A DNA stretch of 64,000 bases, from NCBI GenBank assembly GCA_951813395.1, contig OX638356.1, positions 2,554,501-2,618,500 on the forward strand, written 5' to 3'. This document shows positions 1 to 64,000 of the stretch, in pieces. Made by a program: the position numbers and the translations under genes. This DNA comes from Longimicrobiales bacterium. Its GTDB lineage: Bacteria; Gemmatimonadota; Gemmatimonadetes; Longimicrobiales; Gaopeijiaceae. Within the stretch, counting starts at the first letter, position 1, and every line of letters starts with the position of its first letter. A model generated the notes under the pieces. The model had not been told where the DNA came from and did no database searches. It saw only the letters and a list, made by a program, of their open reading frames with translations.

Positions 1-613
1 TCATGTCGTTGGAGGCCATCTGGACGCTTGCCACGAGTGACAGGATCGTATCCCGGAAGACGAGCATGAGCACCGCGGCCAGGGCGCCGAGCCCCGACAG
101 GAAGAACAGGGGGGAGAGACCGGCCAGGACGGCCACGATGACGACGCCGGCCGCGAGATGGGCCACGAGGCTCACAACCTGCAGGTAGCCCTTGATGGGC
201 CTCGACTTCGCCTCGGCGTAGGTCTCGCTGTAGATGTCGTTGGTGGCGTCGAGGAACCCCTTGAAGGCCCTCACCACGGCCAGTACCAGGTACGCGGCAG
301 CCAGCCGGCGCGCAAAGGTCCACAGGATCGCCGACACCGCGCCCGGATCCGCCTCCAACGAAGCCGGCGTCACGCCCAGTGCGGAACCGATCCCCAGGTA
401 GACGACCACCGCGGGGACGACATGGGCGAGACGGCGGAAGACTTTGCGTTCGACGATGTGGTCGTCCCAGGTCGAACGCGTCCGCGAGGTCGCACCGCGG
501 ATCGCCCGGTGCAGGAGGCGCGAGGTCAGCCAGTACGAGAGCCAGGCCGCGACGCCCAGGGCGCCCGGCAACAGGAGCAGCGCGGGCCAGTCGGGTGGGA
601 GGGAGGGGATCAT
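1..613 (-). CDS. MscS-family mechanosensitive channel (partial)
   Basis: The reading frame starts at ATG 613 and runs off the left edge after about 204 codons, so the C-terminal part is missing. The product is an inner-membrane protein. It starts MIPSLPPDWPALLLLPGAL and shows several hydrophobic segments (about residues 8-27, 68-85, 100-115, 140-185), ending in the glycine/alanine-rich pore helix and the segment LVASVQMASNDM, which resembles the pore-lining and early beta-domain region of MscS/YbdG channels. Known family role: tension-gated release of solutes in hypo-osmotic shock. The serine hydrolase stop lies only 7 bases upstream, and an AGGACG ribosome site precedes the start, so both are probably co-transcribed. 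The subfamily (YbdG-like or small MscS) cannot be settled from the fragment. Confidence 0.8.
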   Translation of the reverse strand, partial: MIPSLPPDWPALLLLPGALGVAAWLSYWLTSRLLHRAIRGATSRTRSTWDDHIVERKVFRRLAHVVPAVVVYLGIGSALGVTPASLEADPGAVSAILWTFARRLAAAYLVLAVVRAFKGFLDATNDIYSETYAEAKSRPIKGYLQVVSLVAHLAAGVVIVAVLAGLSPLFFLSGLGALAAVLMLVFRDTILSLVASVQMASNDM

Positions 614-620
614 GTTCGTC

Positions 621-1841
621 CTATCTCGATTCGCCCAGTTCCGCGGCCAGCAGATCCAGAGCCAGCCGCGTCAAACGCACCAGGTGCGGGTGGGCGCGGT
701 TTCCGTTGGTCAGGAGTGCGACACCGAACCCCCGGGTCCGGTTCCCCGATGCGAACGCGGTGTACCCCGGCACGCTTCCCGAATGCGCGAAGAAGCGTTC
801 GCCGTCGCGGGTCGAGATCCACCAGGTCAGGCCATAGCCCGGGTTCTCGTATCCCCAGCCGCCTCCCATGGGCGTTCCGGCAAACTGCTCGTACTGGAGC
901 GAGTGCATCTCGTCCAGGGTGGCCGTCCGAAGCAACCGCTCGTCCCCCCACATGCCGTCGCCAAGGTTGAAGCGGACCCAGGCCGCCTGATCATGCACCG
1001 TTCCGTACACGATTCCCGCCGGCCACACGTTCGCCGTCAGGCGTTGGGTGGGGGCGTTGCGCCCCGAGTCCTCGTCGGGCACGTAGGGCACCGCGAGCCG
1101 CTCGGCCATCTCCGGGGACGGGTTGAAGGCCGTCGAGGTCATCCCCAGCACCCCCCAGACACTGTCGCGAACGTACTGCTTGTACGGCACGCCCGAGAAC
1201 CTCTCCACCAGGTGCCCCACCAGCGAGTAGGCCATGTTCGAGTACACGACGCCTTCAAGCGGCGGCGTGTCCACGCGCAGGGAATCGCCCAGATAGGCAT
1301 CCAGGGAAAGCGGCGCGGAGTCGCCCCAGAGCGCGTGCGGTCCGAAGTCCACGGGCATTCCCGAGGTGTGGGTGAGGAGATGGCGGAAGGTGACGGGGCG
1401 CTCGATGTCCTCGCCTCGGATGACGAGGCCGTCGAGGTGGTCGCTCACCGGGTCGTCGAGCGCGAACGCCCCTCGCTCCATCTGCTGCAGCAGCGCCACG
1501 GTCGACTGGGCCTTGAAGGTGGACCCGATCAGGTAGACGGTCTCGGTGGTGGCCGGCGTGCGCGCCCACAGGTTCGACTCGCCGTAGGCCCCGCTCCAGA
1601 GTTCGTCGCGGCGGTCGGTAAGGGCGATGGCCAGCGAGGGGATCTTCCCCTCCACCATTGCGCGCCGGATCTCGGGCTCGAGCTGCGCGACGACGCGGGC
1701 GACCGTGGCACGGGGTTCCGCGGCAGCGGCCCGGGAGGATTCCTGCGACGACACCGTGGCCGGCAGGACCGCCAGGGCGACGGCCGCCATCGAGACGACC
1801 GGGAGAGCCGCCACGGAAGTGAGGGGGTTATGGCGCGCCAT
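621..1841 (-). CDS. Secreted serine hydrolase, class C beta-lactamase/DD-peptidase fold
   Basis: A 406-residue protein with an N-terminal hydrophobic signal segment (about residues 8-32), so export to the periplasm is likely. The three motifs of the serine beta-lactamase-like family are visible: S107-T-F-K110 (nucleophile and general base), Y200-S-N202, and an H-S-G triad near residue 350 that replaces K-T-G. LLTHTSGMP at about 155-163 is a further hallmark of this family. Family members include esterases, D-aminopeptidases and class C beta-lactamases; the H-S-G version is more usual in esterase/peptidase-like members, so antibiotic hydrolysis is not implied. It is divergent from apaG, with 100 bases between the starts, and lies directly upstream of the MscS-like gene. 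Confidence 0.9.
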   Translation of the reverse strand: MARHNPLTSVAALPVVSMAAVALAVLPATVSSQESSRAAAAEPRATVARVVAQLEPEIRRAMVEGKIPSLAIALTDRRDELWSGAYGESNLWARTPATTETVYLIGSTFKAQSTVALLQQMERGAFALDDPVSDHLDGLVIRGEDIERPVTFRHLLTHTSGMPVDFGPHALWGDSAPLSLDAYLGDSLRVDTPPLEGVVYSNMAYSLVGHLVERFSGVPYKQYVRDSVWGVLGMTSTAFNPSPEMAERLAVPYVPDEDSGRNAPTQRLTANVWPAGIVYGTVHDQAAWVRFNLGDGMWGDERLLRTATLDEMHSLQYEQFAGTPMGGGWGYENPGYGLTWWISTRDGERFFAHSGSVPGYTAFASGNRTRGFGVALLTNGNRAHPHLVRLTRLALDLLAAELGESR

Positions 1842-1941
1842 CGGCGGACCTCCGTTGCCTGGGGTTCTCTTCCGGGATGCGGGCGGGAGTTGCCCGGACA
1901 GCCGTATCCGGGGACTCCGAACCGGCGTTGTATCTTAGTTC

Positions 1942-2367
1942 ATGATCAAAATGGCACGCGACTCAAGCCGCCAGCCGCCCATTCTGCCCGACGAGATGCG
2001 GATCACGGTTCAGCCGGTCTATTCCCGGGGGCATTCGCGGCCGCCGCATCGACACGTATTCGTCTACTTCATCCGCATCGAGAACATCGGCAAGGAGGCG
2101 GCTCGCCTCTTCTGGCGCCACTGGCGGATTCACGACGCGGCCGCGGGGGATCAGGAGGTTGCGGGCGAGGGAGTCGTGGGAGAGTGCCCGAAGCTGGCCC
2201 CCGGTGACGTGCACGAATACAACAGCTTCTGCGTCCTCGAGGGCGGCAGCGGGTTCATGGAGGGGTACTACCACTTTCGCCGCGACGACGGCTCCGTCTT
2301 TCGCGCCCGCATCCCGCGGTTCCACCTCCGCGCACCACCAGGGGCGCCCCCAACCCGCCACGCCTGA
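1942..2367 (+). CDS. apaG: ApaG domain protein
   Basis: A 141-residue protein, slightly longer than the usual 125 residues. The ApaG (DUF525) fold signature is clear: FVYFIRIENIGKEAARLFWR, then HWRIHDA, GEGVVGECPKLAPGDVHEY and a C-terminal IPRFHL strand. ApaG is a small fibronectin-III-like beta-sandwich protein linked to Co/Mg homeostasis and ApaH in enterobacteria; its biochemical role is not settled. There is no ApaH gene next to it here. No convincing ribosome site precedes ATG 1942, and a second in-frame ATG occurs at 1951, so the exact start is uncertain. The last 12 residues are proline-rich and fall outside the domain. Confidence 0.9.
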   Translation: MIKMARDSSRQPPILPDEMRITVQPVYSRGHSRPPHRHVFVYFIRIENIGKEAARLFWRHWRIHDAAAGDQEVAGEGVVGECPKLAPGDVHEYNSFCVLEGGSGFMEGYYHFRRDDGSVFRARIPRFHLRAPPGAPPTRHA

Positions 2368-2402
2368 AGCCCGGGTGGGTGCCGCTCCAACCGGCCCCCA
2401 TC

Positions 2403-2915
2403 CTACCGGATCCGGCGATACACCGCGTGCGACACGCTCTCGGTCCCGTCCTCCGCCGTGCGGCGGTACTCGTTGTCGATGGTGTTCCCATCCTCGGACA
2501 GCACGTTGATGATCACCTGGTAGACCTCGCCGTCGCGGGCGTTGAGAATCCGGTTCGTGCGCTCGTCCACGACCTCGACCGCCGTCGTCGCGCCCTCCTG
2601 CCCCTCCACCGGCCGGAACTCGCCGTCGAAAAGGGTGGCGTAGCTCCATTCGGAGGTCTCCCCGTCGGCGTTGGTGGTCGCCACCGTGATGTTCATGCCG
2701 CCTTCACCCCAGGGCTCGTACGTCATGATGTTGCGGTACGGCTCGGGCCGATCCGACTCGAGTTGCCACGCGCCGAAGCGGGGATTGGCCGGGGCCTCGG
2801 CCGTCTCGTCCGTGGCGGCGTCCGCCGATGCGCCGCCTTCATCCGCGGGTGCGCACGCCAGGGCCGCGACGCTCGCAATCACGAAGGGAGCGGCGAGCAG
2901 CTTGCGATCAGTCAT
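2403..2915 (-). CDS. Small lipoprotein of unknown function
   Basis: A 170-residue protein read from ATG 2915, chosen because AGGAGC lies just upstream and a signal peptide follows directly. The signal ends in a lipobox (VAALAC), so lipidation and attachment to the membrane are expected. An alanine/acid-rich linker (about 25-40) is followed by a beta-rich domain with FGAWQLESDRPEP, SEWSYATLFDGEFRPV and a C-terminal SVSHAVYRRIR. This resembles small secreted lipocalin-like or DUF1579-like domains found in environmental bacteria, but I do not recognise the family with certainty. It is convergent with apaG (35 bases between stops) and divergent from the gene at 3059. Confidence 0.7.
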   Translation of the reverse strand: MTDRKLLAAPFVIASVAALACAPADEGGASADAATDETAEAPANPRFGAWQLESDRPEPYRNIMTYEPWGEGGMNITVATTNADGETSEWSYATLFDGEFRPVEGQEGATTAVEVVDERTNRILNARDGEVYQVIINVLSEDGNTIDNEYRRTAEDGTESVSHAVYRRIR

Positions 2916-3058
2916 CCGAAAGCTCCTGTTGGAAGGTTGGGTCGTCCTGTCACTTCGCCCCGGCAAGGTAGGCCGCCGACCGTCGTTTCCGAAACCCGCA
3001 TCGTCCCGCTTCCGTATTCCGAATAAGGGCGGGAACCCATCACCCCAGCAAGCAACCC

Positions 3059-4399
3059 ATGCCTCGGACCCAACGTCGCCGTTCTCCATTGTGGCTCCCG
3101 CTGTCTGTCCCGGCCTCCCTGCTCCTGCTTGCCCCGCTGGCCCTCCCGGCTTCCCCCGTGCAGGCCCAGGACCGCATCTGGGGGCGTGTCTTCACGGAGG
3201 ACGGCGGGACTCACACGGGCTTCGTCCGCTTTCGGGGCGTGGCGAGCTGGGAGGACTTCTTCATCGCCGGAAAGAACATCCCGGACGAGCACTACCAGGA
3301 CTGGCTGGACGCGACCCGCGACGGCATGCCGCATCTCCGCATCGTGGAGCTCAAGGGCCACCGGATCTCGTGGGAGGAGACGCACCCGGATTTCGTGGAG
3401 TCCCCCGATGCCCGGATCCGCGTGGGGCATCTGGCGGCGCTCGTCCCGGATACCGTGGGCGACATCGAAGTCCTGACCCGCGCCGGCGCCCGGCTCGAAC
3501 TGGCCGAGCCGCGCTGGCGCTGGCGGGACATTGTGGTTGAAGGGGAGGGCCGAAGCGACCTGCTGCACCTGCACGGGCGCGACGTGACCCGCATCGAGTT
3601 CGCCGCGGTCCCCGAGGGCGCCGTCCCTCGTGCGAACCGCCTCCATGGCACCGTGCAGGACCGGTCGGGCCGCTCGTTCACCGGATTCGTGGATGCCCGT
3701 GCCCTGAACCGCGGGGGGGACGTGCTGCTCGACTCGGGCATGCTGGACGATTTCGAGAATGAGGACCGCCGGTCCATCCGCCTGGACGACATTCGCTCGC
3801 TGGAGAGAACCTCGGCCGGGGTTGCCGCGACCCTGGTTTCCGGCGAGGTCCTGAACCTTGCAGACGAGGAAAGCGGGCCATTCGACCGTCCCCGGCCGTT
3901 TCGCATCTCCGATCCGGCTCTGGGCTCGGTCAGTGTCGAATGGAAGGCGTTCCGCTCGATCCGCTTCCACGAAACGGCGCGGCCGGCCGGCTACGGTACC
4001 TTCGACGGCGGACACCTCCTGCACGGCACGATCGTCACCCGCCAGGGCGAGGAGCTTGCCGGCCGGATCCGCTGGAACGCCCACGAGGAGTGGTCCTGGG
4101 AAAGCCTCAACGGCACCTCCGAGGACGTCGATTTCGCCATCGAGTTCGCCAACATCCGGCGGATCGAGCGGACAGGGGAAGATGGCGTGCGCGTGACGGT
4201 TCTCGACGGCCGCGCCTTCGAGCTGACGGGCTCCAGCGATGTCGGGCCGGATCACAAGGGCGTCTTCGTGTTCCCGCCGCAGGGTGGCGCAGCGGAAACG
4301 GCCGATTCGAACGCGGGCCCGGCGTGGCGGTACGTCGCCTGGGACGACTTTCGCGAGGCCCGCTTCCGCCACGGCGCAGCGGAGCGTCCCGGGTCATGA
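3059..4399 (+). CDS. Secreted protein with three internal repeats, unknown function
   Basis: A 446-residue protein with a signal peptide (basic MPRTQRRR, hydrophobic core, cleavage near PVQAQ), so periplasmic or surface location is likely. Three related modules of about 110-140 residues can be seen. Each opens with a G-x-V/I ... G ... G-F/R-V/I strand pair (GRVFTEDGGTHTGFVRF, HGTVQDRSGRSFTGFVDA, HGTIVTRQGEELAGRIRW). Modules 2 and 3 close with I-R-x-I/L-E-R-T ... V ... G ... L (DDIRSLERTSAG, ANIRRIERTGEDG); module 1 has a weaker version. The stop codon overlaps the start of the outer-membrane barrel gene (ATGA at 4396), so the two are probably translationally coupled and act together. No named family was recognised. 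Confidence 0.75.
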   Translation: MPRTQRRRSPLWLPLSVPASLLLLAPLALPASPVQAQDRIWGRVFTEDGGTHTGFVRFRGVASWEDFFIAGKNIPDEHYQDWLDATRDGMPHLRIVELKGHRISWEETHPDFVESPDARIRVGHLAALVPDTVGDIEVLTRAGARLELAEPRWRWRDIVVEGEGRSDLLHLHGRDVTRIEFAAVPEGAVPRANRLHGTVQDRSGRSFTGFVDARALNRGGDVLLDSGMLDDFENEDRRSIRLDDIRSLERTSAGVAATLVSGEVLNLADEESGPFDRPRPFRISDPALGSVSVEWKAFRSIRFHETARPAGYGTFDGGHLLHGTIVTRQGEELAGRIRWNAHEEWSWESLNGTSEDVDFAIEFANIRRIERTGEDGVRVTVLDGRAFELTGSSDVGPDHKGVFVFPPQGGAAETADSNAGPAWRYVAWDDFREARFRHGAAERPGS

Positions 4400-6786
4400 G
4401 GCGGATCGCGGAGTGCATCGCGCCGGGGCCGCCGATATGGGCCGCGCTCGTCGGGGCCGCGGTGTACGGCGCCACCCTTCCCGCCCCGGCAGCCGCCCAG
4501 ACCGACATCGCGCCGGACACGTTCGAGGACCCGGTGGCCCGCCAGCTGTACACCGCGGCGCTCGCCAACTGGACCCGCCTGGACGAGTCCATACTGCGCT
4601 ACACGGCGCGGATCGAACAGCGGATCGCGGCGGCCATACGCACCCCGCTCAAGGACCGCGTCATCTACCACAACGAGACCGCCGTGCGCGCCTTCTGGGA
4701 CCAGGACCATGACGCCCTGATCCAGGTCCTGGGCACCCGTTCCCAGTACCCGGGACGGGAGATCGCGATGCGCGAGGGCGACATGGACTGGCTGCAGGAT
4801 CTCCCCTTCGACAAGCCGTTCGAACCGGGCGGCGATCGTCTGTTCTTCGGGCTCACGGACGGGGACGAAGAGGTCTTCCAGCCGAGCAGCGACGACTTCT
4901 GGCTGGCACACCCCCTCGGGGCGGGCGCCGACTCGCTCTACCGCTTCCAGAGCGGGGACACCCTGACGCTGTCCTTTCCCGACGGGCGCCGCCTCGAGGC
5001 CATCGAGCTGGAGGTCCTGCCCCGCGAGGCGGACTCCCATCGCATCAGCGGAGCGCTCTGGATCGAGCCCGGCACCGGGGCCCTGGTTCGCGCGGTCTAC
5101 CGGTTCAGCCGACGGTTCGACGCCATGAGGGACATCCCCGAACTCCAGCGCGAGGAAGATCGCGGGACCTTCAGGTACGTGCCGGGACTCTTCAAGCCGT
5201 GGACCTTCGACCTCACCCTTATGGCGGTGGATTACGCGTTGTGGGACTTCGAGGTGTGGCTGCCGCGAAGCATGCGAATGGAGGGGGAAGCGGGGGCAGG
5301 CATCATCAAGGTCCCGGTTACGATGGATCTCTCGTACCGAATCGAGTCGGTGAGCATGGCGGACGACGAGGTGGAGGCGGAGCCCGATGCGGAGGCGGAG
5401 CAGCAGGGTGCCGCGGCGGCGTCCCGGACGGAACCCGCCGATCGCGCGCCTGCGGCCGCCGGATCGCTCCGGGAGGTCCATTTCAAGACCCGGGCCGAAG
5501 CCATGACCTTCATCGCCCGGCTCCTCTCGGACGACGACGGAATCGACTACGAGCTCATGTCCGATGCCGAAATGCCCGCGCGCGACCGCGAGTCGTTCCT
5601 GATCGTCCCGCGGGAACGCAGTCTCGTGGCTGCGAGCCCGCACCTGCCGCCCCCCATCTGGGAGAATGCGATCGGCTTCCCCTCGGACGACGAGATCGAG
5701 GGGTTCATGCAGAGCCTCGCCGACCTCCCGGCGGCGCCCGCGCAGGCGATCCCGTGGTCGTTCAACTGGGGCTGGGCGCGTCACGACCTGCTCCGCTACA
5801 ACCGGATCGAGGGACCCGCCGTCGGGGGGCAGTTCGAAACGGATCTGTCCGGCCGACACGCACTTGGCGGGTCGGCGTTCTTCGGACTGGCCGATCTTCG
5901 TCCGAAGGTCAGGCTCGAAGCCCGGCGATCCACGGTGCACCGGCGTCTGACGCTGGGCGGGTTCCACGAGTTGCGTCCGACCGACCCGGCCGGGGGCTAC
6001 CTGGGTTTCGGCAACTCATTCAGCGCCCTCCTCTTCGGCCGCGACGACGGCGAGTACTACCGCGCGGCCGGCGCGGACCTGACCTGGCGCCCGCCCGACG
6101 GGTCGCGCGACTCGTTCCTCTTCCGCGTGTACGGCGAACGCCAATCCGCCGTCGCGGCCGAGACCGACTTCGCCCTCTTCCGCGTCTTCGACGGCGAGTG
6201 GGGGTTCCGCCCCAACCTGGTGGCCGACGATGTGGAGGAAGCGGGTACGGAGTTGAGGGTGTCGCCGTGGTGGGGGAGTGACCCCGTCCGGGCCCAGTTG
6301 GGGCTCGAGCTGGAGGGGCGCGGAGCGATGTGGCGGCGCACGGGCGAGGAGGCCCGGTCGCAATACGGACAGGCCACGGCCACGCTTCGGGCCATCGTTC
6401 CCGTCCGCGGCAACGGCTGGCGGAGCTGGCGCCTTGGCGCGGAGGCGGCCGCGGGGACGACCTGGGGCGACGCTCCCGTACAGCGCCACTGGTTCCTCGG
6501 GGCGGCCGCCACCTTGCGCGGCTACCCGGCTTCCACGCTGTCCGGCAGCTCGTTCGTCCGCGCGCGCCTCGAACTTTCCCGCGCCTACGAGGGCGTCGGC
6601 GTGATCCTCTTCGGCGACGCCGGCTGGGCCGGACACCGCGACCTGTTCAATCGGGACGATCTCCTGTACGGGGTTGGAATGGGCGGCAGCGTTCTGGATG
6701 GGCTGATCCGCATGGACCTGTCCCAGGGCCTGAAGGGTCCTTACAAGGACTTCCGCATCGATCTCTACCTGGACGCGATTCTGTAG
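4396..6786 (+). CDS. Outer-membrane beta-barrel protein, Omp85/DUF5686-like
   Basis: A 796-residue protein starting at ATG 4396, which overlaps the preceding stop. It has a signal peptide ending near PAAAQ. The N-terminal half (about 30-300) carries short beta segments, including RISGALWIEPGTGALVRAVY, and resembles the periplasmic part of DUF5686-type proteins of Bacteroidetes. An acidic/alanine linker (about 325-355) follows. From about residue 450 the sequence is a run of amphipathic barrel strands, with LRGYPASTLSGSSFVRARLE near the C-terminus (similar to the VRGF/Y loop of Omp85 barrels) and a final strand FRIDLYLDAIL. No POTRA domains are evident. A role in surface export or assembly, with the coupled repeat protein as partner or cargo, is inference. 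Confidence 0.75.
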   Translation: MRRIAECIAPGPPIWAALVGAAVYGATLPAPAAAQTDIAPDTFEDPVARQLYTAALANWTRLDESILRYTARIEQRIAAAIRTPLKDRVIYHNETAVRAFWDQDHDALIQVLGTRSQYPGREIAMREGDMDWLQDLPFDKPFEPGGDRLFFGLTDGDEEVFQPSSDDFWLAHPLGAGADSLYRFQSGDTLTLSFPDGRRLEAIELEVLPREADSHRISGALWIEPGTGALVRAVYRFSRRFDAMRDIPELQREEDRGTFRYVPGLFKPWTFDLTLMAVDYALWDFEVWLPRSMRMEGEAGAGIIKVPVTMDLSYRIESVSMADDEVEAEPDAEAEQQGAAAASRTEPADRAPAAAGSLREVHFKTRAEAMTFIARLLSDDDGIDYELMSDAEMPARDRESFLIVPRERSLVAASPHLPPPIWENAIGFPSDDEIEGFMQSLADLPAAPAQAIPWSFNWGWARHDLLRYNRIEGPAVGGQFETDLSGRHALGGSAFFGLADLRPKVRLEARRSTVHRRLTLGGFHELRPTDPAGGYLGFGNSFSALLFGRDDGEYYRAAGADLTWRPPDGSRDSFLFRVYGERQSAVAAETDFALFRVFDGEWGFRPNLVADDVEEAGTELRVSPWWGSDPVRAQLGLELEGRGAMWRRTGEEARSQYGQATATLRAIVPVRGNGWRSWRLGAEAAAGTTWGDAPVQRHWFLGAAATLRGYPASTLSGSSFVRARLELSRAYEGVGVILFGDAGWAGHRDLFNRDDLLYGVGMGGSVLDGLIRMDLSQGLKGPYKDFRIDLYLDAIL

Positions 6787-6886
6787 GCTTGACGCGGTTC
6801 CCTGCCCCGCGTAGTGAATGAAGGGACTCGCAACGCGCACCGGGGTGCTCCCTCGACGCGCAACACCCAACCAGGGAGATACCGCC

Positions 6887-8068
6887 ATGCGATCCACGAT
6901 GGCCCCTCGCGCGTTCACGGCGCTGGCCGGCATGGCCACCGGCGCGGCGCTGCTGGCGGGCGCCGGCAGCCTCACAGCGCAATCCGCCCCGGCATCGGAC
7001 GTCGCCGAGCCCTTCAAGGTGGGCACCTTCGAGATCGAGGGAGAACCACGGGTGGGCGTCGTCCTGCGGGACGCGCTCATCGTGGACATCGGCGCGGCCA
7101 ACCGACAACTCGAGCGCAACCCCGCGTACCCGAGCCTGCCGATGCCCGACGACATGCTGGACCTGATCGGCCGCTACGAGTACGGCGTCAGGCTCCGCCT
7201 CTACGAGATCGTGAACCACCTCTCCGCAAACGGCATGATCGACGGCGGCGCCCGCCCCGCGTTCGTTCACGACGTCGACGACGTGCGCACCCTCCCTCCG
7301 ATCATCTACCCGGGCAAGATCCTCAATGCGGCCGTCAACTTCTACAGCCACGTGAACGAGACGGGCACGCCCGAGGAGCGCGCCGAAGCGCGTCGCCAGC
7401 GGCGCGAGAACCGGGGCGTCCCCTACCTCTTCCTGAAGCCGAGCCGGGGCGCGGTGATCGGGAACAGCGACGCGGTCGTGATTCCGCATGGCCGCGACCG
7501 AACGGACTGGGAGGTCGAGCTGGGGGCGGTGATCGGCCGGGCGGCGAAGTACGTCTCGGCGACGGAGGCCGAGGACTACGTCTTCGGCTACACGGTCACC
7601 CTCGACATTTCGGACCGGGGAGGCCGTCCTCCCGGCGGGAACCCGCTCACGTCGGACTGGTTCGTGGGCAAGGGCCACGACACCTTCGCGCCCATGGGCC
7701 CGTGGATCGTGCCGAAGGAGTTCTACGGCGACCCGATGGAGAACCTGCGCCAGACGCTGAGCGTCGGAGGCGAGCAGATGCAGGAGGCCCAGGCGGGCGA
7801 CATGATCCACACGCTGTGGGAACTGATCGAGTACGGGTCGTCGATCATCACCCTCTTCCCCGGCGACGTGATCAACAACGGGACGTCGGGAGGCGTGGGG
7901 ATGGGGACCGCGGTGCGCGGCGAACAGCGCTTCCTGCAGCCGGGCGACCTGATCGAGGCCAGCATCGACGGAATCGGGACGCTGGAGATCCCGGTCGTCG
8001 GCGAGGACGAGCCCGCGGGCGGGACAGGGGCGAGGCTGCCGCCGGTGAGGTCCTACCGGCGCCGCTGA
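6887..8068 (+). CDS. Exported fumarylacetoacetate hydrolase family protein
   Basis: A 393-residue protein. ATG 6887 was chosen over an in-frame ATG at 6818 because AGGGAG lies 6-10 bases upstream and a clean signal peptide follows (MRSTMAPRAFTALAGMATG ... AGSLTAQ). The FAH C-terminal domain is clear: PGKILNAAVNFYSHV, KPSRGAVIG, WEVELGAVIGRAAKYVSA (E-x-E metal ligands), YTVTLDISDRGG, WFVGKGHDTFAPMGPWIV and PGDVINNGTSGGVGMG. Family members cleave C-C bonds of acylpyruvates or hydrate/decarboxylate dienoic acids in a divalent-metal site. A periplasmic location is unusual for a family that is mostly cytosolic. The substrate is unknown. Confidence 0.88.
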   Translation: MRSTMAPRAFTALAGMATGAALLAGAGSLTAQSAPASDVAEPFKVGTFEIEGEPRVGVVLRDALIVDIGAANRQLERNPAYPSLPMPDDMLDLIGRYEYGVRLRLYEIVNHLSANGMIDGGARPAFVHDVDDVRTLPPIIYPGKILNAAVNFYSHVNETGTPEERAEARRQRRENRGVPYLFLKPSRGAVIGNSDAVVIPHGRDRTDWEVELGAVIGRAAKYVSATEAEDYVFGYTVTLDISDRGGRPPGGNPLTSDWFVGKGHDTFAPMGPWIVPKEFYGDPMENLRQTLSVGGEQMQEAQAGDMIHTLWELIEYGSSIITLFPGDVINNGTSGGVGMGTAVRGEQRFLQPGDLIEASIDGIGTLEIPVVGEDEPAGGTGARLPPVRSYRRR

Positions 8069-8124
8069 GCCGAGGGTGCGCGGCCGGGCCACCCGCAGCG
8101 GGCGGTCGACGGGTCGCAAACGAG

Positions 8125-8208
8125 TGCCGGGGGCGGGACTCGAACCCGCATGGGATTGCTCCCGGGGGATTTTAAGTCCCCTGTGTATACCCGTTTCACC
8201 ACCCCGGC
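8125..8208 (-). tRNA. tRNA-Leu (anticodon UAA)
   Basis: Reading the minus strand, an 84-nt cloverleaf forms. The acceptor stem is GCCGGGG paired with CCCCGGC plus discriminator A. The anticodon stem GGGGA/TCCCC holds the loop CTTAAAA (anticodon TAA). A long variable arm, typical of class II tRNA-Leu, follows, then the T-arm CGGGTTCGAGTCCCG. CCA is not encoded: the next bases are CTC. No integrase or attachment-site duplication was seen beside it. Confidence 0.95.
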
Positions 8209-8278
8209 GGGGGTCTGAAGATACCACGGAGGCGAGGTTCCGCGTCGCACGCCCGGCCGAGCGCGCCGCCCCAGGCCG

Positions 8279-9196
8279 CTACAGGATCGTCTTTCCCAGC
8301 GCGGACGCGACCAGCTCCACGGCGAGGTCGGCCGTGTGGTTGCGGTCGTCGAGTACGGGGTTGAGCTCGACGACCTCCATGCTGAGCAGACGGCCCGAGC
8401 GGGACGCCTTTTCGCAGACAAGGTGGCCCTCCCGGTACGTGAGTCCCCCCTGCACCGGCGTGCCGACGCCGGGAGCGACCCTCGGGTCGAGGGCGTCGAG
8501 GTCAAGGGAGAGGTGGAATCCGCCCGTCCCGTCGCCGGCACGCTCCAGCGCCTCGTCCATGCACGCGGCCGCGCCCCTTTCGTCGATCTCCGACATCGAA
8601 AACACCCGAACGCCCAGCTCCCCTATGAGCGCCCTCTCGCCGTCGTCCAGCTCGCGCGCCCCCAGGATACTGACGTTTTCCGGGGCCACGCTGGGGCCCG
8701 TTCCGACCAGGCGCGGGTCACCGTGCCCGAGCAGGACCGCCAGCGGCATCCCGTGGACGTTGCCGCTCGGCGTGGTCGCCGGCCGGTTCATGTCGGCGTG
8801 CGCGTCGACCCAGATGACCCCAATGCGCTCGTCGCGCTGCCGGCAGTGATCCGCCACCGCCGCCACCGAACCCATCGACAGCGAGTGGTCGCCGCCCAGC
8901 ACCAGAGGCAGGCAGCCGCGCGCAAGCCCCGTCCCCACCAGTTCGCGCGTCCGGTCCACCACCTTTGCGATCTCCGCGAGGAAGCGCAGGCGCGTCTCGC
9001 CGGCGTCGGTGGTTTCAAGTCCCCCCGCGGTGATGGTGCCGAACTCGCAGACCCGGTGTCCGGCGGCCTCGATCGCCGCGGTGATTCCGGCGATACGCAG
9101 CGCCGAGGGACCCATGTCGACGCCACGGCGGCCCGCGCCCAGGTCCATGGAAACCGATATCAGCGCAACGTCGCGGCCGGCGGTCCCCCGCGTCAC
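8279..9196 (-). CDS. rocF: Arginase
   Basis: A 305-residue cytosolic enzyme of the ureohydrolase family that hydrolyses L-arginine to L-ornithine and urea using two Mn ions. Metal-ligand motifs are present in order: GGDHS (as LVLGGDHSLSMGSVA), DAHADMN, and SLDLDALDPRVAPGVGTP. The N-terminal MDLGAGRRGVDMGPSALRIA is typical of RocF-type arginases. The start is taken as GTG 9196: it overlaps the stop of the upstream gene (GTGA) and gives the normal family length of about 300 residues. A separate methionine further in (MDLGAG) would truncate the first strand. Coupling to an outer-membrane protein gene is unusual for arginase. Confidence 0.92.
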   Translation of the reverse strand: MTRGTAGRDVALISVSMDLGAGRRGVDMGPSALRIAGITAAIEAAGHRVCEFGTITAGGLETTDAGETRLRFLAEIAKVVDRTRELVGTGLARGCLPLVLGGDHSLSMGSVAAVADHCRQRDERIGVIWVDAHADMNRPATTPSGNVHGMPLAVLLGHGDPRLVGTGPSVAPENVSILGARELDDGERALIGELGVRVFSMSEIDERGAAACMDEALERAGDGTGGFHLSLDLDALDPRVAPGVGTPVQGGLTYREGHLVCEKASRSGRLLSMEVVELNPVLDDRNHTADLAVELVASALGKTIL

Positions 9197-9756
9197 CAGA
9201 GCATGACACCCGTCGACAGCAGGAACTGGCTTGCCCCGGAGAGTCCCAGCTTCCCCTCGACGAATCCCGGTGAACCGGCCAGCGGGAACCTGAGGCCGCC
9301 GATGAGATTGAGGCCGACGCTGGTGTCGGAGTAGCGCCGGTACCAGGCGGCGCCCGCGGGCGTTGACCGGAAGTCGACGAAGGACTCCTCCCGGAACGAA
9401 CTCACGATGTGGAACCCGGCGCCCACGTAGCCGACCAGGTCGGCCGCAAGCCGGGACACCGGAACGTTGAGGTTCCCTCCGAGTTCGAGCCAGCCGCATC
9501 CGGAGGCCCCGCGACAGTCCTGGAAGGAGTAGGTCGCCGTGGCGCTGCCGAAGATGTTCCGGAAGAAGTCGTGGTCGATGTCCATGTGATCCGAGAGATC
9601 CATCTCGGCGCGCGCGCCCAACCCGAAGTGGGAGTCGTCACCCAGCGAGACGAGGGGACCGAGCACCACGTCCGACTGGCCCGCCGCCGGTGCCGCAATG
9701 ATCACGGCGCTCAGCGCCACCTTTACGCAACGAAACACTGGCAGGGAACGAAACAC
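9193..9756 (-). CDS. Small outer-membrane beta-barrel protein, unknown function
   Basis: A 187-residue protein starting at GTG 9756, preceded by a strong AGGAGG ribosome site. It has a signal peptide (VKVALSAVIIAAPAAGQ) and alternating hydrophobic strands such as GLGARAEMDLSDHM, GWLELGGNLNVPVSRLAADLV, YVGAGFHIVSSF, TSVGLNLIGGLRFPL and a C-terminal QFLLSTGVMLW, consistent with an 8-10-stranded outer-membrane barrel of the OmpX/OmpW size class. The closing aromatic residue (W) fits a BAM signal. It overlaps the arginase start by 4 bases. A 12-base tandem repeat (acgaaacactgg, copies at 9729-9740 and 9748-9759) lies across its start codon. Confidence 0.7.
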   Translation of the reverse strand: MFRSLPVFRCVKVALSAVIIAAPAAGQSDVVLGPLVSLGDDSHFGLGARAEMDLSDHMDIDHDFFRNIFGSATATYSFQDCRGASGCGWLELGGNLNVPVSRLAADLVGYVGAGFHIVSSFREESFVDFRSTPAGAAWYRRYSDTSVGLNLIGGLRFPLAGSPGFVEGKLGLSGASQFLLSTGVMLW

Positions 9757-9923
9757 TGGATTCCTCCTGGTCGATGGGTCTGTATCCCGGGCCCGACGCT
9801 ACCGGGCCGGTCTCGGAACACCGGCGGCCCGCCGGTTCAGTGCGAAGGGCTCCAGGGATTCCTACGAAGATTCCGCTCTCAGGTTCCTCATTGCAAGTCG
9901 GCGGTCGGCGTCGGCGTCCCCGG

Positions 9924-9953
9924 TTGGCCCCTGATAACCTCTGACACTAGAAT
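9924..9953 (+). promoter_or_regulatory. Possible sigma70-type promoter for the amidohydrolase pair
   Basis: TTGGCC (9924-9929) and TAGAAT (9948-9953) are separated by 18 bases in the 296-base gap between the divergent barrel gene and the first amidohydrolase. The -10 box matches the consensus at 5 of 6 bases and the -35 box at 4 of 6. If used, the leader would be about 90 bases. This is sequence resemblance only, and promoter rules in this lineage may differ. Confidence 0.3.
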
Positions 9954-10052
9954 GATTCTCCGCCGTAAGGGGTGGGATCGGCCTCGCATCCAGCCGGTGG
10001 CCCTCGAACCGGCGGGACAACCGGACTTTCTCATCCACATCGGAGTCGGCGC

Positions 10053-13000
10053 ATGCGTTTGTTCCATCGCGGCCCATGGGCGGCCGCACTGCTGTTGCTC
10101 ACACCCCTGGCCGCTCACGGTCAGGAGCCCGAAAAGGACCCCGACCGGGGTCTTCCCCTCGAGCCCGCCCGCTGGGCCCGGTTCACCACCAGCGAGGGGA
10201 CCTGGATCTCGCTCGACGTGAGTCCCGACGGCCAGTCCATCGTCTTCGACATGCTCGGCGACCTGTACACGATGCCGATCACCGGCGGTGACGCCACGCG
10301 CCTCACCAGCGGTATGGGCTACGACATGCAGCCGCGCTTCAGCCCCGACGGCGAGCGCATCGTCTTCGTCTCCGACCGGAGCGGCGACCAGAACGTCTGG
10401 CTGATGCCTGCGGACGGGGGCGATCCCGCGCAGCTCAGCAAGGGGGTCGGAAGCGCGTTCCTGTCGCCCGAGTGGATGCCCGACGGGAAGTACATCGTGG
10501 TGTCGCGGGCCCGCCCGTTCCAGGGCCTGGAGAAGCTCTGGCTCTACCACGTGGACGGGGGCACGGGCATCGAGATGGTGGGGGGTCCCGGGGGACAGCG
10601 GATGATGGGCGCGGCGGTCGACGCCGAGGGGCGCTACGTCTGGTACGCCCAGCGGTCCGGCACCTGGCAGTACAACGCCATCTTCCCGCAGTTCCAGCTG
10701 TGGGTCTACGACCGCCGGTCGGGGACGCGCACGCCCATGACGAACCGGTACGGCTCCGCGTTCCGGCCCGCGCTGTCGCCCGACGGCACGATGCTGGCCT
10801 ATGGAAGCCGCGACGACGCCGACACGGGGATCCGGCTGCGCGATCTCGCCTCGGGCATGGAGCGCTGGCTCGCCTACCCCGTCCAGCGGGACGATCAGGA
10901 ATCGACCGCCACCATGGACGTGCTACCCGGGTATTCCTTCACCCCCGGCTCCGACGCGCTGGTTATGTCCTACGGCGGCCGGATCTGGCGCGTTCCCGTG
11001 GACGGGAGCGACCCGGCCGAAATCCCCTTCACCGTCGAGGCCGAGGTCGCGATCGGGCCCGAGGTGGAATTCGAGTACCCGATCGAGGACACGCCGACCT
11101 TCGCGGTCAAGCAGATCCGCTTTGCGCGGCCCTCTCCCGACGGGAGCAGGCTCGCCTTCACCGCTCTCGACCGCGTGTACGTCGCGGACATCCCGGACGG
11201 CACGCCGAGGCGGCTGACCGGCGACGAAGTGGGCGAGCACCGCCCGGTCTGGTCGCCGGACGGGCGCCATGTGGCGTACGTGACCTGGGACGACGACACC
11301 GGCGAGGGCCACATCCGGCGCGTGCCGGCCGACGGCGGCGCCGCGGTGACGCTCACGACGGCGCCCGCATACTATCGGGATCTGGTGTATTCGCCCGACG
11401 GCGAGCGCATCGTCGGCGTGCGGTCTGCGCGGCGGGACGTTCAGGAGGCGGTCGATCCCTTCTTCAACACCCCCGGCTCCGAGTTCATCTGGATCCCGGC
11501 GGACGGCGGCGAAGTGACGGTGATCGGCCCCACCGCGGGTCGCAGATCGCCACACTTCACCGACGATCCTGACCGAATCTACTACTACGGGACCGCCCGC
11601 GCGGACGCGATTCCGGGCTCGCCCACGCCTCCCGCGGTGACGACCGCGCTGTCCTCTGCGCGCTGGGACGACACGGACAGGAAACGCCACCTCCAGGTCA
11701 CCGCTCGGGCCGACCTCTCGGCCGGTGGCGTGCCCATCGGCTACGAGCGCTCCGAGACCTCCGATCTCGTGATGCCGGCGGAGTTCGATGACCACGAGGA
11801 GCCGCGCGAGCTGATCCTGCGGCTCGGTGCCGGCTCGGTCGAGATGGCACCCCGGGGCGACCTCGCGATGGCCCAGATCGGGGACGACCTCTACGCGGTG
11901 ACCGTCCCGGACCTGGGGGCGGCGCTTCCCGTGGTCGACGTCACCAAGCCCGACTCGGCCGCGGTCCCCGCCTGGAAGCTGAACGAACTGGGCGTCGAGT
12001 TCCCGGCCTGGGGCGCGGACGGCCGAACCGTGCACTGGTCGCTCGGCAACGCGCTGTTCACCTACGACCTGGACGCCGCAGCCGCCGATCCGGAGTACGA
12101 GCCCGCCGAGCAGCAGTTCGTGGTCACGGCGGATCGCGACATCCCGCAGGGCACGGTCGTGCTGCGAGGCGCGCGCGCGATCACCATGAACGGCGACGAG
12201 ATCGTCGAGAACGCGGACATCGTCGTGACCGACAACCGGATCGTGTCGGTGTCGTCGGGACCGGGCGACGTGCCGGAAGGCGCAACCGTGGTCGACGTGG
12301 CCGGCAAGACGATCGTCCCCGGCTTCGTGGACACGCACGCGCACATGTGGAACCTGTGGGGCCTGCACTGGGCGCGCCCGTGGATCTACCAGGCGAACCT
12401 CGCCTACGGGGTGACCACGACCCGCGACCCCCAGACCGCCACAACGGACGTGCTCTCCTACGAGGACATGGTGCGCGCCGGGAAGATGGTCGGCCCCCGC
12501 GTCTACTCCACGGGGCCGGGCGTCTTCCAGTTCGACTTCATCAAGAGCTACGAGCACGCACTCGACGTGCTGACCAAGTACAGCCGCTACTACGACACCA
12601 AGACCTTCAAGATGTACATGTCCGGGAACCGCCGGCAGCGCCAGTGGCTGATCATGGCCGCGCACGAACTCGAGCTCATGCCCACCACTGAAGGAGGGCT
12701 GGACTACCGGCTCAACATGACCCACGCGATCGACGGCTATCCCGGGATCGAGCACTCGATGCCGATCATTCCGGCCTACGGCGATGTCGTCGAGCTCTTC
12801 GCGACGTCCGGGACGGTCAACTCGCCCACGCTCCTGGTCTCGTACGGCGGGCCGTGGGCGGAGAACTACTTCTACACCCGCGAGGACATCTTCGGGGACG
12901 AGAAGCTCACGCACTTCACGCCCAAGCGGGAGCTGGACACGAAGGCGCGGCGGCTCCAGACCACGGGCCCCGGACCGGGCGGCTGGTTCATGGAGGACGA

Positions 13001-13430
13001 ATACGCGTTTCCGAAGCACTCGGCCTGGCTGGCCAGGCTGGTGGAGGGCGGCGGGAAGACGGGAGTCGGCAGCCACGGCCAGCTTCAGGGACTCGGATTC
13101 CACTGGGAGCTGTGGGCCCTGCAGAGCGGCGGCATGGACGAGCACGACGCGCTGCAGGCCGCGACGATCATGGGCGCCGAGGCGATTGGCCTGGGCCGCG
13201 ACCTGGGGTCGATCGAGCCCGGCAAGCTGGCCGATCTGGTCATCCTCGACGCCAACCCTCTCGACAACATTCGCAACACCAACACGGTTGACCAGGTGAT
13301 GATGAACGGAAGGCTCTACGACGGCGACACGCTCGACGAGGTGTGGCCCAGACAACGACCCGCACCGGACGAACCGTGGCGAAACACCGCGCCCAATGTC
13401 CGCGCCGGGATCCGGGGAGGTGACAAATGA
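10053..13430 (+). CDS. Secreted TolB-like propeller/amidohydrolase fusion, paralog 1
   Basis: A 1125-residue protein starting at ATG 10053 with a signal peptide (MRLFHRGPWAAALLLLTPL ... AHGQ). The first about 680 residues hold repeated PD40/TolB-like blades (LDVSPDGQSIVFDMLGDLYT, MQPRFSPDGERIVFVSDRSG, PVWSPDGRHVAYVTW). The C-terminal about 430 residues are a metal-dependent amidohydrolase: start strand GTVVLRGARAITMNGDEIV, H-x-H ligand in VPGFVDTHAHMW, later GYPGIEHSMPI, GVGSHGQLQG, and closing SIEPGKLADLVILDANPLDN. Family members act on peptides, dipeptides or cyclic amides; the substrate is not known. It is likely periplasmic. Its stop overlaps paralog 2 (ATGA), so the two form an operon. 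Confidence 0.88.
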   Translation: MRLFHRGPWAAALLLLTPLAAHGQEPEKDPDRGLPLEPARWARFTTSEGTWISLDVSPDGQSIVFDMLGDLYTMPITGGDATRLTSGMGYDMQPRFSPDGERIVFVSDRSGDQNVWLMPADGGDPAQLSKGVGSAFLSPEWMPDGKYIVVSRARPFQGLEKLWLYHVDGGTGIEMVGGPGGQRMMGAAVDAEGRYVWYAQRSGTWQYNAIFPQFQLWVYDRRSGTRTPMTNRYGSAFRPALSPDGTMLAYGSRDDADTGIRLRDLASGMERWLAYPVQRDDQESTATMDVLPGYSFTPGSDALVMSYGGRIWRVPVDGSDPAEIPFTVEAEVAIGPEVEFEYPIEDTPTFAVKQIRFARPSPDGSRLAFTALDRVYVADIPDGTPRRLTGDEVGEHRPVWSPDGRHVAYVTWDDDTGEGHIRRVPADGGAAVTLTTAPAYYRDLVYSPDGERIVGVRSARRDVQEAVDPFFNTPGSEFIWIPADGGEVTVIGPTAGRRSPHFTDDPDRIYYYGTARADAIPGSPTPPAVTTALSSARWDDTDRKRHLQVTARADLSAGGVPIGYERSETSDLVMPAEFDDHEEPRELILRLGAGSVEMAPRGDLAMAQIGDDLYAVTVPDLGAALPVVDVTKPDSAAVPAWKLNELGVEFPAWGADGRTVHWSLGNALFTYDLDAAAADPEYEPAEQQFVVTADRDIPQGTVVLRGARAITMNGDEIVENADIVVTDNRIVSVSSGPGDVPEGATVVDVAGKTIVPGFVDTHAHMWNLWGLHWARPWIYQANLAYGVTTTRDPQTATTDVLSYEDMVRAGKMVGPRVYSTGPGVFQFDFIKSYEHALDVLTKYSRYYDTKTFKMYMSGNRRQRQWLIMAAHELELMPTTEGGLDYRLNMTHAIDGYPGIEHSMPIIPAYGDVVELFATSGTVNSPTLLVSYGGPWAENYFYTREDIFGDEKLTHFTPKRELDTKARRLQTTGPGPGGWFMEDEYAFPKHSAWLARLVEGGGKTGVGSHGQLQGLGFHWELWALQSGGMDEHDALQAATIMGAEAIGLGRDLGSIEPGKLADLVILDANPLDNIRNTNTVDQVMMNGRLYDGDTLDEVWPRQRPAPDEPWRNTAPNVRAGIRGGDK

Positions 13431-16400
13431 GCCCCGTGTACGGCAGGACCCGGAACGCAATCGGGAGCGACGCGGCCCGCACAAGGGCCCCGGGCCGCAA
13501 GGCCTTCCGTTTCGCCGCGCCCGCGCTGGCCCTCGCGGCCATCGCGTTTGTGGTCGCCCCTCTCGCGGCGCAACCCCCCAGACCCGGCGGACCGCGCCAG
13601 AACCCGTTGCCGCTGCGCAGCGCGCGCACGGCCGAATTCACCGCCACCGAGGGTACGTGGATCTCGCTCGACGTCAGCCCCGACGGGCAGACGATCGTGT
13701 TCGACCTCCTCGGCGACCTCTACACCATGCCGATCACCGGCGGCAAGGCGTCGCCGCTCCTCACCGGGATGGCCTTCGAGGTGCAGCCCCGCTTCAGCCC
13801 CGACGGCGAGTCGGTGGCCTTCATATCCGACCGGAGCGGCGGCGACAACCTGTGGACCATGCGCCTCGACAGGACCGACACGACGCAGGTGTCGCGCGGC
13901 AACGGCAACCTCTTCCTGTCGCCCGAGTGGGCGCCGGACGGCGAGTTCATCGTGGTCAGCCGCTCGGGTGGCCTGGGCGGCGCGGCCAACCTCTACATGT
14001 ACCACGCGGAGCGCTCGTCCCCCATCACGATTCCGGGGGCGTCCACGTCGCCGATCTTCGCGGCCCTCTTCGGGGGCATCAAGCGGGTCGGGGCCGCCTT
14101 CAGCCCCGACGGACGGCACATCTGGTACGCGCAGTCGTTCGGGGACTGGCAGTACAACGCCCGCCTCCCCCGCTACCAGGTGTACCGGTACGACCGCGAA
14201 ACGGGCACCGCCGCGGTCATGACCAGCAGGTACGGCTCAGGGATGCGTCCGGCGATCTCGCCCGATGGCGAGTGGCTGGTCTACGCAACCCGCTACAACG
14301 CCGACACGGGGCTCAGGAAACGCAACCTCGCGACCGGCGACGAGGAGTGGCTGGCGTATCCCGTCCAGCGCGACGAGCAGGAATCGCGCGCTCCCGTGGA
14401 CGTGCATCCGGGCTACGCGTTCCTTCCCGACGGCTCCGCGATCGTCCTATCGTACGGCGGCAGGATCTGGAACGTCCCGATGGACGGAAGCGAGCCCACG
14501 GAGATCCCGTTCGAGGTGGACGTGGAACTGAGCATCGGGCCCTCGGTGAAGTTCGACTACCAGATCGACACGACCGCAATGGTCACCGCCAGCCAGATTC
14601 GCAGTCCGGTCGTGTCGCCCGATGGCGAACGCGTCGTGTTCACGGCGTTCGACCGGCTCTGGGTGCGTGACCTGCCCGAGGGCGAGGCGACGCGGCTGAC
14701 CGATACGGACGTCGGCGAATACCACGCCCAGTGGTCGCCGGACGGCACCGCGATCACCTACGTGACGTGGGACGACGCCGACGGCGGCCACATCATGAGG
14801 GTGCCCGCGGCGGGCGGCCCACCCACGCAACTCACCAGCACCGCGGCCATGTACTACAACGTGGCCTGGTCGCCCGACGGCGAACGCATCGTGGCCTCGC
14901 GCGGGGCCGCGCGCGACCTGATGGAAGCGTCGGGGCTGTTCTTCGGCCCGATGGGCGCCGAATTCGTGTGGGTCCCGGCCAATGCCGCCGCACCCGCGGA
15001 AGCGACGGTGATCTCGCCCACGGGCGCGCGCGACGTTGCCCACTTCGCCGCCGACGATTCCGACCGCATCTACGCCTACAGCCCGGTCGAGGGTCTGGTC
15101 TCGTTCCGCTGGGACGGCACCGATATCGAGCGCCACCTGGTGGTGCGCGGACGCCAGGGGATCGCGGGGAACGCAAGTCCGCACCCCGACGAGTGGGAGT
15201 ACCTGCCAAGGCGGGTCTACCCCTGGCGCAAGGCCCCCGACCCGACCGATCCCGGTCCGCCGACCGAGCCGGGCTTCGCGCAGCCCGCCGGCCTGATCAT
15301 GCTTTCGCCGGAGGGCGACCGCGCCTTCGTGCAATTCGGCAACGACATCTACATCGTCGAGCTGGCCGAGGTGGGAGCCGCGCCGCCCAACATCCTGCTC
15401 ACCAACCTGGGGGCCTCGCCGGTTCCCGTGCGCAAGCTGACCGATGTCGGAGGCGAGTTCCCCTCGTGGGCTCCCGACGGCTCGGCGCTGCACTGGGCGA
15501 TGGGCAACGTGCTCTTCACCTACGACCTCGACCACGTGGAGGCGGAGGAGGCGGAGGAAGAGGAGACTGCACACGAGCGGGCGCTGATCCGCGCACGCGC
15601 CATGGCCATTTCGGACACGCTGAGCGATAAGCGGGCCGAAGCCGACAGTCTCAGGAGCGCGGACGAGGAGGTGCCCGATGAGCTGGAGGACGAGATCACG
15701 CGCCTGCAGGCCGACTCGGTGCAGGTCGTGGCCGATTCGCTGATGGCGCGCGCCGACTCGATCCGCGGGGCCGCGGAGGAGGTGGCCGCCAAGGCCAGCG
15801 CGGTCCGCGACGGCGACAAGGAGATCCTGGCCGACACGACCGACACCTACGAGGCGCACGAGCGCAAGATCGAGGTCCAGCTGCCGCGCGACATCCCGCG
15901 CGGAGTGGTGGCACTGACCGGCGGCCGCATCATCACGATGGCGGATATGCCGGACGACACGACCGGCGCGCCCCACGTGATCGAGAACGGGGTGGTGCTC
16001 GTCACCGACAACCGGATCGTCGAGGTCGGCGTCGCCGATTCGGTCGAGATACCGGACAGCGCCCAGGTGATCGACGTGGCGGGCAAGACGCTCGTCCCCG
16101 GCTACATCGACACGCACTACCACTCCATGTGGCTCGTGCCGGAGATCCACCCGCAGGAGGTTTGGCAATATTTGGCAACGCTCTCCTACGGGGTCACCAC
16201 AACACGCGACCCGCAGACCGCCTTCACCGACATCCTCAGCTACACCGACCGGGTCCTGACGGGCGGCATGACCGGCCCGCGGGTCTACTCCACCGGCCCC
16301 GGCGTCTTCAACGGAGAGAACATCCGAAACGCGGATCACGCGAAGAGCATCCTGAGGCGGTACGCAGAGTACTACGACACCAAGACGCTCAAGATGTACA

Positions 16401-17218
16401 TGAGCGGCAACCGCCAGCAGCGTCAGTGGATCATCCAGGCGGCGCGCGAGCTCGAGCTGATGCCCACCACCGAGGGCGGGCTCGACTACAAGATCGACAT
16501 GACGCACGCGATCGACGGATACCCCGGGATCGAGCACAACATCCCCATCGCGCCCATGTACTCCGACGTCGTGGAGCTCTTCAAGGAGTCGGAGACCACG
16601 AACACCCCCACCCTGCTGGTCTCCTACGGCGGCCCATTCGGCGAAAACTACTTCTACGCCACCGAGAACGCCCACGACGACCCGAAGCTGAACATGTTCG
16701 TGCCCGGGGACAACATCGACGCGCGGACGCGGCGGCGCGGCTCGGGATCCGGGGGCAGCCCCGGTCCGGTGGGCTGGTTCCTGGAAGAGGAGCACGTCTT
16801 CCCGCGCCACGGAGAGTTCGTGAAGAAGATGCTCGAGGACGATGGCCGCATGGCCGTTGGAAGCCACGGGCAGATCCAGGGCATCGGCTTCCACTGGGAA
16901 TTGTGGGCCATGGCCGCGGGCGGCGCGGAGAACCACGACATGCTGCGCGCGGCCACGATCCTGGGCGCCGAGGCTATCGGCTTCGGCAAGCAGCTCGGCA
17001 GCATCGAGAAGGACAAGTTCGCCGACATCGTGATCCTGAACTCGAACCCGCTCGACGACCTGCGCAACACGGTCGACATCCGGTATGTGATGAAGGACGG
17101 CCGCCTCTACGACGGCATGACGCTCGACGAGGTGTATCCCGAGGAGCGCACGCTGGAGCGGAGGAGGCCCGCCGAGTCGGACCCGGGGAGCACCGCGGCC
17201 GGGATCAGGGGGAACTGA
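13427..17218 (+). CDS. Secreted TolB-like propeller/amidohydrolase fusion, paralog 2
   Basis: A 1263-residue paralog of the preceding gene with the same layout: signal peptide ending near PLAAQ, TolB-like blades to about residue 700, then amidohydrolase with VPGYIDTHYHSMW, DGYPGIEHNIPI, AVGSHGQIQGIG and SIEKDKFADIVILNSNPLDD. It differs by an insertion of about 110 residues (roughly 705-815) between propeller and hydrolase, rich in Glu/Ala/Asp/Arg (HVEAEEAEEEETAHERALI onward) and likely to form a long alpha-helix or coiled coil. The loop HYHS differs from HAHM in paralog 1, which may shift substrate. The start ATG 13427 overlaps the upstream stop. Confidence 0.88.
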   Translation: MSPVYGRTRNAIGSDAARTRAPGRKAFRFAAPALALAAIAFVVAPLAAQPPRPGGPRQNPLPLRSARTAEFTATEGTWISLDVSPDGQTIVFDLLGDLYTMPITGGKASPLLTGMAFEVQPRFSPDGESVAFISDRSGGDNLWTMRLDRTDTTQVSRGNGNLFLSPEWAPDGEFIVVSRSGGLGGAANLYMYHAERSSPITIPGASTSPIFAALFGGIKRVGAAFSPDGRHIWYAQSFGDWQYNARLPRYQVYRYDRETGTAAVMTSRYGSGMRPAISPDGEWLVYATRYNADTGLRKRNLATGDEEWLAYPVQRDEQESRAPVDVHPGYAFLPDGSAIVLSYGGRIWNVPMDGSEPTEIPFEVDVELSIGPSVKFDYQIDTTAMVTASQIRSPVVSPDGERVVFTAFDRLWVRDLPEGEATRLTDTDVGEYHAQWSPDGTAITYVTWDDADGGHIMRVPAAGGPPTQLTSTAAMYYNVAWSPDGERIVASRGAARDLMEASGLFFGPMGAEFVWVPANAAAPAEATVISPTGARDVAHFAADDSDRIYAYSPVEGLVSFRWDGTDIERHLVVRGRQGIAGNASPHPDEWEYLPRRVYPWRKAPDPTDPGPPTEPGFAQPAGLIMLSPEGDRAFVQFGNDIYIVELAEVGAAPPNILLTNLGASPVPVRKLTDVGGEFPSWAPDGSALHWAMGNVLFTYDLDHVEAEEAEEEETAHERALIRARAMAISDTLSDKRAEADSLRSADEEVPDELEDEITRLQADSVQVVADSLMARADSIRGAAEEVAAKASAVRDGDKEILADTTDTYEAHERKIEVQLPRDIPRGVVALTGGRIITMADMPDDTTGAPHVIENGVVLVTDNRIVEVGVADSVEIPDSAQVIDVAGKTLVPGYIDTHYHSMWLVPEIHPQEVWQYLATLSYGVTTTRDPQTAFTDILSYTDRVLTGGMTGPRVYSTGPGVFNGENIRNADHAKSILRRYAEYYDTKTLKMYMSGNRQQRQWIIQAARELELMPTTEGGLDYKIDMTHAIDGYPGIEHNIPIAPMYSDVVELFKESETTNTPTLLVSYGGPFGENYFYATENAHDDPKLNMFVPGDNIDARTRRRGSGSGGSPGPVGWFLEEEHVFPRHGEFVKKMLEDDGRMAVGSHGQIQGIGFHWELWAMAAGGAENHDMLRAATILGAEAIGFGKQLGSIEKDKFADIVILNSNPLDDLRNTVDIRYVMKDGRLYDGMTLDEVYPEERTLERRRPAESDPGSTAAGIRGN

Positions 17219-17545
17219 ACGGCAAGGCAGCACCGGCCGGTGGCCCGCGTGCGTGGTTGCGCGGGCTGCCGGGCCGGGCTGGCTAATCGCGGCCTGTCAG
17301 CCCGGCAGGTGGTCGCATGCTCACAATCCGTTGCGGGTATTGAACTTGGGAGTCTGCTGGCGAACTTCCGCCTCAGCCTCCCCGTTCCGTTCTCTCCGCG
17401 GCCCCGAGATCCATCACCGTCAAAGCCGTTCTGCCGGGACGCTAAAGACCTTGCTCTTGCTCTTGAACCGCGCGGGACGAACCCAGACGCAAAGAGACCC
17501 AGCAACCGTCTCCTACAAGAGCGGCAACTCGACGCGGACCCTACA
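17219..17545. other. Intergenic stretch with no gene seen
   Basis: These 327 bases lie between the convergent amidohydrolase and CsgG-family genes. No coding sequence with plausible composition, RNA gene or clear hairpin followed by a T-run was recognised. It marks the left border of the accessory region. Confidence 0.5.
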
Positions 17546-18508
17546 TCACCCGTCCGAACCCGGCAGTTTCCGGCGCTCCGTGCTCTTCCCTTCTTCCTTT
17601 TCGGGAACGACTGTGGCGATCATGCCAGCCTCGACGACTCCCTCGCTCTTGATCACACGGGCTCTCGAGAACCGACTCTCGCTGCTAGTCACGCGCACAG
17701 AGGCCACGAACTCGCGTACACTGCCGAGTTCCTCCCCCGAAGTGGGGTCGACGAACGACTCGCCCTCGGAGTAGATCTCAAGGAGTTCTCCGCCAGCGAG
17801 GAGTCCGTCTCCGTAGTTCAGGATGATCTCGTCCTCGGTGACGGCCGCAACGCGAATGGGGTAGATCTCCTCGACGATGAGGAACGCAATTCCCATCGCC
17901 GCCGCACGCATCACGTCACCGAGCAGCTTCCCTTCGGTGTCCGACGAACGGACGAATGTCCCGGACCGTCCACCGAGGGAACCGCTTGCGGAGAACCCGC
18001 GGCCTCCTTCCTGCCCGGCGACGACGCTCTCGGCGATCCTGGTCAGTCCGTCCTCGGTATCGACGACGCGGATATCGACGGCCATCGTGGCCGTAGTCTT
18101 CGCGGTCCCAATGCCTCCGAACGACGCTCCTTCGGTGGTAAGACCATACTGGGTGATGGCTCCGGTAACGATGTAGTCCAGGCCGGTCAGGCTAAGCCGA
18201 CCGGATCCAGCGGTGATCCCAGCTACGCTGAGCCCCTGCTCCTGGAGTACCGCCGCCATTCGGTGACGCTCGATTACGTCGAACTTCTGTGTCCGTACGA
18301 GTGCCGTGGTGAGCATGTCGACGAACGCGCGCGTGTCGTCACTGACCTGATTCCAGCCGTAGGCGCGGAAATTCTTGTTCTGGGTCGACTCCACCGCTCG
18401 GTACTCGATATCGACGATGCCGATTCGGACCCGATTGGTGGCTTGGGCGAGCGCCGGTGCGGGCGTCAAGGTGAGAACCAACGCCGCAAAAACCAGTTGG
18501 TACTTCAT
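17546..18508 (-). CDS. CsgG-family secreted protein
   Basis: A 320-residue protein starting at ATG 18508, preceded by AGAGGT. A signal peptide (MKYQLVFAALVLTLTPAPA ... ALAQ) is followed by the CsgG domain: RIGIVDIEYRAVE, DMLTTALVRTQKFDVIERHR, LDYIVTGAITQYG, MAVDIRVVDTEDGLTRIAESV. A C-terminal beta domain (about 215-300) contains NYGDGLLAGGELLEIYSEGE. CsgG proper is the nonameric outer-membrane curli secretion channel and is lipidated; here no lipobox cysteine follows the signal peptide, and no curli subunit genes (csgA, B, E, F) are nearby. It is better described as a CsgG/TolB-N-like envelope protein than as a proven curli exporter. Confidence 0.8.
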   Translation of the reverse strand: MKYQLVFAALVLTLTPAPALAQATNRVRIGIVDIEYRAVESTQNKNFRAYGWNQVSDDTRAFVDMLTTALVRTQKFDVIERHRMAAVLQEQGLSVAGITAGSGRLSLTGLDYIVTGAITQYGLTTEGASFGGIGTAKTTATMAVDIRVVDTEDGLTRIAESVVAGQEGGRGFSASGSLGGRSGTFVRSSDTEGKLLGDVMRAAAMGIAFLIVEEIYPIRVAAVTEDEIILNYGDGLLAGGELLEIYSEGESFVDPTSGEELGSVREFVASVRVTSSESRFSRARVIKSEGVVEAGMIATVVPEKEEGKSTERRKLPGSDG

Positions 18509-18604
18509 GGTGACCTCTTGGAGTCTGACTTGGGCCAAGCGGGACTCGCCGGACGCCTAACCTTCATCGTAACACTGCCCCCGGCCATGGAGCCACCCAT
18601 GCCT

Positions 18605-18868
18605 CTAGGCTGGCCGGCAGAGGAGGTCGTAGGGCGTCTCAATCGGATGCTGTCCGGATGGGCAAACTGCTTCACACTCGGCCAGGTCAGTCCGGCCTAC
18701 GCGGCTGTGGATGCGTACGCGGCCCTGCGGCTGCGACAGTGGTTCTGCCGGAAGCACAAGGTGAAATCAGGAAAATACGTGCGTTTTTCCCACCGATGGC
18801 TGTGGGAGGAATGCGGCCTCACGCGCCTTGCGCTGACGACACGACACCTTCCGTGGGCGAAGGCATGA
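18605..18868 (+). pseudogene. Group II intron maturase, C-terminal fragment
   Basis: About 85 codons match the maturase (X/GIIM) C-terminal region of group II intron-encoded proteins: EEVVGRLNRMLSGWANCF, AVDAYAALRLRQWFCRKHKV and the final GLTRLALTTRHLPWAKA. The reverse transcriptase and the rest of the intron are absent upstream, where the CsgG gene begins within 100 bases, so this is a 5'-truncated relic, which fits incomplete reverse transcription during retrohoming or later deletion. The frame is intact to its natural stop. Confidence 0.85.
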
Positions 18869-18877
18869 TCCCGACTG

Positions 18878-18893
18878 AGAGCCGGATGCGGGA
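18878..18893 (+). other. 5' half of a group II intron domain V
   Basis: Nine bases after the maturase stop, gagccggatgcggga matches the first half of the catalytic domain V hairpin of bacterial group II introns. The matching 3' half (expected gcacgtccggttc-like) is missing. The sequence changes directly to the gttatgttgcgg repeats, so the ribozyme end was cut off at this point. Confidence 0.7.
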
Positions 18894-18976
18894 GTTATGT
18901 TGCGGTCCCGGTTATGTTGCGGACAGGTCGTATCGTATTGCTGAACATGAGGATGCACCATATGGCCGCAACATAA
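18894..18976. repeat. Direct and inverted repeats of a tyrosine-recombinase element end
   Basis: The 12-mer gttatgttgcgg occurs at 18894-18905 and 18911-18922, and its inverted copy ccgcaacataa at 18966-18976. They lie directly upstream of a tyrosine recombinase fragment. Two directly repeated sites plus an inverted one are the arrangement expected of recombinase-binding sites at the end of an element such as the recombinase-in-trio (RIT) group; that link is inference. Confidence 0.6.
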
Positions 18977-19037
18977 TACTCTGACGAACGCTCGTTGCCT
19001 ATGATCCTGCCTCCACCCCCGCAGAGGAGGCACGATC

Positions 19038-19424
19038 ATGTTCGAGGACCTGTTCATCGATCGCGGTGCGATCGCCCGCTATCGCGCCGCGCCGCTGCTG
19101 AGAGAGCGGCTGAGTTATCTGCGGCATCGTGTGCGGGAGGGGGCACGGCCGCTCACGCTACGCAGGATCGCGGCCACTCAGCTCACCCTGATTCGTTTTC
19201 TGGATCTGCGTGAGGGAGAGCGTGTCAGCGTGCCCCAGGTCGAGGCGGCGGCCGACCGCCGATCGAGTTGCTCGGCACAGCCGATAGAGCGTCAGGCTTT
19301 CGTCAGTCGAGCGGTGCAATGGCTGCGTTTTGCGGATCTGCTCGAAGAGCCTGCAGAGGCTGCTCCGCGGCGACGGCACGCCCACGTCAGCCCGCTTTCA
19401 GCTGGCCCCTCCGCTGTGTCCTAG
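19038..19424 (+). pseudogene. Tyrosine recombinase, N-terminal fragment
   Basis: The frame starts at ATG 19038 after a good AGGAGG site. The first about 100 residues (MFEDLFIDRGAIARYRAA, LRERLSYLRHRVREGA, RRIAATQLTLIRFLDL, ERVSVPQVEAAAD, AFVSRAVQWLRFADLLEE) resemble the N-terminal core-binding part of phage-integrase-type recombinases, particularly those found as three adjacent genes in RIT elements. The catalytic domain (R-H-R-Y) is absent. The frame ends exactly at the TAG inside the CTAG that borders the IS1182-type insertion, so the remaining gene was lost or displaced when this element inserted. Confidence 0.65.
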
Positions 19425-19441
19425 GAGGCTGCGCCGCAGAA
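19421..19441 (+). repeat. Left terminal inverted repeat of the IS1182-type element
   Basis: The 21 bases begin ctaggaggctgcgccgcaga. They match the complement of 21009-21029 at 19 of 21 positions; the only differences are the two bases after ctaggag (gc here, cg at the other end). Confidence 0.85.
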
Positions 19442-19510
19442 AACCGCAGCGGCTATCATTAGAGGTATCGAGGGCATAGCGAAAGGTTTGCGGCCAGCCG
19501 AGGGGGGTCA

Positions 19511-20833
19511 ATGGGAACGACGTTCCGACCGTACCAGCCGGACCAGATTCTGATGCTGCCACCGGATCTTCGGGAGTGGGTGCCGGAGGGGCATCTGGCG
19601 CACCACGTGAGCGACCTGGTGGACGCGGCGGATCTGAGTGCGTTCTACGCGCCGTACGAAGGGGACGGGCGTCGCAACGCGCCGTACGATCCGCGGATGA
19701 TGGTCAAGGTGCTGATCTACGCGTATGCGACGGGGACGTTTTCGTCGCGGAAGATGGCGAAGAGGCTGGAGGAGGATGTGGCGTTTCGGATGCTGGCTGC
19801 GGGGAACTTTCCGAAGCACCGGACGCTGTGCGAGTTCCGCAAGCGGCATCTTGAAGACTTCCGGGCGGTGTTCGTCCAGGTGGTGGTGCTCGCGCGGGCC
19901 TCGGGCCTGGTGGGGCTGGGCAGGGTATCGGTGGACGGGACGAAGGTTCGGGCGAACGCGAGCAAGCGCAAGGCGATGAGCTACGGCCGGATGGCGAAGG
20001 AGGAGTTGCGGCTGAAGGCGGAGATCGAGGCGCTGGTGGGGCGAGCCGAGGCGGTGGACGAAGCGGAGGACGAGCGGTTCGGCGAGGAGGCTCGCGGAGA
20101 CGAGTTGCCGGACGAACTCAAGCGGCGCGAGGACCGGCTGGCGGCGATCCGGGAGGCGAAGGCGCGCCTGGAGGCTGAGCAGAGAGCGGCGGACGATGCG
20201 CGGGGCCGCAAGCCGGGGCAGAAGCGCAACCCGAAGGGTGGCAGTCCCTACAAGCGGGAGTACGGGGAGCCGGACGAGCGGGCGCAGAGCAACTTCACGG
20301 ATCCGGAGAGCCGGATCATGAAGACTTCTTCGGAGGGGTTCCAGCAGAGCTACAACGCGCAGACGGCGGTGGAGGGGGAGAACCAGTTGGTGGTGGGCGC
20401 CGGGGTGACGAACAACGCGAGCGACCAGGGCCAGCTGATTCCGATGATCGATGGGGCGGAGGCGGTGTGCGGCGGGACGCCCGGCCAGGTGCTGGCGGAC
20501 GCGGGATACGGCAACGAGCAGGACCTCCGGGAACTGGAGAAGCGGGGCGTTGACGGGTACGTGGCGCTGGGCCGGGAGGGCAAGGCGCCCGCCAGGATCG
20601 ATCCGGAGAAGCATCCCGCAAGGGCGCGCATGGCCGACAAGCTGGCGACGGATGAGGGCCGAAGACGCTACGGGCGTCGCAAGTGGCAGGCGGAGGCGCC
20701 CATCGGATGGATCAAGGAGGCGATGGGCTTTCGGCGATTCAGCTTCCGGGGCCTCGAGAAGGTCCAGGCCGAGTGGACTCTCGTGTGTCTGGCGCTCAAT
20801 GTGAAGCGGCTGCACACCCTTCAGGCAGCATGA
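19511..20833 (+). CDS. IS1182-family transposase
   Basis: A 440-residue DDE transposase, full length for the family. The N-terminal DUF772 region is clear (RPYQPDQILMLPPDLREWVP, HHVSDLVDAADLSAFY, YDPRMMVKVLIYAYATG, MAKRLEEDVAFRML, LCEFRKRH). Catalytic segments follow: first D in VSVDGTKVRANASKRKAMSY, second D in QVLADAGYGNEQDL, and E in PIGWIKEAMGFRRFSFRGL. A charged, helical insertion (about 150-240) sits between the first two. Start ATG 19511 is preceded by gaggggggtca. No frameshift or internal stop is seen, so the protein is probably functional. Confidence 0.93.
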   Translation: MGTTFRPYQPDQILMLPPDLREWVPEGHLAHHVSDLVDAADLSAFYAPYEGDGRRNAPYDPRMMVKVLIYAYATGTFSSRKMAKRLEEDVAFRMLAAGNFPKHRTLCEFRKRHLEDFRAVFVQVVVLARASGLVGLGRVSVDGTKVRANASKRKAMSYGRMAKEELRLKAEIEALVGRAEAVDEAEDERFGEEARGDELPDELKRREDRLAAIREAKARLEAEQRAADDARGRKPGQKRNPKGGSPYKREYGEPDERAQSNFTDPESRIMKTSSEGFQQSYNAQTAVEGENQLVVGAGVTNNASDQGQLIPMIDGAEAVCGGTPGQVLADAGYGNEQDLRELEKRGVDGYVALGREGKAPARIDPEKHPARARMADKLATDEGRRRYGRRKWQAEAPIGWIKEAMGFRRFSFRGLEKVQAEWTLVCLALNVKRLHTLQAA

Positions 20834-21008
20834 GACCGTGATCGTTCACCACCGACGCCGGCCCCGGCGCTCTCGAAGACCCTCGCCACCCCAATTCACG
20901 GCCTGCGGCCTCCCTCAGCCCCTCAGCGGCGCGGATCCCCACCCCCTCGCTCCTCGAAGCAGTCTGCCCGCCGCCGATCCTCACGCCTCTCTTTCACATC
21001 CACTGCGC

Positions 21009-21029
21009 TTCTGCGGCGCACGCTCCTAG
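21009..21029 (-). repeat. Right terminal inverted repeat of the IS1182-type element
   Basis: Reading inward on the minus strand the repeat begins ctaggagcgtgcgccgcaga, matching the left repeat at 19 of 21 positions. Confidence 0.85.
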
Positions 21030-21616
21030 TTGCCGGCACCGTTCTCAACCGCATCCACAGTCCAATAGAGCGTCGAATCGGAGTGGGTCCGGACTTGGTG
21101 TACGCGCATTCCTTCGAACGTCCCGGAACGAACGATTTCCAGCTGCTCCTCCGGGTTGAGCCAGATGCAGCTTTCCCAACTCGCCGTGACCACTGACGCG
21201 AACTCCTCCAGCGCGTCGCGCGCCCACTCGAAGGCAGCATCCGTCTCCGCAATGGTCAACGAATCTTGCCACACAACCGAGTCCATATCGGCCAGCATCT
21301 CATCGGTTACCCCGTCGCCTGCCAGAGCCGCCGAGCGTTCCTCATCGGTCAGTGCAGCCCATATGCGAGCGGCCAGATTGGACTGGAGCCATTCCGCCAC
21401 CTCCCAGGAAATCCACTGACCGGACACGTTCTCGAACCACGCTACCCTTTCGAGAGCTGTCGGGAGACCGAAACTCTCCGGCGAGGATTCGCAAGCAAGT
21501 GCGTAGTCTCCCGTCGCCCGTCCGGGCAGGGGGGCGGCGTCCCCGCAAGCGAACCCAGCCACCGCCGCCATGAGCAAGCCGAGCCGTACCGGTACTCCTG
21601 CTTTGCCGCCGATCAT
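21026..21616 (-). CDS. Lipoprotein of unknown function, last gene of the XRE cluster
   Basis: A 196-residue protein with a signal peptide and lipobox (LLMAAVAGFAC), so membrane anchoring is expected. The mature part is acidic, helical and tryptophan-rich (ENVSGQWISWEVAEWLQSNL, ARIWAALTDEERSAAL, TASWESCIWLNPEEQLEIV) and ends with TLYWTVDAVENGAGN. No family was recognised. The start ATG overlaps the stop of the DUF932 gene (ATGA, 21613-21616), so it belongs to that operon. Its stop codon is the TAG inside the CTAG that borders the IS, so the native C-terminus may have been lost. Confidence 0.6.
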   Translation of the reverse strand: MIGGKAGVPVRLGLLMAAVAGFACGDAAPLPGRATGDYALACESSPESFGLPTALERVAWFENVSGQWISWEVAEWLQSNLAARIWAALTDEERSAALAGDGVTDEMLADMDSVVWQDSLTIAETDAAFEWARDALEEFASVVTASWESCIWLNPEEQLEIVRSGTFEGMRVHQVRTHSDSTLYWTVDAVENGAGN

Positions 21617-22608
21617 CTGGGGTATCCGCGGGTGCTCCTGCCGTTACTCACACGCAATCGAGTTGCGGCCGGATCCTCGACGTAGCCGCTCAAGTCGAAC
21701 GCACGCCGCCCAAGGCTCCTGCTGAAATCCGCCACCCATCGACCCACCAGCAGATGGAGGCTGTGCCGCTCGCGTCGGATAAATGAGTAACCGACCTCTT
21801 CCTTGGTGGGTGGTCTCGTCGCAATGTCGGTGATCGCGTGCAACAGGGCGTAGGCGCTCTCTTCGAACTGTCCGAAATACGTTTCGCTGGTTCTGTCGAG
21901 GATCTGTTCGAGAGTCCGCCACGACTCGCGCCGGTCGTCCGGCATGCCTTTGGGTTTGTGGATCTCCAGCACGGACTGGATGATTGGCCGGAATCGGCCT
22001 ATAGGGATGGTTGCGTGTCGTAGCGGCTTGAGGAAGCTCTCGAAACGACTCGCCGCCTTCTGGAACTTAGCTTCGTTGATCTCCTTTCTAATCCTGCGTT
22101 CCATGTCCCCGGTGTGGACGAGCGACACCCTGACGGACTCTTCGGCGATCACGCTGTTCATGCACTGGATGCGCGTGAAGCCGAAGTGGATCGAGAAGAC
22201 GCGGCTGGTGTTGTTGCTGTTGGTGACGCGCAGGAAGGGATGGTAGTGATCCTGAACGGTTTCCGAAAAGGACCAGTCATGGGCTACGATGTCACCATCG
22301 TACCTGAGGTCGATTCGGCAGTGTCCCCCGCTGACCGGCGCTTCGATGTCGTCCACGTACCAGCCCGCTGGTGCGGTGTTCGGAAACGCGGCGGTGCAGC
22401 ACGTCTTGGCCAGTTCCAGCGCCCTGCGGTTTTGCAGCAGACCGTATTGGCGGCCGACGACGGACAGTACCGCGCGGGTGTCCACATTGATGATGGCCTT
22501 CTTGCCGGCTATTCGGTCGAGGCGGCCCGGCTCCGTTTCGGCGAATACGTCCACCTCCTCGACCGGGAACATGATGGCGGCCAGTCCTTCCTCGGCGTTG
22601 TAGATCAT
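21613..22608 (-). CDS. DUF932-domain protein
   Basis: A 331-residue protein with features of the DUF932 phage/plasmid-like family: a leading domain with AVLSVVGRQYGLLQNRRALE, a beta-rich core with CRIDLRYDGD and PFLRVTNSNNTSRVFSIHFG, then FTRIQCMNSVIAEESVRVSL and a helical region (EINEAKFQKAASRFESFLKP). DUF932 proteins occur on plasmids, prophages and conjugative elements; their function is not established. Here both ends overlap neighbouring genes by 4 bases (22605-22608 and 21613-21616), so the cluster is tightly coupled and mobile-element derived. Confidence 0.7.
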   Translation of the reverse strand: MIYNAEEGLAAIMFPVEEVDVFAETEPGRLDRIAGKKAIINVDTRAVLSVVGRQYGLLQNRRALELAKTCCTAAFPNTAPAGWYVDDIEAPVSGGHCRIDLRYDGDIVAHDWSFSETVQDHYHPFLRVTNSNNTSRVFSIHFGFTRIQCMNSVIAEESVRVSLVHTGDMERRIRKEINEAKFQKAASRFESFLKPLRHATIPIGRFRPIIQSVLEIHKPKGMPDDRRESWRTLEQILDRTSETYFGQFEESAYALLHAITDIATRPPTKEEVGYSFIRRERHSLHLLVGRWVADFSRSLGRRAFDLSGYVEDPAATRLRVSNGRSTRGYPR

Positions 22609-23546
22609 GGCTTCCCTCTCTCGGTTCCTTCCTGGTCCGCCGTCGTCACTTCGCCTCCCCGCACCGTCTCAGCCAAACTACTGAGCCCGCTCAGCCGCTC
22701 GGTTCCGGCCAGCGCCTCGCGGTCCCTGTCGTAGTAGAGGAACCACGGCAACCCGGCTTTCGCGTAGTCCCGTGCCGTAGGCGGCCCGGTCGGCGGACGC
22801 TCGCCCGCGATGGCCATCCACTGCTGGGAATTGGCCATTGTCACGAAGCACCGGCTGCTGTGATCCTGATCCCATGCGTCAAGCCCGAATTCGTCCTCGT
22901 AGACCTCCTGGCTCATGCGACCGCCGGGGGCCAGTCCCATCTCCCGCGCATAGGCCACCACCTCTTCGCGGCAGACCCAGCCAGGTTCGACCAGATCCAG
23001 TTCCTTGTAGACCTCACTCCTCATCGGGTACACGGCGGTTTGCAGGCCACCGTGGAAGCCCTGTCCCGTCAACTGCTCTTCAACCGTGTGGCCATCGCCG
23101 AGGGGCATCGCCACGAACTGCCGGATCGTTCCCTTCGCAACGCAGTAGCCGTCCAGCCACGGCTGGCCGGGGACGACCACGTAGTTCTGCGGATCCCGGG
23201 TCAGCCCCTCTTGCCATGGCTCTCCGCTGATCGCGCAGACCTTCCCCGTGGCGATCTTGATTGCGCACGGGTAAGGTGAGCCCCATCGACCCTCGAACTT
23301 GATCCACGGCGCCTCCGCCTGATGAATGGGCATGATCACGCCTCCGCGCCGGACGCTTTCTCCCGGCAGACGATCCGCGAAGTCGTCGAGGTGCCGAAGC
23401 GGAAACCGTCCGAGCCCGGGCGGCAGAGGATAGGTCCGCTCGTCGTCCGGGATGCGCAGGGTTCGCTGGAATTCGATCCCGCATTCCGCAAACCGATGGA
23501 CCTCGGGAAAGCGGAAGGACAACTGCCCGCCAACGATTGTGATCAT
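22605..23546 (-). CDS. Conserved protein of unknown function
   Basis: A 313-residue protein starting at ATG 23546, with GGAGGAAG about 10 bases upstream. The N-terminal about 70 residues form a small beta/alpha segment (TIVGGQLSFRFPEVHRFAE). The core (about 73-200) is strongly patterned: MPIHQAEAPWIKFEGRWGSP, AIKIATGKVCAISGEPW, LTRDPQNYVVVPGQPWLDGY, GTIRQFVAMPLGDGHTVEEQ, GFHGGLQTAVYPM. I remember this core as a widespread uncharacterised family but cannot name it. The C-terminus (about 255-313) appears disordered. It is cytosolic: no signal peptide or membrane span. Sitting between XRE and DUF932 genes, it probably belongs to a mobile operon. Confidence 0.6.
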   Translation of the reverse strand: MITIVGGQLSFRFPEVHRFAECGIEFQRTLRIPDDERTYPLPPGLGRFPLRHLDDFADRLPGESVRRGGVIMPIHQAEAPWIKFEGRWGSPYPCAIKIATGKVCAISGEPWQEGLTRDPQNYVVVPGQPWLDGYCVAKGTIRQFVAMPLGDGHTVEEQLTGQGFHGGLQTAVYPMRSEVYKELDLVEPGWVCREEVVAYAREMGLAPGGRMSQEVYEDEFGLDAWDQDHSSRCFVTMANSQQWMAIAGERPPTGPPTARDYAKAGLPWFLYYDRDREALAGTERLSGLSSLAETVRGGEVTTADQEGTERGKP

Positions 23547-23577
23547 CGTGCTTCGCTTCCTCCATTGTGAGGTGACA

Positions 23578-23931
23578 CTACCAGTCCCCGTCTCGCACCA
23601 CCCGCACCACTGTGAAGATGGCCTCGTCCGGGGCGTCGCGAAGCTGCCGGATCAGGTCCGCGAACAGCTTCGGTCTCTTGCGAATGATCTGCTGCAAATC
23701 GCTCGAAACCTTGCCGGCCATTGCGAGGAAGACATCCGGATCCTCGCCCAATTCAGCCGCGAGCCGAAGCGTCGTCGCCTCCGAGGGAGGAGCGGCGGCC
23801 CCACGCTCGATCTTGCTGAGGTAGGCCGGCTCCACGCCGATGCGATGAGCGACCTGTCGCAAGGAGTAGCGGCTGTCTGTCTTGCGAAGACGTTCCCTAA
23901 TCTGGCGCGTTCTGGCTCCGAAACGACTCAT
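23578..23931 (-). CDS. XRE-family transcriptional regulator
   Basis: A 117-residue protein from ATG 23931, preceded by GAGAAG. An in-frame ATG at 23958 would place the operator palindrome inside the gene, so 23931 is preferred. The N-terminal helix-turn-helix is clear: YSLRQVAHRIGVEPAYLSKI followed by ERGAAAPP and LRLAAELGEDPDVFLAMAGK. The C-terminal about 40 residues (PKLFADLIRQLRDAPDEAIF) probably mediate dimerisation. It is the first gene of a leftward four-gene cluster and likely represses its own promoter through the palindrome at 23949-23963. Confidence 0.88.
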   Translation of the reverse strand: MSRFGARTRQIRERLRKTDSRYSLRQVAHRIGVEPAYLSKIERGAAAPPSEATTLRLAAELGEDPDVFLAMAGKVSSDLQQIIRKRPKLFADLIRQLRDAPDEAIFTVVRVVRDGDW

Positions 23932-23948
23932 TGGCTTCTCGGTTGGGT

Positions 23949-23989
23949 TGTGTATCATACACAGTACACATACCTTGAAGGTGTGTCAA
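23949..23989 (-). promoter_or_regulatory. Promoter and palindromic operator of the XRE cluster
   Basis: On the minus strand a perfect TTGACA (23984-23989) is followed after 17 bases by TACTGT (23961-23966, a weak -10 box). Overlapping and just after it is a palindrome with 7-base arms, tgtgtat-c-atacaca (23949-23963), at the expected transcription start. This is a typical layout for autorepression by the XRE protein encoded directly downstream. A further acacata partial copy overlaps at 23967-23973. Confidence 0.6.
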
Positions 23990-24027
23990 CCTGATCCCTC
24001 ACCCTACCCTGGACCGCGATCCTCGCC

Positions 24028-26676
24028 ATGATCAACCATCGAACTGTCTGGCACCGACGCCTCCGCATGGCCCGCACCCTGTTCGTTCATCGCTGGCACG
24101 CGGCGCAGACCGTGGGCGAGTGGTTCGGCAACGAGGCGGTGGGGGAGCGGTTCGAGCATATCAACCACGTCCGGTCGCTGGCGCAGTACGTCTGGCGCTG
24201 CGGGGCGTTCCGCGAGGACGCCGAAGGGACCGGCCGGGTCGCCCTGCCGGATGCCGCTTGCAGCCTCTGGACCATCGTGCAGCGTGTAGCCGCCAAGGGA
24301 CGCGACCACTTCGAGCGGGCCGTCCGGTATGCGGCGCGGTTTGGAGGCGACACGCCCTCTGCGTTCGCGATCCACGGGGATGCGGATCTTGCGGCCCTGC
24401 TTGGCTACGCCGCCGAGCACGCGGACATTGGGGCGTTCGCCACCGAGTTGGCTGGTCTACACCGGGCCATGCTGCGCTACTACGTGCAGATGCGCTACCT
24501 GACGGCGGCGGAGGCGGAGACCTTCAGGCGCGGGCGGATTCCGCTGCTGACCCCGCTGCGGGCGACCCGGCGCCACCCGGCCGAAGAGGGGGACCGCCCC
24601 CTCTACACGGGTCCCCTGCCCGGCGACCTGTCCGGTGCGCTCCTGAACACCTTCGCCCGCAACATCCACCATGCCCTCGCCTGCCGGGCTCGCACCGAAC
24701 TGTTTCAAACCCTGTCGGCCCACGCCCGAGGGAACGAGTTCGCGACCGAAGCGCGGGGAGGCCGGACAGGACCGGGCCTCACCATCGGAGTCCTCCTGGA
24801 ACGGAGCCGCGCCCGGTTCGTGGTCCATGACCGGGCGCTCGCCTCCATGCTGGCGAGCATTCACGAGCCCCCGATGCACCCGGTGATCCAGTGGCTGGCC
24901 GTGTTCAAGACGGCGGTGTCAACCATGATCACCGCGATGCCCGTGTTCATCGTCAAGAACTTCTTCCGCGACACGCTCGCCGGGTTCGTGGCCGGACGGT
25001 ATCCGCAGGTCCCCTTCGGCGGAACGCTGGCCGGGGGAGCCGAGGCCGTTCGCGATCTCGCGACGGGTCGCTCCGAACCGATGCGCGAGTACCTGTTGCA
25101 GGGAGGCTTCTATTCGGGGCTGGTCGAGTCCGAGACGCACCTGGCCGACATCCGGGGAGAGGACGGGAGGGTGCGGAAGGGACTCGCGGCGAGACGGACG
25201 TGGTCGCGGCTGGTCTACGCGCTTACGCGCCCGGCGTGGCTCGCGGAAGCCGGAACCCGGGTCAACCAGTTCCAGCGCGCGCGCCGAGCCGGTGCCACCA
25301 AGTATGCCGCGGCCCGGGCGGCGCGAATGGTCTCCTCCGATTTCGCGAACATCGGCTCATCGCGGGGCTGGCGCATGTACGTCCACACCGTCCCGTTCCT
25401 GAACGCCGCGATCCAAGGGCTGGACCAACTGTATCAGATCTTCCGCAGACCCCGGCGAGGCGACCCGGCGGCGCCGCCGCGCACCGCCGAGCAGCGTGCC
25501 CACATCCGCAAGGTGATCTGGTCGGGCGCGTGCCTGGCCGCCCTGTCGTGCGTCGCCTGGACGTTCAACGGATCCACCCGGGCGCGGGAACTGGCCTACC
25601 AGGGGGAGACCGACTACGACAAGGCGTCCTGGGTGACGCTCTACGATGTCGCCGGAGACGCCGACATCCGGATCCCCGTCCCGTTTCAGATCGGGGCGGC
25701 GTTCATCAAGCTTCCCGAAGTGGCCCTGGACCTCCTCGCCGGAAGGGAAACGCTGGCGGGGCCGAAGTTCGTCTGGTCGCTGATCCACGGGAACCTCGCC
25801 GTCGGCTGGATCCCGGCCGTCGCCCAGCCGATCGTCGAGATCCGGACCAACCGGAACTTCTTCGGCAACGAGATCATTCCCCCCTACATGGCGAACTGGC
25901 CCGCGGAACGCCAGTATTTCGACCGGTCCACTCCCCTGCCGTATCGCGGAATCGGTACGGCGCTCAACGTCTCCCCGCTGCATGTCCAGACCATCGTGAG
26001 GGGCTGGACGGGACATCTCGGCAACGCCGTTGTTGTCGCGCTGGACGAGGTGGTGTGGAACGAGCGGGCGAACGGGCCGAAGCCCTTTCCGAAGACGGTC
26101 CGGCTTCTCACGGGCGTGTACAGCTTGCAGCCGCCCCGCCCGCGCACCTACACCCGGTTCGGAAACGAGTTCTACGCCATTTCCGACTGGGCGGAGGGGT
26201 ATGCCCGTTCCGGCGCGTGTTCTGGATTGGGCGATTCCAGGCTGATCCCTGCGGCCTGCCGTGCACGCACTCTGGCCGGGCGCACCGTACGGGACGCTTC
26301 CGAGCTTCGCCGTCAGGGTGATGACGTTCGTACGGACCGAATCAAGAGCCGCCGCGCCAAGGAGCGTGAACTGGCGGCCCTGTACGCCCAGATCGACGGA
26401 ATGTTCCAGGTGGTATTGCCGGAGTTGCGTGGACTCAGGGAGCGCGGGCTCGGGCTGGTGGAGGCACCCGCGACCGCTTCCGGTTCCAACAGAATCCGTT
26501 CGGCGCGGCCTCAGCGACCCGCCCGACCCTTGCGTCCCCAGCGACCTGCCCGTCCCCAGCGACCTGCCCGGCCACAGCGACCTGCCCGGCCACAGCGACC
26601 TGCCCGGCCCCAGCGACCCCCAGCGACCAACTGGGACTCGTCAGGACTGCCGAGTCTTGGCCTGCTGAGTAGTTAG
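24028..26676 (+). CDS. Phage/mobile-element polyvalent-type protein (LPD38-like)
   Basis: An 882-residue protein. The middle and C-terminal parts resemble the large polyvalent-protein-associated domain LPD38: TAMPVFIVKNFFRDTLAGFV, MREYLLQGGFYSGLVESE, AARMVSSDFANIGSSRGWRM, VPFLNAAIQGLDQLYQIFRR, DVAGDADIRIPVPFQIG, TALNVSPLHVQTIVRGWTGH. One hydrophobic segment (about 490-510, IWSGACLAALSCVAWTF) could be a membrane span. The C-terminus is a proline/arginine/glutamine hexapeptide repeat. In phages such domains occur in very long proteins carried with the DNA; here it stands alone with no virion genes. It is divergent from the XRE cluster. No good ribosome site was seen, so an alternative start at 24070 is possible. 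Confidence 0.6.
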   Translation: MINHRTVWHRRLRMARTLFVHRWHAAQTVGEWFGNEAVGERFEHINHVRSLAQYVWRCGAFREDAEGTGRVALPDAACSLWTIVQRVAAKGRDHFERAVRYAARFGGDTPSAFAIHGDADLAALLGYAAEHADIGAFATELAGLHRAMLRYYVQMRYLTAAEAETFRRGRIPLLTPLRATRRHPAEEGDRPLYTGPLPGDLSGALLNTFARNIHHALACRARTELFQTLSAHARGNEFATEARGGRTGPGLTIGVLLERSRARFVVHDRALASMLASIHEPPMHPVIQWLAVFKTAVSTMITAMPVFIVKNFFRDTLAGFVAGRYPQVPFGGTLAGGAEAVRDLATGRSEPMREYLLQGGFYSGLVESETHLADIRGEDGRVRKGLAARRTWSRLVYALTRPAWLAEAGTRVNQFQRARRAGATKYAAARAARMVSSDFANIGSSRGWRMYVHTVPFLNAAIQGLDQLYQIFRRPRRGDPAAPPRTAEQRAHIRKVIWSGACLAALSCVAWTFNGSTRARELAYQGETDYDKASWVTLYDVAGDADIRIPVPFQIGAAFIKLPEVALDLLAGRETLAGPKFVWSLIHGNLAVGWIPAVAQPIVEIRTNRNFFGNEIIPPYMANWPAERQYFDRSTPLPYRGIGTALNVSPLHVQTIVRGWTGHLGNAVVVALDEVVWNERANGPKPFPKTVRLLTGVYSLQPPRPRTYTRFGNEFYAISDWAEGYARSGACSGLGDSRLIPAACRARTLAGRTVRDASELRRQGDDVRTDRIKSRRAKERELAALYAQIDGMFQVVLPELRGLRERGLGLVEAPATASGSNRIRSARPQRPARPLRPQRPARPQRPARPQRPARPQRPARPQRPPATNWDSSGLPSLGLLSS
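26512..26628 (+). repeat. 18-base tandem repeat coding (RPQRPA)n
   Basis: An 18-base unit (cagcgacctgcccggcca and variants) is repeated about six times, with regular starts at 26539, 26557, 26575, 26593 and 26611. It encodes RPQRPA repeats at the C-terminus of the polyvalent-type protein. Near-identical copies suggest recent expansion by slippage, so copy number may vary between strains. Confidence 0.85.
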
Positions 26677-26772
26677 GCGATGAGGAATGGTTGTAGCTTT
26701 TACTGGAGCCGACGCTTCCCGAACGAGAGCAGTTGGAGTGTCTTCGCACATCGCGGCCAAGAGTGACACCAC

Positions 26773-27789
26773 ATGAGCGGTATGGAATCCTGGGAGGCGA
26801 TGATTGCGCGCGTGGCTGTCGACTGCCAAGAAGAGCTGCGGGAGGCTGTTGACGCGTTGAAGATAGCCCGAGCGAAGGCCCACATTCGCGATGTTCGGGA
26901 CGGACACCGATCCCGTGGACTCATAGAAGACCCGGGGTTCACCGATCTCAACGTGCTAGACCTGTTGACCGACGCCGAGGTCTGCGCTGAAGTGGGCGAC
27001 TTTACGGAGGCGGACGAGATTCTTGAAGCAGTGCGGCGCGTCGTCGTTCCCGCACCCGGCAACTCGCCCGGAGAAGGCTTGGGCATCCACTACTTGGAAT
27101 CCGAAATCCAAGAAGCGATTCTGGACGCCGAGAGGGTGATCGATAACCTGCATGGCTTGACCCCAGACCCACCCGGGGATGTGCTCAGGGAAGCCGATAG
27201 GGTCATCGAGAAGCTGAATGGTCTGGTGGGCGTCGTCGAGAAGGGTAAGCAGCCCTCCCAAGGCCATCCTCCGCCCATTGACGTAGCACCAGCCGCCTCA
27301 AAGTACCTCGATGGCGATGCCCGCCCTACGTGGGCCGCAGAGAGCCGAGGACCATTCTCATGGGTGCGGCGCCTACTTCGGAAAGCGGGCGTTTCTAGGG
27401 GGTCGGCGTATGCAGGGCGAATTGTGGACTTGCTTCAGGCTAAGTCGCTCGGAAACGACTACCCCCTATGGGGAAGGATTGAATCAGATCACCCACGTGT
27501 CCTCGACTTCTTGGACTCGACTGGTGCTGTTGTAACCCGCCCCGATGGTTCCCCTCTCGATCCAGCGCAGTCCTTCCGAGTGGCAGACAGATCAACGGGA
27601 TTCGAACGTAACGGTGACGGGCCAGGCCAGATCGCCTTCGCCATTATCTTGGATCACACCGGTTCCCCCCACATCGCCGAGCGCCTGTACCGAAAGCTGA
27701 ACGATAGCGTCTTCACGCGATTGCCCATAGACAGGCCGTGGAGCCTGCCGGTCGCCGACCTTGATGATTGGCTCCACACGAATGGCTAG
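26773..27789 (+). CDS. Protein of unknown function
   Basis: A 338-residue, apparently soluble and acidic protein. The N-terminal about 100 residues are helical (MESWEAMIARVAVDCQEELR, VLDLLTDAEVCAEVGDFTEA). A second helical segment contains two similar turns, EAILDAERVIDNLHGLT and READRVIEKLNGLV (about 115-155), which look like an internal duplication. A linker leads to a compact C-terminal part (RVLDFLDSTGAVVTRPDGSP, PIDRPWSLPVADLDDWL). Base composition is lower in GC than the core genes, fitting acquired DNA. No family was recognised; it follows the polyvalent-type gene by 96 bases and may be cargo of the same element. Confidence 0.5.
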   Translation: MSGMESWEAMIARVAVDCQEELREAVDALKIARAKAHIRDVRDGHRSRGLIEDPGFTDLNVLDLLTDAEVCAEVGDFTEADEILEAVRRVVVPAPGNSPGEGLGIHYLESEIQEAILDAERVIDNLHGLTPDPPGDVLREADRVIEKLNGLVGVVEKGKQPSQGHPPPIDVAPAASKYLDGDARPTWAAESRGPFSWVRRLLRKAGVSRGSAYAGRIVDLLQAKSLGNDYPLWGRIESDHPRVLDFLDSTGAVVTRPDGSPLDPAQSFRVADRSTGFERNGDGPGQIAFAIILDHTGSPHIAERLYRKLNDSVFTRLPIDRPWSLPVADLDDWLHTNG

Positions 27790-28175
27790 AGGCCGCGTCA
27801 GGATTGTCCAGTCATCGCATCCACGAGGACGTGACGAAGGAGCCCCCACAGGTTCGACATCTTGCGTTGCGCTCAGAGACAAGCAGACCCATCGAGAATC
27901 AGATTCGTAGGGGACCACCCGCCGAGGTTACGGAGGGAGAACGCCGGCTCGGTCACGTTGACGGCACCGGTCCACGGTTTCTGCGACGGACCTGACTTCG
28001 CAGGTTGTTGCCGCCCTACGCGCTCGCCCACCGCCGGTTCGTCGGACTGGCGGGCTTCGCTCGACGGGCCGAGCCACGATGGCTCCATAGCCACCATCCT
28101 CTCCCGAGCCGTGCTCCGCAGCATCGGGAAATGGCCTGCAAACGGTAACACCGAACTCAGGCATTGGGGAAGCTC
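27790..28175. other. Non-coding or decayed stretch before an insertion sequence
   Basis: These 386 bases lie between the 338-residue gene and the left end of the DDE insertion sequence. Open frames exist on both strands, but none has recognisable domain content or a good start. It is probably relic DNA. Confidence 0.4.
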
Positions 28176-28206
28176 CAGTCTTGTCCAACGGCAAATGAGC
28201 CTGAAC
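28176..28206 (+). repeat. Left terminal inverted repeat of the DDE element
   Basis: It begins cagtcttgtccaacgg and ends tgagcctgaac. It pairs with 29687-29718 with one gap and a few mismatches. Confidence 0.75.
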
Positions 28207-28266
28207 GCGGGGCCGGTTTCCAGCGGGAAGTGAGCCTGAAGGCCGGGGCGAAGAGATCATTGGAGG

Positions 28267-29529
28267 ATGATCGTGACACTTCGCACCGAACGAATCCGGA
28301 CGCTCGACCAGATGCGCGCCTTCGTGGAAGGCAACGAATCTGCGGACTTCCAGATCACCGACCGCACTTCCGCCTACGTCTTCGTCCGCCGCACGCTGGT
28401 CCGCTTCGAGTACCACGGCCTCGGGAAGCCCGACAAGGGGCTGGTGAAGCGGTTCCTTGAGAAGGCGACGGGCATTTCCCGCGCCCAGGTCACCCGCCTG
28501 ATCCGACAGCACCGCCGGACGGGCCACATCCGCGACCACCGCAACAAGCCCCCGGCCAACGCCTTCCGGCGGCGCTACACGCCCCACGACGCCGCTCTGC
28601 TCGCCGAGGTCGACGAAGCCTTCGGCCAGCCCTCCGGACCCGCCACCAAGGTGGTCCTGCAACGCATGCACGAGGTCTACGGCGACGGACGCTTCGCACG
28701 CCTCGCCTCGATCTCCAACGGCCACATCTACAACCTCCGCAAGACCCGCGCGTACCGGACCGGCCGCCTCACCTTCCGTAAGACCCGGTCCACTCCCATC
28801 GCCATCGGGATCCGCCGCAAGCCGCGGCCGGATGGCAAACCCGGCCATCTCCGCGTCGACACCGTCCACCTCGGCGACCGCGACGACCGGAAGGGCATCT
28901 ATCTCATCAACGTCGTCGACGAAGTCACGCAGTTCCAACACCTTGGAGCCGTGCCGCGCATCACCCAGCACTTCCTCGTCCCGCGCCTCGAAGCCCTGCT
29001 GGCCGCCTTCCCCTTCACCGTCCACGCCTTCCATGCGGACAACGGCAGCGAATACGTCAACGGCCGGGTGGCCGCGCTGCTCAACAAGCTCCACGTCGGC
29101 GTCTTCACCAAGTCCCGGCCCCGCCATCCCAACGACAACGCGCTGGTCGAGACCAAGAACGGAGCCGTCGTCCGCAAGTGGCTCGGCCACATCCACGTCC
29201 CCCACGCCCTCGTCCCCCAGGTCAACGCCTTCCTCCACGACCACCTCTGCCCCTTCCTCAACTTCCACCGGCCCTGCCTCTTCCCCACCGAAATCACCAG
29301 CCCCACCGGCCGAGTCAAGCGGCGCTACCGGCAACAGGACGTGACCACGCCCCACGAGCGCTTCAAGGCCCTGCCCGGCGCCGAAGCCTTCCTCCGGCCC
29401 GGTGTCACCCTCGGTGCCCTCGACCAACTCGCCGCCGCAACCACCGACCTCGACGCCGCCCAAGCCGTCCAGCGCTCCCGCGACGAACTCTTCCGCGCCA
29501 TCGGCCAGTCCAGCAACTCCGCCGCGTGA
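28267..29529 (+). CDS. Transposase with integrase (rve) catalytic core
   Basis: A 420-residue protein. An N-terminal helix-turn-helix region (LVKRFLEKATGISRAQVTRL, about 59-78) precedes an rve/RNase-H-like core with the catalytic triad D198 (LRVDTVHLGD), D258 (FHADNGSEYVNG) and E295 (NDNALVETKNGAVVRKW), giving the usual spacing of about 36 residues between the second D and E. The C-terminal TTPHERFKALPGAEAFLRPG is typical of integrase-type transposases of the IS481/IS3 neighbourhood. The frame is intact and fills the element between its inverted repeats, so it is probably functional. Start ATG 28267 follows attggagg. Confidence 0.88.
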   Translation: MIVTLRTERIRTLDQMRAFVEGNESADFQITDRTSAYVFVRRTLVRFEYHGLGKPDKGLVKRFLEKATGISRAQVTRLIRQHRRTGHIRDHRNKPPANAFRRRYTPHDAALLAEVDEAFGQPSGPATKVVLQRMHEVYGDGRFARLASISNGHIYNLRKTRAYRTGRLTFRKTRSTPIAIGIRRKPRPDGKPGHLRVDTVHLGDRDDRKGIYLINVVDEVTQFQHLGAVPRITQHFLVPRLEALLAAFPFTVHAFHADNGSEYVNGRVAALLNKLHVGVFTKSRPRHPNDNALVETKNGAVVRKWLGHIHVPHALVPQVNAFLHDHLCPFLNFHRPCLFPTEITSPTGRVKRRYRQQDVTTPHERFKALPGAEAFLRPGVTLGALDQLAAATTDLDAAQAVQRSRDELFRAIGQSSNSAA

Positions 29530-29686
29530 TCCGACTCGCGCCAACCGCAAGCTTGCCGGAGACCCTCCTGCCTCTCCGGCGTCCCACGGCCCGCCGGTTG
29601 CCTCTCTCCCCCGTACAAGGAGATAATGATACACCCTCAACTGCCACCTGCCCCGGGCTCGGGCCTCACCCCTCGCACCTTCTCCG

Positions 29687-29718
29687 GTTCAGGCTCATCT
29701 CCGTATTGGAAAAGACTG
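29687..29718 (-). repeat. Right terminal inverted repeat of the DDE element
   Basis: Read inward on the minus strand it begins cagtcttttccaatacgg and ends tgagcctgaac, matching the left end. Confidence 0.75.
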
Positions 29719-30188
29719 CTCCGGTCGCCGTTCCGCGATTGGGCCACCGAGGAAACGGACCACCCGCGCGAGGATGTGGGAGGCGGCGCTGGCGCACGCG
29801 GACCGGAACAAAGGTTGAGGCCGCGTCCCGTCGCACCGACCCGTTCGAGCGGCGGCGCTGCCCGCGAAGTGTGACATTTTCAATGGCCAGAAGTGCGACA
29901 TTTTCAATGGCCATTGACAACGCCCCGGGGAGGGTGTTTCCGCCAGTCGCAGTCGCGTCTCTGCCCGGTCCCCGGCCGTCCGGCGTTATGGACGACGCCC
30001 ACTATCGACGCGCTGGAGGCTGCCTCGGCGGCAGCCCAGTTCCCCGATCGCCTCGTCTTCCATGCCCGAGCAGGCCTTTTCTGCGCGACCCACTAACGGG
30101 CGCACCGGAAGGAAAACGCGACCGCCGCGCGGAGGCACTCTCCACACCGGGAATTGCCCTCGGATCCCGGCCGCAGGTATCCTCAGGT
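29719..30188. other. Decayed intergenic stretch
   Basis: About 470 bases between the right end of the DDE element and the propeller gene. Apart from the two IS21-like end repeats (29867-29912), no gene or RNA was recognised. An open frame at 29626-29874 spans the IS end and has no domain content. Confidence 0.4.
29867..29912. repeat. Two direct repeats resembling an IS21-family end
   Basis: The 22-base unit aagtgtgacattttcaatgg-cc occurs at 29867-29888 and, with one change (gcgaca), at 29891-29912, a period of 24. Multiple spaced terminal repeats of this kind are typical of IS21-family ends. No istA or istB gene remains nearby, so this would be a solo end or footprint. Assignment is by resemblance. 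Confidence 0.5.
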
Positions 30189-31418
30189 ATGGACCATTTA
30201 GACTGCGGCACGTTGAAGCCCGCACTTCGTGACTGGCTGAAGCCTACAGCCAACTGGCGAGCGATGATCGTCCTGGCGTTTGCCGGTGTCGGAGGCAGCC
30301 CAGACCAGGAATGCACCCAACTGGTCGAGCATGGCCGCATAGGCTTACTCGACGGCGCGCCCGAGTATTCGTTTACGGAGATCAACTCCATCGCTGTCGC
30401 GGAGTCGGGAACGGTGTATGTGGGCGACGCACACGAGTTGTCCATCCGGGAGTTCGGAGCGGACGGGAAGTTCGCGCGCTGGATCGGTCGGGAAGGTGAG
30501 GGGCCGGGCGAATTCCGATCAATCGCTGGCGTGTCCATCCTGCCGGACGGTCGGCTGGCCGCATGGGACCGGGGCAACCGCAGGATCACCGTGTTCGGAA
30601 CGAATGGCGAGTATGAAGAGGCCATCAGAACCGAAGGGGTGCGCCCACCATATCTCTTCGTTGACCGAGCCTTCCTCACGGACTCAGCCGGTCGGTACTA
30701 CCTGCGGATCTTGGCCAAGCCACCATCCATCTCCTCCGATCTGCGCGAAATGGCCGGAGTGCAGTACGGCTACCTGCGCCTGTCGCCGGACGGCACCGTC
30801 CTTGACACTATCGCGGCTCCCCAGGCTATGCCTCCCGGGCTGCCCGAATCGATCGTCATCGACACTCGGGGGGGTGACCGCAGCCCCTTCCCAGAGCAGG
30901 TATTGGACGCGCTGAGCCCGTTCGGCCACCTCGTAACAGGCCACAACGCGACCTACGCATTCTCAATTCTGGATCCTGCCGGTACGATCGAGGTGGAGCG
31001 GGAGGGATTCCGGTCCGCAGAGGTGATGGCCGAAGAACGTGCGCAGTGGCGTGCGCGCGTCGCCTTCGCCGAGCGGAGGTCCGGTATGTCGTTCCGCGAC
31101 GTTCCGACGCGCAAGCCCGCGTATCGAGACCTGTGGGTCGATCTGGATGGAAGGATCTGGATCCACCGCTACGCCGAGGCGGTCGATAGCGGTGAGCCGA
31201 TCCCGGAGCTGTGGCTCGACTACCTCGAAGGCGACGAACCCCGGATTACATGGGCGGAGCCGTCGCTATACGACGTGTACTCGGCGGATGGCCAGCTCCT
31301 ATACTGCGTCCAAGCTCCCGCCGATGCGGAAGTGGTAACGAGCCGCGGGTCGCTTGTCTGGGGAATTCTGCGAGGTGCTCTCGACGAGGAGTACTTGGTG
31401 AGCTGGCGGATCGAATAG
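30189..31418 (+). CDS. Six-bladed beta-propeller (NHL-like) protein
   Basis: A 409-residue protein if ATG 30189 is the start (an ATG at 30264 is a possible alternative; neither has a strong ribosome site). Blade motifs of the 6-bladed beta-propeller family are visible: FTEINSIAVAESGTVYVGDA, SIREFGADGKFARWIGREGE, GPGEFRSIAGVSILPDGRLA, WDRGNRRITVFGTNGEYEEA, and later LRLSPDGTVLDTI and AYRDLWVDLDGRIWIHRYAE. The family is common as secreted or lipid-anchored proteins in Gemmatimonadota and Bacteroidota. The N-terminus has a weak hydrophobic stretch (about 24-35, AMIVLAFAGVGG), so export is uncertain. Function unknown. Confidence 0.75.
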   Translation: MDHLDCGTLKPALRDWLKPTANWRAMIVLAFAGVGGSPDQECTQLVEHGRIGLLDGAPEYSFTEINSIAVAESGTVYVGDAHELSIREFGADGKFARWIGREGEGPGEFRSIAGVSILPDGRLAAWDRGNRRITVFGTNGEYEEAIRTEGVRPPYLFVDRAFLTDSAGRYYLRILAKPPSISSDLREMAGVQYGYLRLSPDGTVLDTIAAPQAMPPGLPESIVIDTRGGDRSPFPEQVLDALSPFGHLVTGHNATYAFSILDPAGTIEVEREGFRSAEVMAEERAQWRARVAFAERRSGMSFRDVPTRKPAYRDLWVDLDGRIWIHRYAEAVDSGEPIPELWLDYLEGDEPRITWAEPSLYDVYSADGQLLYCVQAPADAEVVTSRGSLVWGILRGALDEEYLVSWRIE

Positions 31419-31789
31419 CGCTGCGCCCCGTCTCTACCCCACAGCCTTGAACATTGCCATCATTCGATTCCTCTCGTGATGGACTGCACGATCTACGCGT
31501 CGGGAATCTCGCCGGGAAGGATGTGTCCGCCGGATGGGAGCCCCTCGACCCACCAAGGGTCACCGTGCTGGCGGGGCGATACGGCTGTCTCGGAATGCCG
31601 TCGTCCCGCTCCGGTCACCGTCGTGCAGCCCCTTGGGAGCGATGGCGGCGAGGTTCCCGAGACGGGAGCGGAATGTCCTTGTATGAGGCCCCCCGCAACC
31701 AACTGCGTCCGGGGAACGGGTTTGCGGGATGGACCGTTTGCGATGTAGGGAGCCGGATCTCCAAGGTAAGGATTGCGGGCAAATGTCAC

Positions 31790-32275
31790 ATGAGACCAAC
31801 TGAAGAGTTCCCAGGGTTCAGGCCGGCTGCTGACCCCCAAGAGCAGGTGGATCGTGCGATGGCCCTGCTGGGCGGCCGCCCCGACCTGGCTGGCCGTCTC
31901 CGTATCAAGCCTGATCCGGCGAGGAAGCTGCGGACAGGTGGCTGGAGTGTGTTTGGGTTTCGAGGGTCCAGAGGCGGGTCCAACGAGAGCCCGCACCTCT
32001 TGCTGCATGTCGCGGACAAGGACGTATGCGCGAGAGTGATCCTGCCGAACAAGGCGCGGGGTGGGTTGTGGACCAAGCTGCGATCTCGGAGCTTGGCCCA
32101 CCTGATGTCCCAGGTGTCGCGGGAGATGGAACCTGCGATGGCGAATTGCCCGGGGATGGAGCCCCGCTTGATTCTGAAGCAACGGCATTGGCGCACCCGC
32201 AGAGGCCCGTCATTTCAGGATGCCTACTTGGACGTCGATCTGGCAGATCGTGCAGTCCTGATTGAACTTACGTGA
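31790..32275 (+). CDS. Unknown protein, probably a fragment
   Basis: A 161-residue reading from ATG 31790; the open frame extends upstream to 31454, but that part has unconvincing composition. Convincing protein-like sequence is seen in SPHLLLHVADKDVCARVILP, GLWTKLRSRSLAHLMSQVSR, GMEPRLILKQRHWRTRRGPS and FQDAYLDVDL. It then ends abruptly, a few residues after this strand. No domain was recognised. It sits at the right edge of the accessory region, beside the convergent amidohydrolase operon. Confidence 0.35.
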   Translation: MRPTEEFPGFRPAADPQEQVDRAMALLGGRPDLAGRLRIKPDPARKLRTGGWSVFGFRGSRGGSNESPHLLLHVADKDVCARVILPNKARGGLWTKLRSRSLAHLMSQVSREMEPAMANCPGMEPRLILKQRHWRTRRGPSFQDAYLDVDLADRAVLIELT

Positions 32276-32289
32276 TTCCTTGCCGTGAT

Positions 32290-32814
32290 CTACGCTTCAG
32301 ATATCCTGCCAGCCCGGCGGCCCGCCTCCCCCGGAAGCGCGCCGACGCTGTCCGCCACCGCCTCGGGCAGCCGCGCCACCGCCAGCGCAAGCTCCGCCGC
32401 GAACTCCTCGGCGATCAGGCGGTCGGAACGCTTGATTCGCAACACCAGCCTGGCCGGGTGCTTGAGCTTGAGCCCCTCGTGGCCCGCGATGCTCTCGAAC
32501 GCGAGCAGGTCCGACGCGGCGATGACCAGTTTGGGCCCCGTCAGGGTCCACCAGCGGCGTGGAGGGACGGCCGCACCCGCCACCTTGGCCAGCGGGATCA
32601 CGATCTCCCGGACCGGCTCGATCTTCTCGAGAGTCTCGTAGGTGCTGCCCATCTTCTCGGTGCGCACCGCGAGCCGCCACTGCACGACCAGCTGTTCCGC
32701 CTCGAGGCGCAGGAGGCCATGAGCCGTCTCGGTGGTCGACTCGTAGCCTCCGCGCGCGTCCCAGAGGTCGGAACTGCGCTTCAGCGTGAACGGTACGGCG
32801 GAAAAGCCGGTCAC
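32290..32814 (-). CDS. Unknown protein, last gene of amidohydrolase operon
   Basis: A 174-residue protein starting at GTG 32814, which overlaps the amidohydrolase stop (GTGA). It has beta-rich sequence (GLLRLEAEQLVVQWRLAVRT, VREIVIPLAKVAGAAVPPRR, WWTLTGPKLVIAASDLLAFE, ARLVLRIKRSDRLIAEEF) followed by a helix, a pattern resembling PH-like/bPH domains that are often used in envelope or membrane-associated proteins. There is no signal peptide or span. The PH-like reading is tentative. The coupling suggests it works with the amidohydrolase operon. Confidence 0.55.
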   Translation of the reverse strand: MTGFSAVPFTLKRSSDLWDARGGYESTTETAHGLLRLEAEQLVVQWRLAVRTEKMGSTYETLEKIEPVREIVIPLAKVAGAAVPPRRWWTLTGPKLVIAASDLLAFESIAGHEGLKLKHPARLVLRIKRSDRLIAEEFAAELALAVARLPEAVADSVGALPGEAGRRAGRISEA

Positions 32815-35800
32815 TGCCGCCCGCGCTCCTCGCGCACGCCGGGCGGCTCGACCCGCCACCACCACTGCGTCGGCAGCGGCCGCTGACGGGGCCACACCTC
32901 GGTCAGCGTGGCGGCTTCGTAGAGCCGCCCGTTCTTCATGACATAGTCGATGTCGACCGTGTTCTCGAGGTCGTCCAGGGGGTTCGACGCGAGGACCTGC
33001 AGATCGGCCAGCTTGCCCGGCTCGATCGACCCGATGTCGCCCGCCAGGCCGATCGCGTCCGCGCTCATGAGCGTCGCCATGCGCAGGGCATCGTGGTTGT
33101 CCATGCCGCCCGACGCCATCATCCACAGCTCCCAGTGGGTCCCCAGGCCCTGGACCTCGCCGTGAGAGCCAAGGCCGGCCTGGCCTCCGGCCTCCATCCA
33201 CTTCACGATTTGCTCGGCCTGCTGGAAGTGCGGGTACTGATCGTCGCGGTACCACGTCGTGGTCTTCCACTTGTCGAGCTCGTCGCGGGGGGTGAAGAAC
33301 CGGAGACGCTCAACCTCGTCGAGGTTGGTGCGCGTCAGGTAGTACTGCCGCCCGGACGGCCCGCCGTAGGCCACCACCAGCGTGGGCGTGTAGACCATTC
33401 CGCTGAAGGCGCCCAGCTGCACGACATCGCGGTAGAACGGGCTGATCGGAAGCGAGTGCTCGAGGCCCGCGTAGCCGTCCTGCGCCAGCGTCAGGTTCAT
33501 GGTGAAGTTGGAGCCGCCCTCGGTGGTGGGTGTGAGGCCCTGTTCGCGCGCGGCCATGATCACCCACTGGCGGATCTTGCGGTCGCCGGCCAGGTATTGC
33601 TTGATCGTCTTCGTGTTGTAGTGGTCGCTGTAGCGCCTGAGCACGTCGCGGGCCTCGTCGAGGCTCGAGATCTGGTCGGCGCTGAAGACCCCCGGCCCCG
33701 TCGAATAGAGGCGCGGGCCGATGAAGGCGCCGGTCTCCATGAGGTCGAAGTAGGCGACCGCGTCCTCGGACGAGGTCTGGGGATCGCGCTGCGTGGTGAC
33801 GCCGTAGGCCAGCTGCGCGAGGAACTGCGACACCTGCCCGCGGTGCACCCCCCACGCGACCCACGTATGCGCGTGGATGTCGACCAGCCCCGGCAGGATC
33901 GTCATGCCGGACATGTCGCGCACATCGGCGCCGTCAGGGATGTCCACGCTGCCGGTGGCGCCCACCGCGACGATCCGGTTGTCGCGCACCACGATGTCCC
34001 CGCGCGGAATCACCTCGTCGCCCCGCATGGTGATGAGGCGTGCGTTTGTGAGGGCGACCACCCCACGCGGCAGGTCCTTGGGCACGGTGATCTCGACGTC
34101 GAAGCGCGCGGCCTCGTAGACAGGACCACCGTCCTCGTCCTCCGACGCGTCCGTATCGGTGGCTTCCGCCCCGGGCGCACCGGCGGTGTCGGCGGCCTCC
34201 TCTTCGGGCGCATCGGCCTCCTCGTCCGCGCCCTCAGCCTCCTCCCTCGCCTCGGCGCGCGCGGCCGCCACCGAATCGGCCACCAGCGAGTCGCTCGTGG
34301 CGATGTCGTGCAGGAAGAAGCTGCGTCCGATCGAGTAGTACGCGGCCGAGCCGTCGCGGGTCCACCCCACGAAGTCGCCGCCCACCTGCGTGAGGCGGCG
34401 CGTCGGCACGGACGACCGGGCCGCGACCGAGACGGTCGGCGCCTCGCCCCCCGTCGGCGGCACGGTGATCGTGAAGACGTTGCGGTTGGCGCGCACCACC
34501 GCGCGTTTGCCGTCGGGTGAAAGCACGACCTCGTCGGGTGCGGGGCGGTTGCCGGGACCGGGACGCGCGGGCGCGGTGACCTTGACGATCGTGCGGATGT
34601 CCGTGCCGTCGTAGCGGACCGAGAGCAGGCCGTCCTGGCCCGCCCACACATACACGCGGTCGGGATCGGGGCCGGCGTGGGGGGCGTTCCGTCCCTCCTG
34701 GGTGGCGCCGAGGCCCACCCACATGATCCGGCTGGGCTCGCCGCCTTCGGCCGGCAGCCACACGTACTCGAGCTCGGCCGCGGGGCTGTGCCGGCCGAAG
34801 TCCTCCAGCGTGCGCATGCGGTGCATCATCGAGCCGCGCACCGCGACGATGCGGGAGCCGTCGCCGTTGTACGCGACCCGGTCGAAGAAGGCGGAGGTGG
34901 GCGTGAGCTTCTCGGGTTCGCCGTCGCCGTCCGCGGGGATGCGCCAGATGTCGCCGCCGGCCGAGTCGTTCCAGGTCACGTATGCGATGTGGCGGCCGTC
35001 GGGCGACCAGGCCGCGCCGTGCTCCACATCGGTCGAGGTGGTGAGGCGGCGCGCGTCCCGGATGACCGGGTAGCCCTCGGTCTGCGTGCCCGCCGGGTCG
35101 GGGAGGGGCGCGGTCCAGAGCCGGTCGAGCGCCGAGAAGACGATGCGCGTGCCGTCTGGCGAGGGGCGCGCGCCGCGGATCTGGGAAACGGTCAGGACCG
35201 AGTCGTCGATGGGGTAGTCGAACTTGACGAGCGGTCCCAGGTCCTGCTGGATGTGGGCCGTGAAGGGGATCTCGGCGGCATCGCCCGAAGGCACCTCGAC
35301 GCGCATGATCTTGCCCCCGTAGAAGGTGATCAGCGCGCCCGAGTCCGGCGTCCAGGCACCGCCCGGGTACACGTCCCGGTCGCGCATCCCCCCACCCTGC
35401 GACTCGTCGCGCTGAACGTCCATGACGAGCCAGGTCTCCTCGCCCGTCGCGAGGTCGAGCAGCTTGAGCGCCTCGCGCGCGTCGTAGCGGGTCGCGTACG
35501 CGAGCCATCGTCCGTCCGGACTGGGCATGGGGCGGAACGCGCCCTCGTGCTCGTGGGTGCGCACCATGACCCGGCCCGTCTCGCGGTCCAGCATCCCGAT
35601 CTGGAAGGCGCCGACCTGGCGGGCCGAACTCTGCTCGGTGGCGGCGAAGTGCCCGGGCGGATCCGGGTCGAGGTTGAACGGGTCGGCGTGGCGGGCGCCG
35701 GCCCCGTCCACCGGGAAGCCGCCGCCCAGGTTGCCCCGCACGTTCACCCATGCGTACCGCTGATCCGGCCCGAACGCGGCGCCGGTGTGCGACGGCGTGC

Positions 35801-36395
35801 CCCCACCCCCGAACGGCCCACCTCCCGGCCCGCCCTCGCCACCCTGCCCCGTGATCTGCACCCCCGTGCCCCCGTCCTCGTGCCACAGCCAGAGCTGGGT
35901 GCCCTTGTTCGCCATGACGTACTCGCCGTCCGGCGTCCAGACGGGCGACATGTAGTTGTCGCGCTCGGTGTCGGTGAGCTGGCGCGGGTCGCCGCCGTCC
36001 GCGGCGGCCACCCAGATGTTCTCGGAACCGTCGCGGTCGCTCACGAAGACGATTTCGCCGCCGTCCGGCGAATAGCGCGGCTGCATGTCGTATCCCTGCC
36101 CGCTCGTGATCCGGGTCGCGTCCCCCCCGCCGACGGGCAGCGTGTACAGGTCCCCCAGCAGCTCGAAGACGATGGTCTCGCCGTTCGGGGACAGGTCCAG
36201 GGAGATCCACGTCCCCTCGTCGGTCGTGAAGTCGAGGGTTCGCGCGGTGAGGAGCGGGAGCGAATTCGCCCGGCCCGCCGCCCGCGCGGAACTGTCGTTC
36301 TGCTCGACCGTCTGGGCCTCGGCGGCCGCGACGGGAACAGCGAACAACGCGGCCCACACGACCGCAACCAACGAGACACTCGGCTGAATCTTCAT
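32811..36395 (-). CDS. Secreted TolB-like propeller/amidohydrolase fusion, paralog 3
   Basis: A 1194-residue protein from ATG 36395, preceded by GGAGAAGGGG. A signal peptide (VSLVAVVWAALFAVPVAAAE) precedes PD40 blades (LDLSPNGETIVFELLGDLYT, MQPRYSPDGGEIVFVSDRDG, RPMPSPDGRWLAYATRYDA, AAWSPDGRHIAYVTWND). An acidic insertion (about 745-800: ARAEAREEAEGADEEADAPE and on) separates these from the amidohydrolase, which has GVVALTNARLITMRGDEVI, LPGLVDIHAHTWVAWG (H-x-H), DGYAGLEHSLPI, GLGSHGEVQGLG and SIEPGKLADLQVLASNPLDD. It is clearly paralogous to the pair at 10-17 kb but lies on the opposite strand across the accessory island. Confidence 0.88.
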   Translation of the reverse strand: MKIQPSVSLVAVVWAALFAVPVAAAEAQTVEQNDSSARAAGRANSLPLLTARTLDFTTDEGTWISLDLSPNGETIVFELLGDLYTLPVGGGDATRITSGQGYDMQPRYSPDGGEIVFVSDRDGSENIWVAAADGGDPRQLTDTERDNYMSPVWTPDGEYVMANKGTQLWLWHEDGGTGVQITGQGGEGGPGGGPFGGGGTPSHTGAAFGPDQRYAWVNVRGNLGGGFPVDGAGARHADPFNLDPDPPGHFAATEQSSARQVGAFQIGMLDRETGRVMVRTHEHEGAFRPMPSPDGRWLAYATRYDAREALKLLDLATGEETWLVMDVQRDESQGGGMRDRDVYPGGAWTPDSGALITFYGGKIMRVEVPSGDAAEIPFTAHIQQDLGPLVKFDYPIDDSVLTVSQIRGARPSPDGTRIVFSALDRLWTAPLPDPAGTQTEGYPVIRDARRLTTSTDVEHGAAWSPDGRHIAYVTWNDSAGGDIWRIPADGDGEPEKLTPTSAFFDRVAYNGDGSRIVAVRGSMMHRMRTLEDFGRHSPAAELEYVWLPAEGGEPSRIMWVGLGATQEGRNAPHAGPDPDRVYVWAGQDGLLSVRYDGTDIRTIVKVTAPARPGPGNRPAPDEVVLSPDGKRAVVRANRNVFTITVPPTGGEAPTVSVAARSSVPTRRLTQVGGDFVGWTRDGSAAYYSIGRSFFLHDIATSDSLVADSVAAARAEAREEAEGADEEADAPEEEAADTAGAPGAEATDTDASEDEDGGPVYEAARFDVEITVPKDLPRGVVALTNARLITMRGDEVIPRGDIVVRDNRIVAVGATGSVDIPDGADVRDMSGMTILPGLVDIHAHTWVAWGVHRGQVSQFLAQLAYGVTTQRDPQTSSEDAVAYFDLMETGAFIGPRLYSTGPGVFSADQISSLDEARDVLRRYSDHYNTKTIKQYLAGDRKIRQWVIMAAREQGLTPTTEGGSNFTMNLTLAQDGYAGLEHSLPISPFYRDVVQLGAFSGMVYTPTLVVAYGGPSGRQYYLTRTNLDEVERLRFFTPRDELDKWKTTTWYRDDQYPHFQQAEQIVKWMEAGGQAGLGSHGEVQGLGTHWELWMMASGGMDNHDALRMATLMSADAIGLAGDIGSIEPGKLADLQVLASNPLDDLENTVDIDYVMKNGRLYEAATLTEVWPRQRPLPTQWWWRVEPPGVREERGRQ

Positions 36396-36466
36396 CTTCG
36401 CCCCTTCTCCGTTTCCATGACGCGACCGGCGTCGTCCCGGAACGCCACAGCGCCCCGGGACCTCGC

Positions 36467-37510
36467 CTATCGCCGTGTCCAGATCACGATCAGCCCGCAC
36501 GACGCCCCGGTCCCCGCGTACTGCAGCGGCACGCCCGTGGACGACACATAGACCTCCACGCCCGCCACCGACTGCGGGTCGATCAGCTGGTCGAGCGCCA
36601 CCGGCACGTCGCCTCCTCCGCTCACGACCACGCCGTCCAGCACGACGCGCGGAAAGCACGACGCTGCGCGCCCTCCACGCAGGATCACGTACTTCTCCAG
36701 CGGGTTCCAGCCGTCGGCGCGAAGTTCCGCGCCCGGGATTCTCGTGAACAGATCGCTCATTTCACCCGGAACGCGGTTCTCGATCTCCTCGCGATCGATG
36801 AACTCGCCGAAACCCTCCGTCTCCCGGCGGTAGAAGCCCACGTCCTGCAGCACGATCTCGCGCCTCTCGACCGTAACCTCGATCGGGTCAAGCCGCAGCG
36901 GGTCGGCCGAAAGCGCAGCGCGTATGCTGGTGACCCGGTCCGGGACCACATGGACGGAGTCGGTTCGGGTCACGTAGCCCAGGCGGGAAAACTCGACAAT
37001 GTGCAGCCCGGGAGACATTCCGGTCAGGGTGAACGCGCCCCTGGCGTCGGTCAGCGCGCCCTCGCCCGAGCCGACCACGCGAATGGCCGCACCCGTGACG
37101 GGCCCCCGGCCGTCCCCATCGCTCAAAACCCCGATGATACCCGTCACCAACTCGTCGTCGCCGGCATTAACCGGTTGCAGCGACGTGACGAACTCGCCAG
37201 CGCGCATGACCGTAAAGTCTCCCACCGTCGGCTGATAGCCGGGATGCGAAAGCTCCAGCCGGTAGCTGCCCAGCGGAACCCTGGAAAACCTGAACCGGCC
37301 ATCCGCATCCGTCTGCAACCGGAACCCCAGTCCTCCCAGCACCACGGTCACCCCCGGAATCGGCGCGCCGGTGACCGCGTCGACCACGGTCCCCGCGATC
37401 GGCACTCTCTCCTGCGCCGATGCGCCCGACACCGACACCGACACCATGGCCGCGACTGCCGCAAGCACCGCCAGGCCGAGGTGCCGCCGCCACCGCAATC
37501 GCCGATTCAT
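36467..37510 (-). CDS. Carboxypeptidase-regulatory-like domains plus TonB plug, no barrel
   Basis: A 347-residue protein with a signal peptide (HLGLAVLAAVAAMVSVSVSG). Two carboxypeptidase-regulatory-like beta-sandwich domains follow: IAGTVVDAVTGAPIPGVTVV with GRFRFSRVPLGSYRLELSHP (about 37-100) and GIIGVLSDGDGRGPVTGAAI with GAFTLTGMSPGLHIVEFSRL (about 123-180). After that comes a TonB-dependent-receptor plug-like domain (REEIENRVPGEMSDLFTRIP, VILRGGRAASCFPRVVLDGV, VAGVEVYVSSTGVPLQYAGT), ending in ASCGLIVIWTRR. The usual 22-strand barrel is absent. Such stand-alone plug proteins occur in Gemmatimonadota; the role is unknown. It lies 13 bases after the S9 peptidase gene and before the third amidohydrolase, probably in one operon. 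Confidence 0.8.
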   Translation of the reverse strand: MNRRLRWRRHLGLAVLAAVAAMVSVSVSGASAQERVPIAGTVVDAVTGAPIPGVTVVLGGLGFRLQTDADGRFRFSRVPLGSYRLELSHPGYQPTVGDFTVMRAGEFVTSLQPVNAGDDELVTGIIGVLSDGDGRGPVTGAAIRVVGSGEGALTDARGAFTLTGMSPGLHIVEFSRLGYVTRTDSVHVVPDRVTSIRAALSADPLRLDPIEVTVERREIVLQDVGFYRRETEGFGEFIDREEIENRVPGEMSDLFTRIPGAELRADGWNPLEKYVILRGGRAASCFPRVVLDGVVVSGGGDVPVALDQLIDPQSVAGVEVYVSSTGVPLQYAGTGASCGLIVIWTRR

Positions 37511-37523
37511 TCCGCTCTCCCCC

Positions 37524-39638
37524 TCAGGAAACGGGCCGCTGCCCCCGCGAGTATTTCCGGAACCAGTCCATGCGGTACATCCACGTCCGGATCGTGTTCG
37601 TCGGCCGGTAGAAGTACGCGTGCCACTCGTCCTGCAGGCGGACCATCGCGGTCGGCACCTTCAGCATCTGGAGCGCCTGGTAGTACTCCTCGGTCTGTCC
37701 CATCGGGGTGCGCAGATCGCCCTCGCCGGTGATCAGCAGCGTGGGCGTCGTGACGTTGCCGACGTACATGAGCGGAGAGCGGCGCAGGTGCTCGCTCGGA
37801 TCCTCCCAGGGCAGGTTCTCGAAGTTGTTGTACCAGCCCAGACCGTCGGTCGTGCCCACGAAGGAGAACCAGTTCGTGACCGGGCACTCCGACGAGGCCG
37901 CCGCAAAGCGGTCGGTGTGGCCGACGACCCAGGCCGTGAGCACCCCGCCCCCGCTGCAGCCGTAGACGAACATGTTCTGCTCGTCGATGTACCCGCGTTC
38001 CAGCACCACGTCGACGCCCGCCATGAGGTCGTCGTAGTCCATGCCGGGATACGCGTTCTCGATCTCGTTGCCGAACTCGCTGCCGTAGCCCGAGCTGCCG
38101 CGCGGATTGGTGTAGAGGACGACGTACCCGCTCGCCGCCTCCAGCTGCCACTCGTACCACATGTACGGTGTGCCGAAGCCGTAGCGGCCGTGCGGTCCAC
38201 CGTGGATCGCGAGCATCAGCGGGTACTTCCTGGCGGGATCGAAGTCCGGCGGCTTCACGATCCACCCCTGGATCTCCAGGCCGTCCGAAGACGTGTACCA
38301 GACGTCCTCCACCTCGCCCAGCTCGACGCCGGCGAGGATGTCGGCGTTCACGTCGGTGATCGTGCCGATCTCCCCGCCTGCAGCGACGTCGAGGACGACC
38401 ACGTCGCCGGGCTCGCTCACGCTGGACAGCACGCCCGCCGCCATCCCGTTCGCCGCCATCGAATAGACGGTCAGGTAGTGCTCGCCCTCGGTGATCTGCC
38501 GCACCGGCCCGTCGAGCGGCGCGAAGTAGAGGTTCTCGGCGCCGCCGTCGGGCGCGTTGTAGTAGACGCCGCTGCCGTCCGCAGCCCACCGCAGGCCGGA
38601 CGGGTCGCGATCACGGTCCGTCGCGATCTCGCGCACACCGCTGCCGTCGGCGTTCATGACGTAGATGTTGTCGGCGTAGTACGCATCGTCCGTCTCGTCG
38701 TGGCCCAGGTACGCCACCAGGCGGCCGTCCGGCGACGGTACCGGGGAATGGTCGGACCCCGCGCGGGTGGTGAGCTGTCGGATCGCCCCCGACGACACCG
38801 ACACCGCGTAGATCTCGGACTCGCGAAAGCGGTAGTCCGCATCGTCCTCCCGCAGCGCCGTGAAGAAGATCTCGGAGCCGTCCGCGGACCAGACCGGCGC
38901 ACCGTGGTTCCAGTCGCCGCCGGTCAGCTGGCGCGGCGTGCCTCCGGACGCGGGCAGCACGAAAATGTGCCGGTATCCGCCATCGGTATACCCCACGTAG
39001 TCGCGCCGGTAGTTCGGCCGCGTCACGACCTTCGGCTCGACCGTCCACTCCGCCCCTTCCGGACGCCCGGGAATCGTGACCGTCCACTCGGGCTCGGAGG
39101 GCACCATCATCGAAAAGGCCAGCGTCTCCCCGTCCGGGGACCAGGTCACGCCGCCGGGCCCGTGCGTGAGACGGCTCACCCGGGTCTCGGCCCCCTCCGT
39201 GTCCATCCAGCGCACGAAGATCTGGGGGGCGCCGCCGTCATCCGCGCGCACAAAGGCGATCCGCCCGCCGTCCGGAGACCACACCGCGCCACCGCCATCG
39301 GTAAGCCTCCGCGGCCGCGTGCCGTCCGCGTTGACGATGTGCAATTCCGACACCCACCGATCCTTCATCTTGTCGATGTGCCGCCGTTCGTAGAGCACCT
39401 GGCTGCCATCGGGCGAAATCTGCGGCCCCATCCCACCCGCAAGCAGGAACGGACGGACCTCTTCCCATTCGAAGTAGAGCTCCGGGGTCAGGCGGCCGGT
39501 CTGCTCCTGGGCGGCGGTGGATTGGGGGGATGAGAGGGCGGAGATCGCGGCCAGGGCGAAGATCGCGGCGATCGGGCGGGCTCGGTGTGGCGTGCGGGTG
39601 AGCCTGCGGTGAGGGCGGGGGCGGGGGCGCGGGTCCAT
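37524..39638 (-). CDS. Secreted S9 family peptidase (prolyl oligopeptidase type)
   Basis: A 704-residue protein from ATG 39638, with AGGAG upstream. The arginine-rich N-terminus and hydrophobic stretch (AAIFALAAISALSS ... TAAQ) form a signal peptide. Propeller repeats of the TolB/DPP-IV kind follow (MGPQISPDGSQVLYERR, GGAVWSPDGGRIAFVR, GGVTWSPDGETLAFSM, PSPDGRLVAYLGHDETDD). The alpha/beta-hydrolase domain has IHGGPHGRYGFGTPYMWYEW (oxyanion region), the nucleophile in VYGCSGGGVLTAWVVGHTDR, the acid near LLITGEGDLRTPMGQTEEYY, and H in RLQDEWHAYFYRP. It probably degrades oligopeptides in the periplasm. It is the first gene of the leftward operon. Confidence 0.9.
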   Translation of the reverse strand: MDPRPRPRPHRRLTRTPHRARPIAAIFALAAISALSSPQSTAAQEQTGRLTPELYFEWEEVRPFLLAGGMGPQISPDGSQVLYERRHIDKMKDRWVSELHIVNADGTRPRRLTDGGGAVWSPDGGRIAFVRADDGGAPQIFVRWMDTEGAETRVSRLTHGPGGVTWSPDGETLAFSMMVPSEPEWTVTIPGRPEGAEWTVEPKVVTRPNYRRDYVGYTDGGYRHIFVLPASGGTPRQLTGGDWNHGAPVWSADGSEIFFTALREDDADYRFRESEIYAVSVSSGAIRQLTTRAGSDHSPVPSPDGRLVAYLGHDETDDAYYADNIYVMNADGSGVREIATDRDRDPSGLRWAADGSGVYYNAPDGGAENLYFAPLDGPVRQITEGEHYLTVYSMAANGMAAGVLSSVSEPGDVVVLDVAAGGEIGTITDVNADILAGVELGEVEDVWYTSSDGLEIQGWIVKPPDFDPARKYPLMLAIHGGPHGRYGFGTPYMWYEWQLEAASGYVVLYTNPRGSSGYGSEFGNEIENAYPGMDYDDLMAGVDVVLERGYIDEQNMFVYGCSGGGVLTAWVVGHTDRFAAASSECPVTNWFSFVGTTDGLGWYNNFENLPWEDPSEHLRRSPLMYVGNVTTPTLLITGEGDLRTPMGQTEEYYQALQMLKVPTAMVRLQDEWHAYFYRPTNTIRTWMYRMDWFRKYSRGQRPVS

Positions 39639-39883
39639 CTGGCGAAACTCCTGCGTGGGTGGGCGCTGCAGGATGACGTTGGGGCGCCGGGGGGTGCCCG
39701 GCAAGGTTGTTCGGGGGTGAGCGGGGACCCGCCAATGCGGTTACGGTGCGTTGGCGCGTCTTCAGCTTCGGCGTGCCCGGCCTAATCTGGCCGTTTCCGA
39801 TGAACGTCAGTAAAAGCTGGCATGGCGAACAAAACCCGAATACATTAACTTCAACCAACAACTTCACTCAGCCTGGAGGACCC

Positions 39884-40702
39884 TTGCCCGACCGTAGCGC
39901 GATCGAATGGACCGACGCCACGTGGAACCCGACCACGGGTTGCACCCGGGTATCCGCCGGTTGCGACAACTGCTACGCCGACCGGCTCTCCAGAAGACTG
40001 CTGTCTGCCACCTACCTTGCCCGCCTTCCGGTCGTGGACACGTTGGAGAACCGGCACGACCCGTTTGCGGTTCGTGTGTGGCCGGAGCGACTGACGGTGC
40101 CACGGTCTTGGAAGAAGCCGCGCCGAGTATTCGTCAACTCAATGTCGGACCTCTTCCATCACGATGTCCCGGAAGACTTCGCCCGTGAGTGCTTCCGGAT
40201 AATGCTCGAGGTTGATCGGCACATCTACCAGGTGCTGACCAAGCGCCCAGCCAGAGCTGCCAGATTCGTGAAACGGCACACCGATCTGCTCCCGCGCGGG
40301 CTTCCAGGACATATATGGATCGGCACCTCGGTGGAGGATCAGTCGGTAGACTACCGGGTTCGACACTTGTTGGCAGTACCTGCCGCCGTCCGGTTCCTGA
40401 GTTGCGAGCCGCTCATTGGGCCGCTCGACCTGAGTGCGTACATGAGCGAGGTAGTCAACCACGATGAGCTTCACTGGGTGATAGCGGGTGGTGAGAGCGG
40501 AAACGGGGCCAGGCCGCTGGATCCGAAGTGGGCGCGGGGTCTTCGGGATCAGTGCCGGACGGCCAGAGTGCCTTTCTTCTTCAAGCAGTGGGGGGGACGG
40601 ACCCCGAAGGCGGGTGGCCGGGAGCTGGATGGGACCACCTGGGATCAATATCCGAAGTCGGGATGGGCGTTGGCCGAGGAGGATCTGAGTGGCAGCGCCT
40701 AA
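39884..40702 (+). CDS. DUF5131 family protein (phage Gp37/Gp68-like, three-Cys motif)
   Basis: A 272-residue protein. TTG 39884 is taken as the start because GGAGGA lies 4 bases upstream and the product then begins with the family's usual SAIEWTDATWNPTTGCTRVS. Three cysteines with spacing C-x6-C-x2-C (GCTRVSAGCDNCYADRLSRR) resemble an iron-sulphur or zinc site of the radical-SAM type. Other family segments are RVFVNSMSDLFHHDVPEDF, IYQVLTKRPARAARFV, IWIGTSVEDQSVDYRVRHL, RFLSCEPLIGPLDL, WVIAGGESGNGARPLDPKWA and PFFFKQWGG. The reaction is not established. It overlaps the tcmP-type gene by 14 bases, the conserved pairing for this family. Confidence 0.85.
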   Translation: MPDRSAIEWTDATWNPTTGCTRVSAGCDNCYADRLSRRLLSATYLARLPVVDTLENRHDPFAVRVWPERLTVPRSWKKPRRVFVNSMSDLFHHDVPEDFARECFRIMLEVDRHIYQVLTKRPARAARFVKRHTDLLPRGLPGHIWIGTSVEDQSVDYRVRHLLAVPAAVRFLSCEPLIGPLDLSAYMSEVVNHDELHWVIAGGESGNGARPLDPKWARGLRDQCRTARVPFFFKQWGGRTPKAGGRELDGTTWDQYPKSGWALAEEDLSGSA

Positions 40703-41807
40703 AGCGACGCTCTGGACCAGGGATGCCCACACGGAGGGGAAGCATCTGGTGCTGGAACACTACTTGAACGCGTGGTTTCCGATACTCGGAATGGGCAACC
40801 GGAACGGTCGCATTCTCTTCGTCGACGGGTTTGCCGGGCCGGGCGAATACGAGGGTGGAGAACCGGGCTCTCCGGTGGTTGCCATGCGGGTGCTCGCCGA
40901 GCACTCCGCCAAGTCGATGATAAACGCCGAGGTGGTGTTTTTCTTCATTGAGAACGATCCTCGTCGAGCTGGAAACCTGAGAGATCACGTGGATCGCTGG
41001 CGTCCGAAGCTGCCCGCGAACGCGAACGTGCATGTACGAGAGGGATCATTCGATGTGTCCATGAAGGACGTCCTGGACGACCTGGACGAACAGGGCAGAC
41101 GAATAGCCCCGGCCCTTGTAATGATCGACCCGTTTGGTGTAAAGGGAATGCCGATGGCGGTCATCCGCCGGATCATGGCCAACCCGAAGTGCGAGGTGTA
41201 CGCGAGCTTCATGTGGGAATCGATGAACCGGTTCGTTTCGGAGCCCGAATTCGAGGGTCCGTTGAACGAGCTTTTCGGGTCGGCAAGTTGGCAAGAAGCA
41301 AGGCGATTGGACGGGGGCGAGCGGAAGGACTTCCTGCACGGGTTGTACCAGCGCCAATTGAAGGACGCAGGTGCCAAGCAAGTCGTTCACTTCCATCTTT
41401 TTGCCGGCAACCGGCTGAAGTACTCCATCTTCTTCGGAACCCGCCACACCAAGGGTTCGGACCGAATGAAAAAGGCCATTTGGAAGGTCGCACCGTGGGG
41501 AGATTTCGCGTTTCGGGGTGGAAGACAGGACCAGCTGGTTTTACTGGGGTTGGACACCCCGGACCTCAGGCCGCTCCAGCGCCAGTTGCAGGATCATTAT
41601 GGCAGCCAAGGGTGGGTGACCGTACACGATGTCCTGGAGTTCGTCAGGTCCGATGAGACCATCTACCACGACACGCAGGTGAAGAAGCCAGTATTGAAGC
41701 CCATGGAGCAAAACGGACTACTTCGCGTGGACGAAAACACGCGTACACGGAAGTGGACCTACCCCAACGGCTGCCAGCTCAGATTCGAACCCCACGCTAC
41801 GTCGTGA
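40689..41807 (+). CDS. tcmP: Three-Cys-motif partner protein
   Basis: A 372-residue protein starting at GTG 40689, with GAGGA about 8 bases upstream and within the end of the DUF5131 gene. The family signature is clear: KHLVLEHYLNAWFPILG, GRILFVDGFAGPGEYEGGEP, GSPVVAMRVL, ALVMIDPFGVKGMPMAVIRR, YSIFFGTRHTKGSDRMKKAI and KWTYPNGCQLRFE. The VDGFAGPG and MIDPFG segments resemble methyltransferase nucleotide-binding and catalytic loops, so nucleic acid modification is conceivable but unproven. TcmP is defined by its pairing with the three-Cys protein; both are often found on phages and mobile islands. The function of the pair is unknown. Confidence 0.85.
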   Translation: MAAPKATLWTRDAHTEGKHLVLEHYLNAWFPILGMGNRNGRILFVDGFAGPGEYEGGEPGSPVVAMRVLAEHSAKSMINAEVVFFFIENDPRRAGNLRDHVDRWRPKLPANANVHVREGSFDVSMKDVLDDLDEQGRRIAPALVMIDPFGVKGMPMAVIRRIMANPKCEVYASFMWESMNRFVSEPEFEGPLNELFGSASWQEARRLDGGERKDFLHGLYQRQLKDAGAKQVVHFHLFAGNRLKYSIFFGTRHTKGSDRMKKAIWKVAPWGDFAFRGGRQDQLVLLGLDTPDLRPLQRQLQDHYGSQGWVTVHDVLEFVRSDETIYHDTQVKKPVLKPMEQNGLLRVDENTRTRKWTYPNGCQLRFEPHATS

Positions 41808-41838
41808 GCAGCTTCGCAACTCGCGCACGATTCGCGAC

Positions 41839-43062
41839 GTGAACACACGCGCCATTCTCATCGGCCTCGCACTCGGGCTTGGGCTCGGGATTGCCGCGTC
41901 CGCAACCGGATCTCCGACGCTGCTGTGGATGGCCGAGGCCGTCGAGCCGCTCGGCCAGGTCTTCCTGCGCGCGATTCAGATGGTCGTCATCCCGCTGGTG
42001 GCGGCCGTCGTCTTCGTGGGCGTGGGGCGGATCGCGAACCTGCGCGAACTGGGCCGGCTGGGGGGCATGGCGGTCGGGTTCTTCTGGGTGACGACGCTGC
42101 CAGCGATCCTGATCGGGATGGGCATCATGACCTTCGCCCTCAACTTCACGGCCCCGGTCCCGCCGCCGACGGACGTGGCGGAACTGGAAACCGCGGCGCC
42201 GGGCGTGGTCGACTTCCTCGTCAACCTGGTGCCGCGGAACCCGGTCGAGGTCGCCGCCGACGGGGCGCTCCTTCCGCTCCTCATCTTCGTCGTCCTGCTC
42301 GGCGCGGCCACGACCACCCTGCCGAAGCAAAAGCAGCAGACGCTCACGTCGTTCGCCGAGACGCTCGGCGACGCCCTCATCAAGCTCATGACCTGGATCC
42401 TGTGGACGGCGCCCGTGGGCGTCTTCGGTCTCGCGGCCCCGGTGATTGCACAGACCGGGTTGGCCATGCTGCAGAACCTGGCCGTGTTCATCGTCGCCGT
42501 AGTGGTGGGCCTGTTCATCATGAAGGGCCTCGTGCTCCTGCCCCTGGTTCGGGTCCTCGGCGGGGTGGGCCCGGCGCGCTTCATCCGGGGGACCGTGGGC
42601 TCGTACACGGTGGGGTTCAGCACGACGACGTCCGTGGGCACGCTGCCGATGATGCTGCAGGAGGCGGAGAAGCTCGGCCTGTCGAAGCGCACCTTCTCGC
42701 TGGTCCTGCCGCTGGCGGCGTCGATCAACCGCCCGGGGAGCGCGCTGTTTCAGGCCGCGTCGCTGGTCTTCCTCGCCGCCATGTACGGCGTGCCGCTCGA
42801 CGCCGGACTCATCGCGGCGGCGGTGCTCGCGATCTTCCTCGCCTCGATGACGGTCGCGCCCGTGCCCAGCGCCAGCATCGTCTCACTGGTGCCGGCGCTC
42901 AACGTGGTGGGCGTCCCCATAGCCGGGCTCGGCATCCTGCTCGGGATCGACCGCGTGCCGGATGTGTTCCGTTCCGCGGCGAACGTGATCGGCCACATGG
43001 CCGCGTCGACGACGGTGGAGGGGATGTCGCGGCGGGGGGGTGGGGATAAAGCGGACGGCTGA
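41839..43062 (+). CDS. Dicarboxylate/amino acid:cation symporter (DAACS family)
   Basis: A 407-residue inner-membrane transporter starting at GTG 41839. Several hydrophobic helices are seen (AILIGLALGLGLGIAA, FLRAIQMVVIPLVAAVVFVG, LLIFVVLLGAATTTL, VFIVAVVVGLFIMKGLVLLP). The first re-entrant loop has TVGFSTTTSVGTLPMMLQEA, equivalent to the serine-rich loop. The helix-7 signature that is usually NMDGT reads SINRPGSALFQAASL here, so substrate or ion coupling may differ from DctA/GltP. The C-terminal half MTVAPVPSASIVSLVPALNV fits the second hairpin. No partner gene is evident; it is followed by fic. Confidence 0.85.
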   Translation: MNTRAILIGLALGLGLGIAASATGSPTLLWMAEAVEPLGQVFLRAIQMVVIPLVAAVVFVGVGRIANLRELGRLGGMAVGFFWVTTLPAILIGMGIMTFALNFTAPVPPPTDVAELETAAPGVVDFLVNLVPRNPVEVAADGALLPLLIFVVLLGAATTTLPKQKQQTLTSFAETLGDALIKLMTWILWTAPVGVFGLAAPVIAQTGLAMLQNLAVFIVAVVVGLFIMKGLVLLPLVRVLGGVGPARFIRGTVGSYTVGFSTTTSVGTLPMMLQEAEKLGLSKRTFSLVLPLAASINRPGSALFQAASLVFLAAMYGVPLDAGLIAAAVLAIFLASMTVAPVPSASIVSLVPALNVVGVPIAGLGILLGIDRVPDVFRSAANVIGHMAASTTVEGMSRRGGGDKADG

Positions 43063-43146
43063 ATGGGTCGTGCCGGGCTGGAAAGTATTCTGTTATATTC
43101 GGATTTCCAGAATCGAACAAATTGCCGTAAACCGAGCCCCAACGCC

Positions 43147-44157
43147 ATGCCGCCGAAGCGACGAGGCCGCCCGGCCCGCCGGGAAGTCTACAGTCGGCTG
43201 CGATCCGACGTGGCGGAACTGTGGGAGCGGTTGGGTGGCTTGCCAAGCCCGCAAGACGCTGCCGGAATCTGGCGCGAAATCTGGTATCGGGAGGCCCATC
43301 ATTCCACCGCCATCGAGGGCAATACTCTGGTCCGGAAGCAGGTCGAGCTACTTTTGGCGGAGGGGCGAGCCGTCGGCGACGGAGAACTTCGGGAGTACCT
43401 GGAGGTCCGGGGCTACGCGACAGCGGCCGAGTGGGTGTACCGGCAGGCGGTCAACCGGTGCGGGCTCAGTCACCCGGGGGCCATCCTGAGCCTCGCCGAA
43501 GTGCGGCAAGTCCATCACACGGCGCTGTCGCCGGTCTGGGAAGTGGCTCCACACCCCGACGCCACGGACCGCGAGACCCCCGGCAACTTCCGTGAACATG
43601 ACATCCGGCCGTTCCCCGGGGGAATGACTCCGGTTTCGTGGCCACTGGTGTCCGCGGAGATGGAGACCTGGATCGAGAAGGTCAATCAGCTCGATCCTGT
43701 CCCGCTGGACTTCCCCGAGCACCTGGCCGAAGCCCACTGCCGGTTCGAACAGACGCATCCGTTCCTCGATGGCAATGGACGAACGGGACGCCTGCTTCTC
43801 AACCTGATCCTCGTCCGGCTCGGTTACCCGCCGGCGATCATCTACAAACGCGAGCGGACACGATACCTCAATGCCCTCCGGAAAGCGGACCGGGGTGAGC
43901 CGGGACCGCTGGGCGAGATGCTTGCCCGGGCGATTCTCGACAACCTCTACCGATTCGTGATTCCCGCGGTCGCCGGTCCGGCCCGCCTGGTTGCCCTCAG
44001 CGCGCTCGCGACGCCGGAATTGAACGCTTCGGCGCTACGAGCGGCGGCTGGGCGCAGTCGGCTGCGGGCGGTCCGCAACGCGAGCGGTCGCTGGCGCAGC
44101 TGCCGTGCCTGGGTGGAGGAATACCAGGCGAGTCGATACCGCAGGGATCGCGGTTAG
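43147..44157 (+). CDS. Fic family protein (class II, self-inhibited)
   Basis: A 336-residue protein. ATG 43147 is preferred over an in-frame ATG at 43063 because the AT-rich 43081-43140 stretch resembles a leader. A winged-helix-like N-terminus carries the inhibitory motif S53-T-A-I-E57-G-N, which in class II Fic enzymes blocks ATP gamma-phosphate binding. The catalytic FIC loop is H204-PFLDGNGRTGR. The family transfers AMP (or other NMP) to target hydroxyls. The substrate is probably an intracellular protein. A TATATT box (43094-43099) precedes it but no good -35 box was seen. It is convergent with the downstream toxin-antitoxin pair. Confidence 0.9.
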   Translation: MPPKRRGRPARREVYSRLRSDVAELWERLGGLPSPQDAAGIWREIWYREAHHSTAIEGNTLVRKQVELLLAEGRAVGDGELREYLEVRGYATAAEWVYRQAVNRCGLSHPGAILSLAEVRQVHHTALSPVWEVAPHPDATDRETPGNFREHDIRPFPGGMTPVSWPLVSAEMETWIEKVNQLDPVPLDFPEHLAEAHCRFEQTHPFLDGNGRTGRLLLNLILVRLGYPPAIIYKRERTRYLNALRKADRGEPGPLGEMLARAILDNLYRFVIPAVAGPARLVALSALATPELNASALRAAAGRSRLRAVRNASGRWRSCRAWVEEYQASRYRRDRG

Positions 44158-44179
44158 AAACAGTCCGCAGAGCGATTTG

Positions 44180-44515
44180 TTATTCGAAAAGCTCGGCGTG
44201 GGTGCCAGCACGGACGAAGTTGATCGAGCCACCCGGCTTCGGTGAATCATCGACCTGATAGATCAGAAGAAAGTCGCCACCGATGTGGCATTCGCGGTGA
44301 TTCGCCCACGTTCCTCTCAAGGCGTGGTCCCTCCGCTCAGGACCGAGCGGGGCCTCATTGGCGATGAGGTGGAGCATGACCGCCTTGAGTCGATGCATGT
44401 CGTACCGCCCCGAACGCGAAAGCCGCTCCCAGTCCTTGAGAAATTTCCGCGTGAAGTCCACGCGCCGAGGCGGGCGCGTCCGCCTACTGATCGCTGTTTT
44501 TTTCAAGCTCCGCAA
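44180..44515 (-). CDS. YafQ/RelE-type toxin
   Basis: A 111-residue protein matching the YafQ family of mRNA-cleaving toxins: DFTRKFLKDWERLSRSGRYD, RLKAVMLHLIANEAPLGPER, DHALRGTWANHRECHIGGDF, LLIYQVDDS and the C-terminal INFVRAGTHAELFE, with the conserved His of ..GTHAELF used in RelE-fold catalysis. The first about 18 residues (MRSLKKTAISRRTRPPRR) are an extra basic stretch. A GTG at 44461 would give a protein of usual size starting just after the antitoxin stop, so the true start may be there. It overlaps the antitoxin by 32 bases if 44515 is used. Confidence 0.88.
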   Translation of the reverse strand: MRSLKKTAISRRTRPPRRVDFTRKFLKDWERLSRSGRYDMHRLKAVMLHLIANEAPLGPERRDHALRGTWANHRECHIGGDFLLIYQVDDSPKPGGSINFVRAGTHAELFE

Positions 44516-44765
44516 ACATGTCGTCCGCGCTGGCGAACCGGGCCGTTCCCGCGCTCATCATCTCCTCCGACTCGGCCATCGCCTGGCGGGTCTGAGCGTT
44601 CGGTACCTTGAGTTCGAGCGGGAAGGCCTGATCGACCGCGATTCGGTGGAAGAACAGCCGCACGGCCTCCGAGGCCGTCATCCCCATGGCCGTCAGCGCC
44701 GCCGTCGCCTTTCGCTTCATCTCCGTGTCCATCCGGACGTGGAGCATCGAACTGTGCGTCTTCAT
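44484..44765 (-). CDS. RelB/DinJ-family antitoxin
   Basis: A 93-residue protein with a ribbon-helix-helix N-terminus (SMLHVRMDTEMKRKATAALT, AMGMTASEAVRLFFHRIAVD), the classical DinJ/RelB pattern with the IALTxxxAxxxFF-type helix, and a C-terminal helix (ASADDMFAELEKNSD) that would wrap the toxin. A strong AGGAGG precedes ATG 44765. It neutralises the YafQ-type toxin and probably represses the operon by binding the palindrome at 44778-44793. Confidence 0.9.
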   Translation of the reverse strand: MKTHSSMLHVRMDTEMKRKATAALTAMGMTASEAVRLFFHRIAVDQAFPLELKVPNAQTRQAMAESEEMMSAGTARFASADDMFAELEKNSDQ

Positions 44766-44777
44766 CCGAGCCTCCTG

Positions 44778-44793
44778 TATCGCAATTGCGATA
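44778..44793. promoter_or_regulatory. Perfect palindrome, operator of the DinJ/YafQ operon
   Basis: tatcgcaattgcgata is a 16-base perfect palindrome 12 bases upstream of the antitoxin start, and the ribosome site lies in between. RelB/DinJ-type antitoxins bind such operators as ribbon-helix-helix dimers. Confidence 0.8.
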
Positions 44794-44803
44794 TAGCATG
44801 TCG

Positions 44804-45159
44804 TCGCTGCAGCATCCCGTCAACCCAGGGTCGGCCCGTCACCGGCAAGTCACTCTTATACTCATATACACCTTTACTCATATACTCATCACCCGCCCCC
44901 CGGCAGCCGGCGACCTCGCCCGCGCCGCTGGAATCGGCCCGCTGTTTCCGCTATCGTTGCAACTGCAACGGCCTCCGCCGTTTACCGGTGGATGAGCCCG
45001 AGTGTCAAGGCGATTTGTGGCGTATTGCGGCCAGGGAACAGCTAAAAAGCCACGCCCGCCGGAGGGTTCCGGCCCGGATTGGCCCCGCAGGGGCTGGTCC
45101 GCGTTGAGAGGGATCGGGCCTTCCCCACGGGCGGATTGGCGGGAAGCGCGGGACATCAG
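44804..45159. other. Intergenic stretch upstream of metH
   Basis: About 350 bases between the toxin-antitoxin promoter and metH. It starts with short ctcatata micro-repeats (44848-44888). A small inverted repeat cgttgc-aact-gcaacg lies at 44955-44970. No match to a cobalamin, SAM or SAH riboswitch was recognised and no gene was seen. A GC-rich hairpin (gccggagggttccggc, 45057-45072) could affect metH expression. Confidence 0.4.
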
Positions 45160-48940
<3,781 letters not shown>

Positions 48941-48948
<8 letters not shown>

Positions 48949-50806
48949 CCTGCGGGAGATGCTGTCGGGCGAGCGCGTCCACGTCATGGACGGCGCGATG
49001 GGCACCATGCTCTACGCACGCGGCGTCTTCCTTAACGTCTGCTACGACGAGCTGAACGACACGCACCCCGAGCTGGTCGAGGACGTCCACGAGCAGTACA
49101 TCCGCGTCGGCGCCGAGATCATCGAGACGAATACGTTCGGGGCGAATCCCGTGAAGCTGTCTTCGCACGGGCTGGACGAACGCACCGAGGAGTTGAACGA
49201 GCGGGCCGCCGGGATCGCCGTGGCGGCGGCTTCGGGTCGCGCGGCCGTGGCGGGCGCCATCGGGCCGCTGGGGATCCGGCTGGAGCCCCTGGGTCCCACG
49301 TCGCTGGAAGAGGCCCGCGACTACTTCGGGCGCCAGGTGGACGGGTTGCTGGCGGGCGGCGTCGACGGCTTCGTGCTCGAGACGTTCGCGGACCCGGTCG
49401 AGCTGGAACAGGCGTTTCTCGCGGTGCGGTCGCGGTGCGATCTGCCCGTGGTCGCTCAGGTGACGGTCGGCGAAGACGGCGTGACCGAATACGGGACGAC
49501 GGCGGAGCAGGCGGCACGCGCGGCCGAGGCCTGGGGTGTCGATGCGGTGGGGCTCAACTGCTCGGTGGGACCCGCGGTCATCCTGGAGGGGCTGGAACGG
49601 ATGGCCGAGGTCACGCGGCTGCCGCTTTCGGCGGTGCCCAATGCGGGGCTGCCCCGCGCGATCGGCGACCGCAAGATCTACGTCAGCGAGCCCGGGTACA
49701 TGGCGCAGTACGCGCGGCGCGCCATCGAAGCGGGAGCGAGGATCGTGGGGGGCTGCTGCGGCACGACGCCGGAACACATCCGCAGCATTGCCGAGGTGGT
49801 CGGGGAGATCCAGCCGCAGCGCACGTCGGTCCGGGTGGTGCGCTCGGTGGGCGAGTCTTCGGCGCGCAAGTCCCCTCCCCCGCTGGCGTCGCGCTCGGAG
49901 CTGGGCCGGCGCCTCGCGCGCGGAGAGTCTGTGACCATGGCCAGGGTCCTGCCCCCCCGGACGTGGGACACGTTGCAGATGCTGGACGACTGCCGGGCGC
50001 TGGCGCGGGCGGGAGCCGGAGTGATCGGCATCCACGAGGACCGCCGCGCCGCCCGGCTCGGCGTCATGGCGCTGGCCGGCCTGATCGGGAGCTCGTGCAC
50101 GGCCGAGCCGCTGGCGCACTACACCTGCCGCGACCGCACCCTGTTCGGCATGATCAGCGACCTCCTGGGCGCGGCGGCGTCCGGGGTGCGCAACGTGCTC
50201 CTCCTGACCGGCGACCCCCCCGGCGCCGCCCCCTACCCCGATTACAGGTCGGTCGTCGACGTGGACTCGATCGGCCTCACCAACGTGATCACGGCCATGA
50301 ACCGCGGGGTCGATCCGTCCGGCAACGACATCGGCCCGCCGCCCGGGTTCGTCGTGGGCGTGGCGCTCCGCCAGGGCACCCGCGACCCCGCCCGCGAGCT
50401 GGGCCGCTTCCACTGGAAGGTCGACGCCGGCGCCCACTTCGCCGTCACGCAACCCGTCTTCGACGCCGAGCACCTGCTGGAGTTCCTGGCGGGCGTTGGG
50501 GACGGCGGGCCCGGGATTCCCGTTGTGGCGGCGATCCAGCCGCTCGGCTCGCTCCGCCACGCGGACTTCCTCAAGAACGAGGTCCCGGGCGTGATCCTGC
50601 CCGACCGGGTGGTGGAGCGGATGCGGCGGGCGGCGGCGCGGGGAGCGGATCACGCGGCCGCGGAGGGGATCGCGATCGCCCGGGAGACGGCGGCGGCGCT
50701 GGCCGGGGAGGTGGCCGGGCTTGAGGTCGCCGCGCACCGGGGGCCGGGGGTGGGGTCGGCGGTGCGGGTGTTGGAGGGGGTGAACGAGGCGATTGGGGGG
50801 GTATGA
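48941..50806 (+). CDS. Bifunctional homocysteine S-methyltransferase/methylenetetrahydrofolate reductase
   Basis: A 621-residue fusion. Residues about 1-290 form a second homocysteine methyltransferase barrel ([40 protein letters not shown], zinc ligands in VGLNCSVGP and [17 protein letters not shown]). Residues about 325-620 form a MetF-like reductase ([91 protein letters not shown]). Known for the fusion family: the reductase makes 5-methyl-THF and the methyltransferase part can use a methyl donor such as S-methylmethionine. The start overlaps the metH stop by 8 bases, so reductase supply and MetH use are coordinated. MetF activity is inferred from similarity. Confidence 0.92.
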
Positions 50807-50836
50807 GCCTGCAACGACGGAGACTTCGACCGATTC

Positions 50837-51175
50837 ATGGCCCGGTCGATAAAGGCGATGTTGCGTTCGAAAGGGTTTTCCACCCAGCAATTGGAGGAAG
50901 CGATGACGATGGGTACGGTGGTGACCGAGTTCCAGCGCAGTCTGGACGAGATCAGGCGAGCGGGGCGTGAGCAGGGAGTGCGGCAGGGGCGTGAGCAGGG
51001 ACAGGTCGCCGTGCTGGTCCAGCTGATCGCGCGGAAGTTCGGACAGCCGACCGCAGAGGAAGCGCAGAAGTTGATCGTGGGAAGCCCTGGCCGGGACAGA
51101 GTCGCCTGGGTCGCCGCCGCGATCCTCGACTGCGAAACACCCGAAGACTTCCTGGTGCGTGTGCGGGAGGATTGA
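50837..51175 (+). CDS. Rpn/DUF4351-like C-terminal fragment
   Basis: A 112-residue reading. The repeated REQGVRQGREQGQVAVLVQL followed by IARKFGQPTAEEAQKLI and VAAAILDCETPEDFLV matches the helical C-terminal region (DUF4351-like) of Rpn-type recombination-promoting nucleases/putative transposase-related proteins. The N-terminal PD-(D/E)XK nuclease domain is missing: the upstream stop is that of the MTHFR fusion, only 30 bases away. Probably a relic or a small stand-alone protein. Confidence 0.5.
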   Translation: MARSIKAMLRSKGFSTQQLEEAMTMGTVVTEFQRSLDEIRRAGREQGVRQGREQGQVAVLVQLIARKFGQPTAEEAQKLIVGSPGRDRVAWVAAAILDCETPEDFLVRVRED

Positions 51176-51201
51176 AGAGCGACATCCGACGCCCCTAACC
51201 C

Positions 51202-51867
51202 TCAGCCCTCCCCCACCCCCCTGATCCGCCCCATCGCCTCGAGGTCCATGCGGACCTGAAGCGGTACCGCATCGTCGGACATCATGTCGCCGCGGAATGC
51301 GCCGACGTGCACGTGGGGGTGAAACGAGGATCCGTTGCTGCCGATTCGGGCAACCGGCTGGCCGGCCCGCACGGTGTCGCCCAGCGAGACGAGCACCTCC
51401 CGGACGTGAACGTACGCGACGTGCACATCCGTCGGTTCGCCGTCGATTACCCGTCTGAACCCGATGGCGCTCGAGCGGCCCTGGCCGCGCACGCCGGGGA
51501 CCGTGGTCTCGGGATTGATCTGGATGCCGATCACGATTCCGTCGAAGGGGGCCAGCAGCGGCTCGCGCCAGCTGTGCCAGTCCTCGTTGCGCGTTCCGTC
51601 CCCGCGGTACAGCGACAACAGGTTGCCGTCCGGTCCGCCGCTCCGCCGCACGACAACGCAGTCCGCGGCGAGCGCGTCGGGCACATGGTCCTCGGCGCCG
51701 AGAGCGTGTTCGGAGCACTGGAACCGCGCAGCCACCGGCGGGTGGACGGTGACGGCCTCGATCGTCCTGCCGTCAGCCTGCGCCGCGGCTGGCGCTGGGG
51801 CCAACGGGTAGGTGAGGGCCGCGAGGATTGCGGCCGCAGTGACGGTCGAGATCGGTTGCCGGGTCAT
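51202..51867 (-). CDS. Secreted M23-like peptidase-fold protein
   Basis: A 221-residue protein from ATG 51867 with AAGGAG upstream and a signal peptide (ISTVTAAAILAALTYPLAPA). The LytM/M23 fold is suggested by LLAPFDGIVIGIQINPE, VHVAYVHVREVLVSLGDTVR, AGQPVARIGSNGSSFHPHVH and VGAFRG. The second zinc motif H-x-H (HPHVHV) is present, but the first motif H-x3-D is not clear: the position reads NEDWHSWREPLLAPFDG. It may be a degenerate, regulatory LytM (EnvC/NlpD-like) or may bind metal differently. It is divergent from the HAD phosphatase gene, with 67 bases between starts. Confidence 0.75.
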   Translation of the reverse strand: MTRQPISTVTAAAILAALTYPLAPAPAAAQADGRTIEAVTVHPPVAARFQCSEHALGAEDHVPDALAADCVVVRRSGGPDGNLLSLYRGDGTRNEDWHSWREPLLAPFDGIVIGIQINPETTVPGVRGQGRSSAIGFRRVIDGEPTDVHVAYVHVREVLVSLGDTVRAGQPVARIGSNGSSFHPHVHVGAFRGDMMSDDAVPLQVRMDLEAMGRIRGVGEG

Positions 51868-51934
51868 GGCGGCTTGTGCTCCTTTGGGGGCCGGGAAGTT
51901 CGATCTGGAGGAATTCAGCGTCAAGGAGAGGTGC

Positions 51935-52594
51935 ATGAACCAGGCCGTCGCGGCCGCCCGCGCAGTGCTTTTCGACTTCGACTTCACGCTGGCGGATTCT
52001 TCCGAGGGCATCGTGGTCTGCATGAATCACGCGCTGGACCGCCTGGGGCTCCCTCCGGCTTCGGCGGACGCCATCCGCAGGACCATCGGGCTCGATCTGC
52101 ACACGGCGCTCGGGGTTCTGGCGGGCGAGGAGTGGAGGTCGCGGGAGGACGAGTTCCTCGAGCATTTCGTCAGGAAGGCGGACGACGTGATGGTCGCCAG
52201 CACGTCCTTCCTGCCGGGCGCGGCACGGGTGCTCCGGACGCTGCACGAAGCAGGCTATCCGGTCGGGGTGGTGACCACCAAGTACCGGCATCGCGTCGAG
52301 GACGCCCTCCAGCGGGACGGGCTCAGGGCGTTTGTCGAGGTGATCGTCGGAGCGGACGATGTGCCCCGGCCGAAGCCCGCTCCGGACGGACTGCTGCAAG
52401 CGGCCGACTCGCTGGGAATCCCCACCGGCGACTGCGTCTTCGTGGGCGATTCGGAGGTGGACGCCAGGGCGGCCCAGGCGGCGGGCGTGGGGTTCGTCGC
52501 GGTTCTGTCGGGGACGACGACGGAGGAAGAGTTCGACGGGTATCCGGTGAGGGCGGTGCTGGGGGGCGTGGGGGAGGTCGTGCCGGCCGAGTAG
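51935..52594 (+). CDS. HAD hydrolase, phosphoglycolate phosphatase-like
   Basis: A 219-residue cytosolic protein from ATG 51935, preceded by AAGGAGAG. HAD motifs: motif I FDFDFTLADS (D nucleophile, D acid), motif II VGVVTTKYRHR, motif III K in PRPKPAPDGL, motif IV VFVGDSEVDARAAQAAGV. A helical cap sits between motif I and II (about 20-85), as in PGP/beta-phosphoglucomutase subfamilies. The usual DxDGT is DFDFT here. The substrate is unknown; phosphoglycolate, pyrophosphate and sugar phosphates are all possible. Confidence 0.88.
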   Translation: MNQAVAAARAVLFDFDFTLADSSEGIVVCMNHALDRLGLPPASADAIRRTIGLDLHTALGVLAGEEWRSREDEFLEHFVRKADDVMVASTSFLPGAARVLRTLHEAGYPVGVVTTKYRHRVEDALQRDGLRAFVEVIVGADDVPRPKPAPDGLLQAADSLGIPTGDCVFVGDSEVDARAAQAAGVGFVAVLSGTTTEEEFDGYPVRAVLGGVGEVVPAE

Positions 52595-52711
52595 ACGTGG
52601 CGCGGCGCGCTGTTTGGTAGCATTCTGCCACCAACCCGAGGGATTGAGCGTTCCTCGGCCTGGCCGACCGGCACCGTACTCAGGGCACCTCATCACGGGG
52701 GATCAGGGCAC

Positions 52712-54418
52712 ATGAAGACGTCGACCTCGATCAAATCCGCCTCGACGGCGCTCCTCCTCCTCTTGACGGCGTGCCAATGGCAGGCGGGAGACGCACGTGA
52801 GGAGGGTATGCCGGACGGGTCGGGCGCCTACGATGACCTCGTTGCACTGTTCCAGGAATTCATCGAGTGGACGGATCCGGCCAGGGCGTCGGGCAACGTT
52901 CCGAACCGGGACATCGCCGGCAGCGCGACCGACGTCTATCCCGACTACGGTGAGGCGACCGTCGAGGGGCGTCGCGCCACGATGCGGGACTTCCAGGCGC
53001 GGCTCGAGGACATGGCGGTCGTGGACTGGGAGCTGGATCAACAGGTCGATTATCTGGCAGTTCGTTCCCGATTCGATCGTCACGACTTCACATTGAACGT
53101 GTCCCGCCCCTGGTCCAGGGACCCAGGCTTCTATGTGGATCAGATGCTGCGCATCACGTTCGCGGACTTGCCTTTGGACGACGATGGGACCACCGCGCTC
53201 CGGACGCGGCTCGAGGCCATCTCGCTCCTGGTGGAGCAGGCCAGGAACAACCTGACGGAAGTAGCCGCCGACTACGCGGACCTCGCGATCTTCAATCTGA
53301 CCAACGCCGACGGCGTGGGGCACGGCTACCCGTACCGAGCAACGCCGCCGGCCGGCGTCCTTGGCTGGTACGACGACTTCCACGAGCGGGCGGCCACGCA
53401 GCAACCCGATCTCCGCGCCGACATCGCCGCGGCCCGGGAGTCCGTCCGCGGCTTCCACGACTGGCTTGTCGCGAATCGAGGCGACATGACCGCGCAGGCC
53501 GGCGTGGGTCGAGAGATGTTCGACTGGTACCTGAAGCACGTGAAGCTCATGCCGTACGACGCGGATCAGATCGTCACGGTGGGCCTGCGGGAGCTGGATC
53601 GCCTCTGGAGCGTGTATGCGCTGGAACAGCACCGGAACCGGCATCTGCCGCCGCTCGAGCTGCCGGCGTCGGCGGAGGAGTATGAGGCGCGGATCGACAG
53701 CGTCGACACGCGGATCCGCGACTTCCTGGTGGAGGAGGACATCATCACGATCCCGGACTACGTCGGGGAGCTCGACACGAACGTGCCGTGGATCGTCCGT
53801 CCCGGCGGCCCGAACTTCTGGGAGCAGGTGCAGTTCCGTGACCCGACGCCCGATCACCTGCACGCCGTCATCCCCGGGCATCGTTTCGACGGCCTGGTCG
53901 CACGGCACAACACGCACCCCATCCGCGGCAGGATCAGCAGCGGGGCGCGCACCGAAGGCTGGGCCACCTATCTGGAAGAAGCCGTCATGAACGCCGGCTT
54001 GCTCGATGACGCGCCGCGGGTCCGTGAGCTCATCTACATCTTCGGTATCTTCCGGGCCGCCAGGGTGCCGGCGGACGTGTGGCTCCAGTTCAACGAGATG
54101 ACAGTCGACGAAGTCGTAGCGTGGTGGATGGAGCGCACCCCGTGGCTGGACGAGAACGTTGCGCGCGTGGACGCCGAGATCTACCTTCGCCGACCGCCCG
54201 GCTACGGGCTGGGGTACTCGATCGGCATGCTGCAGATGCAGCAGCTCCTCGCCGATCGCAAGCGCCAGCTGGGCGACGACTTCGACCTCGGGGAGTTCCA
54301 CGACACGTTCATGGCAGCCGGGCGGCTCCCGATCTCGCTGATCCGTTGGGAGATGACGGGCCTGGACGACGAGGTGCAGGATCTCTGGAAGCGGGAGCGG
54401 CTCGACCAAAAGGAGTGA
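52712..54418 (+). CDS. DUF885 lipoprotein (metallopeptidase-like, altered active site)
   Basis: A 568-residue protein with a lipobox (ALLLLLTAC), so it is anchored to a membrane. The DUF885 domain is seen in ATMRDFQARLEDMAVVDWEL, MTAQAGVGREMFDWYLKHVK, HLHAVIPGHRFDGLVARHNT, ARTEGWATYLEEAVMNAGLL and IGMLQMQQLLADRKRQLGDD. In most DUF885 proteins the motif is HExxPGHH with a downstream EGWA glutamate, a gluzincin-like zinc site. Here the Glu after the first His is Ala and the last His is Arg, so zinc catalysis may be lost or changed. Start ATG 52712 follows gggggatcagggcac. A lipoprotein gene follows 5 bases after its stop. Confidence 0.85.
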   Translation: MKTSTSIKSASTALLLLLTACQWQAGDAREEGMPDGSGAYDDLVALFQEFIEWTDPARASGNVPNRDIAGSATDVYPDYGEATVEGRRATMRDFQARLEDMAVVDWELDQQVDYLAVRSRFDRHDFTLNVSRPWSRDPGFYVDQMLRITFADLPLDDDGTTALRTRLEAISLLVEQARNNLTEVAADYADLAIFNLTNADGVGHGYPYRATPPAGVLGWYDDFHERAATQQPDLRADIAAARESVRGFHDWLVANRGDMTAQAGVGREMFDWYLKHVKLMPYDADQIVTVGLRELDRLWSVYALEQHRNRHLPPLELPASAEEYEARIDSVDTRIRDFLVEEDIITIPDYVGELDTNVPWIVRPGGPNFWEQVQFRDPTPDHLHAVIPGHRFDGLVARHNTHPIRGRISSGARTEGWATYLEEAVMNAGLLDDAPRVRELIYIFGIFRAARVPADVWLQFNEMTVDEVVAWWMERTPWLDENVARVDAEIYLRRPPGYGLGYSIGMLQMQQLLADRKRQLGDDFDLGEFHDTFMAAGRLPISLIRWEMTGLDDEVQDLWKRERLDQKE

Positions 54419-54423
54419 CAACC

Positions 54424-54912
54424 ATGAGAACGCTGAGCTCGGTCCTGGGCTTGTCGGTACTGTTGGCCGGGTGCGCCGGGATCGGTGATGGAGAGCTCAC
54501 CGATGCCGAGCGTGCGGCGCTTGCCGACTCCATACGTCAGTTCGCCAACGAGATGGTCGAGACCATCGACGGTCACGATGTGGACGGCTTCATCGGATAT
54601 CACCTGGACGGCCCCGACTTCGCCTGGGCGAGCCGCGGGGAGGTCACCCCGCTGGAGTCACATCGCGCCTCGATGAAGGAGTACTTCCCCGGCGTCGGAA
54701 GGAACGTGCACTTCACGCTCGGACAAAGCACGGTGCACGTGCTGAGCCGGGACGCCGCGGTGGCCACGTCGGTCATTCACTCGACCAACGTCGGCGAGGA
54801 TGGAGAGCCGATCAGCGGTCACGAGGTCTGGAGCATCGTGGTGCAGCGCATAGAGGGCGAGTGGAAGGTGGTGCAGGTGCACGAGTCGTACCCGCCGACC
54901 CCGGAGCCCTAG
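54424..54912 (+). CDS. SnoaL/DUF4440-like lipoprotein
   Basis: A 162-residue protein from ATG 54424, preceded by AAAGGAG and 5 bases after the DUF885 stop. Signal peptide with lipobox (LSVLLAGC). The NTF2-like (SnoaL/DUF4440) fold is suggested by IRQFANEMVETIDGHDVDGF, PLESHRASMKEYFPGVGRNV, VHVLSRDAAVATSVIHSTNV, HEVWSIVVQRIEGEWKVVQV and the closing HESYPP. Such domains bind small ligands or act as isomerases; function here is unknown. It probably acts beside the DUF885 protein at the envelope. Confidence 0.82.
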   Translation: MRTLSSVLGLSVLLAGCAGIGDGELTDAERAALADSIRQFANEMVETIDGHDVDGFIGYHLDGPDFAWASRGEVTPLESHRASMKEYFPGVGRNVHFTLGQSTVHVLSRDAAVATSVIHSTNVGEDGEPISGHEVWSIVVQRIEGEWKVVQVHESYPPTPEP

Positions 54913-54995
54913 TCTAGCGTGCCGTCGGCGGGGTCGTGGGCGGGTTGCTACGTAGTCGTCGTAGATCGCCGCATGGACGCTGGTGTAATCGACAG

Positions 54996-55075
54996 ATGGC
55001 CGCATTTCCAATCGCCACATAGCCGCGTTGCCAATCGCCACATAGCCGCGTTGCCAATCGCCACATGGCCGCTAC
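54996..55075 (+). repeat. 23-base tandem repeat, about 3.4 copies
   Basis: Copies start at 54996, 55019 and 55042, with a partial fourth at 55065. The unit is atagccgcgttgccaatc-gccac; copy 1 differs at three positions. The first bases of the partial fourth copy supply the ATG (55065) of the decayed ATPase gene, so the repeat was its promoter/leader region or a slippage product. Confidence 0.85.
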
Positions 55076-55606
55076 ATTCCGAGCCATGGTCGATGCTCAT
55101 GCTCTGTATCCCCGCCCCCTGGTCCGCATCCTTCGGCGCGCCCTGACCGACACGCCCGTAGCTTTGTCGCGGCGCTCCCGAGGAAAGTCACGATTGACGA
55201 GATCCAGCGCGCACCTGAACTACTGCCGGCAATCAAGCTGTCCGTAGACCTGGACCGACGCCCGGAACGCTTCGTCCTGACCGTGATGTTCTGGACGTGG
55301 GAAGGGTCCGAGACGCCAACGGCGTAGCGCGCCTTCTGTAACTACTGGCCGCGCGAAACGGTGAGCTGCTCAAAACGTCCGGCCTGTCACGCGAGTTGGG
55401 GCTCGGCAGGGCGACGGTCCGTGAGTACATCGCGGTGCTTGAAAGGCTCTTCCTGGTGCGGCGCCTGCTCTGCCCTGGCATCGCAACGTCGGCAAGCGTC
55501 TGGTGAGGACACCGAAGATGCATGTGGTCGACAGCGGACTCGCTGCCACGCTGGCCGGGGTGGCCCCAGGGGACTGGATCGCAAAGCGGGACCGCATGGG
55601 CCATCT
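55065..55606 (+). pseudogene. Decayed AAA ATPase with DUF4143 domain
   Basis: The gene is recognisable in pieces. N-terminus MVDAHALYPRPLVRILRRAL begins at 55086, then the Walker A region is broken (SRRSRGKSRL). Walker B follows in another frame with about 60-100 residues missing (VTIDEIQRAPELLPAIKLSV, RRPERFVLT). After a second gap, LLAARNGELLKTSGLSRELG and ATVREYIAVLERLFLVRRL appear with an in-frame TAA before them. Then KRLVRTPKMHVVDSGLAATL follows after a further frameshift. Known intact relatives (AAA_14/DUF4143) have about 400 residues. Two deletions, a stop and frameshifts make this non-functional. Confidence 0.8.
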
Positions 55607-56036
55607 CCTAGAGCTAATCTCTTCCTCCTCTCGTGTCTCGCGGGTGTTGGCAGAGAGGGACAGCATCCATCAGACAGTCGCCCTCAGTCACGTCGCGCTC
55701 CACTCCAACACGCCGGAGACGCAGAGACGGAAGTGTGACGAAGCGCGCCAGGCTGCCAAGGATCTGAAGCAGATTCGGCGCGAGGCGCGCTACGGACTCT
55801 GGGGAATCGAAGAAGAGATTCGTGATCTGACGCGGCTTCCAGACTGGTTGGCGCACGCACTACCTTATCCTGGGGCGGCAAGGAGGTTGCTCAACGCAGG
55901 TTCGGCCTTGGGAGGAGCCCTAGATTCTGCCGTAGTGCGATCGTACGTAAGAGGACGAAGGCCGACGTTGTTCAGCCAAGCGGGTGTTCGCCGTCGTGCG
56001 GCCCAGTTCAGCAGGCCAGTTCAGCAGGGAACATGA
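55607..56036 (+). other. Open frame fused to the ATPase relic, unknown
   Basis: The last frame of the ATPase relic continues for about 143 codons into unrelated sequence: ERDSIHQTVALSHVALHSNT, CDEARQAAKDLKQIRREARY, GLWGIEEEIRDLTRLPDWLA. This looks like a fragment of a helical protein but no family was recognised. The fusion may reflect a deletion that joined two genes. Confidence 0.3.
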
Positions 56037-56257
56037 AGCATTCAAGAAGACGATTCATGATCGGCGCGCGTGAGTCGCGATGAGTTGCCGTGGCCCGGGT
56101 CGTGCGGACTCGCATCCAGCCTTAGAGCTAGATGTGCGGCGGCGTGGGGTGTCAGCTGGGTCGCCGCGGGTTTCCCGCCATTTCGGCTACGTTGGAATCA
56201 GACGGGGTGTGGCGCTGAGAATCCCCGAGACACGATTCTCCGAAGAGGAGAAGAAGA

Positions 56258-56971
56258 ATGAGCAGGTCCAGGCCGAACGAAACACTGCAGGGGCACATCG
56301 ACGCCCTCGGCGACGAGAAGTTCGGCCGGGTGTTCAATGCGGTTTGGTCTCATTGGTGCGAAGCGAAGGTGATGTACGAGGAGTACAAAGATCTGTTCGG
56401 CACCCAGGAGGATTGCGACCTCTTGAACGCGGTCGCGCCCCAGTTTTTCAGGTATGTCCACCAAGTGTTCTGGCAGGATCTTGTCCTCCATGTGACCCGC
56501 CTAACCGACAGGAGTCGGGAGGCACTGAGCGTTCAGAGCCTCGAGAAGTGCTTGACGAGAGAGGACGACAGGCGGCTACGAACGCAGGTGCAGACACACC
56601 GGGAGAACGCAGTAGAGGCCGCGAAGCCTCTAGTCGACTGGAGGAATCGACATATCGCACATCGGAGCCAATCGCTTGTCATCGGAACCGCTTCCACGCC
56701 ACTGGCACCGGTGCGGCCAGTCGACTGCAAAGAGGTTTTGGGTCACGTACTCTCGGCGATCAATGCCATCGAACGGGCACGCATGGATGGCACTACACCG
56801 GATGACGTCGTCGCCCATCCGTCCGCCAGAGGGCTCCTGGCGCAACTCAAGGGACTGGTGGAGGGGGTTCAGTTCGCCGCATCAGCTGTTGACCCCGAGT
56901 ACCTGAAAACGCTTGATCCAGACAAGGCGAGGCAGTTCCTACGGACGGTGCGCCGAACACAGCGCATATAG
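56258..56971 (+). CDS. AbiU2-like HEPN-domain protein
   Basis: A 237-residue, helical cytosolic protein with a strong AGAGGAGAAGAAG site. It resembles the HEPN/AbiU2 group: YKDLFGTQEDCDLLNAVAPQ, FFRYVHQVFWQDLVLHVTRL, TDRSREALSVQSLEKCL, and the HEPN motif R129-NRHIA-H135 (R-x5-H, or R-x3-H from R131) in LVDWRNRHIAHRSQ. HEPN proteins with this motif are usually RNases of phage-defence or toxin systems, but no partner antitoxin (such as a nucleotidyltransferase) is present. An IS3-type relic lies 12 bases downstream and a decayed ATPase upstream, so it may be the survivor of a defence locus. Confidence 0.65.
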   Translation: MSRSRPNETLQGHIDALGDEKFGRVFNAVWSHWCEAKVMYEEYKDLFGTQEDCDLLNAVAPQFFRYVHQVFWQDLVLHVTRLTDRSREALSVQSLEKCLTREDDRRLRTQVQTHRENAVEAAKPLVDWRNRHIAHRSQSLVIGTASTPLAPVRPVDCKEVLGHVLSAINAIERARMDGTTPDDVVAHPSARGLLAQLKGLVEGVQFAASAVDPEYLKTLDPDKARQFLRTVRRTQRI

Positions 56972-57037
56972 TGCCCCCGATTTCCCTGGACAGTAGTTTA
57001 GCAACCTTTCCGGGGTCCAACGGAGAGGAGGCACGGG

Positions 57038-57400
57038 ATGTCTCGGAGTACGAAAGAGCAGGATTTGGCGAAGAGCCGCGGCCAGCCGGAGGGCCTGCCG
57101 AAGCGGTGGAGCGCGCAGCGGAAGGCAGAGGTGGTTTTGCGGCTGCTGCGGGGCGAGGACATCGGCGAGGTGAGCCGGGAGATTCGGGTTGCGCCGCCGG
57201 AGTTGGAGCGGTGGCGGCGGGAGTTCCTGGACGGTGGCCAGCAAGGGCTGAAGAAGAAGAACCGGCCGGGAGGCGAGCTGATGCGGACCCGGGCGAAGCT
57301 GGGAGAGATGACGATGCGGGTCGAGTTGCAGGCGGAGCTTCTCGAAAAAAGGGGGTTCGGGGACGAGCTGCGGAAGCTCTTGAGGCGCTTGGACGGGTGA
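57038..57400 (+). CDS. IS3-family OrfA transposase subunit
   Basis: A 120-residue protein. An N-terminal helix-turn-helix (WSAQRKAEVVLRLLRGEDIG, EVSREIRVAPPELERWRREF) is followed by a leucine-zipper-like helix (LGEMTMRVELQAELLEKRGF), as in IS3-type OrfA. AGGAGG precedes ATG 57038. The stop overlaps the orfB start (GTGA). Confidence 0.85.
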   Translation: MSRSTKEQDLAKSRGQPEGLPKRWSAQRKAEVVLRLLRGEDIGEVSREIRVAPPELERWRREFLDGGQQGLKKKNRPGGELMRTRAKLGEMTMRVELQAELLEKRGFGDELRKLLRRLDG

Positions 57401-57924
57401 GTCCGGCGACGAACCGTGCCTACCCGCTGACGATGGTGTGTGAGACCTGGCGGGTCGCACGCTCGAGCGTGTATGCGCTGCGAGCGCAACAGGGCGGGCC
57501 AGTGACGCCCGATCGCCGGCAGCCCGGGAAGCGGGGCCCGAAGACGGCACTGAGCGACGAGGAGCTTCCGCAGGAGGTCTGGACGGTGCTGAAGGCGAGT
57601 CCGTTCCTCGGCGAGGGCCACCGGAAGGTGAAGGCGCGGCTTGCGGCCAAGGGGATCCGGGTGGGCAAGAACCGAGTGCTCCGCCTGATGCGGGTGAACG
57701 GGCTCCTGGCGCCGGTGCGGCGGGGGCATCCCCACGGAGACCGGAGCCACAGCGGCCGGATCCGCACCGTGTGCATCTATCTGCACGACTTCGATACCCT
57801 CGAGGAGGCCAGAGAGGTGATCGGGGCCTTCGTCGAGCGCTACAACAACGGCTGGCTTTTCCAGCGGCACGGGTACATGACCCCGGCCCGGGCCCGCGAG
57901 AAGCTCAGCCGGAGGGCGGCCTGA
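57397..57924 (+). pseudogene. IS3-family OrfB with catalytic core deleted
   Basis: The frame starts at GTG 57397. The first about 115 residues are typical OrfB N-terminal sequence (RAYPLTMVCETWRVARSSVY, GKRGPKTALSDEELPQEV, GEGHRKVKARLAAKGIRVGK, VNGLLAPVRRGHPHGDRSH). It then jumps at about 57765 to the C-terminal end (EEAREVIGAFVERYNNGWLF, YMTPARAREKLSRRAA). The region with the D and D of the DDE triad is missing, although the frame stays open. The product cannot catalyse transposition. Confidence 0.85.
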
Positions 57925-57998
57925 TGTTTGAGCCGTCCACTTGTCCAGAAGACCGGAACCGGTACAGCCAGCTTGATTCTGGCAACAGGAGAGGTTCG

Positions 57999-58133
57999 AT
58001 GTCCCGCATCCGCATCAAGCTCTACGGCTCCGCTATCGAGACGGAGACGGCCCCGTCCGCCCTTCCAGACCCGCCCCTGTTCGACGTCTCGCATGTGGTC
58101 CAGCGGGCACGGGAGAGGCCGACAGCGCTGTGA
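57999..58133 (+). CDS. Small protein coupled to the DenV-like gene
   Basis: A 44-residue frame from ATG 57999, with AGGAGAGG 7 bases upstream. Sequence MSRIRIKLYGSAIETETAPS ... SHVVQRARERPTAL; no domain. Its stop overlaps the next start (GTGA), so it may be a leader or a small partner. Confidence 0.4.
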   Translation: MSRIRIKLYGSAIETETAPSALPDPPLFDVSHVVQRARERPTAL

Positions 58134-58498
58134 GAATGTGGATGGTGGATCCGGCGGTGCTGTGCCGTCAGCATCTTTTGGGAGAACATGTCGAGCTTCA
58201 TATGATCGTCGGCTCCGTCCGGAAGGGCCGGGATCTGACGTGGATGCTGGATCGAGGCCTCTTGGAACCGAGCCGGGTAGAGGAACGCCACGCCGCGCTG
58301 GTCACTGAAATGCGGCGGCGGGGATATGGGCACCGGAGTCCGATTTGCCCGACCGTCTGTTACGCGGTGAAGGGGTTGTACGGCGTCACCGGCGAGCAGC
58401 TTGTAGACCCCAGGCGCAGCGTCAAGGAATTGGCGGAGCGGTGCGCCCCCTGCCGGCATCGAATCAACCTGACCGACCAGAGAAGGGAAACCCCTTGA
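58130..58498 (+). CDS. DenV-like (pyrimidine-dimer glycosylase-type) protein
   Basis: A 122-residue protein from GTG 58130 (ATG 58136 is also possible). The N-terminal half resembles T4 endonuclease V/Pyr_excise proteins: VDPAVLCRQHLLGEHVELHM, IVGSVRKGRDLTWMLDRGLL, ERHAALVTEMRRRGYGHRSP. In T4 DenV the N-terminal Thr2 is the catalytic nucleophile and Glu23 is essential; E16/E19 of QHLLGEHVELH are candidates here, and Thr2 is absent, so the enzyme may act differently. The C-terminal part has two cysteines in ERCAPCRHRIN. The identification is by resemblance. A mobile-element origin is likely given the IS relic just upstream. Confidence 0.5.
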   Translation: MRMWMVDPAVLCRQHLLGEHVELHMIVGSVRKGRDLTWMLDRGLLEPSRVEERHAALVTEMRRRGYGHRSPICPTVCYAVKGLYGVTGEQLVDPRRSVKELAERCAPCRHRINLTDQRRETP

Positions 58499-58637
58499 GC
58501 ATAGGCACCCCGTCCCATATCGTGCCCTGTCGCGTTCTCCCGAATACGGTGCCGATCTCCAGCGGTCGGACCTCGTCGAGGGTCGTGGGCGACGGGAAGG
58601 GCGGCGGTACTCGGTGCGATGTCAACCATGTCCGGGA

Positions 58638-59879
58638 ATGAGAATAGCTGTCGTCGGAACCGGTATCTCGGGACTCGGAGCGGCTTGGCTGCTCGCCCCG
58701 AAACATGACGTGCACGTCTTCGAGCGCGAGACGCGAATCGGAGGCCACACCCACACTCACCGGGTCGCCGGCCCCCGGGGTTCCGTCGCGGTCGACTCCG
58801 GGTTCATCGTCTACAACGAGGAGACCTATCCCCTTTTGGCGACCCTCTTTGCGGCGCTCGGCGTACGCTCACAACCGATTGACATGTCGTTCTCTTTCGA
58901 GTGCGAGCGTTGCCGTGTGGTGTACAGCGGCCTGGGCGTCAAGGGGGTCTTCGCCGATCCGCGCAGTGCGTTTCGACCGGGATTCCTGAGATTCCTGGCG
59001 CAGATCCACCAATTCCACGCCGCTGGCCGGCGGGGCGGCGCCACCTGGGATGGTCGGACGTTGCGTGATCTCGTCGCACGGGCCGGCTCGGAGGTGCTCG
59101 GTCGCCACTACGCGTATCCCCTGGCTTCGGCGCTGTGGTCGACAGGGATTCCCTCGATCATGCAGTTTCCAGCTGGCATGTTCGTGGACTTCTTCCGTGG
59201 GCACAGACTCTTCCAGCTGCGCGGGCGGCTCCAGTGGCGGTCGATCCCCGGGGGAAGCAGGACCTACGTGGAAGCGATGCTGCGTCGGCTCGATGGGCGC
59301 GTTCACACAGGCATCCCGGTCAGTTCGGTGGCTCGCCGAGGGACGGCTTGCCGCCTGCACTTCGCGAACGGCACCAGTCAGGAGTTCGACCGGGTCATCC
59401 TGGCCACGCACGCGGACGAGGCCCTCGCCCTACTGCGGGAACCCTCCGACGCCGAACGGGAACTGCTGGGCGCATGGCGGTACGCGACCAACGACACCTG
59501 GGTCCACTCCGACCCCGCGTACCTGCCCTCGCGTGCAGCGGCGCACGCCTCCTGGAATTACCATGTAGGCGACTGTCGCAATCCCTCCCCGGTCACGACC
59601 ATGACCTACAACCTCAACCGTCTGCAGCGCCTTGACCACTCAACTCCCTGGCTCGTCACCCTGAACCCACCCCGACCCCCGGACCGCGTCCACGATCGCG
59701 TCACCTACGCCCACCCGGTGTACACGGTGGCGTCGGCTACCACCCAGTCGGCCATTTCCGCGCTCAACGGCCGGCGCGGCACCTACTTCTGCGGCGCCTA
59801 CCTCGGCTTCGGCTTCCACGAGGACGGGTTTCGATCGGCGGTCGAGGCTGCCGAACAACTCGGCGCGAGGCTCGAATGA
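58638..59879 (+). CDS. FAD-dependent oxidoreductase of the CFA-type lipid operon
   Basis: A 413-residue flavoprotein of the amine-oxidase/desaturase type. The N-terminal dinucleotide-binding motif is clear (MRIAVVGTGISGLGAAWLL, G-x-G-x-x-G) with E at the end of beta2 (HVFERETRIGGH). The remaining FAD region includes DSGFIVYNEETYP, FAAGMFVDFF-like segments (SIMQFPAGMFVDFFRGHRLF), GGSRTYVEAMLRRLDGRV and the C-terminal TYFCGAYLGFGFHEDGFRSA. Homologs sit beside DUF1365 and CFA synthase genes in many bacteria, including the Rhodobacter furan-fatty-acid gene set; oxidation of an acyl chain is a plausible role. ATG 58638 follows tccggga. Its stop overlaps the next start (ATGA). Confidence 0.85.
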   Translation: MRIAVVGTGISGLGAAWLLAPKHDVHVFERETRIGGHTHTHRVAGPRGSVAVDSGFIVYNEETYPLLATLFAALGVRSQPIDMSFSFECERCRVVYSGLGVKGVFADPRSAFRPGFLRFLAQIHQFHAAGRRGGATWDGRTLRDLVARAGSEVLGRHYAYPLASALWSTGIPSIMQFPAGMFVDFFRGHRLFQLRGRLQWRSIPGGSRTYVEAMLRRLDGRVHTGIPVSSVARRGTACRLHFANGTSQEFDRVILATHADEALALLREPSDAERELLGAWRYATNDTWVHSDPAYLPSRAAAHASWNYHVGDCRNPSPVTTMTYNLNRLQRLDHSTPWLVTLNPPRPPDRVHDRVTYAHPVYTVASATTQSAISALNGRRGTYFCGAYLGFGFHEDGFRSAVEAAEQLGARLE

Positions 59880-60679
59880 GCAATCCGCTTCGCTCCGGCC
59901 TCTACATGGGCACGGTCCGGCACCGGCGCCGCGCGCCCCGCGCGAACTCGTTCCGGTACGGGGTCTACCAGTTGCTCCTGGACCTTTCCGAACTCGCGGC
60001 GCTCGATCGCGAGATAGGGTTCTTCGGCTACAACCGCGCCGGACTCATCTCGTTTCACGACCGGGACCACATGGGGGGCACGGGCGAACCGGTGCGCGAC
60101 AAGCTGGCTCGCTGGCTGCGTACTCAGGGACGCGACCTGGGTGGATCCCGGGTCATGCTGCTCACGAACCCGCGCGTCCTCGGCTACGTGTTCAACCCGG
60201 TGTCGTACTTCTTCTGCCTGGACGCTGCGGGCGGGCTCCGCTTCACGGTGGCGGAGGTCTTCAACACCTTCGGCGAGGCATACTGCTACCTGCTCGACGG
60301 CAGCGATCCGGTGGGTGGACAGGCGGTCCGTTCGCGGGTGGACAAGCGGTTCCACGTCTCGCCGTTCATGCAGATCGAAGGGGTCCGCTACGAATGGATC
60401 GTGACTCCGCCCGGCGACCGTCTCACCATCCACATCGACGAGTTCGACGGAGACGAGAAGTACTTCGACGCGACGCTGAACCTGGTGCGCCGTCCCCTCA
60501 CGGCCGCAACGCTCGCCGGCGCGATGCTCCGTTACCCGCACCTGACGGCGCGGACGATCTTCCTGATTCACTGGCAGGCCGCGAAGCTGTGGGCCAAGCG
60601 GGTTCCGTTCTTTCGCAAGCCCGAGCCGCCGGACAATGGGCTTGGGGGTTGGCAGCCGGGGAGGAGGGGGATGCGATGA
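59876..60679 (+). CDS. DUF1365 family protein
   Basis: A 267-residue protein with the family's usual segments: LYMGTVRHRRRAPRANSFRY, GLISFHDRDHMGGTGEPVRD, VMLLTNPRVLGYVFNPVSYF, FCLDAAGGLRFTVAEVFNTF, KRFHVSPFMQIEGVRYEWIV and FLIHWQAAKLWAKRVPFFRK. Function is unestablished; the family is tied to the CFA-type lipid operons. No signal peptide. Both ends overlap neighbours by 4 bases, which indicates translational coupling. Confidence 0.9.
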   Translation: MSNPLRSGLYMGTVRHRRRAPRANSFRYGVYQLLLDLSELAALDREIGFFGYNRAGLISFHDRDHMGGTGEPVRDKLARWLRTQGRDLGGSRVMLLTNPRVLGYVFNPVSYFFCLDAAGGLRFTVAEVFNTFGEAYCYLLDGSDPVGGQAVRSRVDKRFHVSPFMQIEGVRYEWIVTPPGDRLTIHIDEFDGDEKYFDATLNLVRRPLTAATLAGAMLRYPHLTARTIFLIHWQAAKLWAKRVPFFRKPEPPDNGLGGWQPGRRGMR

Positions 60680-61935
60680 GCGGCACGCCGCGGCGGCAGT
60701 TGAACCGTGCGGGACTGGCTCCCGGCATGATGGACCGCGTCGGGCGCGCGCTCATTCTCGGTTCCCTGCGCCGCCTTAAGCAGGGGGTTCTGCGGATCCG
60801 TACCCCCGACGGCGCCGCGTATCGATTCGGAGGACTCCAGCCTGGGCCCGAGGCCACGATCAGCGTGCACCATCCCCGTTTCTTCCGGCGAATGCTGGCG
60901 GACGGAGAGGTCGGGGCGGGGGAGGCGTACATTTGGGGTGACTGGTCGGCGGATTCGGCGATGGACGCTGTGCGGCTAGGCATTCTGAACCGCCGCTTTC
61001 TGAGGCCTATGGTGCCCCTGTTGTGGCCTGCGGCGGTGGCGGCGTGGATGGCGCACAAGGTCCGATCGAACACTGTGTCGGGATCACGCCGAAACATCCA
61101 TGATCATTACGACTTGGGTAATGATTTCTTCGCCCTCTTTCTCGATCCGTCGATGACGTACTCGTGCGCATACTTCGACGAGGAGCGGCTGGCGGCGGAT
61201 GCAGAGGTGGACACTCAGGCCCTGCAGCGCGCCCAGTTGGCGAAGTACCGGCTCCTGGCGACGAAGGCCGGCCTCCGCCCCGGTTCGCATGTCCTGGAGA
61301 TCGGCTGTGGGTGGGGCGGGTTCGCCGAGGTCGCGGCGTCGGAGTTCGGGTGCCGGGTGACCGGGGTGACGATTTCGCGCGAGCAGGCGGCCTACGCGCG
61401 TGAACGCTTGGCCCGCGCGGGACTCGCGGACAGGGTCTCGATCGAGCTGATGGATTATCGCGAGATCACGGGTGTTTACGATGCCGTCGTATCGATCGAG
61501 ATGCTCGAAGCCGTAGGTCACCGATTCCTTCCGGCCTACTTCCGCAAGTGTGACGAGGTGCTGGCGTCCGGCGGGCGGGCGGTCATCCAGGTGATCACGA
61601 TCCCGGACAACCGCTACTTCCGCTACCGGCTACGCCCCGACTACATCCAGCGCTTTATCTTCCCTGGTGCGCACCTTCCTTCGCTGGGGGCACTGACCCG
61701 CGCGCTGCGCCCGACGGCTCTCCGAATGCGGGACCGGGAGGATCTCGCCGCTCACTATGCCCTCACGCTGGCCATGTGGAGACAGCGGTTGCTGGAACAG
61801 CGCAATGCCCTGTTCGACCTGGGGTTCGACGAGGCGTTCCTGCGGAGGTGGGAGTTCTATTTCGCGTACTGCGAGGCAGCGTTCCGAACCCGCTATGTAG
61901 CCGACTGGCAACTCGTGCTGGAACGGAGAGGATGA
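60676..61935 (+). CDS. Cyclopropane-fatty-acyl-phospholipid synthase family enzyme
   Basis: A 419-residue enzyme from ATG 60676, overlapping the DUF1365 stop. The family layout is clear: an N-terminal SCP2-like lipid-binding region (HHPRFFRRMLADGEVGAGEA, YIWGDW), then the CFA core with NIHDHYDLGNDFFALFLD and PSMTYSCAYF, SAM-binding VLEIGCGWGGFAEVAASEFG, CRVTGVTISREQAAYARERL, and the bicarbonate/active-site region YDAVVSIEMLEAVGHRFLPA and RYFRYRLRPDYIQRFIFPGA. These enzymes methylate an acyl double bond in membrane lipid using S-adenosylmethionine; the product can be a cyclopropane or a methyl branch. Which one cannot be read from the sequence. Confidence 0.93.
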   Translation: MSGTPRRQLNRAGLAPGMMDRVGRALILGSLRRLKQGVLRIRTPDGAAYRFGGLQPGPEATISVHHPRFFRRMLADGEVGAGEAYIWGDWSADSAMDAVRLGILNRRFLRPMVPLLWPAAVAAWMAHKVRSNTVSGSRRNIHDHYDLGNDFFALFLDPSMTYSCAYFDEERLAADAEVDTQALQRAQLAKYRLLATKAGLRPGSHVLEIGCGWGGFAEVAASEFGCRVTGVTISREQAAYARERLARAGLADRVSIELMDYREITGVYDAVVSIEMLEAVGHRFLPAYFRKCDEVLASGGRAVIQVITIPDNRYFRYRLRPDYIQRFIFPGAHLPSLGALTRALRPTALRMRDREDLAAHYALTLAMWRQRLLEQRNALFDLGFDEAFLRRWEFYFAYCEAAFRTRYVADWQLVLERRG

Positions 61936-61936
61936 C

Positions 61937-62725
61937 ATGAGCGCTCCATTCGCGGTCGGGATGGCGGCCGTTGCGATCATACCGGTCATGGTACTGCTGT
62001 GGTACAGGCAACTGCGCACCCGCGAGGCCGATGCAGTGGACTTGGCGTGGACGGTGGGCCTGGGTGTCGCGGCGGTGTTCTACGCGGCGGCGGTGCCGCT
62101 GGGGGTAGGGTGGCGGCGCTGGATGGTGGCCGCGATGGCGGGGTTGTGGTCGCTGCGCCTGGCCGCGTACCTGCTCGGACGGGTCAGGTCGCCGGGCGAG
62201 GATGGGCGCTATCGGGATCTGCGGGTGAAGTGGGGACGCAGTGCGCCGGTGAAATTCTTCGTCTTCTTTCAGGTCCAGGCTGCGCTGGTGATCGTGCTTT
62301 CGGTGCACTTCCTGCTCGCCATGCGGTCGCCGGATCCGTCGCTGCGCGCGATGGACCTTGTGGGGGTGGCGATCTGGTTTGTTTCACTGGTCGGCGAGTC
62401 GGTTGCGGACCGTCAATTGCACCGCTTCCGGGCCACGCCCGGCAACGAGCGACGGGTCTGCCGGACGGGCCTGTGGCGGTACTCGCGGCATCCCAACTAC
62501 TTCTTCGAGTGGCTGCACTGGCTGGCGTACGTGCCTGTCGCGTATGGCCACGCCCCCCTTTGGGCCATCCTCTTCGCGCCGGTCTTGCTGTTGGTCTCGA
62601 TCCGGTTCGTGACCGGCATCCCGCCCATCGAGCGGCGGTCGGTCGAGCGGCGAGGCGAGGAATACCGCCGCTACCAGCGAACCACGAGCGCGTTCATTCC
62701 CTGGTTCCCGCGGCGCGACCCATGA
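61937..62725 (+). CDS. DUF1295 family membrane protein (steroid 5-alpha-reductase-like)
   Basis: A 262-residue inner-membrane protein with about six hydrophobic spans (VGMAAVAIIPVMVLLWY, LGVAAVFYAAAVPLGVG, FFVFFQVQAALVIVLSVHF, LVGVAIWFVSLVGESVA, PLWAILFAPVLLLVSIRFV). The C-terminal signature is typical of DUF1295: DRQLHRFRATPGNERRVCRT, GLWRYSRHPNYFFEWLHWLA, GIPPIERRSVERRGEEYRRY. Steroid 5-alpha-reductase relatives reduce conjugated double bonds with NADPH. Acting on the modified acyl chain is inference from the operon. Start ATG is one base after the CFA stop. Confidence 0.9.
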   Translation: MSAPFAVGMAAVAIIPVMVLLWYRQLRTREADAVDLAWTVGLGVAAVFYAAAVPLGVGWRRWMVAAMAGLWSLRLAAYLLGRVRSPGEDGRYRDLRVKWGRSAPVKFFVFFQVQAALVIVLSVHFLLAMRSPDPSLRAMDLVGVAIWFVSLVGESVADRQLHRFRATPGNERRVCRTGLWRYSRHPNYFFEWLHWLAYVPVAYGHAPLWAILFAPVLLLVSIRFVTGIPPIERRSVERRGEEYRRYQRTTSAFIPWFPRRDP

Positions 62726-63762
62726 GCGTTGCCGAAGCGGCCGTGCGGGGCGCCCTGGCGGCCGCCGAGTCGGGCTGGGTCCCCGACTTCGCCGCCCGGG
62801 CCGGGATCCGGGCCCTGCTGCGGGGACGGCTGCGTTCCCTGGCCAGCGGACCGCCCCTCGACGAGGCTGCCCTTCGCACCGGCCCCATCGCTCCAGCCCC
62901 ACGCGAGGCGAACGAGCAGCACTACGAGGTCCCCGCTGCGTTCTTCGAACTGGTCCTGGGACCCTGGAACAAGTACTCCTGCTGCCTGTGGCCGGATGGC
63001 GGCCGCGAATCTACCCTCGCCGAAGCCGAACTTGCCATGCTCGATGTTACTTGCGCCCGTGCCGGCCTCTCCGATGGACAGGACATCCTCGATCTCGGCT
63101 GCGGCTGGGGCGCGCTCACCCTCTTCGCCGCCGAGCGCTATCCGGCCAGCCGCATCGTCGCGGTTTCCCACTCGGCGTCGCAACGCCGCCATATCGAGGC
63201 ACGGGCGCGACGGCGGGGACTGGACAACGTTCTTGTCATCACGGCGGACGTCTCAGACCTCCATTTCGCGCGCGAGCAATTCGACCGCGTAGTCTCGGTC
63301 GAGATGTTCGAGCACATGAACAACTATGCCCTGCTTGTGAAAGGAATCACGAGTTGGATGCGGCCCCGGGGCCGGCTCTTCGTTCACGTCTTCTGCCACC
63401 ACGCCCGCGCCTACCGCTTCTCACGCGTGGGCCCGGGCGACTGGATGGCGCGAGAGTTCTTTACCGGCGGCCTCATGCCGAGTTCGACGCTGGTGCCGAA
63501 GTTTCGCGGCGACCTCGAGCCCGAGGACGACTGGTTCGTGCCGGGAACGCACTACGCGCACACCTCGGAAGCCTGGCTGGCCAACCTGGACAGGGAGCGC
63601 GACGAGGTGGCATCGATCTTTGCCGACACCTATGGTTCCGCGTCCTCCGACCGCTGGGTGCAGCGCTGGCGACTGTTCTTCCTGGCCGTGGCCGAGACCT
63701 TCGCCTACAGGGGCGGTCGGGAGTGGGGGGTGTCACACCATCTACTCAGAAAGCCTGTCTGA
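62722..63762 (+). CDS. Second CFA-like SAM-dependent methyltransferase
   Basis: A 346-residue enzyme from ATG 62722, overlapping the DUF1295 stop. It is shorter than the first CFA-type enzyme: the N-terminal lipid domain is reduced to a helical segment (about 1-60). The core has NEQHYEVPAAFFELVLG, PWNKYSCCLWPDG, SAM-binding ILDLGCGWGALTLFAAERYP, VVSVEMFEHMNNYALLVKGI and LFVHVFCHHARAYRFSRVG. It resembles the group often annotated CFA synthase/coclaurine N-methyltransferase-like. Two distinct methyltransferases in one operon suggest two methylation steps or two substrates. Confidence 0.9.
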   Translation: MSVAEAAVRGALAAAESGWVPDFAARAGIRALLRGRLRSLASGPPLDEAALRTGPIAPAPREANEQHYEVPAAFFELVLGPWNKYSCCLWPDGGRESTLAEAELAMLDVTCARAGLSDGQDILDLGCGWGALTLFAAERYPASRIVAVSHSASQRRHIEARARRRGLDNVLVITADVSDLHFAREQFDRVVSVEMFEHMNNYALLVKGITSWMRPRGRLFVHVFCHHARAYRFSRVGPGDWMAREFFTGGLMPSSTLVPKFRGDLEPEDDWFVPGTHYAHTSEAWLANLDRERDEVASIFADTYGSASSDRWVQRWRLFFLAVAETFAYRGGREWGVSHHLLRKPV

Positions 63763-64000
63763 TGATAGAGACAGCGGCACACGACCACATTGATCCCGAT
63801 TCTCTCGCTCCGACGGACCGGATCGACTTCCTGCGCAGCTATGCGTTCGTGGGCGTGCATGCCCTGGCGTTCGCTTTCCTGTTCACCGGCGTGAGTATCC
63901 CGGCGCTGCTCGCCTGCCTGATCACCTTCTGGGTGCGCCTCTTCGGCATCACCGCCGGTTATCACCGCTACTTCGCGCACCGGTCGTTCAAGACGAGCCG
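63762..64000 (+). CDS. Fatty acid desaturase (partial)
   Basis: ATG 63762 shares its first base with the preceding stop. About 79 codons are present before the edge. Two hydrophobic helices (FVGVHALAFAFLFTGVSIP, ALLACLITFWVRLFGITAG) lead to the first histidine box HRYFAH (H-x4-H) followed by RSFKTS, typical of acyl-CoA/acyl-lipid desaturases of the Delta9 type, which need two further His boxes beyond the edge. It would make the double bond used by the CFA-type enzymes. Confidence 0.88.
   Translation, partial: MIETAAHDHIDPDSLAPTDRIDFLRSYAFVGVHALAFAFLFTGVSIPALLACLITFWVRLFGITAGYHRYFAHRSFKTS

Follow-up and report, generated by a model that had tools for sequence, protein, structure and literature searches.

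The gene for a DUF5131 protein stands behind predicted LexA (SOS) boxes in three phyla, and in each of them the box is of the type that matches the lineage. These boxes are what is new here; the gene pair that DUF5131 forms with TcmP was already a PADLOC candidate. Judged from sequence, SOS control is the strongest signal we obtained, and it points to DNA damage. Our preferred reading, which we hold with about even confidence, is that DUF5131 is a radical-SAM enzyme, induced by SOS, whose substrate is nucleic acid that has been damaged or altered, most likely DNA, and that TcmP is its SAM-binding, RlmJ-like partner. In the accessible text of the open-access literature, we found neither an assigned function nor a link of the family to LexA beyond the Mycobacterium tuberculosis cluster discussed below; the term DUF5131 was not found there, and TcmP had passing mentions only.

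The gene pair and its predicted LexA box

The window, by which we mean the whole 64,000-nucleotide stretch of Longimicrobiales DNA that was analyzed, carries the following features.

39826..39840, minus strand: LexA (SOS) box of the Gemmatimonadota type, TTCGGGTTTTGTTCG (TTCG-N7-TTCG); best position weight matrix (PWM) site of the window and an exact match to the pattern
39875..39879, plus strand: GGAGG, likely ribosome-binding site of DUF5131; read from the sequence, 4 nt 5' of the TTG
39884..40702, plus strand: DUF5131 protein, radical-SAM-like, 272 amino acids, TTG start; PF07505 (E 3.3e-90), AlphaFold model (pLDDT 88.5) and its fold
39941..39973, plus strand: C20-x6-C27-x2-C30 motif, putative 4Fe-4S ligands; conservation and alignment with PA0069/COG1533
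40689..41807, plus strand: TcmP, SAM-methyltransferase-like with a C-terminal winged-helix-like segment, 372 amino acids, GTG start; TIGR04474 (E 7.6e-54), AlphaFold model (pLDDT 92.5) and its fold

Translation together with Pfam and NCBIfam matches confirmed what the first-pass annotation had observed, namely a DUF5131 gene reading from a TTG, followed by TcmP, and the C-x6-C-x2-C site it had named is exact (C20, C27, and C30). The DUF5131 protein scored 302.3 bits against PF07505, where the Pfam gathering score is 28.9, and also matched PHROG 2045 (2e-95); TcmP scored 183.4 bits against TIGR04474 ("three-Cys-motif partner protein TcmP"), where the NCBIfam cut-off is 53. The two reading frames overlap by 14 nt, and each family has one copy in the 4.09-Mb genome. 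Because the in-frame ORF continues upstream as far as 39707, the TTG is only the likely start of DUF5131. A scan for the sigma-70 consensus gave no promoter-like site around this start. Further along the window, 2.4 kb 3' of TcmP, the minus strand at 44180-44765 encodes a toxin of the YafQ type (PF15738, E 1.8e-26) and an antitoxin of the RelB/DinJ type (E 1.3e-15), and a Fic/DOC protein (E 6.5e-15) is encoded at 43063-44157 on the plus strand between a dicarboxylate symporter gene and this toxin-antitoxin pair.

The predicted box sits 43 bases 5' of the TTG and is the top PWM position on both strands of the whole window (17.0; next best, 14.1). Its second half is imperfect (TTCGC), and its score lies below those of most training boxes. 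Exact TTCG-N7-TTCG occurs three times in the window, where 2.8 occurrences would be expected; the bare pattern is therefore no rarer than chance, and the weight of the box rests on its position and on the relatives. We derived the Gemmatimonadota box from the promoters of relatives, where the direct repeat TTCG-N7-TTCG precedes lexA in 28/28 cases and recA in 28/30; a search of the open-access literature for a Gemmatimonadota LexA box found no paper. Across the loci from which it was read (L197-L256), this box is a direct repeat rather than a palindrome, and the spacing of its TTC elements is the same as in the alphaproteobacterial box. Most of the Gemmatimonadota genomes searched (L197-L226) had, in addition to the strong LexA-like match, a weaker second one scoring about 100 bits.

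The alphaproteobacterial LexA box is GTTC-N7-GTTC, and the actinobacterial box is GAAC-N4-GTTC; these two, like the gammaproteobacterial, cyanobacterial, and PafBC motifs, were taken as known consensus motifs. We searched each motif from -150 to +20 of DUF5131 starts, which were placed by HMM alignment rather than taken from annotation. The alphaproteobacterial box preceded DUF5131 in 10/18 Alphaproteobacteria (0.24 expected) and 0/26 Actinomycetota, the actinobacterial box in 8/26 Actinomycetota (0.22 expected) and 0/18 Alphaproteobacteria, and the Gemmatimonadota box in 6/10 Gemmatimonadota (0.16 expected) and 0/44 loci of the other two lineages. The remaining predicted gene starts of these loci served as a control and had the lineage box at 1/211, 2/293, and 3/111 (6/615 in total). 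At the positive loci, a LexA box of the host lineage lies in the DUF5131 promoter region, as in SOS regulon promoters, and common descent alone is an unlikely source of boxes of three different types.

The strict box is missing at 30 of the 54 DUF5131 starts of the three lineages, and these counts come from the closest relatives (80 genome loci), not a random sample, and related sequences among them are non-independent. They exclude four box-bearing loci, two with no class assigned (L036 and L043) and two labeled as other phyla (L006 and L079), as well as one Gemmatimonadota-labeled locus that was near a contig end or otherwise uncounted. Four relatives with DUF5131 proteins 64-83% identical to that of the window (L003, L004, L005, and L008) have no TcmP alongside; three of these solo loci (L003, L004, and L008) keep the exact Gemmatimonadota box, and in L005 the best PWM site lies just 5' of DUF5131. 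L006 is a MAG labeled Gammaproteobacteria whose DUF5131 is 63-64% identical to that of the window and stands behind a Gemmatimonadota-type box, a case of mis-binning or transfer. Among viral copies, 5/31 paired loci had a box (about 0.5 expected) and 0/43 solo DUF5131 did. No box of the four tested types was found before TcmP at the convergent loci. The cyanobacterial box had no occurrence in the set scanned; there, the PafBC core motif was found upstream four times against 2.55 expected and the full motif not at all, and we dropped PafBC as a candidate.

Predicted folds of DUF5131 and TcmP

C20, C27, and C30 are invariant in 67/67 aligned DUF5131 relatives and are the only three cysteines that are; the C-x6-C-x2-C spacing holds in 164/164 homologues scanned from genomes and viruses. 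Also invariant in 67/67 are Y31, the GGESG stretch at 202-206, K120, R121, K234, and Q235. A structure predicted from the 67 sequences (pLDDT 88.5) is a partial TIM barrel whose best structural matches are radical-SAM enzymes. In a Foldseek search of the PDB, the top five matches, at E 5.9e-4 to 4.9e-3, were all to spore photoproduct lyase, and a second structural aligner (VIA) gave six entries of the same enzyme at Z 13.1-13.5 over 201-203 residues (rmsd of the best match, 3.1), followed by viperin (Z 11.3), RlmN (10.6), and lipoyl synthase (10.4). The predicted fold therefore supports the "radical-SAM look" noted at first pass for the three-Cys site: its closest counterparts are radical-SAM enzymes, with spore photoproduct lyase foremost.

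The likeness to spore photoproduct lyase is a distant one. Both have a three-Cys site near the N terminus of the barrel, but sequence identity is about 10%, and the spacing in DUF5131 is C-x6-C-x2-C where the lyase has C-x3-C-x2-C. The hydrogen-donating catalytic cysteine of the lyase may have no invariant counterpart in DUF5131, judging from its position in the lyase and the 67-sequence alignment. Pfam and NCBIfam scans gave no match of DUF5131 to spore-photoproduct-lyase family models up to E 1, and a PDB sequence search with the DUF5131 profile returned chance matches only; it was the fold searches that gave the relatives.

Although DUF5131 departs from the canonical CX3CX2C motif, its three cysteines still align with it. 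Aligned by HHalign with 30 PA0069-type radical-SAM proteins, they fall in register by way of a three-residue insert between the first two cysteines of DUF5131 (P 0.0022), and a deeper profile gave P 0.0015 (reversed control, 0.054), DUF5131 and PA0069/COG1533 being colinear over 159-161 columns. The HHalign probability is only 13-17%, so this alignment backs the fold result and cannot stand alone. When the PA0069 profile was itself searched against the PDB, it found SkfB and NifB and not spore photoproduct lyase. One further relative is Radical SAM mobile pair protein A (TIGR04471), by name likewise half of a mobile pair, which matches DUF5131 residues 68-235 (E 5.5e-9); the match scores 35.8 bits, where the cut-off is 355, and the Cys motif lies outside the matched part. 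From these models, we infer that DUF5131 is a radical-SAM-type enzyme and a putative binder of a cluster and SAM.

For TcmP, a structure predicted from 39 sequences (pLDDT 92.5) had RlmJ/DUF519 as its ten best structural matches (Z 16.1-16.8), followed by CmoA (14.5). Motif I is conserved, GFAGPGxY-like, and of the SAM-binding type, and together with the fold, it bears out the earlier description of this protein as methyltransferase-like. TcmP shares the fold, motif I, and the motif IV residue D147 with RlmJ, the 23S rRNA A2030 N6-methyltransferase. It differs from RlmJ in an extra C-terminal segment, which by predicted secondary structure resembles a winged helix, and in motif IV, which reads D147-P-F-G150 here and D147-[PSQT]-x-G150 across the 39 aligned sequences, with D147 invariant. 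DPPY-type motif IV is absent from all 39, so that N6-adenine methylation should not be assumed. Pfam and NCBIfam scans gave no match of TcmP to the RlmJ family model; a weak profile match (E 0.09) covers the RlmJ motif-I region. We take TcmP to be a probable SAM-binding, RlmJ-like partner of DUF5131.

These folds bear on a second reading, in which the pair modifies RNA: TcmP would act on rRNA or tRNA, as RlmJ does on rRNA, and DUF5131 would complete or undo the modification, so that translation is adjusted while the SOS response is on. The RlmJ/DUF519 matches and the weak motif-I match speak for it, as does the presence of RlmN, a radical-SAM enzyme of RNA, among the fold matches of DUF5131. 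Against this, TcmP consistently lacks DPPY, and spore photoproduct lyase stands about 3 Z units above RlmN. We regard an RNA-modifying pair as unlikely.

Pairing, solo copies, and phage loci

Among the best 80 genome loci, TcmP adjoined DUF5131 in 67, DUF5131 was solo in 8, and 5 were too near a contig end; co-directional, TcmP-first, and convergent arrangements all occurred. At the level of whole genomes, DUF5131 was present in 53 of 249 Gemmatimonadota, TcmP over its cut-off in 39, and both in 38; of 199 Sphingomonadaceae, 33 had DUF5131 (32 over the cut-off), 18 had TcmP, and 18 had both. Thus, 56/57 TcmP genomes of the two clades have DUF5131, and in the sole TcmP-only genome (G053), TcmP lies 111 bases from a contig end. 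DUF5131 occurs without TcmP in 15/53 Gemmatimonadota and 14/32 Sphingomonadaceae (29/85 genomes in total), and we counted 20 changes between pair and solo states on the tree. Where TcmP is present, DUF5131 nearly always is too, and not the reverse. One published list (PMC5649159) has COG4422 among the entries enriched in sponge symbionts. Clusters of neighbouring genes at the genome loci showed a spurious effect of overlapping frames.

In mycobacteria, TcmP was over the cut-off in 30/198 Mycobacterium genomes, and DUF5131 adjoins it in 28/30 fetched loci. Two genomes, one with a near-full TcmP (G603) and one with a TcmP fragment (G581), have no DUF5131 match anywhere, so the rule that TcmP needs DUF5131 has a real exception. 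One mycobacterial genome (G561) has an actinobacterial LexA box, recA, and then TcmP on the same strand with DUF5131 converging on it, a RecX-like match being located between recA and TcmP. This order equals that published for M. tuberculosis, as far as the excerpts of the two papers give it: Rv2735c shares a transcript with recA and recX (PMC3062782), and Rv2734, Rv2735c, recX, and recA form one cluster, described in those excerpts only as mitomycin C-responsive (PMC5057432). From order and strand, Rv2735c would be TcmP and Rv2734 would be DUF5131; a three-Cys-motif partner domain is noted for BCG_2748c in excerpts of another report (PMC7387457). The 80 genome loci showed no enrichment of recA or lexA near the pair, the exceptions being L070 (RecA at 5.4 kb) and L024 (LexA at 7.7 kb), and adjacency to recA is thus a lineage feature rather than a general one.

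The first-pass annotation had called the pair conserved across phages and bacteria; this holds for DUF5131 and fails for the pair, which is rarer in viruses than DUF5131 alone. Single-sequence searches of 50,697 phage records, which give lower bounds, found at least 160 DUF5131 and at least 6 TcmP. Of 84 viral and phage loci, 43 had a solo DUF5131, 32 were paired, and 9 were too near an end (solo in 43/75 assessable loci). Solo viral copies retain the residues invariant in paired copies, including the putative catalytic ones, and carry inserts after residue 139 (24/43), 238 (17/43), and 189 (10/43); inserts of comparable size were found at only two places among 98 paired DUF5131 copies. The insert loops may mark the face that TcmP covers or replaces.

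The dependence of TcmP on DUF5131, with DUF5131 so often solo in genomes and in viral loci and pair and solo states changing repeatedly on the tree, could suit a toxin with its antidote, in which TcmP marks nucleic acid in a harmful way, DUF5131 takes the mark off again through radical chemistry, and the solo DUF5131 of phages serves as counter-defense. However, the same asymmetry also fits TcmP as a later step or as a protein that needs DUF5131 as a scaffold, and G603 lives with a near-full TcmP and no DUF5131. We consider this explanation very improbable.

We inspected 12 phage regions, 2 paired and 10 solo (7 of the 10 judged by annotation alone). Several of the solo copies have genes for recombination or replication close by (RecE/RecT/RusA; SSB with a processivity factor; exonuclease/ERF/SSB; RecT with a helicase; a DNA polymerase III beta homologue), and the remaining ones are surrounded mainly by genes for methylases or HNH endonucleases or by unknowns. 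The neighbours conserved around solo DUF5131 in viruses, named by eye, were C5-methylase-like (5/43), DUF4326-like (4), and DnaB-like (4); three larger neighbour clusters look like spurious overlapping frames. In the Bipper and Labrenzia V1 phages (L258 and L260), the solo DUF5131 is followed directly by a gene with the annotation "ACSH domain containing protein" (probably ASCH), and it is possible that this gene is an alternative partner of DUF5131.

The first-pass interpretation as a whole is partly supported; of its remaining suggestions, joint modification of nucleic acid is plausible, and a defense or anti-defense role is a possibility. As a phage-defense system, the pair would ride on prophages or mobile DNA, sense or modify invading nucleic acid, and be primed by SOS as infection damages DNA. 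Both proteins match the paired PADLOC candidate models PDC-M30 and PDC-M41, and the two components are adjacent, as those models have them; in the Gordonia phages WelcomeAyanna and Angelique, the pair has the integrase on one side and the immunity repressor on the other; the distribution of DUF5131 in the two clades is patchy; and in excerpts of a P. aeruginosa survey (PMC10855318), 68.8% of 32 PDC-M30 strains were phage-resistant, which is an association only. PDC-M30 and PDC-M41 are, however, candidates only, the accessible text of the open-access literature yielding no experimental proof for them, phage protection included. Around the pair, PADLOC families matched at most 3/140 neighbours each, against 2/140 far from it, and the near matches were mostly to generic kinase and methylase families. 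Defense alone also leaves unexplained the lineage-matched LexA control and the solo DUF5131 in gene blocks of lytic phages. The SOS placement points to damaged or altered DNA over an ordinary defense system, and we think the defense reading rather unlikely.

The comparison of neighbours used random picks below 700 amino acids (140 from the 294 genes predicted near the pair and 140 from the 236 predicted far from it) and showed no clear PADLOC enrichment, and we set aside a defense island; the test is weak because it considered only the 25 most-matched families and because kinases and methylases match each other's families. When the near set was scanned with Pfam, no family recurred beyond 3/140.

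A proposed damage response and its reach

If SOS-induced radical-SAM action is the right reading, DNA damage in this organism would lead to RecA-driven loss of LexA from 39826-39840 and so start transcription of the operon. With its 4Fe-4S cluster, DUF5131 would next direct a deoxyadenosyl radical at a base that is damaged or altered, most likely in DNA among the nucleic acids, and TcmP may supply substrate binding or a second, SAM-dependent step, in whichever order and of whatever nature these reactions would prove to be.

A bolder version, which we put forward tentatively and think somewhat doubtful, is that the family represents a new and widely shared SOS pathway of direct reversal. Here, an enzyme of the spore-photoproduct-lyase type would repair or rewrite a DNA lesion in vegetative cells, a methyltransferase-like partner would mark or read the site, and phages would borrow DUF5131 as a single gene to shield the phage DNA, often in a form whose loops are extended by inserts at three sites that are short in paired copies.

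Both DUF5131 and TcmP occur widely and are carried as unknowns, and the LexA placement in three phyla opens to experiment what the first-pass annotation had described as a pair with no known reaction. If true, our reading would provide a context for the unexplained third gene of the M. tuberculosis recA operon, and the known chemistry of DNA repair would be extended by a radical-SAM enzyme that is induced by damage and works outside spores.

Follow-up and report, generated by a model that had tools for sequence, protein, structure and literature searches.

Furan fatty acid synthesis has been shown biochemically in R. sphaeroides (PMC7380195), and the reactions of UfaM, UfaD, UfaO and FufM rest on experiments with proteins of R. 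sphaeroides and R. palustris. The ufaM, ufaD and ufaO genes suffice for 9M5-FuFA, the UfaO protein carries DUF1365, and FufM makes 9D5-FuFA (Lemke 2020, PMC7380195). Here we compare the R. palustris proteins with the products of an operon located at the right end of the window, that is, the whole analysed DNA stretch of 64,000 nucleotides. Sequence comparisons with R. palustris were made on strain XCP, whose genome was located via its photosynthetic reaction-centre gene.

Gene layout and proposed pathway

According to ORF coordinates and Pfam matches, positions 58638–64000 are occupied by a tight operon of six genes, all on the forward strand. The first gene (58638..59879) encodes a UfaD-like flavoprotein of 413 aa with the Amino_oxidase domain (PF01593), predicted to introduce a double bond into the acyl chain after its methylation. 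It is followed by the genes of a UfaO-like DUF1365 protein of 267 aa (59876..60679; PF07103, E=1.4e-78), predicted to be an O2-dependent furan-forming enzyme, and of CFA1, a UfaM-like SAM-dependent fatty acyl methyltransferase of 419 aa (60676..61935; CMAS, PF02353). Next are the genes of an integral membrane DUF1295 protein of 262 aa, similar to steroid 5-alpha-reductases and ICMT (61937..62725; PF06966, E=6e-66), and of CFA2, a FufM-like SAM-dependent methyltransferase of 346 aa predicted to perform the second ring methylation (62722..63762; CMAS, PF02353). The last gene starts with the ATG at 63762 and encodes a fatty acid desaturase of 309 aa (FA_desaturase, PF00487, E=8.9e-21); its 5' part (63762..64000) lies in the window, and the gene crosses the right edge and ends at approximately 64691.

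The junctions, in the gene order, are two 4-base overlaps, a 1-base gap, a 4-base overlap and the 1-base TGATG overlap between CFA2 and the desaturase. The preliminary description of this DNA had reported a six-gene operon with two methyltransferases, a reductase-like protein and a desaturase, its junctions overlapping or one base apart from the flavoprotein to the desaturase. The coordinates and the sequence agree with this arrangement, and the Pfam matches of all six genes on the forward strand, with the conservation in relatives, show that the operon is real. Among 20 examined DUF1365-bearing relatives, the flavoprotein, DUF1365 and CFA1 genes occur together in all 20, whereas CFA2 is present in 18, the desaturase in 14 and DUF1295 in 11; two relatives have the three-gene core without a FufM-type gene nearby. 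Given this conservation, the six-gene arrangement did not arise by chance.

A gene of a pyrimidine-dimer DNA glycosylase (Pyr_excise, PF03013, E=2.4e-13; 58130..58498) is located on the same strand 139 bases 5' of the operon. It may be the first gene of the operon's transcript; it is absent from the operon locus in the relatives examined.

Control by the pair of sigmaE (ECF11) and ChrR is typical of proteobacteria and is not essential to the chemistry. In several proteobacteria, clusters homologous to the operon have such an ECF sigma/ChrR pair next to them. The preliminary description had proposed looking for these genes beyond the right edge; this search found no ECF sigma or ChrR homologue in the searched flanks, and no such pair adjoins the operon. 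Two weak Cupin_7 matches are located elsewhere in the source genome.

The flavoprotein is 40% identical to R. palustris UfaD over 423 columns, and the DUF1365 protein is 42% identical to UfaO over 236 columns. No solved structure resembles the latter by sequence, and its single-sequence structure model (pLDDT 40) was too poor for use. Judging by homology, gene order and co-occurrence, from which the UfaM, UfaD, UfaO and FufM reactions are assigned to this operon, it most likely encodes a self-contained pathway converting membrane phospholipid acyl chains to furan fatty acids with one methyl group or, most probably, two. In this pathway the desaturase would introduce a cis double bond into a saturated chain, and CFA1 would transfer a methyl group from SAM with a shift of the double bond. 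The flavoprotein would then add a second, conjugated double bond, the DUF1365 protein would insert oxygen from O2 and close the furan ring, and CFA2 would add the second ring methyl, with the DUF1295 protein acting as an accessory membrane enzyme. The resulting furan lipids would scavenge singlet oxygen and related oxidants.

The earlier guess that the operon makes furan fatty acids is thus well supported, UfaD, UfaO, UfaM and FufM being matched in sequence, order and co-occurrence. In the suggestion that a double bond is methylated and the product then oxidised or reduced, the loose second part gives way to assigned steps, with the flavoprotein as the UfaD-type post-methylation desaturase and the DUF1365 protein as the UfaO-type oxygenating enzyme. 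Identity of 40–46% to the characterised proteins leaves room for altered specificity, and the missing ECF sigma/ChrR neighbours, a mark of the proteobacterial systems, also count against the assignment.

The DUF1295 protein

The DUF1295 protein matches the Pfam families Steroid_dh (E=5.5e-10) and ICMT (E=8e-4). Its best PDB profile match is ICMT (4A2N, 4e-5), with the steroid reductase 7C83 at only 0.21, and a single-sequence structure model (pLDDT 53) was too poor for use. It is 41% identical to the R. palustris protein whose gene directly precedes and overlaps fufM. The same neighbourhood recurs on plasmids: a FufM-type gene occurs in 44 plasmid records, and in every one of them the DUF1295 gene is directly upstream on the same strand.

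This constant adjacency, in the plasmids and in R. palustris, is what could be expected if the operon made furan fatty acids and its dimethyl branch depended on DUF1295, which would then be more than an accessory protein. We consider such a dependence unlikely. Several operons of the phylum (L048, L051, L053, L056–L058 and L061) have CFA2 without a neighbouring DUF1295 gene. Conversely, DUF1295 occurs without DUF1365 in 14 genomes of the phylum, and in Phyllobacterium and Legionella lytica it stands beside genes of the UfaD and UfaO types (with or without the UfaM type), without a FufM-type gene. Further, when FufM acted in vitro on liposomes that held 9M5, 9D5 was formed (PMC7380195). Deletions of RPA0923, the R. 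palustris DUF1295 gene, are listed in Table 1 of the same paper, and no phenotype for them was found in its main text.

One possible role of DUF1295 is in recycling. A furan fatty acid that quenches singlet oxygen would open to an ene-dione, and this ene-dione would be the substrate of DUF1295, proposed as its reductase because of a possible relationship to the enone-reducing steroid 5-alpha reductases. An NADPH-dependent reduction of the ene-dione C=C bond would give a 1,4-diketone that re-closes to the furan, completing a scavenging cycle. Both the substrate and the cycle are quite doubtful; if they exist, the operon encodes a rechargeable membrane antioxidant. DUF1295 has no assigned function in the literature searched, and its tie to the furan pathway makes its role directly testable.

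The two methyltransferases and the product

CFA2 is 46% identical to R. palustris FufM over 341 columns (full length) and 27% identical to UfaM, and on the tree it belongs to the FufM-type clade. The low identity to UfaM and the separate branch rule it out as a second UfaM. The FufM-type branch also holds plant alkaloid N-methyltransferases, and hence the substrate of CFA2 is not fixed by sequence alone. In particular, CFA2 is 39% identical to the plant coclaurine-type N-methyltransferase 6GKV from this branch, as would suit an operon in which the first three genes lead to a monomethyl furan fatty acid and the target of CFA2 is another lipid or an amine, so that no dimethyl product arises. Such a division of labour seems rather improbable, since CFA2 is nearer to FufM and is encoded in the same operon. 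In a sample of 200 genomes of the source phylum, a FufM-type gene is present in 23, all of which (23/23) have DUF1365 (p=2e-26, relatedness ignored), and in none of the 173 genomes without DUF1365. The association holds even in genome G172, where both loci are present but lie approximately 370 kb apart.

CFA1 is 41% identical to R. palustris UfaM and 36% to the RPA3082-like CFA. It falls into the UfaM clade (support 100/98), apart from the RPA3082-like enzyme and E. coli Cfa. In the alignment, H240 and H266 of E. coli Cfa are replaced by A and Q in CFA1, as in UfaM. The Cfa residues C139, E239, H266, I268 and Y317, which we take to be the bicarbonate site, are not all kept, with Q at 266 in CFA1 and F at 268 in CFA2. 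In some plant cyclopropane synthases, too, the residue corresponding to H266 is Q. Both methyltransferases belong to the CMAS family, as would be expected if the operon made ordinary cyclopropane or methyl-branched acids while its flavoprotein and DUF1365 protein did unrelated redox work. Cyclopropane acids were also reported in E. coli overexpressing Halomonas UfaM (PMC12089945). Nevertheless, the grouping of CFA1 with UfaM, the shared loss of both histidines and the ufaD-ufaO-ufaM synteny disfavour an ordinary cyclopropane operon and make this explanation very improbable. As for methyl branching, the actinobacterial 10-methyl fatty acid pair (BfaB/BfaA) combines a methyltransferase with an adjacent FAD_binding_4-type reductase, whereas the flavoprotein here is of the Amino_oxidase family (PF01593), a distinction made at the level of the domain family.

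The preferred assignment thus remains a dimethyl furan pathway. The preliminary description had taken the two CFA-type enzymes as a sign of a product not yet described in this lineage; two such enzymes do not require an undescribed product, because the R. palustris pair UfaM and FufM yields 9D5, a dimethyl furan fatty acid already described. Most likely, the pathway is a known one that occurs here in a new lineage, and its chemistry is not new, the product probably being at most a chain-position variant of the known one.

Such a variant could come from the desaturase. The full gene (L007:9762-10691) encodes the boxes HRYFAH, HHRLHH and HNNHH. The source genome has two desaturases and its sole FabA/FabZ-family match is an LpxC-FabZ fusion, and therefore unsaturated chains probably come from the desaturases. 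If the operon desaturase acts at a position other than delta-11, the new feature may be the chain position of the ring, e.g. an unusual 7D5 or 7D7 dimethyl furan from delta-9 chains.

On the trees, the window's genus group stands apart from the remaining operons of the same family. CFA2 lies near proteobacterial sequences (97/82), whereas the operon is not nested within proteobacteria in the trees of flavoprotein/DUF1365 and of DUF1295, and so we claim no donor of horizontal transfer.

Comparison with described clusters

On this reading, a complete dimethyl furan pathway, for which biochemical evidence is confined to alphaproteobacteria, exists in a further bacterial lineage on a single operon. 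Being compact and having its own desaturase, the operon would be a convenient cassette for producing antioxidant furan lipids.

The first three genes repeat, in the same order and at 40–42% identity, RPA2571-RPA2570-RPA2569 (ufaD-ufaO-ufaM) of R. palustris. The next two correspond to the adjacent pair RPA0923-RPA0924 (DUF1295-fufM), with the same 4-base overlap and 41% and 46% identity (strain XCP). In R. palustris this pair is unlinked to ufaDOM, whereas here all these genes and the desaturase form one operon. The R. sphaeroides operon RSP1091-RSP1087 likewise has adjacent UfaD and UfaO genes; it differs in the unlinked ufaM (RSP2144), sigmaE-ChrR control and the monomethyl product, the only one described, this comparison being drawn from published descriptions.

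The same six types, desaturase, FAD protein, DUF1365, CFA, DUF1295 and FufM-type, are found in the plasmid cluster of Acinetobacter sp. SH20PTE14 (L196:2759-8885) at 29–46% identity (41% for the desaturase). There the desaturase gene is first and not last, and lipocalin and photolyase genes are located nearby. Finally, gene types shared with the operon are co-induced by singlet oxygen in Chlamydomonas, namely a pair of CFA-type genes and one gene each for DUF1365 and DUF1295 (PMC4067076); this regulon is eukaryotic, and the same paper reports no furan product for it.

Operon layout and upstream genes

The six Pfam-assigned genes lie on the forward strand and encode a UfaD-like flavoprotein (58638-59879), a DUF1365 protein (59876-60679), the CFA-type methyltransferase CFA1 (60676-61935), a DUF1295 protein (61937-62725), a second CFA-type methyltransferase, CFA2 (62722-63762), and a desaturase with the boxes HRYFAH, HHRLHH and HNNHH. 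The desaturase gene starts at 63762 and, as read from the chromosome, on which the window spans 2554501-2618500, ends past the window edge at position 64691 (L007:10691 in the extracted locus); TonB-receptor-like and other unrelated genes follow. Coordinates and direct reading give junctions of -4, -4, +1, -4 and -1 bases, in agreement with the tight spacing claimed in the preliminary description. Upstream are IS3-like transposase remnants with conflicting frames (56971-57924; HTH_Tnp_1, HTH_21, rve_3) and a HEPN AbiU2-type protein (56258-56971; PF18734, E=3e-15), whose family is tied to phage abortive infection.

Comparison with the furan fatty acid pathway

The bacterial furan fatty acid pathway was worked out by Lemke et al. 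2020 (PMC7380195), who demonstrated the reactions for the characterised homologues. SAM-dependent UfaM methylates cis-vaccenate to 11Me-12t-18:1, the flavoprotein UfaD yields a conjugated diene, the DUF1365 protein UfaO forms the ring with O2 as the source of its oxygen, and the ring receives its second methyl group from FufM to produce the dimethyl furan fatty acid 9D5 (PMC7380195). Genome search of Rhodopseudomonas palustris strain XCP, used as the reference, yielded a ufaD-ufaO-ufaM cluster, a gene for a further CFA-family enzyme (RPA3082-like) and fufM. The L subunit of the R. palustris reaction centre in PDB 6z5r led to this genome, which matches it with 99% identity over that protein. 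XCP is not CGA009, and equating its genes with RPA2571-2569, RPA3082 and RPA0924 rests on gene arrangement and the family counts in PMC7380195.

The flavoprotein and the DUF1365 protein are 40% and 42% identical to XCP UfaD and UfaO, respectively. CFA1 matches UfaM (41%, 289 bits) better than the RPA3082-like protein (203 bits), and CFA2 is 46% identical to FufM over the full length versus 27% to UfaM. In a maximum likelihood tree of 61 sequences, CFA1 groups with UfaM and other ufaDO-linked enzymes (100/98), a clade that contains neither the RPA3082-like enzymes nor E. coli Cfa. In the same tree, CFA2 groups with FufM (100/100). In the alignment, H240 and H266 of E. coli Cfa, positions that bind bicarbonate or neighbour those that do, are replaced by A and Q in both CFA1 and UfaM and retained in the RPA3082-like enzyme. 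Since some plant cyclopropane synthases also carry Q at the H266 position, these residues mark the lineage and do not prove the reaction. Plant N-methyltransferases of solved structure (6gkv, 9we4), once added, nest within the FufM-type branch. Hence the family is not confined to furan methylases and context must bear the assignment; the nesting also hints that coclaurine-type alkaloid N-methyltransferases of plants may have descended from a furan-lipid methylase family.

By homology, CFA1, the flavoprotein, DUF1365 and CFA2 would act in the order of UfaM, UfaD, UfaO and FufM on phospholipid chains, the presumably co-transcribed desaturase probably supplying the first double bond. The only FabA/FabZ-family match in the window's genome is an LpxC-FabZ fusion (L190:2047-3333) and there are two desaturases, a gene set consistent with unsaturated chains being made by aerobic desaturation. 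Should the operon's desaturase be delta-9, UfaM regiochemistry predicts furans with a seven-carbon acid arm. By analogy with Rhodobacter sphaeroides (reviewed in PMC6852236), these lipids may scavenge oxidants.

Conservation in the phylum and the DUF1295 gene

Among 200 Gemmatimonadota genomes, 27 have DUF1365 above the cut-off, and the 23 that carry a FufM-type gene all belong to these 27 (Fisher p = 2e-26, shared ancestry ignored). The association is more than linkage, because in one genome (G172) the two genes are ~370 kb apart. The flavoprotein, DUF1365 and CFA1 genes occur together in all 20 further phylum genomes with DUF1365; CFA2 is present at 18 of these loci and DUF1295 at 11. A desaturase gene accompanies 14 of them, following CFA2 in five close relatives and preceding the flavoprotein gene in the other nine. 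Within the genus to which the window belongs, the operon is patchy, with 5 of the 15 genomes sampled carrying it, and the operon group of this genus stands apart from others of the same family.

DUF1295 follows the furan pathway but is not confined to it. A close DUF1295 is found in 34 phylum genomes, 20 of them with DUF1365, and is missing from 7 of the 27 DUF1365 genomes; in Phyllobacterium and Legionella lytica it lies beside ufaD-ufaO(-ufaM) without a FufM-type gene. Two DUF1295 genes near ufaO (G172:C1:515615-516373 and G188:C11:23098-23856) contain one in-frame stop each, possibly through gene decay or assembly errors. The protein may be either a reductase or a methyltransferase: Pfam favours the steroid reductase side, and PDB profile search, ICMT. 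Among the DUF1295-mentioning papers found, none had a title or opening abstract devoted to its function. In Chlamydomonas, singlet oxygen jointly induces genes for a DUF1295 protein, a DUF1365 protein and two CFA-type enzymes (PMC4067076). Dioxoenes form when furan fatty acids are oxidised (reviewed in PMC12595405), and on chemical grounds one may speculate that DUF1295 recycles oxidised furan fatty acids.

Plasmid and proteobacterial clusters

DUF1295 lies immediately upstream of the FufM-type gene on the same strand in 44 of 44 plasmid records (at least 46% identity; the following match has only 31.6%). In R. palustris, the protein encoded directly before fufM is 41% identical to the window DUF1295, and the two genes overlap by 4 bases, as do DUF1295 and CFA2 here. 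Short fragments annotated as SAM methyltransferases adjoin ufaO in Rhizobium sp. CIAT894 (L037:11369-11524) and Azospirillum thermophilum (L040:8631-9035), possibly decayed or misannotated ufaM copies. R. johnstonii pRL12 (L197:4481-8442) carries flavoprotein, DUF1295 and FufM-type genes; DUF1365 and ufaM are unannotated within this stretch and may be located elsewhere in the genome.

An ECF sigma/anti-sigma or ChrR pair lies next to the clusters of Rhizobium, Caballeronia and Phyllobacterium, whereas such a pair, which the preliminary description had proposed looking for beyond the right edge, is absent from the flanks searched around the window operon. Four proteobacterial plasmid clusters, those of Cupriavidus, Phyllobacterium, Legionella and Acinetobacter, include photolyase genes, and a pyrimidine-dimer DNA glycosylase of the T4 endonuclease V type (58130-58498) ends 139 bases upstream of the window operon, which suggests a shared light-damage theme. 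The Acinetobacter plasmid has the same six genes as the window, in the order desaturase-ufaD-ufaO-ufaM-DUF1295-fufM.
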